Source of the DNA: Lentzea sp.
GTDB taxonomy: Bacteria > Actinomycetota > Actinomycetes > Mycobacteriales > Pseudonocardiaceae
Direction: 5' to 3'
DNA length: 15,205 nt
Assembly (NCBI GenBank): GCA_030146905.1
Contig: JASLAV010000326.1
Coordinates: forward strand, 1-15,205
In this document: piece by piece, positions 1 through 15,205 of the stretch
Layout: every line of letters starts with the position of its first letter
Position numbering within the stretch: the stretch's first letter is position 1
Made by a program: the position numbers and the translations under genes
Notes under the pieces: model-generated
Databases searched by the model: none
The model's input: only the letters and a program-made list of their open reading frames with translations
Told to the model about the DNA's origin: nothing

Positions 1-248
1 GGCGGCGCCCACCCCCCGCGCCCCTCAGGGGGCGGCCACCACCCCACCCACCAGGGTGTTCAAAGCGGGCTCGGCTTCGCCTTCGCTCCGGCTCGGCTCG
101 CCTTTGCGTCGGCTCGCCTTCGGCCTCGTGTGGAGGGTGGCTCGTCCGGGCTTGAGTTTGCCTCGCCGGACTGTCAGACCTGCTCTGTACGTTGGGTCGC
201 GGGGGACCCTGCATCCAAGGGACGCCTGCGCGAGCCTGTCCTGCATGC
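1..248. other. Gene-free left flank
   Basis: I see no convincing gene here. Open frames exist on both strands (25-246 minus, 56-460 plus), but they run through low-complexity GC-rich repeats, lack ribosome binding sites and have no recognisable protein features. The stretch contains the imperfect tandem repeat at 68-128 and lies downstream of the operon-ending hairpin at 249-285, so it is probably intergenic sequence between that operon and a gene outside the window. Confidence 0.55.
68..128. repeat. Imperfect ~21-nt tandem repeat, three copies
   Basis: Three successive units begin with GGCTCG and share a GCTCGCCTTCG-like core: 68-89 (22 nt), 90-110 (21 nt) and 111-128 (shortened, 18 nt). 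The copies differ at a few bases. The block is rich in CGGCTCG and CTTCG steps and can fold on itself. It lies outside any supported gene. I infer a neutral or structural intergenic repeat; its function is unknown. Confidence 0.6.
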
Positions 249-285
249 GGAAGGCCCCGGCGGTGACGCACCGCCGGGGCCTTCC
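249..285 (-). terminator. Strong hairpin terminator of the sulfur operon
   Basis: A perfect 17-bp inverted repeat, GGAAGGCCCCGGCGGTG at 249-265 and its complement at 269-285, is separated by only 3 nt (ACG). It begins 17 nt after the sseC stop codon on the minus strand. No T-tract follows on either strand, which is the usual form of intrinsic terminators in high-GC actinobacteria. Because the stem is symmetrical it could stop transcription from both sides. Confidence 0.85.
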
Positions 286-302
286 ACGTGCTGATCAGGT
301 TG

Positions 303-602
303 TCAGGCGACCGCGATCTCCACCGCGTGCACGCCGGGGCCCTCGGCGGAGACGTCCGCCTGGCCGTTGCCCGTCCTGTGGAGTGCTCGCACGGTCCACG
401 AGCCGGGGGCCGCGAAGAAGCGGAAGTCGCCCTCCGGGGAGGAGACGACCTCCGCGGTGAACTCGCCGGTCGAGTCCAGCAGGCGGACGAACGCGCCGCC
501 TACCGGGGTGCCGTCGGCCAGGACCTTGCCCTCCAGCACCGTTTCGCTGGTCGAGACGTCGACAGAGCCGCCTTGAGCGGGTGCGCCGCAGCCGTTGCTC
601 AT
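303..602 (-). CDS. sseC: DUF1416 family protein, SseC-like
   Basis: A 99-residue protein of the DUF1416 family, called SseC in mycobacteria, where it is the constant downstream neighbour of the CysA2/CysA3 thiosulfate sulfurtransferases. Its biochemical role is not established; a part in sulfur metabolism is inferred from this linkage. The sequence reads as a small beta-sandwich of the transthyretin or carboxypeptidase-regulatory type (VLEGKVLADGTPVGGAFVRL, then a GDFRFFAAPGSWTVRAL strand pair). It has one cysteine at residue 5 in a flexible N-terminus (MSNGCGAP). The ATG is preceded by a clear GGAGG. Only 5 nt separate it from the stop codon of the sulfurtransferase gene, so the two are translationally linked. 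It is the last gene of the operon and is followed by the hairpin at 249-285. Confidence 0.92.
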   Translation of the reverse strand: MSNGCGAPAQGGSVDVSTSETVLEGKVLADGTPVGGAFVRLLDSTGEFTAEVVSSPEGDFRFFAAPGSWTVRALHRTGNGQADVSAEGPGVHAVEIAVA

Positions 603-607
603 GGTGA

Positions 608-1453
608 TCAGGCCTCCTTGCCGGAACCGAGCTCGATCGGCACGCCGATGAGCGAGCCGTACTCCGTCCACGAACCGTCGTAGTTCTTCACGTCTTCGTG
701 GCCCAGCAGCTCGCGCAGGGCGAACCAGGTGTGCGAGGAGCGCTCGCCGATGCGGCAGTACGCGATGGTCTTGCGGCTGCCGTCGAAGCCCGCTTCCGCG
801 TAGAGCGCGCGGAGCTCCTCGTCGGACTTGAACGTGCCGTCCTCGTTGGCCGCCTTGGACCACGGGACGTTGACCGCCGACGGGATGTGGCCGCCGCGCT
901 GGGCCTGTTCCTGCGGGAGGTGGGCCGGGGCGAGGAGCTTGCCGGAGAACTCGTCGGGGGAGCGGACGTCGACGAGGTTCTTGTTGCCGATGGCCTCGAC
1001 GACCTCGTCGCGGAAGGCGCGGATCGAGAGGTCCTGCTCCTTGGCCTGGTAGGTGGTCGCCTCGCGGGTGACCTCCTCCTTGTCCAGGGGGCGGCCGTCG
1101 AGCTCCCACTTCTTGCGGCCGCCGTCGAGGAGCTTCACGTTCTCGTGGCCGTAGAGCTTGAAGTACCAGTAGGCGTAGGCGGCGAACCAGTTGTTGTTGC
1201 CGCCGTAGAGGACGACCGTGTCGTCGTTGGAGATGCCCTTGGCCGAGAGCAGCTTCTCGAAGCCCTCGCGGTCGACGAAGTCGCGGCGCACCGGGTCCTG
1301 GAGGTCGTTCTTCCAGTCGATCTTGACGGCGCCGGGGATGTGACCGCCGTCGTACGCGGTGGTGTCCTCGTCGACCTCCGCGAAGACGACGCCGGGCGTC
1401 TGGAGGTTCTCCTCGGACCAGGCGGCCGAGACCAGCACGTTCTCACGGCTCAT
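608..1453 (-). CDS. cysA2: Thiosulfate sulfurtransferase, two rhodanese domains (CysA2/SseA type)
   Basis: This 281-residue tandem-rhodanese protein transfers sulfane sulfur from thiosulfate to thiophilic acceptors through a persulfide on the active-site cysteine. The N-terminal domain (about 1-125) is catalytically silent: the active-site loop region reads LYGGNNNWFA with no cysteine. The C-terminal domain (about 150-275) carries C233 in CRIGERSSHTWF, the loop I know from mycobacterial CysA2/CysA3. Both domains show GGHIPGAV / GGHIPSAV substrate-path motifs. The length matches the mycobacterial protein. The ATG is preceded by AGGAG with 9-nt spacing. It is the second structural gene of the operon, 29 nt after DUF4395, and is probably under the cysteine leader at 1992-2069. 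The cytosolic location is inferred from the absence of a signal peptide. Confidence 0.95.
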   Translation of the reverse strand: MSRENVLVSAAWSEENLQTPGVVFAEVDEDTTAYDGGHIPGAVKIDWKNDLQDPVRRDFVDREGFEKLLSAKGISNDDTVVLYGGNNNWFAAYAYWYFKLYGHENVKLLDGGRKKWELDGRPLDKEEVTREATTYQAKEQDLSIRAFRDEVVEAIGNKNLVDVRSPDEFSGKLLAPAHLPQEQAQRGGHIPSAVNVPWSKAANEDGTFKSDEELRALYAEAGFDGSRKTIAYCRIGERSSHTWFALRELLGHEDVKNYDGSWTEYGSLIGVPIELGSGKEA

Positions 1454-1482
1454 GGGAAGTTGCTCCTGTAGTAGTGCGTGTC

Positions 1483-1920
1483 TTATTGCGGGCGGGCGAT
1501 TGCGGGGGCGTACCGGCGCAGCAGCAGGTACATCTCGCACCCGAGGCACAGGCCCAGCGCGGCGTTGAGCAGCGCTGCCACCAGTGCCAGGCCGGTCGCG
1601 ACCATGCCGAGCGCGGTGAGGCCGGTTGCGTAACCGAGGGTGCCGATCAGTGCGAACACGAACCCGACGCCCTGCGCGAACCGCAGCGGGGCTGCTTCCT
1701 CGCGTTCGGTGGTCGGGGTGAGGCGCGGCTGGACCGCGAAGCGGTAGACGTGTCCCCACGGGTTGAGCTTCAGCGAGATGAACGCGCACATCGCGAAGAG
1801 CACCGTCTGGGCGGCGAGGAGACGCCACCAGCCGGTGAGCAGCACGATCGCGAGGATGATCGTGGTCATCCAGGCGGAGAAGCGCGGTCCGCGCGGGTCT
1901 ACAGGGGAGTCCTTGGGCAC
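1483..1920 (-). CDS. DUF4395 integral membrane protein
   Basis: A 145-residue membrane protein of the DUF4395 family; its molecular function is not known. Four hydrophobic segments are visible: about 17-33, 36-51, 84-108 and 109-128. The family's hallmark di-cysteine motif, CLGCEMY, lies at residues 125-131 at the end of the last segment and suggests redox chemistry or sulfur/metal handling at the membrane. The start is GTG at 1920, chosen because GGAGG lies 5 nt upstream; no better start exists. It is the first structural gene of the sulfur operon, upstream of a rhodanese, which fits a sulfur-related role (inference). The start codon and the bases just before it (1917-1925) are complementary to the 3' end of the upstream cysteine leader ORF, so translation of this gene is probably the attenuated step. 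Confidence 0.88.
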   Translation of the reverse strand: MPKDSPVDPRGPRFSAWMTTIILAIVLLTGWWRLLAAQTVLFAMCAFISLKLNPWGHVYRFAVQPRLTPTTEREEAAPLRFAQGVGFVFALIGTLGYATGLTALGMVATGLALVAALLNAALGLCLGCEMYLLLRRYAPAIARPQ

Positions 1921-2005
1921 GACGACCTCCGGGCAAACGGACGATTGCGTTCAGTCCGGCAGAGGTTGCTGACGAGCGTCAAGCGGCTCGATCAGCTCGT
2001 CGTGC
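1917..2005 (-). promoter_or_regulatory. Candidate cysteine-responsive attenuator pairing
   Basis: On the minus strand the last codons of the leader ORF contain GCACGACGA (1997-2005). Its exact complement TCGTCGTGC (1917-1925) covers the spacer and GTG start codon of the DUF4395 gene; after one mismatch two further pairs reach into the GGAGG. A ribosome stalled on the second cysteine codon (2007-2009) would mask the first arm and free the start codon. Fast translation and release would let the arms pair and block initiation. A smaller hairpin (1970-1981, TGAC/GTCA arms) lies between them. The pairing is seen in the sequence; the mechanism is inferred by analogy with mycobacterial polycysteine leaders. 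Confidence 0.55.
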
Positions 2006-2069
2006 GACACAGGCTGCTGCGCACGCGGCACAGATCAACCGCGCGTCGCTTCGTGAGCAGCATGGTCAT
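1992..2069 (-). CDS. Cysteine-containing leader peptide (uORF)
   Basis: A 25-codon ORF running from ATG at 2069 to TGA at 1992-1994. The product starts MTMLLTKRRAVDLCRV and continues with SSLCR, so the family pattern VDLCR...LCR is complete with cysteines at 14 and 21. Short peptides with this pattern are recurrent in actinobacteria in front of sulfur-assimilation genes. In mycobacteria, polycysteine leaderless ORFs upstream of such operons act as cysteine-responsive attenuators (established knowledge). Here it sits 71 nt upstream of the DUF4395-rhodanese-sseC operon. It has no Shine-Dalgarno, but TACCCT lies 7 nt before the ATG, so the transcript probably begins at the A of the start codon. 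The peptide itself is unlikely to have a separate function. An alternative start at the third codon is possible. Confidence 0.8.
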   Translation of the reverse strand: MTMLLTKRRAVDLCRVRSSLCRTTS

Positions 2070-2076
2070 GCCAGCG

Positions 2077-2082
2077 AGGGTA
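2077..2082 (-). promoter_or_regulatory. -10 element of the leaderless leader-ORF promoter
   Basis: TACCCT on the minus strand fits the actinobacterial TAnnnT -10 consensus. Exactly 7 nt separate it from the ATG at 2069, placing the transcription start at or next to the A of the start codon. No convincing -35 hexamer is visible, which is common in this group. This would be the main promoter of the sulfur operon. Confidence 0.65.
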
Positions 2083-2118
2083 GTCCTCAATCCCTCGGTC
2101 CGGGAGGTATGTCCATCT

Positions 2119-2140
2119 GGTGGAACAACGCAGGTTCACC
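2119..2140 (-). terminator. Weak hairpin after the thioredoxin gene
   Basis: Arms 2119-2126 and 2134-2140 pair over 7 bp with one bulged G and a 7-nt loop, starting 8 nt after the thioredoxin stop codon. It is weak compared with the hairpin at 249-285 and has no T-tract. It may end the hydrolase-lmeA-thioredoxin transcript, but read-through into the leader ORF cannot be excluded. Confidence 0.25.
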
Positions 2141-2148
2141 CGACCGGA

Positions 2149-2556
2149 TTAGGGCAAATGCGGGCGAAGGGCGTCCATGAGCGAGTCGCGTTTCGGCACG
2201 CCGCCGACTCGCAGCAACTCGGTGCCGTCGGACGCTAGGGCCAGCGTCGTCGGGGTGCGCATGACGCCGAGCTGTGCGGCGACGTCGGGGAGGTTCGTGA
2301 CGTCCAGCTCGGCGTGGGTGAGGCCTTCCGTGCGGTCGGCGAGGTCGCGCAGAACGACCTTCGCGTGCCGGCACGGCGCGCAGAACGTGGTGGAGAGCTG
2401 GACCAGCGTCACCCCCGGCGCGAGCAGGTCGCGCACGGGGGCCGGCAGGTCGGACTCGGCTTCACGGCGGGAGATGCGGCCCTCGCGGATCTTGAGCAGC
2501 ACTGCGACCGCGCCGGCCACGGCCAGCGCGCCCAGCAGCGCCCACACACCTGTCAT
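2149..2556 (-). CDS. thiX: Membrane-anchored thioredoxin-like protein
   Basis: A 135-residue protein with one N-terminal membrane segment (about 4-22) followed by a short thioredoxin fold. The redox motif is CAPC at residues 59-62 (STTFCAPCRHAK) and the conserved cis-proline follows a threonine in RTPTTLAL (P102). Substrates are unknown; thiol-disulfide exchange is the expected chemistry. With N-terminal anchoring the domain's side of the membrane is not certain: the KIREGR stretch after the segment suggests a cytoplasmic face by the positive-inside rule. The ATG overlaps the lmeA stop codon (ATGA, 2553-2556), so translation is coupled. The equivalent M. tuberculosis gene next to lmeA is Rv0816c, named thiX; the symbol is transferred on synteny. 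It is the last gene of its operon. Confidence 0.88.
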   Translation of the reverse strand: MTGVWALLGALAVAGAVAVLLKIREGRISRREAESDLPAPVRDLLAPGVTLVQLSTTFCAPCRHAKVVLRDLADRTEGLTHAELDVTNLPDVAAQLGVMRTPTTLALASDGTELLRVGGVPKRDSLMDALRPHLP

Positions 2557-3386
2557 CGCTGGCTCAACGGTACATCCGCGATCTCGCCGCTGAGCTTGAA
2601 CGAACCGCTCTCCACCTCGACGGCCGTGGGCGTCGCGCCGAACGGCAGCGTGCCGGGGTCGATCTTGATCGCGAGCGCCTGGCGCAGCTGCGGGACGATC
2701 TGCTTCAGCGAGGCGTCGTTCAGCTCGATGTCGTCGATGTTGATCTGGATCGCGCCGCTGACCAGTGCGATCTGCCCGTACGCGGTGAGCGTCACGACCT
2801 TGCCCGCGACGTTGGTCTCGCCGGAGAGCTTGAGCGCGGCGGTCGTCTTGGGCGCCTTCGGGTCGGCGGGAACCGGTGCGGCGACGCGGTTGTCCGGCTC
2901 GATCGAGAGCTTGTCGAACGGCGTCACCTGGTTCGCGAGCCGGTTCAGGTCGAGCGCCTTGATCCGCACGCTGCCCTTGACCGTGTCGATGGTCGCCTTG
3001 GAGACGTTGCCCGCCAGCAGGTCGGCGAGCTCGACGCGGGTGTGCAGCAGGTCGGCCTCGATGTCGAGGTCGCGCAGGTCGACGCCCTGCTGCTCGTCCT
3101 TGATCGGCACGCCGTACGCGCGGATCTCCACGTGCTGGTAGTCGCCGCGCAGCGCCTGGAGGGTGAACGGGAACCCGTTGATCCGCACCGACGGGTCCTC
3201 GTCGAGCTGCAGCTTCTCGCGCATGCGCTGGGCGATCTGGTACTCGCCCGCCGCCGCCAGCGCGAAGTCGGCCGCGACGAGCAGCACGCCCAGCACGATC
3301 ACCGTGATGACGAGGAACTTGCCGCGCCTCGACTTCTTCCTCGGCCTGGCGCGGGCCGGGGTCTGGCCGGAAAACCCTGCAGTCAT
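2553..3386 (-). CDS. lmeA: LmeA family (DUF2993) phospholipid-binding protein
   Basis: A 277-residue DUF2993 protein. The mycobacterial member LmeA (Rv0817c) is a periplasmic lipid-binding protein needed for mannan chain elongation of lipomannan and lipoarabinomannan. Here a basic N-terminus (ARPRKKSRRGK) precedes one membrane segment at about 24-45, then a long beta-rich outer domain (VRINGFPFTLQALRGDYQHV, then LRDLDIEADLLHTRVELADL) typical of the family, so it is exported and anchored. Synteny with glnR and mshD supports orthology. The ATG at 3386 is preceded by AAGGA with 8-nt spacing. It begins 16 nt after the hydrolase stop and overlaps the thioredoxin start by 4 nt. A role in lipoglycan assembly in this organism is inferred. 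Confidence 0.9.
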   Translation of the reverse strand: MTAGFSGQTPARARPRKKSRRGKFLVITVIVLGVLLVAADFALAAAGEYQIAQRMREKLQLDEDPSVRINGFPFTLQALRGDYQHVEIRAYGVPIKDEQQGVDLRDLDIEADLLHTRVELADLLAGNVSKATIDTVKGSVRIKALDLNRLANQVTPFDKLSIEPDNRVAAPVPADPKAPKTTAALKLSGETNVAGKVVTLTAYGQIALVSGAIQINIDDIELNDASLKQIVPQLRQALAIKIDPGTLPFGATPTAVEVESGSFKLSGEIADVPLSQR

Positions 3387-3402
3387 CCCTCGTCCTTCGG
3401 GT

Positions 3403-4161
3403 TCAGTGCTCGATCTTCGCGGCGGTCCACGCCGCCATCCGGTCTACCAGGTCGGGAGTCGAGGCCGATTCGGCGTGCCGCATGCCCTTCTCGATCCACA
3501 ACTCGCCATGTCCCGAGGACGCGCGGTGCAGCGACATGGCGTGCTCCACGCCGAAATAGTGGTCCAGGTCACCGTGCACGATCAGCAGTGGGGTGGGCGT
3601 GATGCGTGCCACCACCTCCAGCGGGCTCTCCGGCGCCTGTACCCAGCTGCCGCCGAGCCGAACCCCGATCGCCCGCGCGGCCAGCTTCCCGTGCGGCTGT
3701 TCCAGCAGCCAGTGCACCCTGCGCATGGGAGCGGTCTCCCGCGACCACCACCTGGCGGGCCCGCTCACGGACACGACGGCGTCCGGCTTGGTCTCGCCGA
3801 GCGCGGCGTGCCGGAGGACGATCGAGGCGCCCATCGAGAACCCGATCGTGGCGACCTTCGAGTACCCGAGCTCGCGGGCCTTGAGCACCGCGGCCTCGAT
3901 GTCGTGGACCTCGTCCGCGCCGACGGTGGAGCGTCCCTCCGAACGTCCGTGGCCGCGGAAGTCGAACGCGACGACGCCCCCGCGCCTGGCCAGCCGGGCG
4001 AGCACCCGTGCGACGTACGGCTTGGCCACGTTGTTCGTGAACCCGTGTCCCACAACGAAAGCAAGAGCGCCGTCGCGCTTGTGGTGGACGCCGTGCAGGC
4101 GCACTCCGTCGTGTGACATGGATGTAACAGGCGTGACGCTTGTGGAAACAACTGTGAGCAC
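3403..4161 (-). CDS. Alpha/beta fold hydrolase
   Basis: A 252-residue cytosolic alpha/beta hydrolase with no signal peptide; the substrate is unknown, probably an ester or peptide-like small molecule. Numbering from the GTG at 4161, the oxyanion motif is GHGFTNN (38-44), the nucleophile elbow is GFSMG with Ser109, the acid is Asp200 in HGDLDHYFG (Asp198 is an alternative), and the base is His229 in KGMRHAES. A helical cap is suggested by 137-165. The start is uncertain: ATG at 4119 (MSHDGVRLHG) and ATG at 4212 are in frame. I chose 4161 because the VTSMSHDGV strand matches the first beta strand of the fold, while codons upstream of 4161 have A/T-rich third positions unlike the gene. No start has a good Shine-Dalgarno. 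It is the first gene of the minus-strand operon with lmeA and the thioredoxin, divergent from glnR. Confidence 0.85.
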   Translation of the reverse strand: MLTVVSTSVTPVTSMSHDGVRLHGVHHKRDGALAFVVGHGFTNNVAKPYVARVLARLARRGGVVAFDFRGHGRSEGRSTVGADEVHDIEAAVLKARELGYSKVATIGFSMGASIVLRHAALGETKPDAVVSVSGPARWWSRETAPMRRVHWLLEQPHGKLAARAIGVRLGGSWVQAPESPLEVVARITPTPLLIVHGDLDHYFGVEHAMSLHRASSGHGELWIEKGMRHAESASTPDLVDRMAAWTAAKIEH

Positions 4162-4294
4162 GGCTTCTTGACCTGGGACTTTCTCGGGGTGCACCGGTAT
4201 TGTCTCCGTCATCCGCAGGCAACGGGGCCCGGTCACCGTACGCCGCTGGTCTGGTCGAGGTGACCTGACCACGGCCGATTCGAAGGGCGCCGCG
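4162..4294. promoter_or_regulatory. Divergent promoter region, hydrolase operon / glnR
   Basis: This 133-nt region must hold promoters for both directions. It contains an inverted repeat, GGTCACC at 4231-4237 and GGTGACC at 4259-4265 (7-bp arms, 21-nt gap), a possible operator. Candidate -10 elements are TATTGT at 4198-4203 on the plus strand and TACGGT on the minus strand at 4235-4240, which overlaps the left arm. Neither has a clear -35, so the assignments are weak. glnR has AAGGG 8 nt before its ATG. Confidence 0.35.
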
Positions 4295-5047
4295 ATGAGC
4301 ATCGACGTGCTTCTGCTGACGACAGACCCGGACCCGGAGGCTGTGCTGCCCGCGCTGGCGCTGCTCCCGCACGCTGTGCGCCCCTTGCGCCCGGAGGTCT
4401 CCGCACTCCTCGAGGCAGGTCCGCACGACATCGTGCTGGTCGACGCCCGCACGGACCTGGTCGGCGCCCGCTCGCTGTGCCGCCTGCTCGACTCGTCCGG
4501 TGTGGACGTCCCCGTGGTGGCCGTGGTCACCGAGGGCGGTCTGGTCGCCGTCAACTCCGACTGGTCGGTCGACGAGATCCTGCTGCCCAACTCCGGTCCG
4601 GCCGAGGTCGACGCCCGCCTGCGCCTGGTGCGCTCGCGCCGCGGCGCCACCCAGCCCGGTGGCGACGGCGCGCTGCAGCTCGGCGACCTGGTGATCGACG
4701 AGGCCACCTACACCGCGCGCCTCAAGGGCCGCCCGCTCGACCTCACCTACAAGGAGTTCGAGCTCCTCAAGTACCTCGCCCAGCACGCGGGCAGGGTGTT
4801 CACTCGCGCCCAGCTGCTGCAGGAGGTCTGGGGCTACGACTTCTTCGGCGGCACCCGCACCGTCGACGTCCACGTGCGACGGTTGCGCGCCAAGCTCGGC
4901 CCCGAGCACGAGGCGTTGATCGGCACCGTGCGCAACGTGGGCTACAAGTTCGTCCGCCCGCCGCGTCCCGGCTCGAACCGCCGCCCGGAGGTCACCGAGG
5001 TCGACGACGCGGTCCGAGCCCTGGATGAGCGTTTGATCGCGCGGTAG
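4295..5047 (+). CDS. glnR: GlnR-type orphan response regulator, OmpR/PhoB family
   Basis: A 250-residue regulator with an atypical receiver domain (about 1-115) and a C-terminal winged helix DNA-binding domain (about 127-222, with [20 protein letters not shown] and the [14 protein letters not shown] recognition helix). GlnR is the master activator/repressor of nitrogen genes in actinobacteria and is not partnered with a sensor kinase. The residues reported to hold the unphosphorylated GlnR dimer together are all present: Thr9, Asp50 and Arg52. The acidic pocket near residues 9-14 is incomplete for a classical phosphorylation site. The gene lies between lmeA and mshD exactly as Rv0818 does in M. 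tuberculosis. A 27-residue charged tail follows the winged helix. It is divergent from the hydrolase operon, and its stop codon lies inside the mshD promoter element. Confidence 0.92.
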
Positions 5048-5050
5048 GTT
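5045..5050 (+). promoter_or_regulatory. Candidate leaderless -10 element for mshD
   Basis: TAGGTT overlaps the TAG stop codon of glnR and fits TAnnnT. Exactly 7 nt (5051-5057) separate it from the mshD GTG at 5058, the same geometry as the leader ORF and phoU promoters in this window. mshD lacks a convincing Shine-Dalgarno, which fits a leaderless transcript in addition to any glnR read-through. Confidence 0.45.
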
Positions 5051-5057
5051 CGCCTGT

Positions 5058-5933
5058 GTGGCGCAACTGAGCTGGTACGACGAGCTGACGACCGAACAGG
5101 CTGCCGAGGTCGGGCGGCTGCTGACAGCCGCGGAGGACCTCGACGGCGTGGCACCGGTCGGCGAGGCGGTGCGACTGCGGATGCGCCCCGGCGCCACCGG
5201 CAGCAGGCACCTCCTCGCGCACCTGGACGGCGAGCTCGCCGGGTACGCGCACGTGGACGTGATCGGCGACTCGGGCGGCAACAAGGTCGCCGAGTTCGCC
5301 GTGCACCCGGCGCACCGCCACCAGGGCGTGGGCGAGGAGCTGGTGAAGGCGCTCCCCCAGGAGGGGCTGCGGATCTGGGCGCACGGCGGCCACCCCGACG
5401 CGGCGAAGCTCGCGGAGAAGACGGGCTTCCGCAAGGTCCGCGAGCTGCTGCGCATGCGGCTGCGCGTCGAGAACGACCTGCCGGAGCCGAGGCTGCCGGA
5501 GGGCATCACCATCCGGCCGTTCGTCCCCGGCAAGGACGAGGCCGCGGTCGTCTACGTGAACCACCGCGCGTTCGACTGGCACCCCGAGCAGGGCTCGATG
5601 TCCATCGAGGACGTTCGCGCGAAGGAAGAAGAGGACTGGTTCGACCCCGAGGGGTTCCTGCTCGCGTTCGACGCGAACGGCGAGCTGGCCGGCTTCCACT
5701 GGACGAAGGTGCACACGCCCGCCCTGGGAGAGGTCTACGTCGTGGGCGTCGACCCCGACCGGCAGGGCGGTGGGCTGGGCAAGGCGCTGACCCTGGCCGG
5801 CCTTCAGCACCTGCGGCAGCAGGGGGTCGAGGAGGTCATGCTGTACGTCGAGGCTGACAACGCTCCGGCAGTGCGCGTGTACACAAAGTTGGGATTCACC
5901 CTCTGGGATGCGGACGTCCAATACGCCCGGTAG
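5058..5933 (+). CDS. mshD: Mycothiol synthase
   Basis: A 291-residue cytosolic enzyme that acetylates Cys-GlcN-Ins with acetyl-CoA in the last step of mycothiol synthesis, the main low-molecular-weight thiol of actinobacteria. Two GNAT domains are visible: the N-terminal one (about 1-140) with the acetyl-CoA loop HRHQGVG at 86-92, and the C-terminal one (about 148-291) with DRQGGGLG at 234-241 and the ADNAPAVRVYTKLGF ending at 266-280. In the known enzyme the C-terminal domain is the catalytic one. WHPEQGSM at 174-181 is a family-typical stretch. The GTG start is the first in frame after glnR, 10 nt downstream of its stop. The length is slightly shorter than the mycobacterial enzyme. The pairing with glnR matches Rv0818-Rv0819. 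Confidence 0.95.
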   Translation: MAQLSWYDELTTEQAAEVGRLLTAAEDLDGVAPVGEAVRLRMRPGATGSRHLLAHLDGELAGYAHVDVIGDSGGNKVAEFAVHPAHRHQGVGEELVKALPQEGLRIWAHGGHPDAAKLAEKTGFRKVRELLRMRLRVENDLPEPRLPEGITIRPFVPGKDEAAVVYVNHRAFDWHPEQGSMSIEDVRAKEEEDWFDPEGFLLAFDANGELAGFHWTKVHTPALGEVYVVGVDPDRQGGGLGKALTLAGLQHLRQQGVEEVMLYVEADNAPAVRVYTKLGFTLWDADVQYAR

Positions 5934-6014
5934 TGAACGAACCATCACGAAACGCATACATGCAGGTCACGCCGTCACCCGTCTGGTGGTGTTGCCTGTC
6001 ACTTCCCGTCGTGT
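5934..6014 (+). other. Intergenic spacer upstream of the pstS PHO box
   Basis: Between the mshD stop and the PHO box I see no gene and no strong terminator hairpin. It holds two GTCAC pentamers 8 nt apart (5966-5970 and 5974-5978) and a GAAAC pentamer at 5949-5953. They match only part of known GlnR-type sites and are not assigned. Confidence 0.3.
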
Positions 6015-6036
6015 GTTCACCTCCCGTTCACTTTGT
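6015..6036 (+). promoter_or_regulatory. PHO box (PhoP site) upstream of pstS
   Basis: Two consecutive 11-nt direct repeats, GTTCACCTCCC (6015-6025) and GTTCACTTTGT (6026-6036), match the PHO-box unit known from Streptomyces PhoP targets. The element lies 98 nt before the pstS start and 27 nt before a TACCTT -10, consistent with activation of the pst operon under phosphate limitation. The PhoP/PhoR genes are not in the window. Confidence 0.85.
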
Positions 6037-6063
6037 TTGTGCGGTCTGTCCACTCTCGCTGCC

Positions 6064-6069
6064 TACCTT
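6064..6069 (+). promoter_or_regulatory. -10 element of the pstS promoter
   Basis: TACCTT fits TAnnnT and lies 27 nt after the PHO box, the same distance as at phoU. Transcription would start near 6076, giving a 5' leader of about 58 nt. The leader contains a perfect 6-bp inverted repeat (GCGACG and CGTCGC, 6082-6095) and the GGAGG ribosome binding site at 6123-6127. Confidence 0.55.
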
Positions 6070-6133
6070 CCGTAGCGAGCGGCGACGTCCGTCGCGAACC
6101 GCTTGAATCGCTTCCGCAAGGTGGAGGACCAAG

Positions 6134-7249
6134 GTGAAGATCCAGCGGCACGGCGCCGTGCTCGGCCTCGTCGCGGCCGGCGCGCTTCTGCTCAGTGCGT
6201 GTGGCAGTGACAACAACACGGGAACCGGCACCGGTGGCAGCACCAACTCCAACGCCGCGTCCGTCCCCGTCGAGTGTGGTGGCAAGACCAACCTGAACGC
6301 CGAGGGCTCTTCCGCGCAGCAGAACGCCATCGCGGCGTTCGTCCAGGCGTACCAGGCCGCGTGCCCCGGTGTGAACGTGGCGTACAACGCCTCCGGTTCC
6401 GGTGCGGGTGTCAAGAACTTCAACGCCGGCCTCGTCGACTTCGGCGGTTCGGACTCCGCGCTCAAGGACGGCGCCGAGACCACCGACGCCGCGAAGCGCT
6501 GCAAGGAGAACCCGGCCTGGAACCTGCCGCTGGTCTTCGGACCGGTCGCGGTCGGCTACAAGGTCTCCGGTGTGGACAGCCTCGTGCTGGACGCCAAGAC
6601 CACCGCCGCGATCTTCTCCGGCGCGGTCAAGAAGTGGAACGACCCGGCGATCAAGGCGCTCAACGCCTCCGCGACCCTGCCGGACAAGGACATCACGGTC
6701 ATCTACCGCTCGGACGAGTCGGGCACGACCGACAACTTCCAGAAGTACCTGAAGGTCGCCGGCGGCTGGACCAAGGGTGACGGCAAGCAGTTCAAGGGTG
6801 GCATCGGCGAGGGCAAGGAGAAGTCCGCCGGTGTCGCGCAGGCCGTCGGCTCCATCGACGGTGCGATCACCTACGTCGAGTGGTCCTTCGCGCAGGACAA
6901 CAAGCTCTCGGTCGCCAAGATCGACTCCGGTGCGGGCGGCGTCGAGCTGAACGCCGAGTCCGCCGGCAAGGCCATCGACTCCGCCAAGATCAAGGGTGAG
7001 GGCAACAACCTCGTCCTCGACCTCGACTCGATCTACGGCAACAAGACCGCCGGTGCGTACCCGCTGCTGCTCGCGACCTACGAGATCGTGTGCTCCAAGG
7101 GCTACGACGCCGACACCGCCAAGGCCGTCAAGGCGTTCCTGACCGTGGCCGCGACCACCGGCCAGGAGCAGCTCGCCGACGCGGGCTACGTGCCGCTGCC
7201 CAAGGCGTTCCAGGACAAGCTCCTCACCGCCGTCAAGGCGATCGCCTGA
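6134..7249 (+). CDS. pstS: Phosphate ABC transporter, substrate-binding lipoprotein
   Basis: A 371-residue high-affinity phosphate-binding protein that delivers phosphate to PstCA at the outer face of the membrane. The N-terminus is a lipoprotein signal ending in the lipobox LLSAC, with Cys23 as the lipidated residue, followed by a Gly/Thr/Asn-rich linker to about residue 48. Phosphate-binding loops of the family are visible: AEGSSAQQ (56-63), FGGSDSAL (103-110) and RSDESGTTDNF (192-202). The start is GTG at 6134 with GGAGG 6 nt upstream. It is the first gene of pstSCAB and is controlled by the PHO box at 6015-6036. pstC follows after 38 nt without a visible terminator, so some differential processing between pstS and the rest is possible but not shown. 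Confidence 0.97.
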   Translation: MKIQRHGAVLGLVAAGALLLSACGSDNNTGTGTGGSTNSNAASVPVECGGKTNLNAEGSSAQQNAIAAFVQAYQAACPGVNVAYNASGSGAGVKNFNAGLVDFGGSDSALKDGAETTDAAKRCKENPAWNLPLVFGPVAVGYKVSGVDSLVLDAKTTAAIFSGAVKKWNDPAIKALNASATLPDKDITVIYRSDESGTTDNFQKYLKVAGGWTKGDGKQFKGGIGEGKEKSAGVAQAVGSIDGAITYVEWSFAQDNKLSVAKIDSGAGGVELNAESAGKAIDSAKIKGEGNNLVLDLDSIYGNKTAGAYPLLLATYEIVCSKGYDADTAKAVKAFLTVAATTGQEQLADAGYVPLPKAFQDKLLTAVKAIA

Positions 7250-7287
7250 GACAGCCGAGCCAGGCGACAGCGAACAGCTGAGACGCG

Positions 7288-8352
7288 ATGAACGATCCCG
7301 TCGTGGCCAAGCGCCCCGCCGGCTCCGGTGAACCCGGAGCCGAGCGGGGCGTCGCGGCTGCTCCCACTGCCACGGAGGCTCCGATTCCCCCGACACCGGA
7401 AGCTCCAGAGACCCAGAACACAGTGCACGTCCGCCCCGGTGACCGGATCTTCCGCGGCCTGGCGACGGGTTCTGGCGTCTTCATCGTCGCGCTCATCGGC
7501 GCGATCGGGCTCTTCCTGATCCTGCAGGCGATCCCGTCGCTCGGACTGGACAACGTCAACTTCCTGACCAGTCGCGAGTGGAACACGACAGACCCGACCA
7601 ACCTCCGGTTCGGCATCCTCGACCTGCTGCTCGTCACGATCGTCGTCGCGCTGGTGGCACTGCTGATCGCGATGCCGATCGCCATGGGCATCGCGCTGTT
7701 CCTCACGCAGTACGCGCCGCGCAGGCTGGCCCGGCCGTTCGCCTACGTCATCGACCTGCTCGCGGCGGTCCCCTCCATCGTCTTCGGTCTGTGGGGCCTG
7801 TTCGTGCTCGGGCCGGTGCTGTTCCCGGTCTCGACGTGGCTGATCGACAACCTCGGCTGGATCCCGATCTTCGCCAAGGGCAACGTCAACGTGCAGCTCG
7901 GCGGCACCGTCTTCACCGCGGGCATCGTCGTCGCGGTGATGATCCTGCCAATCATCACGGCCGTCAGCCGCGAGGTCTTCGAGCGCACGCCCACGATGCA
8001 CATCGAGGGCGCCATCGCGCTCGGCGCGACCAAGTGGGAGGTCGTGCGCACGACGGTCCTGCCGTTCGGCAAGGCCGGGTACATCAGCGCCTCGATGCTC
8101 GGCCTCGGCCGCGCGCTCGGTGAGACCATCGCCGTCGCGGTCATCCTGAGCACCGCGACCAGCTCGTTCGGCTTCTCCCTCTTCGACGGCGGCAGCACGT
8201 TCGCGTCGAAGATCGCCCTGGCGGCGCCGGAGTTCAACGACGCCCGCTCCGCCGGTGCCTACATCGCGGCCGGTCTCGTGCTGTTCGTGCTGACCTTCGT
8301 GGTCAACGCCATGGCGCGCTCGATCGTCGCCGGCCGTAAGGAGTACGAGTGA
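7288..8352 (+). CDS. pstC: Phosphate ABC transporter permease PstC
   Basis: A 354-residue inner-membrane permease subunit that forms the phosphate channel with PstA. A 50-residue Pro/Ala/Glu-rich cytoplasmic N-terminus precedes six membrane segments at about 61-81, 109-140, 152-178, 207-228, 265-289 and 325-345. The ABC-coupling EAA loop is EGAIALGATKWEVVRTTVLP (240-259), followed by GLGRALGET, typical of PstC. A 25-30 residue insertion after the third segment (VSTWLIDNLGWIPIFAKG) probably lies outside. The ATG at 7288 lacks a strong Shine-Dalgarno. Its stop codon overlaps the pstA start (GTGA, 8349-8352), so the two permeases are translationally coupled. Confidence 0.96.
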   Translation: MNDPVVAKRPAGSGEPGAERGVAAAPTATEAPIPPTPEAPETQNTVHVRPGDRIFRGLATGSGVFIVALIGAIGLFLILQAIPSLGLDNVNFLTSREWNTTDPTNLRFGILDLLLVTIVVALVALLIAMPIAMGIALFLTQYAPRRLARPFAYVIDLLAAVPSIVFGLWGLFVLGPVLFPVSTWLIDNLGWIPIFAKGNVNVQLGGTVFTAGIVVAVMILPIITAVSREVFERTPTMHIEGAIALGATKWEVVRTTVLPFGKAGYISASMLGLGRALGETIAVAVILSTATSSFGFSLFDGGSTFASKIALAAPEFNDARSAGAYIAAGLVLFVLTFVVNAMARSIVAGRKEYE

Positions 8353-9263
8353 GCACCATCTCCGCGGACCCCCAGCGCCTCGCGACGCCGCCGACGTTCC
8401 AGTCGGTCAGCGTCTCGCGCCGGATCAAGAACGGCCTCGCCACCGCACTCGTCTGGGGCGCCTTCCTCATCGCGATCATCCCGCTGGTGTGGGTGCTCTA
8501 CACGGTGGTGCAGCGCGGTTTCCCGGTCGTCCTCGACGGTGACTGGTGGCAGAAGTCGCTCTCGGGCCTGCTGGCCCGCCAGCAGGGCGGCGGCGCGTAC
8601 CACGCGATCTACGGCACCGTGGTCCAGGGCCTGGTGTGCGGCATCATCTCGGTGCCGATCGGCATCATGGTCGCGATCTACCTCGTGGAGTACGGCGGCC
8701 GGTCGAAGCTCGCGAAGGCCACGACGTTCATGGTCGACATCCTGACCGGTGTCCCCTCGATCGTCGCCGCGCTGTTCGTCTACACCGTGTGGATCACCTA
8801 CTTCGGCCTGGGCCGCAGCGCCTTCGCCGTGTCGCTCGCACTGGTGCTGCTGATGGTGCCGGTCGTGGTCCGCACGACCGAGGAGATGCTCAAGATCGTC
8901 CCCGACGAGCTGCGCGAGGCCTCCTACGCGCTGGGCATCCCCAAGTGGAAGACGATCGTCAAGATCGTCATCCCGACCGCTCTCTCCGGCATCCTGACCG
9001 GCATCATGCTCGCCCTCGCCCGAGTCATGGGCGAGACCGCGCCGGTGCTGGTCCTGGCGGCGTACGCCCCCTACATCAACTTCAACCTCTTCGAGGGCCC
9101 GATGGCCTCGCTGCCGTTGCTGATGGTGAGCGAGCGCAACAACCCGACGGCGGCGGGCTTCGAGCGCATCTGGGGCGCGGCGATCACGCTCGTGCTGATC
9201 ATCACCCTGTTCAACCTGCTGGCGACCGTGATCTCGCGGGCGCTGGCGCCGAAGACGAAGTGA
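8349..9263 (+). CDS. pstA: Phosphate ABC transporter permease PstA
   Basis: The 304-residue second permease subunit of the phosphate importer. Membrane segments are visible at about 30-54, 90-114, 128-150, 158-175, 207-240 and 277-298. The EAA coupling loop reads [20 protein letters not shown] (188-207), followed by [12 protein letters not shown], characteristic of PstA. The GTG start at 8349 overlaps the pstC stop codon by 4 nt, which fixes the start. pstB follows 10 nt downstream. It works as a heterodimer with PstC and is energised by PstB. Confidence 0.96.
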
Positions 9264-9273
9264 GCGGGCGGAC

Positions 9274-10050
9274 ATGGCCAAACGACTCGACATCAAGGAC
9301 CTGAACCTCTTCTACGGCAAGTTCCACGCCGTCGAGAACGTCTCGCTCGCGGTGCCGCCGAAGAACGTGACCGCGTTCATCGGCCCCTCCGGTTGCGGCA
9401 AGTCGACCGTGCTGCGGTCGCTCAACCGCATGCACGAGGTCGCGATCGGCGCGCGCGTCGAGGGCAAGGTGCTCCTCGACGGCGAGGACATCTACTCGTC
9501 CACTGTGGACCCGGTCGAGGTGCGCCGCACCATCGGCATGGTGTTCCAGCGGCCCAACCCGTTCCCCACGATGTCCATTCGCGACAACGTGGTGGCCGGC
9601 CTGAGGCTCGCGGGCACGAAGAACAAGAAGGAGCTCGACGAGGTCGCCGAGCGCTCGTTGCGCGGCGCCAACCTCTGGAACGAGGTCAAGGACCGCCTCG
9701 ACCGTCCCGGCGGCGGCCTCTCCGGTGGCCAGCAGCAGCGCCTGTGCATCGCGCGCGCCATCGCGGTGCAGCCCGACGTGCTGCTCATGGACGAGCCCTG
9801 CTCCGCCCTGGACCCGATCTCCACGCTGGCGATCGAGGACCTGATCACGGAGCTGAAGAAGGAGTACACGATCGTCATCGTGACCCACAACATGCAGCAG
9901 GCCGCGCGCGTGTCCGACCAGACCGCGTTCTTCAACCTGCTGGGTGTCGGTCAGCCGGGACAGCTGATCGAGGTGGACGACACGGAGAAGATCTTCTCCA
10001 ACCCCGGCCAGAAGGCGACCGAGGACTACATCTCCGGCCGGTTCGGCTAA
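9274..10050 (+). CDS. pstB: Phosphate ABC transporter ATP-binding protein PstB
   Basis: The 258-residue cytosolic ATPase of the phosphate importer. All ABC motifs are intact: Walker [10 protein letters not shown] (37-45), Q-loop FQRPNPFP (91-98), signature LSGGQQQR (149-156), Walker B VLLMDEP (169-175) with SALD (177-180), and H-loop His205 in [13 protein letters not shown]. PstB-specific features are the RMHE insertion after Walker A and the C-terminal EDYISGRFG. Length is typical. It corresponds in position to M. tuberculosis phoT (Rv0820), which there follows mshD directly, whereas here pstS, pstC and pstA are present in between. It ends 10 nt before the next gene, and a hairpin straddles that junction. 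Confidence 0.97.
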
Positions 10051-10054
10051 ATTC

Positions 10055-10072
10055 CTGCGGGTGAGCCCGCAG
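10055..10072 (+). promoter_or_regulatory. Hairpin enclosing the start codon of the next gene
   Basis: CTGCGGG (10055-10061) and CCCGCAG (10066-10072) form a perfect 7-bp stem with a TGAG loop, beginning 4 nt after the pstB stop codon. The GTG start of the downstream gene (10061-10063) lies at the top of the stem. It could be a short terminator for pst transcripts or a translational brake. Translation of pstB would melt only part of it. Confidence 0.45.
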
Positions 10073-11221
10073 AGCAAGTCTCGCAAGAAGAAGCAAGGCA
10101 AGGCACCCGGCCGCAGGCCCGAGCAGCAGTCCCCGTACGGGGCGCTGCTCGAGTCGGCGGCCGCGCTGCGTTCGGAGTCGTGGTTGCTCGCGGACGCGTG
10201 GGCGAGCGAGCTCTACGCCACGCTCTGGCTCGCCGGGTCCGGCAACGCGCCGGTCGTCGGTGCGCTCGCCGCGATGGACGACCCCGCGGCGCTCACGGCG
10301 CTGCGCGCGATGTCGGGCGTGGGCTCGGCGGAGGACAGGGCCGCCGCGTTCGCCGCCGCGCAGTCCGTTGCCGCGCGCGGGGCCGAGGAACCGTCCTGGT
10401 ACGTCGCCGGTGCCGAGCTGGAGTTCCGCGACGCCTTCCTCGTCACGAACCTCCTGGGGGACGTGGAGGTCGTCGCGATCACCCAGGAACGCGCCGGTGC
10501 GGCGGAGACCGTGCTGTTCATGCGCCAGCCGGTGCTCGGCGCCACCGCCATCGAGCTCTTCTCGACGCCGGACGAGGGCACCGTGGCGCTGCTGGAGGAC
10601 ATGATCGCCTCGACGCCCGAGGCGTTCCGCGACGGGATCACGCCGTTGAGCGCCAGCGACGTCTACGACCGCGTCTGGCCGGACATCGAGCAGTTCTGGG
10701 AGGACGGGCCCGACGAGGAGGCGGAGGAGGGCCTGATCGGTTCCGAGGACGTGCGGCACCCCGTCCAGCTGATCGCGCTCGCCGACGCACGCGTGAGCGC
10801 GTTGGTGCCCGACGGGTACGAGATCCCCGCCATCGGTCCGGAAAGGACGGACGAGGTGGTCGAGGCGTTCCTGGCTTCGGACCACGGGATCGCCGACGTC
10901 GAGGCCGCGCGGGCGTTCGCGCGCATCGTCGCCTCCTCCGCCGTAGACCAGAACCGGGACCCGGTGGTCTACGGACCGGCGTCGCTCACCGCGGTGCTGA
11001 TCCTGAACGTGGCCGCGAAGGTGCACGTGTCCGACGCGGACCTGGCCCTGCTGCCGGAGATCGTGCGGGCGTGGGCGTACTTCACCGCGGACGCGCGGGA
11101 CCTGCCGCGCGACGAGGCGCGGGCGGCGTGGGACGAAGAACTGCCCACCGTGCTCGCCGAGTTCTCCGAGGCCTACGCCGATCCGGAGCTCGCGGCAGAA
11201 CGCGATGGGCAGTTTCGCTGA
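10061..11221 (+). CDS. Uncharacterised protein at the end of the pst operon
   Basis: A 386-residue protein that I cannot assign to a named family. It starts with a very basic tail (SKSRKKKQGKAPGRRP, residues 5-20) and continues as an acidic, mostly helical soluble protein without signal peptide or membrane segments. Residues 112-180 look like an alpha/beta unit (EFRDAFLVTNLLGDVEVVAI). An acidic stretch (GPDEEAEEGL) lies near 215. The C-terminal third (about 265-375, with EAFLASDHG and LLPEIVRAWAYF) resembles, from memory, a recurrent uncharacterised actinobacterial family. The start is GTG at 10061, 10 nt after pstB, with no good Shine-Dalgarno and inside a hairpin; no other start keeps the basic tail. 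It is probably co-transcribed with pst and ends 13 nt before the convergent phoU stop. A link to phosphate is inferred from position only. Confidence 0.82.
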   Translation: MSPQSKSRKKKQGKAPGRRPEQQSPYGALLESAAALRSESWLLADAWASELYATLWLAGSGNAPVVGALAAMDDPAALTALRAMSGVGSAEDRAAAFAAAQSVAARGAEEPSWYVAGAELEFRDAFLVTNLLGDVEVVAITQERAGAAETVLFMRQPVLGATAIELFSTPDEGTVALLEDMIASTPEAFRDGITPLSASDVYDRVWPDIEQFWEDGPDEEAEEGLIGSEDVRHPVQLIALADARVSALVPDGYEIPAIGPERTDEVVEAFLASDHGIADVEAARAFARIVASSAVDQNRDPVVYGPASLTAVLILNVAAKVHVSDADLALLPEIVRAWAYFTADARDLPRDEARAAWDEELPTVLAEFSEAYADPELAAERDGQFR

Positions 11222-11234
11222 TTTCTGAAGGGGC

Positions 11235-11900
11235 TTAGAGGTTGTCGTCGTCGCCGTAGCCGGGCATCCGGCCGGTGACGACGAAGACCGTGCGCTTGGC
11301 GACCGACACGGCGTGGTCGCCGTAGCGCTCGTAGAAGCGGCCGAGCAGCGTCACGTCCACCGCGGTGGGAACGCCGTGCTGCCACTCCTTGTCCATGATC
11401 ACCGTGAACAGGTGGCGGTGGATGTCGTCCATCGCGTCGTCCTCGTCCTCGAGGGTGCGCGCGCGGTCGACGTCCTTGTCGCGGATGATGTCCGCGGCCT
11501 CCTTCGCGAGCTTGACCGCGATCCGGCCCATCTCGGCGAAGTACGGCTGGACGTCCTCCGGCAGCGCCGGCGACGGGTGACGGCGCCGCGCGGCTTTCGC
11601 CACGTGCAGGGCGAGGTCGCCCATGCGTTCGACGCTCTCCGCGGCGTGGATCACCGCGAGCACGGTGCGCAGGTCGGTCGCGACCGGTGCCTGCAGAGCG
11701 AGCAGCGCGTACGCCTGCTCCTCGATGCTGGAGCGGACGTCGTCGACCTTCTGGTCGCCGCTGATGACCTGCTCCGCGAGACCGAGGTCGGCCTGCAGCA
11801 GGGCAGCGGTCGCGTTCTCCATCGCCTCAGCGACCATGCCGGTCATGTCGGCCAGTCGTTCGGCAAGCTCTTGTAGCTGGTCGTGGTAGGCCTCGCGCAT
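11235..11900 (-). CDS. phoU: Phosphate signalling protein PhoU
   Basis: A 221-residue cytosolic helical protein with the two PhoU three-helix repeats, about residues 10-105 and 115-210. Each repeat carries the metal-binding E-x-x-x-D signature: ERMGD at 91-95 and ERYGD at 191-195. PhoU couples the Pst importer to the PhoR-PhoP sensor system and restrains it when phosphate is plentiful. Position and orientation match M. tuberculosis phoY2 (Rv0821c), and the gene is convergent with the pst operon rather than part of it. The ATG at 11900 was chosen because TAGGCT lies exactly 7 nt upstream, implying a leaderless transcript; there is no Shine-Dalgarno. A PHO box lies 41 nt upstream of the start, so PhoU is probably induced together with Pst. 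No terminator hairpin is visible in the 13-nt gap to the convergent gene. Confidence 0.95.
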
Positions 11901-11907
11901 GGCGCTC

Positions 11908-11913
11908 AGCCTA
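11908..11913 (-). promoter_or_regulatory. -10 element of the leaderless phoU promoter
   Basis: TAGGCT on the minus strand fits TAnnnT and ends 7 nt before the phoU ATG, so the transcript likely starts at the A of the ATG. It lies 27 nt downstream of the PHO box, the same distance as at pstS. Confidence 0.6.
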
Positions 11914-11940
11914 CGTCCCGACCATCGCGGCAGCGACATG

Positions 11941-11973
11941 CCAGCATGAACCCGAGGTGAACCCCAGGCGAAT
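11941..11973 (-). promoter_or_regulatory. PHO box upstream of phoU
   Basis: On the minus strand, two adjacent 11-nt repeats, GTTCACCTCGG (11962-11952) and GTTCATGCTGG (11951-11941), match the PhoP direct-repeat unit. A third, degenerate unit, ATTCGCCTGGG (11973-11963), abuts them in register and matches the first at 8 of 11 positions. It overlaps the last base of the LCP stop codon. The element would let PhoP activate phoU independently of the LCP gene. Confidence 0.8.
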
Positions 11974-14900
11974 CACTTCGCGCAGGGGTCCTGTGCGGCG
12001 TTCACAATGGACAGATCGTTGCTCGGTTGTCCCTGGTTCTGGGCCTGGCCGTTACTCGCCTGCGGCGCGACGACCTTGTCGTCGAAGTTCGCGCCGAGCG
12101 TCAGCAGGACAGCGCCGCCCATCTCAGGGGCCTCCACCAGTTCCGCACTGGGGACCGCGGCCTTGAGCGTGGCCGCCTTGTTCTCGTTGCCCTTCGAGTA
12201 CCTGATGGTGGTCTTGGCCGCGTTCTCCGGCGCGTTGCCACGCCTCGCGACCTGGAATCCCTTCTGCTGCAACGCGTTCGCCGTCCGGTCGGCCGCGCCG
12301 CCGTTCGTCGGGTCGCCGTTGAGCACCTGGATGGTGACTTCCTTGGCGTTGATCACCGTGCCGGGCTGCTGCTGAGGCGCGGGAGGGGCGTTCTCGCCGG
12401 GCTTGGACTCGACGGGCTTCTCCTGCGGCAGCGGCGTTCCGTCGATGATCGTCTGGAACAACGCCTTGACCTCGTCGTCCTTCAGGCGCTCGATGTTGTC
12501 GTCCGGGTTGTTGATCAGCTTGTTGTCGTCTGTCCAGTGCGGCATCGTCACGAACGAGACGCGGCCCGCGTCGAGGCTCTGCATCGAGTTCGCGAGCTCC
12601 AGCAGCGACGCCACGTCGATGTTGTCGCCGACCGTGGAACTGGTGAGGGCGTTGATGAAGTTGTTGAGCTTCGTCGGGCTCAGCAGCACCTCGTTCGACA
12701 ACGACTGGCGCAGCATCGCCGACAGGAACTGCTGCTGCCGCTTGATGCGGTCGAAGTCGGTCCCACCGTCACCGGCGACCTTGCGGGCACGCACGAACTG
12801 CAGTGCCTGGTCGCCCTTGAGCACGATCTTGCCCGGCTTGTCCACGACGACACCGAGCTCGTCGTCGATGATCGCCTTGGGCGTGCAGATCTCCACGCCG
12901 CCGATCGCCGTCGACATCTCGCGGAAGCCGATGAAGTCGATGCTGACGTAGTGGTTGATCTTGAGGCCGGTCAGCTGCGTCATCAGGTTGGCGACGCACT
13001 CGGGCCCGCCGTCGTTGTAGATGGAGTTGGCCATGACGGACTTCTCCGCTGCCAGCGGTTCGCCGTACTGCCCGTTGTCCGGGTTCCAGGCACGGCACGC
13101 GGGCCGGTCGACGCGCACGTCGCGCGGCAGCGACACGATGACCATGCGCTTACGGTCGGCGGGGATGTGCGCGAGCATGATCACGTCCGACCGCGCACCG
13201 CCTTCCTGGTCCTGGGTGCCGACGTTGTCGCTCGCCTTCGCGCCCGCCCTGGTGTCCGAGCCGACGAGGAGGAAGTTCTCGTCGCCGAGCTGCTTCTCCG
13301 CCTGGTGGACCGCCTGCGAGTTGCCGCCGAGCGCCTCGATCTTCTGGAACTTGGAGTCGGCCCACTGCGTGCCGACCCAGGCGATGCCGGTCGACGCGAA
13401 CACCGCGGCCGCGGCGGCGACCGCCGAGACCTTGGCGCCGCGCATCAACTTGCGCTGCTTGGGCGTGCGGCCCGTGGCCTTGGGCGCGCCGGACTCGTCG
13501 GTCTCGAGGACGACCGGGGCGGCGTACTGGGTCGCCTCCTCGTCCTCGTCCTCGTCGTCCTTGACCCACGGCATGAGCTTGGCGCGCCGCTCCTTGCGCA
13601 GGCGCTCCTGCTCGAGCAGCTCGTCGTGCACCGCGGAGAACCGCGCGAGGGTGTGGTCGACCTCGCGACGCTTCTTCACGTCGTCGCCGATGGCCTCCAT
13701 CTCGGTGGTGAGGCTCAGCGGGTCCATCTCTTCGCGCTTCTCGACCTTGGCCACGCCCGCCGCGGAGGCGATCTGGGTGGCTTCGGGACCGGGAGCGCCG
13801 GAAGCGGGTTCCTCCGCCGGCGCGGGTGCGTCGGGAGTGACGCCGAGCCGGTTGGAGATGGCGGGCACCGGGCGGGGACCGCTCGACTCCGCCCTGGGGG
13901 GCATCGGCCGCGGACCGCTCGACTCCGCGCGCGGCGGCATCGGGCCCCCGTTCGGGGGCATGGGGCGGCGACTCGTCGACTCCGGTCCCTCGGTGGGGAC
14001 AGGAGGGCGCGCGATGCTGTTGGACGACGGCGCGTCACCCGGCAGGAGGCGCCGGGGCGCGGGACCGTCCGGTGCAGGAGGCCGCTTGAGGCCGCCGTGC
14101 GCCACGTCCCCGCCGGGAACGGGCGGGCGCGGGATGCCGTTGGACGACGGCGCGTCGCCGGGGGCGAGCCTGCGCGGCGGTGCTCCGCCGGCGTCAGGCC
14201 TGCGCACCGTGCCGCCGGGCAGGCCGGCCTCAGGCGGTCCGCCCGGCACGGGGCGCCGGGGGATGCCGTTCGCGGACGGCGCGTCGCCGGGCGGCATGCG
14301 CCGCGGGTCACCGGGAGCCGGTGGCCGTGGCATGCCGTTCGACGCCGGCTCGCCCGGTGCGGGCGGGCGCGGGATGTTGTTGGACGACGGTGCGTCGCCG
14401 GGAACGGGCCTGCGCGGCGGTGCGCCGTTCGGGCCCATCTCGCCGGGCGCGGGACGACGCCTCGTGCCGGTCGCGTCCGCCTCGGGGGGCCTGCCACCTG
14501 GCGGGGCCTGCACGGGGCGGCGCTGCATTCCGGTCGCGTCCGGTCGCGGTCGCTGGCCGGTCTGCTCGCCGGGAGGACGTCCCGCACCGCTCGGGGGGCC
14601 GGCGGGGGCGTCCGGCCGGCGTCGCCTGCCGGTCTGGTCGCCGGTGAGGTTCTGCGGTGCCGGCTGGTCCGGCATCGGCGGCCGCGGGCGCGTGCCCGTC
14701 TGCTCACCAGGCCGGTGAGCCGCGGGTGGCTGCTGCCTCGGTGGCTGCTGGGGCTGTGGTGGCTGCTGCGCCGGTGCGTCCGGCAGGGCACGCCTGCCGG
14801 TTGCAGGTGCGTCCGGCAGAGCACGCCTGCCCGTGGCAGGTGGGTCGGGCAGGGCACGCCTGCCTGTCGTGGGAGCGTCGGGCGAGCTCGGCGGGACGGG

Positions 14901-15059
14901 CCGGGGGATGTCCGTCCTGCTGTGCTGCTCGATGAGGTCCGAGACGCTCAGGCCCCCAGAGCCTTCCATCGAGCGACGTCTACGGCCGGTCGGCTGGTCG
15001 TGCTGGGGATCCTGATCACCGCGGGAAGAGGGGCCGCCACGTCGGGGGTCGTCGGGCAC
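11973..15059 (-). CDS. LytR-CpsA-Psr (LCP) family protein with long repetitive N-terminus
   Basis: A 1028-residue membrane protein. Residues 1-540 are cytoplasmic: a Pro/Arg/Gly-rich repetitive part (about 60-420), then a charged helical stretch (EEMDPLSLTTEMEAIGDD, then LEQERLRKERR) and an acidic DDEDEDEE run near 505. One membrane segment follows at about 541-562. The outer LCP domain (about 593-790) has GSDTRAG, RSDVIMLAHI, VSLPRDVRV, RARK and DFDRIKRQQQFLSA, the arginines and aspartates that bind the polyprenyl-pyrophosphate substrate. A LytR_C domain lies at about 905-995 (TIQVLNGDPTNGGAADRTA). LCP enzymes attach polymers such as arabinogalactan or wall glycans to peptidoglycan. It corresponds to M. 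tuberculosis Rv0822c but is much longer. The start is GTG at 15059, chosen for AAGGGAG 5 nt upstream (15065-15071). In-frame alternatives at 15125 (GTG) and 14969 (ATG) lack a ribosome binding site. Confidence 0.9.
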   Translation of the reverse strand: MPDDPRRGGPSSRGDQDPQHDQPTGRRRRSMEGSGGLSVSDLIEQHSRTDIPRPVPPSSPDAPTTGRRALPDPPATGRRALPDAPATGRRALPDAPAQQPPQPQQPPRQQPPAAHRPGEQTGTRPRPPMPDQPAPQNLTGDQTGRRRRPDAPAGPPSGAGRPPGEQTGQRPRPDATGMQRRPVQAPPGGRPPEADATGTRRRPAPGEMGPNGAPPRRPVPGDAPSSNNIPRPPAPGEPASNGMPRPPAPGDPRRMPPGDAPSANGIPRRPVPGGPPEAGLPGGTVRRPDAGGAPPRRLAPGDAPSSNGIPRPPVPGGDVAHGGLKRPPAPDGPAPRRLLPGDAPSSNSIARPPVPTEGPESTSRRPMPPNGGPMPPRAESSGPRPMPPRAESSGPRPVPAISNRLGVTPDAPAPAEEPASGAPGPEATQIASAAGVAKVEKREEMDPLSLTTEMEAIGDDVKKRREVDHTLARFSAVHDELLEQERLRKERRAKLMPWVKDDEDEDEEATQYAAPVVLETDESGAPKATGRTPKQRKLMRGAKVSAVAAAAAVFASTGIAWVGTQWADSKFQKIEALGGNSQAVHQAEKQLGDENFLLVGSDTRAGAKASDNVGTQDQEGGARSDVIMLAHIPADRKRMVIVSLPRDVRVDRPACRAWNPDNGQYGEPLAAEKSVMANSIYNDGGPECVANLMTQLTGLKINHYVSIDFIGFREMSTAIGGVEICTPKAIIDDELGVVVDKPGKIVLKGDQALQFVRARKVAGDGGTDFDRIKRQQQFLSAMLRQSLSNEVLLSPTKLNNFINALTSSTVGDNIDVASLLELANSMQSLDAGRVSFVTMPHWTDDNKLINNPDDNIERLKDDEVKALFQTIIDGTPLPQEKPVESKPGENAPPAPQQQPGTVINAKEVTIQVLNGDPTNGGAADRTANALQQKGFQVARRGNAPENAAKTTIRYSKGNENKAATLKAAVPSAELVEAPEMGGAVLLTLGANFDDKVVAPQASNGQAQNQGQPSNDLSIVNAAQDPCAK
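13876..13928 (-). repeat. 36-nt period coding repeat in the LCP gene, two copies
   Basis: GGACCGCTCGACTCCGC occurs at 13876-13892 and again, identical, at 13912-13928 (plus-strand reading). In the protein it encodes two copies of the 12-residue unit PPRAESSGPRPM/V at the end of the repetitive cytoplasmic region. Confidence 0.8.
14002..14405 (-). repeat. Degenerate GDAPSSNGIPRPPVPG coding repeats in the LCP gene
   Basis: Five related copies encode variants of GDAPSSNGIPRPPVPG (for example GDAPSANGIPRRPVPG, GEPASNGMPRPPAPG and GDAPSSNSIARPPVP), spaced irregularly. At the DNA level the shared core on the plus strand is GATGCCGTTGGACGACGG and close variants. The spacing and sequence variation suggest old duplications followed by drift and constraint on a Pro/Arg-rich composition. 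Confidence 0.75.
14773..14871 (-). repeat. 33-nt tandem coding repeat in the LCP gene, three copies
   Basis: Three head-to-tail 33-nt units (14773-14805, 14806-14838 and 14839-14871) encode DAPTTGRRALP, DPPATGRRALP and DAPATGRRALP. Copies 1 and 2 are the most similar at the DNA level. The 11-residue period keeps the frame, so copy-number change would alter only the length of the cytoplasmic tail. Confidence 0.85.
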
Positions 15060-15205
15060 CCAATCTCCCTTCTGGGTCAGAAGCAAAAGCGGTTCGTCAT
15101 TACGAAGTGACGACGACCGGGACACAAGGGTTGCATCACCGGCGTGTCAGTTGCGCCCGCGATACTACGGATGTAGCCGACTTCTGACGACCACTCCGGG
15201 TGATA
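15060..15205 (-). promoter_or_regulatory. Upstream region of the LCP gene
   Basis: The first bases hold the AAGGGAG ribosome binding site (15065-15071). A dyad TTCGT-catt-ACGAA (15093-15106, plus strand) overlaps a second inverted repeat TCGTCA/TGACGA (15094-15099 and 15108-15113). It lies 34 nt upstream of the start and is a candidate operator or leader hairpin. TAGTAT on the minus strand within 15163-15168 fits a -10 but has no clear -35. I see no gene between here and the window end. Confidence 0.3.

Follow-up and report, generated by a model that had tools for sequence, protein, structure and literature searches.

A two-cysteine leader peptide with a preferred UGU codon upstream of a DUF4395-rhodanese-sseC operon in Lentzea

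How could a leader peptide with only two separated cysteine codons report the cysteine supply to a sulfur operon, and which of the two codons would act as the sensor? This question is raised by a locus of Lentzea sp. (contig JASLAV010000326.1). It lies in a window of 15,205 nucleotides, which is the whole stretch of DNA that was analysed. The features of the locus are as follows.

2553..3386, minus strand: LmeA-like gene upstream (PF11209)
2149..2556, minus strand: thioredoxin-like gene upstream, in the ThiX position (PF00085)
2077..2082, minus strand: -10 element TACCCT, 7 nt before the ATG (sequence; TANNNT spacing in relatives)
1992..2069, minus strand: putatively leaderless leader-peptide ORF, 25 codons plus stop (ORF list; NF042934 over its cut-off; conservation)
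1926..1930, minus strand: Shine-Dalgarno GGAGG of DUF4395 (sequence)
1483..1920, minus strand: DUF4395 gene (PF14340; E 3e-44)
608..1453, minus strand: rhodanese / thiosulfate sulfurtransferase gene of CysA2 type (E 2e-35, two matched stretches)
303..602, minus strand: SseC-type gene (PF07210, DUF1416; E 9e-40)

The leader ORF and its family

Inspection of the minus strand found an ORF from an ATG at 2069 to a TGA stop at 1994-1992, with cysteines at codons 14 and 21 only and no contiguous cysteine codons. The 7-nt gap between TACCCT and the ATG at 2069 has no Shine-Dalgarno sequence, and an Rfam scan of the window gave nothing at gathering scores. These features agree with the original prediction, which had described the ORF, its distance of 7 nt from TACCCT, the two cysteine codons and the lack of a Shine-Dalgarno. 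Its placement of the leader between the thioredoxin gene and the sulfur operon was likewise borne out by the coordinates and the domain matches of the neighbours. The spacing between the -10 element and the ATG fits a leaderless start and is conserved among relatives. Of 71 loci, 70 carried TANNNT at 6-8 nt from the start codon (ATG 50, GTG 20). The spacing was 7 nt in 63 loci, 6 nt in 6, 8 nt in 1 and absent in 1; because the script chose the start with TANNNT 5-9 nt upstream that was closest to 7, the count of exact sevens is biased upwards. We infer that transcription starts at or beside 2069.

The window peptide matched two NCBIfam models. It scored 31.5 bits with NF042934 ('putative leader peptide', cis_reg_atten), over the curated cut-off of 27, and 39.6 bits with NF042933 ('Ms5788A family Cys-rich leader peptide', an equivalog), under the cut-off of 45. 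Two models match the ORF, so it does not lie beyond annotation; it had been called too short for ordinary gene finders. In addition, the window leader has the position of an Ms5788A-family leader: it precedes a cysA2-type operon and follows the thioredoxin and LmeA genes. LmeA-thioredoxin is, we take it, the gene order at the mycobacterial locus. In tblastn searches of the 30 loci with the best NF042933 hits, the rhodanese was present at all 30, DUF4395 and LmeA at 28 each, and the thioredoxin at 27. By this gene order (thioredoxin, LmeA and rhodanese neighbours), the window leader and the mycobacterial cysA2 leader already in the literature are orthologues, a closer relation than the merely related locus first supposed. 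The leader is of an already known kind; the additions of this study are the orthology, the ordinary status of the two-cysteine form, and codon 21 as the likely sensor with its particular codon choice.

The family is widespread. Of 200 genomes in the same family, NF042933 matched 195 at E <= 0.01, in all 46 of 46 genera. Only 2 genomes had a match over the cut-off, and 1 of 14 control genomes gave a match, below the cut-off. With NF042934 at E <= 0.001, 258 of the 394 class genomes had a match, which passed the cut-off in 229, and 0 of 14 controls did. A sample of the phylum gave a leader match in 15 of 198 genomes. Fourteen of these 15 lie inside the class, and the single match outside it (G642, L309; below the cut-off) looks false. 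A further family sample had a match in 59 of 60 genomes. The genomes of another group (f21) carry up to 14 NF042934 matches each.

Lentzea accounts for most of the nearest named loci. In the nearest genome compared (G001, a Lentzea genome with 27% of sampled words in common with the window), there were 4 motif sites. The 2 over the cut-off belong to the DUF4395-rhodanese and the nitrite/sulfite reductase operons. The leaders of this genome other than that of DUF4395 (L002, L003 and L004, near position 1501 of each locus) stand before nitrite/sulfite reductase, FMN reductase and a sodium:dicarboxylate-family symporter, and the whole is a small cysteine set of operons. Furthermore, a relaxed motif search found the leader before 73 of 79 named DUF4395 loci, and a stricter search, with the window counted in, recovered it at 71 of 80 loci. 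In the six relaxed-search misses, L117, L140 and L149 had no candidate, and L131, L135 and L148 had low-scoring candidates only; L140 has just 62 bases upstream and so is not judgeable. Short ORFs are frequent, and 15 ORFs of at least 20 codons overlap 1700-2400, so that a chance ORF had to be considered. The presence of the leader in the 73 named loci and the match to a curated family make this explanation practically negligible, and it was rejected by conservation. The prediction of a leaderless cysteine leader peptide before DUF4395, rhodanese and sseC thus gains support from three sides: the family matches, the synteny of the locus and its conservation.

Two cysteines and a conserved peptide

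At least three adjacent cysteines were found in 19 of 20 parsed loci of one family (f2, a family of the same order, taken to be the mycobacterial family) versus 1 of 93 loci elsewhere (L061). The form VD[LF]CRVx[ST][SA]LC or near variants was found in Pseudonocardiaceae and as far afield as Actinomadura, Planotetraspora and uncultured actinobacteria. Leaders with two cysteines, to which a third is often added (C-x-C), are thus the widespread form. The two separated cysteines had been regarded as a departure that would need a different sensitivity. This view is unsupported, since the two-cysteine form is the common one, and 'only two' therefore calls for no special account. The picture that such a leader needs a cysteine run is corrected accordingly. 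One DUF4395 leader (L138) lacks the second cysteine (RRAVDYCRCDS, then stop) and may be damaged, misassembled or of a different form.

Several described systems resemble the window leader in part. According to PMC4633059 (2015), a cysteine-cluster uORF with ribosome occupancy lies upstream of cysA2 (Rv0815)/Msmeg_5788, and cysteine attenuation was proposed. The Ms5788A leader (NF042933), like the window leader, precedes a cysA2-type rhodanese at an orthologous locus and has its cysteines at the end, and the core LTKRRAVDLCR is common to the window leader and the mycobacteria-like loci. However, the window leader has two separated cysteines and no run, and DUF4395 stands between the leader and the rhodanese, unlike at the Ms5788A locus. 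Polycysteine leaderless ORFs reportedly respond to cysteine (Canestrari et al. 2020, doi 10.1111/mmi.14498, as cited in PMC13236596, PMC9094748 and PMC9031893), and PMC13236596 terms their control translation attenuation. In PMC8632094, the short uORF of the uORFC-8-2 motif, upstream of cysS in Rhodobacterales (Alphaproteobacteria), also conserves two cysteine codons, but there the cysteines are tandem, UGC is dominant and an intrinsic terminator is present. Like the mycobacterial polycysteine ORFs, the window leader lies upstream of sulfur genes and would be leaderless; unlike them, it has no contiguous tract and a single position that looks like the sensor. Canestrari et al. in 2020 reportedly described such mycobacterial polycysteine leaderless short ORFs upstream of cysteine genes. 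There, ribosome pausing would free the downstream ribosome-binding site.

The peptide itself is conserved. For 68 non-redundant leaders, numbered with the first R of RRxVDLxR as 0 (Cys6 is then codon 14, and Cys13 is codon 21), the L was kept in 67, and R, D and R were each kept in 68. Their codons vary: R0 is written with five codons, and D with GAC in 44 and GAT in 24. Conserved residues with free synonymous codons suggest that selection acts on the peptide. The predominance of AGC at Ser10 may be a historical relic, because AGC cannot change to TCN by one silent step.

Conservation at the peptide level would be expected of a working small protein that acts in trans. Beyond Cys21, however, neither the sequence nor the length of the peptide is constant, and the motif precedes different sulfur operons, which makes such a product very improbable. 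The same residues bear on nascent-chain arrest. In that case LTKRRAVDLCRVxSSLC would act inside the ribosome tunnel, and stalling at codon 21 would depend on the peptide and not only on the supply of Cys-tRNA. The residues are held at a fixed spacing before the sensor cysteine while their synonymous codons are free, and the motif is conserved across several operons and 22 family labels; a simple hungry-codon device would not need it. By eye, no known arrest motif was recognised in the peptide. We regard such arrest as a serious but tentative possibility, and it is compatible with translational attenuation.

Codon choice at the two cysteines

2028..2030, minus strand: cysteine codon 14 (UGC, TGC in DNA), within the conserved RRAVDLCR motif (TGC 213 : TGT 5 in loci with Cys here)
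2007..2009, minus strand: cysteine codon 21 (UGU, TGT in DNA), proposed sensor codon (TGT in 74/74 unique Pseudonocardiaceae leaders of the same operon type)

NF042934 is a broad domain-type protein model and therefore cannot record codon choice, which was counted in sets of loci chosen by peptide or neighbouring gene and not by codon. Of 270 loci with a cysteine at position 13, 268 spelled it TGT, and Cys6 had the ratio of 213 to 5 given above. This set left out 9 loci without the motif and 3 low-scoring loci, and two of the 9 (L075 and L078) had TGT earlier. The first count had given TGT at Cys13 in 112 of 113 parsed loci, with 17 of 130 loci unparsed by the motif and thus omitted. In a later set of 53 parsed loci, some of which repeat earlier places (the motif was not found in 2 of 55), Cys13 was TGC in 15 and not a cysteine in 1, and 10 of the 15 TGC loci were Pseudonocardiaceae nirA leaders. 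A universal UGU at codon 21 was rejected on this set. Because of these exceptions, the claim was narrowed to the DUF4395/rhodanese operon type.

The leaders were then counted by unique 57-mers, with identical 57-mers merged and L309 (the false hit) and L138 (no Cys13) dropped; named loci were assigned to Pseudonocardiaceae by hand from titles, and L127, from a Kutzneria assembly, stayed in the 'elsewhere' group. In the DUF4395/rhodanese operon type, codon 21 was TGT in all 74 Pseudonocardiaceae leaders and in 66 of 67 elsewhere, where the exception (L308) has several cysteines. The nirA leaders of Pseudonocardiaceae had TGC in 11 and TGT in 1, and those elsewhere had TGT in 14 of 14. Between this operon type and nirA within Pseudonocardiaceae, the Fisher P was 5e-13, uncorrected for shared descent. 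The UGC nirA leaders of Pseudonocardiaceae are L324, L329, L330, L332, L337, L338, L340, L341, L347, L286 and L002. Symporter leaders (7/7) and FMN reductase leaders (2/2) all had TGT. Leaders before other genes had TGT in 7 and TGC in 4 in Pseudonocardiaceae, and TGT in 61 of 61 elsewhere. Three of these four TGC leaders (L345, L349 and L350) precede a membrane protein that resembles, by eye, a TauE/SafE sulfite exporter/permease.

The bias was also found in 94 leaders of less than 85% identity, where Cys13 was TGT in 83 and TGC in 11, and Cys6 was TGC in 35 and TGT in 5. In the same leaders, the invariant Asp was GAC in 61 and GAT in 33, and His was CAC in 47 and CAT in 10. Their downstream ORFs were defined by the longest open frame, a rule that may have misjudged a few. 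They had TGC 209 times and TGT 53 times, so that UGU makes up about 20% of their cysteine codons. The original prediction had proposed aligning the regions upstream of DUF4395 to see whether the cysteine codons are conserved. Both recur, with codon 21 nearly fixed as UGU and codon 14 mostly UGC. Such a codon choice was not found in the surveyed portions of PMC8079986, PMC4633059, PMC13236596, PMC9094748, PMC9031893, PMC8632094 and PMC11109978. The codon pattern is the new part relative to this partly covered literature, and Canestrari et al. 2020 could already contain it.

Judged by sequence, the two cysteines are not equivalent: codon 21 is near-fixed as UGU and adjoins a segment complementary to the downstream start, and codon 14 is UGC. 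One explanation of the fixed UGU is a constraint on the RNA (pairing, or a protein or polymerase signal) and not on decoding. The base after codon 21 is constrained as well, being a pyrimidine in 87 of the 94 leaders versus 125 of 262 cases after the cysteine codons of the downstream ORFs. However, in the best duplexes of 127 loci the third U was paired in 48% versus 69% and 57% for its neighbours, a C would pair with G at least equally well, and adjacent synonymous sites vary. An RNA-level constraint is therefore possible but doubtful.

Pairing with the downstream start and a possible mechanism

1997..2005, minus strand: arm GCACGACGA, one base after UGU21, complementary to the downstream start region (9/9 pairs)
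1917..1925, minus strand: target UCGUCGUGC, the spacer after the Shine-Dalgarno and the DUF4395 GUG start (9/9 pairs with the arm; consensus fold)
1925..1966, minus strand: second possible hairpin, which also holds the Shine-Dalgarno (ACCUC..CGGAC / GUCCG..GAGGU; read from the sequence)

A hairpin at the place of 1925..1966 was present in the Lentzea consensus fold. In 31 unique loci (the window and L080-L130), the helix of GCACGACGA and UCGUCGUGC had 9 pairs in 9 loci and 8 pairs in 5; the Lentzea/Saccharothrix register was lost in the other 17, with at most 7 pairs. In Saccharothrix, changes from A-U to G-C and from A-U to G-U kept the pairing, and these exchanges may be one event each. Distant genera use other pairings.

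The duplex signal over many loci is an average. Duplex and masked-folding runs used the 117 of 127 non-redundant loci whose gene start lies 25-260 nt past the leader. The 18-nt segment from the UGU codon favoured its own start region over those of other loci by -1.79 kcal/mol (z -4.8, 117 loci). Segments at offsets of -3 to +6 share this signal (z -3.7 to -4.8), those at -6 and +9 do so weakly, and leader segments further up or down had no signal in the same 117 loci. In the 72 loci of this operon type, z was -4.2 and the own partner was better in 46. A coarser run with all 127 loci gave z -3.5 at the same place. Another candidate, a leader stop codon within an anti-Shine-Dalgarno (CCUGA/UCAGG), was found in 14 of 127 loci versus 9.4 expected (P 0.046); it is weakly supported and absent in the window. 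In L273, L203 and L029, for example, a CCUGA that contains the leader stop can pair with the UCAGG of the Shine-Dalgarno.

Masked folding assumed a ribosome footprint of 17 bases before the A-site codon and 13 from its first base on. In the window, the predicted access to the start was 0.14 without a ribosome, 0.27 (still low) when one was placed at codon 21, and again 0.14 when it was placed at codon 14. Even with a ribosome at codon 21, the second hairpin would continue to sequester the Shine-Dalgarno. Over the 117 loci, a ribosome at UGU21 gave a small gain versus none (+0.028, t 2.9, 69/117). Placing it there and not on the first cysteine brought no further gain (mean difference +0.009, t 0.87, 61/117 positive).

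We consider translational attenuation with UGU21 as the sensor to be the best reading, and a likely one. A leaderless mRNA would start at or beside 2069 and open with the leader ORF. Ribosomes would translate RRAVDLCR and then reach the UGU at codon 21. When Cys-tRNA is ample, they would continue to the stop and leave the leader; GCACGACGA would then pair with the spacer ahead of DUF4395 and with its GUG start, the second hairpin would sequester the Shine-Dalgarno, and the operon would be translated poorly. When Cys-tRNA is short, a ribosome would halt with UGU21 in its A site and cover the segment after the UGU, so that the start would be freed and DUF4395, the rhodanese and SseC would be made. 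The start-hiding segment would be occupied by a ribosome that waits at UGU21, but not by one at codon 14. The sequence itself gives the ORF, its -10 spacing, the identity of family and locus, the conserved peptide register, the codon bias at position 21 and the complementarity; the stalling, the response to cysteine and this direction of control are what we infer from it.

Stalling could alternatively choose between an antiterminator and an intrinsic terminator, as in classical transcription attenuation, a common design for amino-acid leader peptides. No result here points to it. A simple pattern scan of 1850-2250 found no terminator-like site, and the complementarity targets the ribosome-binding site. 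We therefore regard transcription attenuation as improbable.

Within translational attenuation, the spelling of the codon, and not the number of cysteines, might set the sensor. A UGU followed by a pyrimidine is plausibly the slowest spelling of cysteine, owing to wobble and codon context. A single cysteine tRNA species is the norm in bacteria, and thus differences in isoacceptor charging give no explanation for the codon choice. A single UGU with its pyrimidine, at a fixed distance from the conserved nascent peptide, would then be the stall site. UGU would be the weakest cysteine codon, and a UGC at codon 14 fits a quick passage of ribosomes to the sensor. Operons of one cell differ in this codon (in Lentzea, UGU before the rhodanese operon and UGC before nirA) and would thereby give a graded response to cysteine shortage. 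The UGC of the Pseudonocardiaceae nirA leaders suggests that UGU is not strictly required; it favours tuning by operon, or else drift in a leader that is controlled in another way. We put this idea forward as plausible, if short of probable.

By its sequence, the leader probably lets the bacterium raise its sulfur genes when cysteine is short. The locus raises the question of whether a one-base synonymous change from UGU to UGC alters the cysteine sensing of the cell. The answer would separate hungry codons alone from a tuned codon behind a conserved nascent peptide in actinobacteria, and it would also bear on why the sulfur operons in one cell differ.
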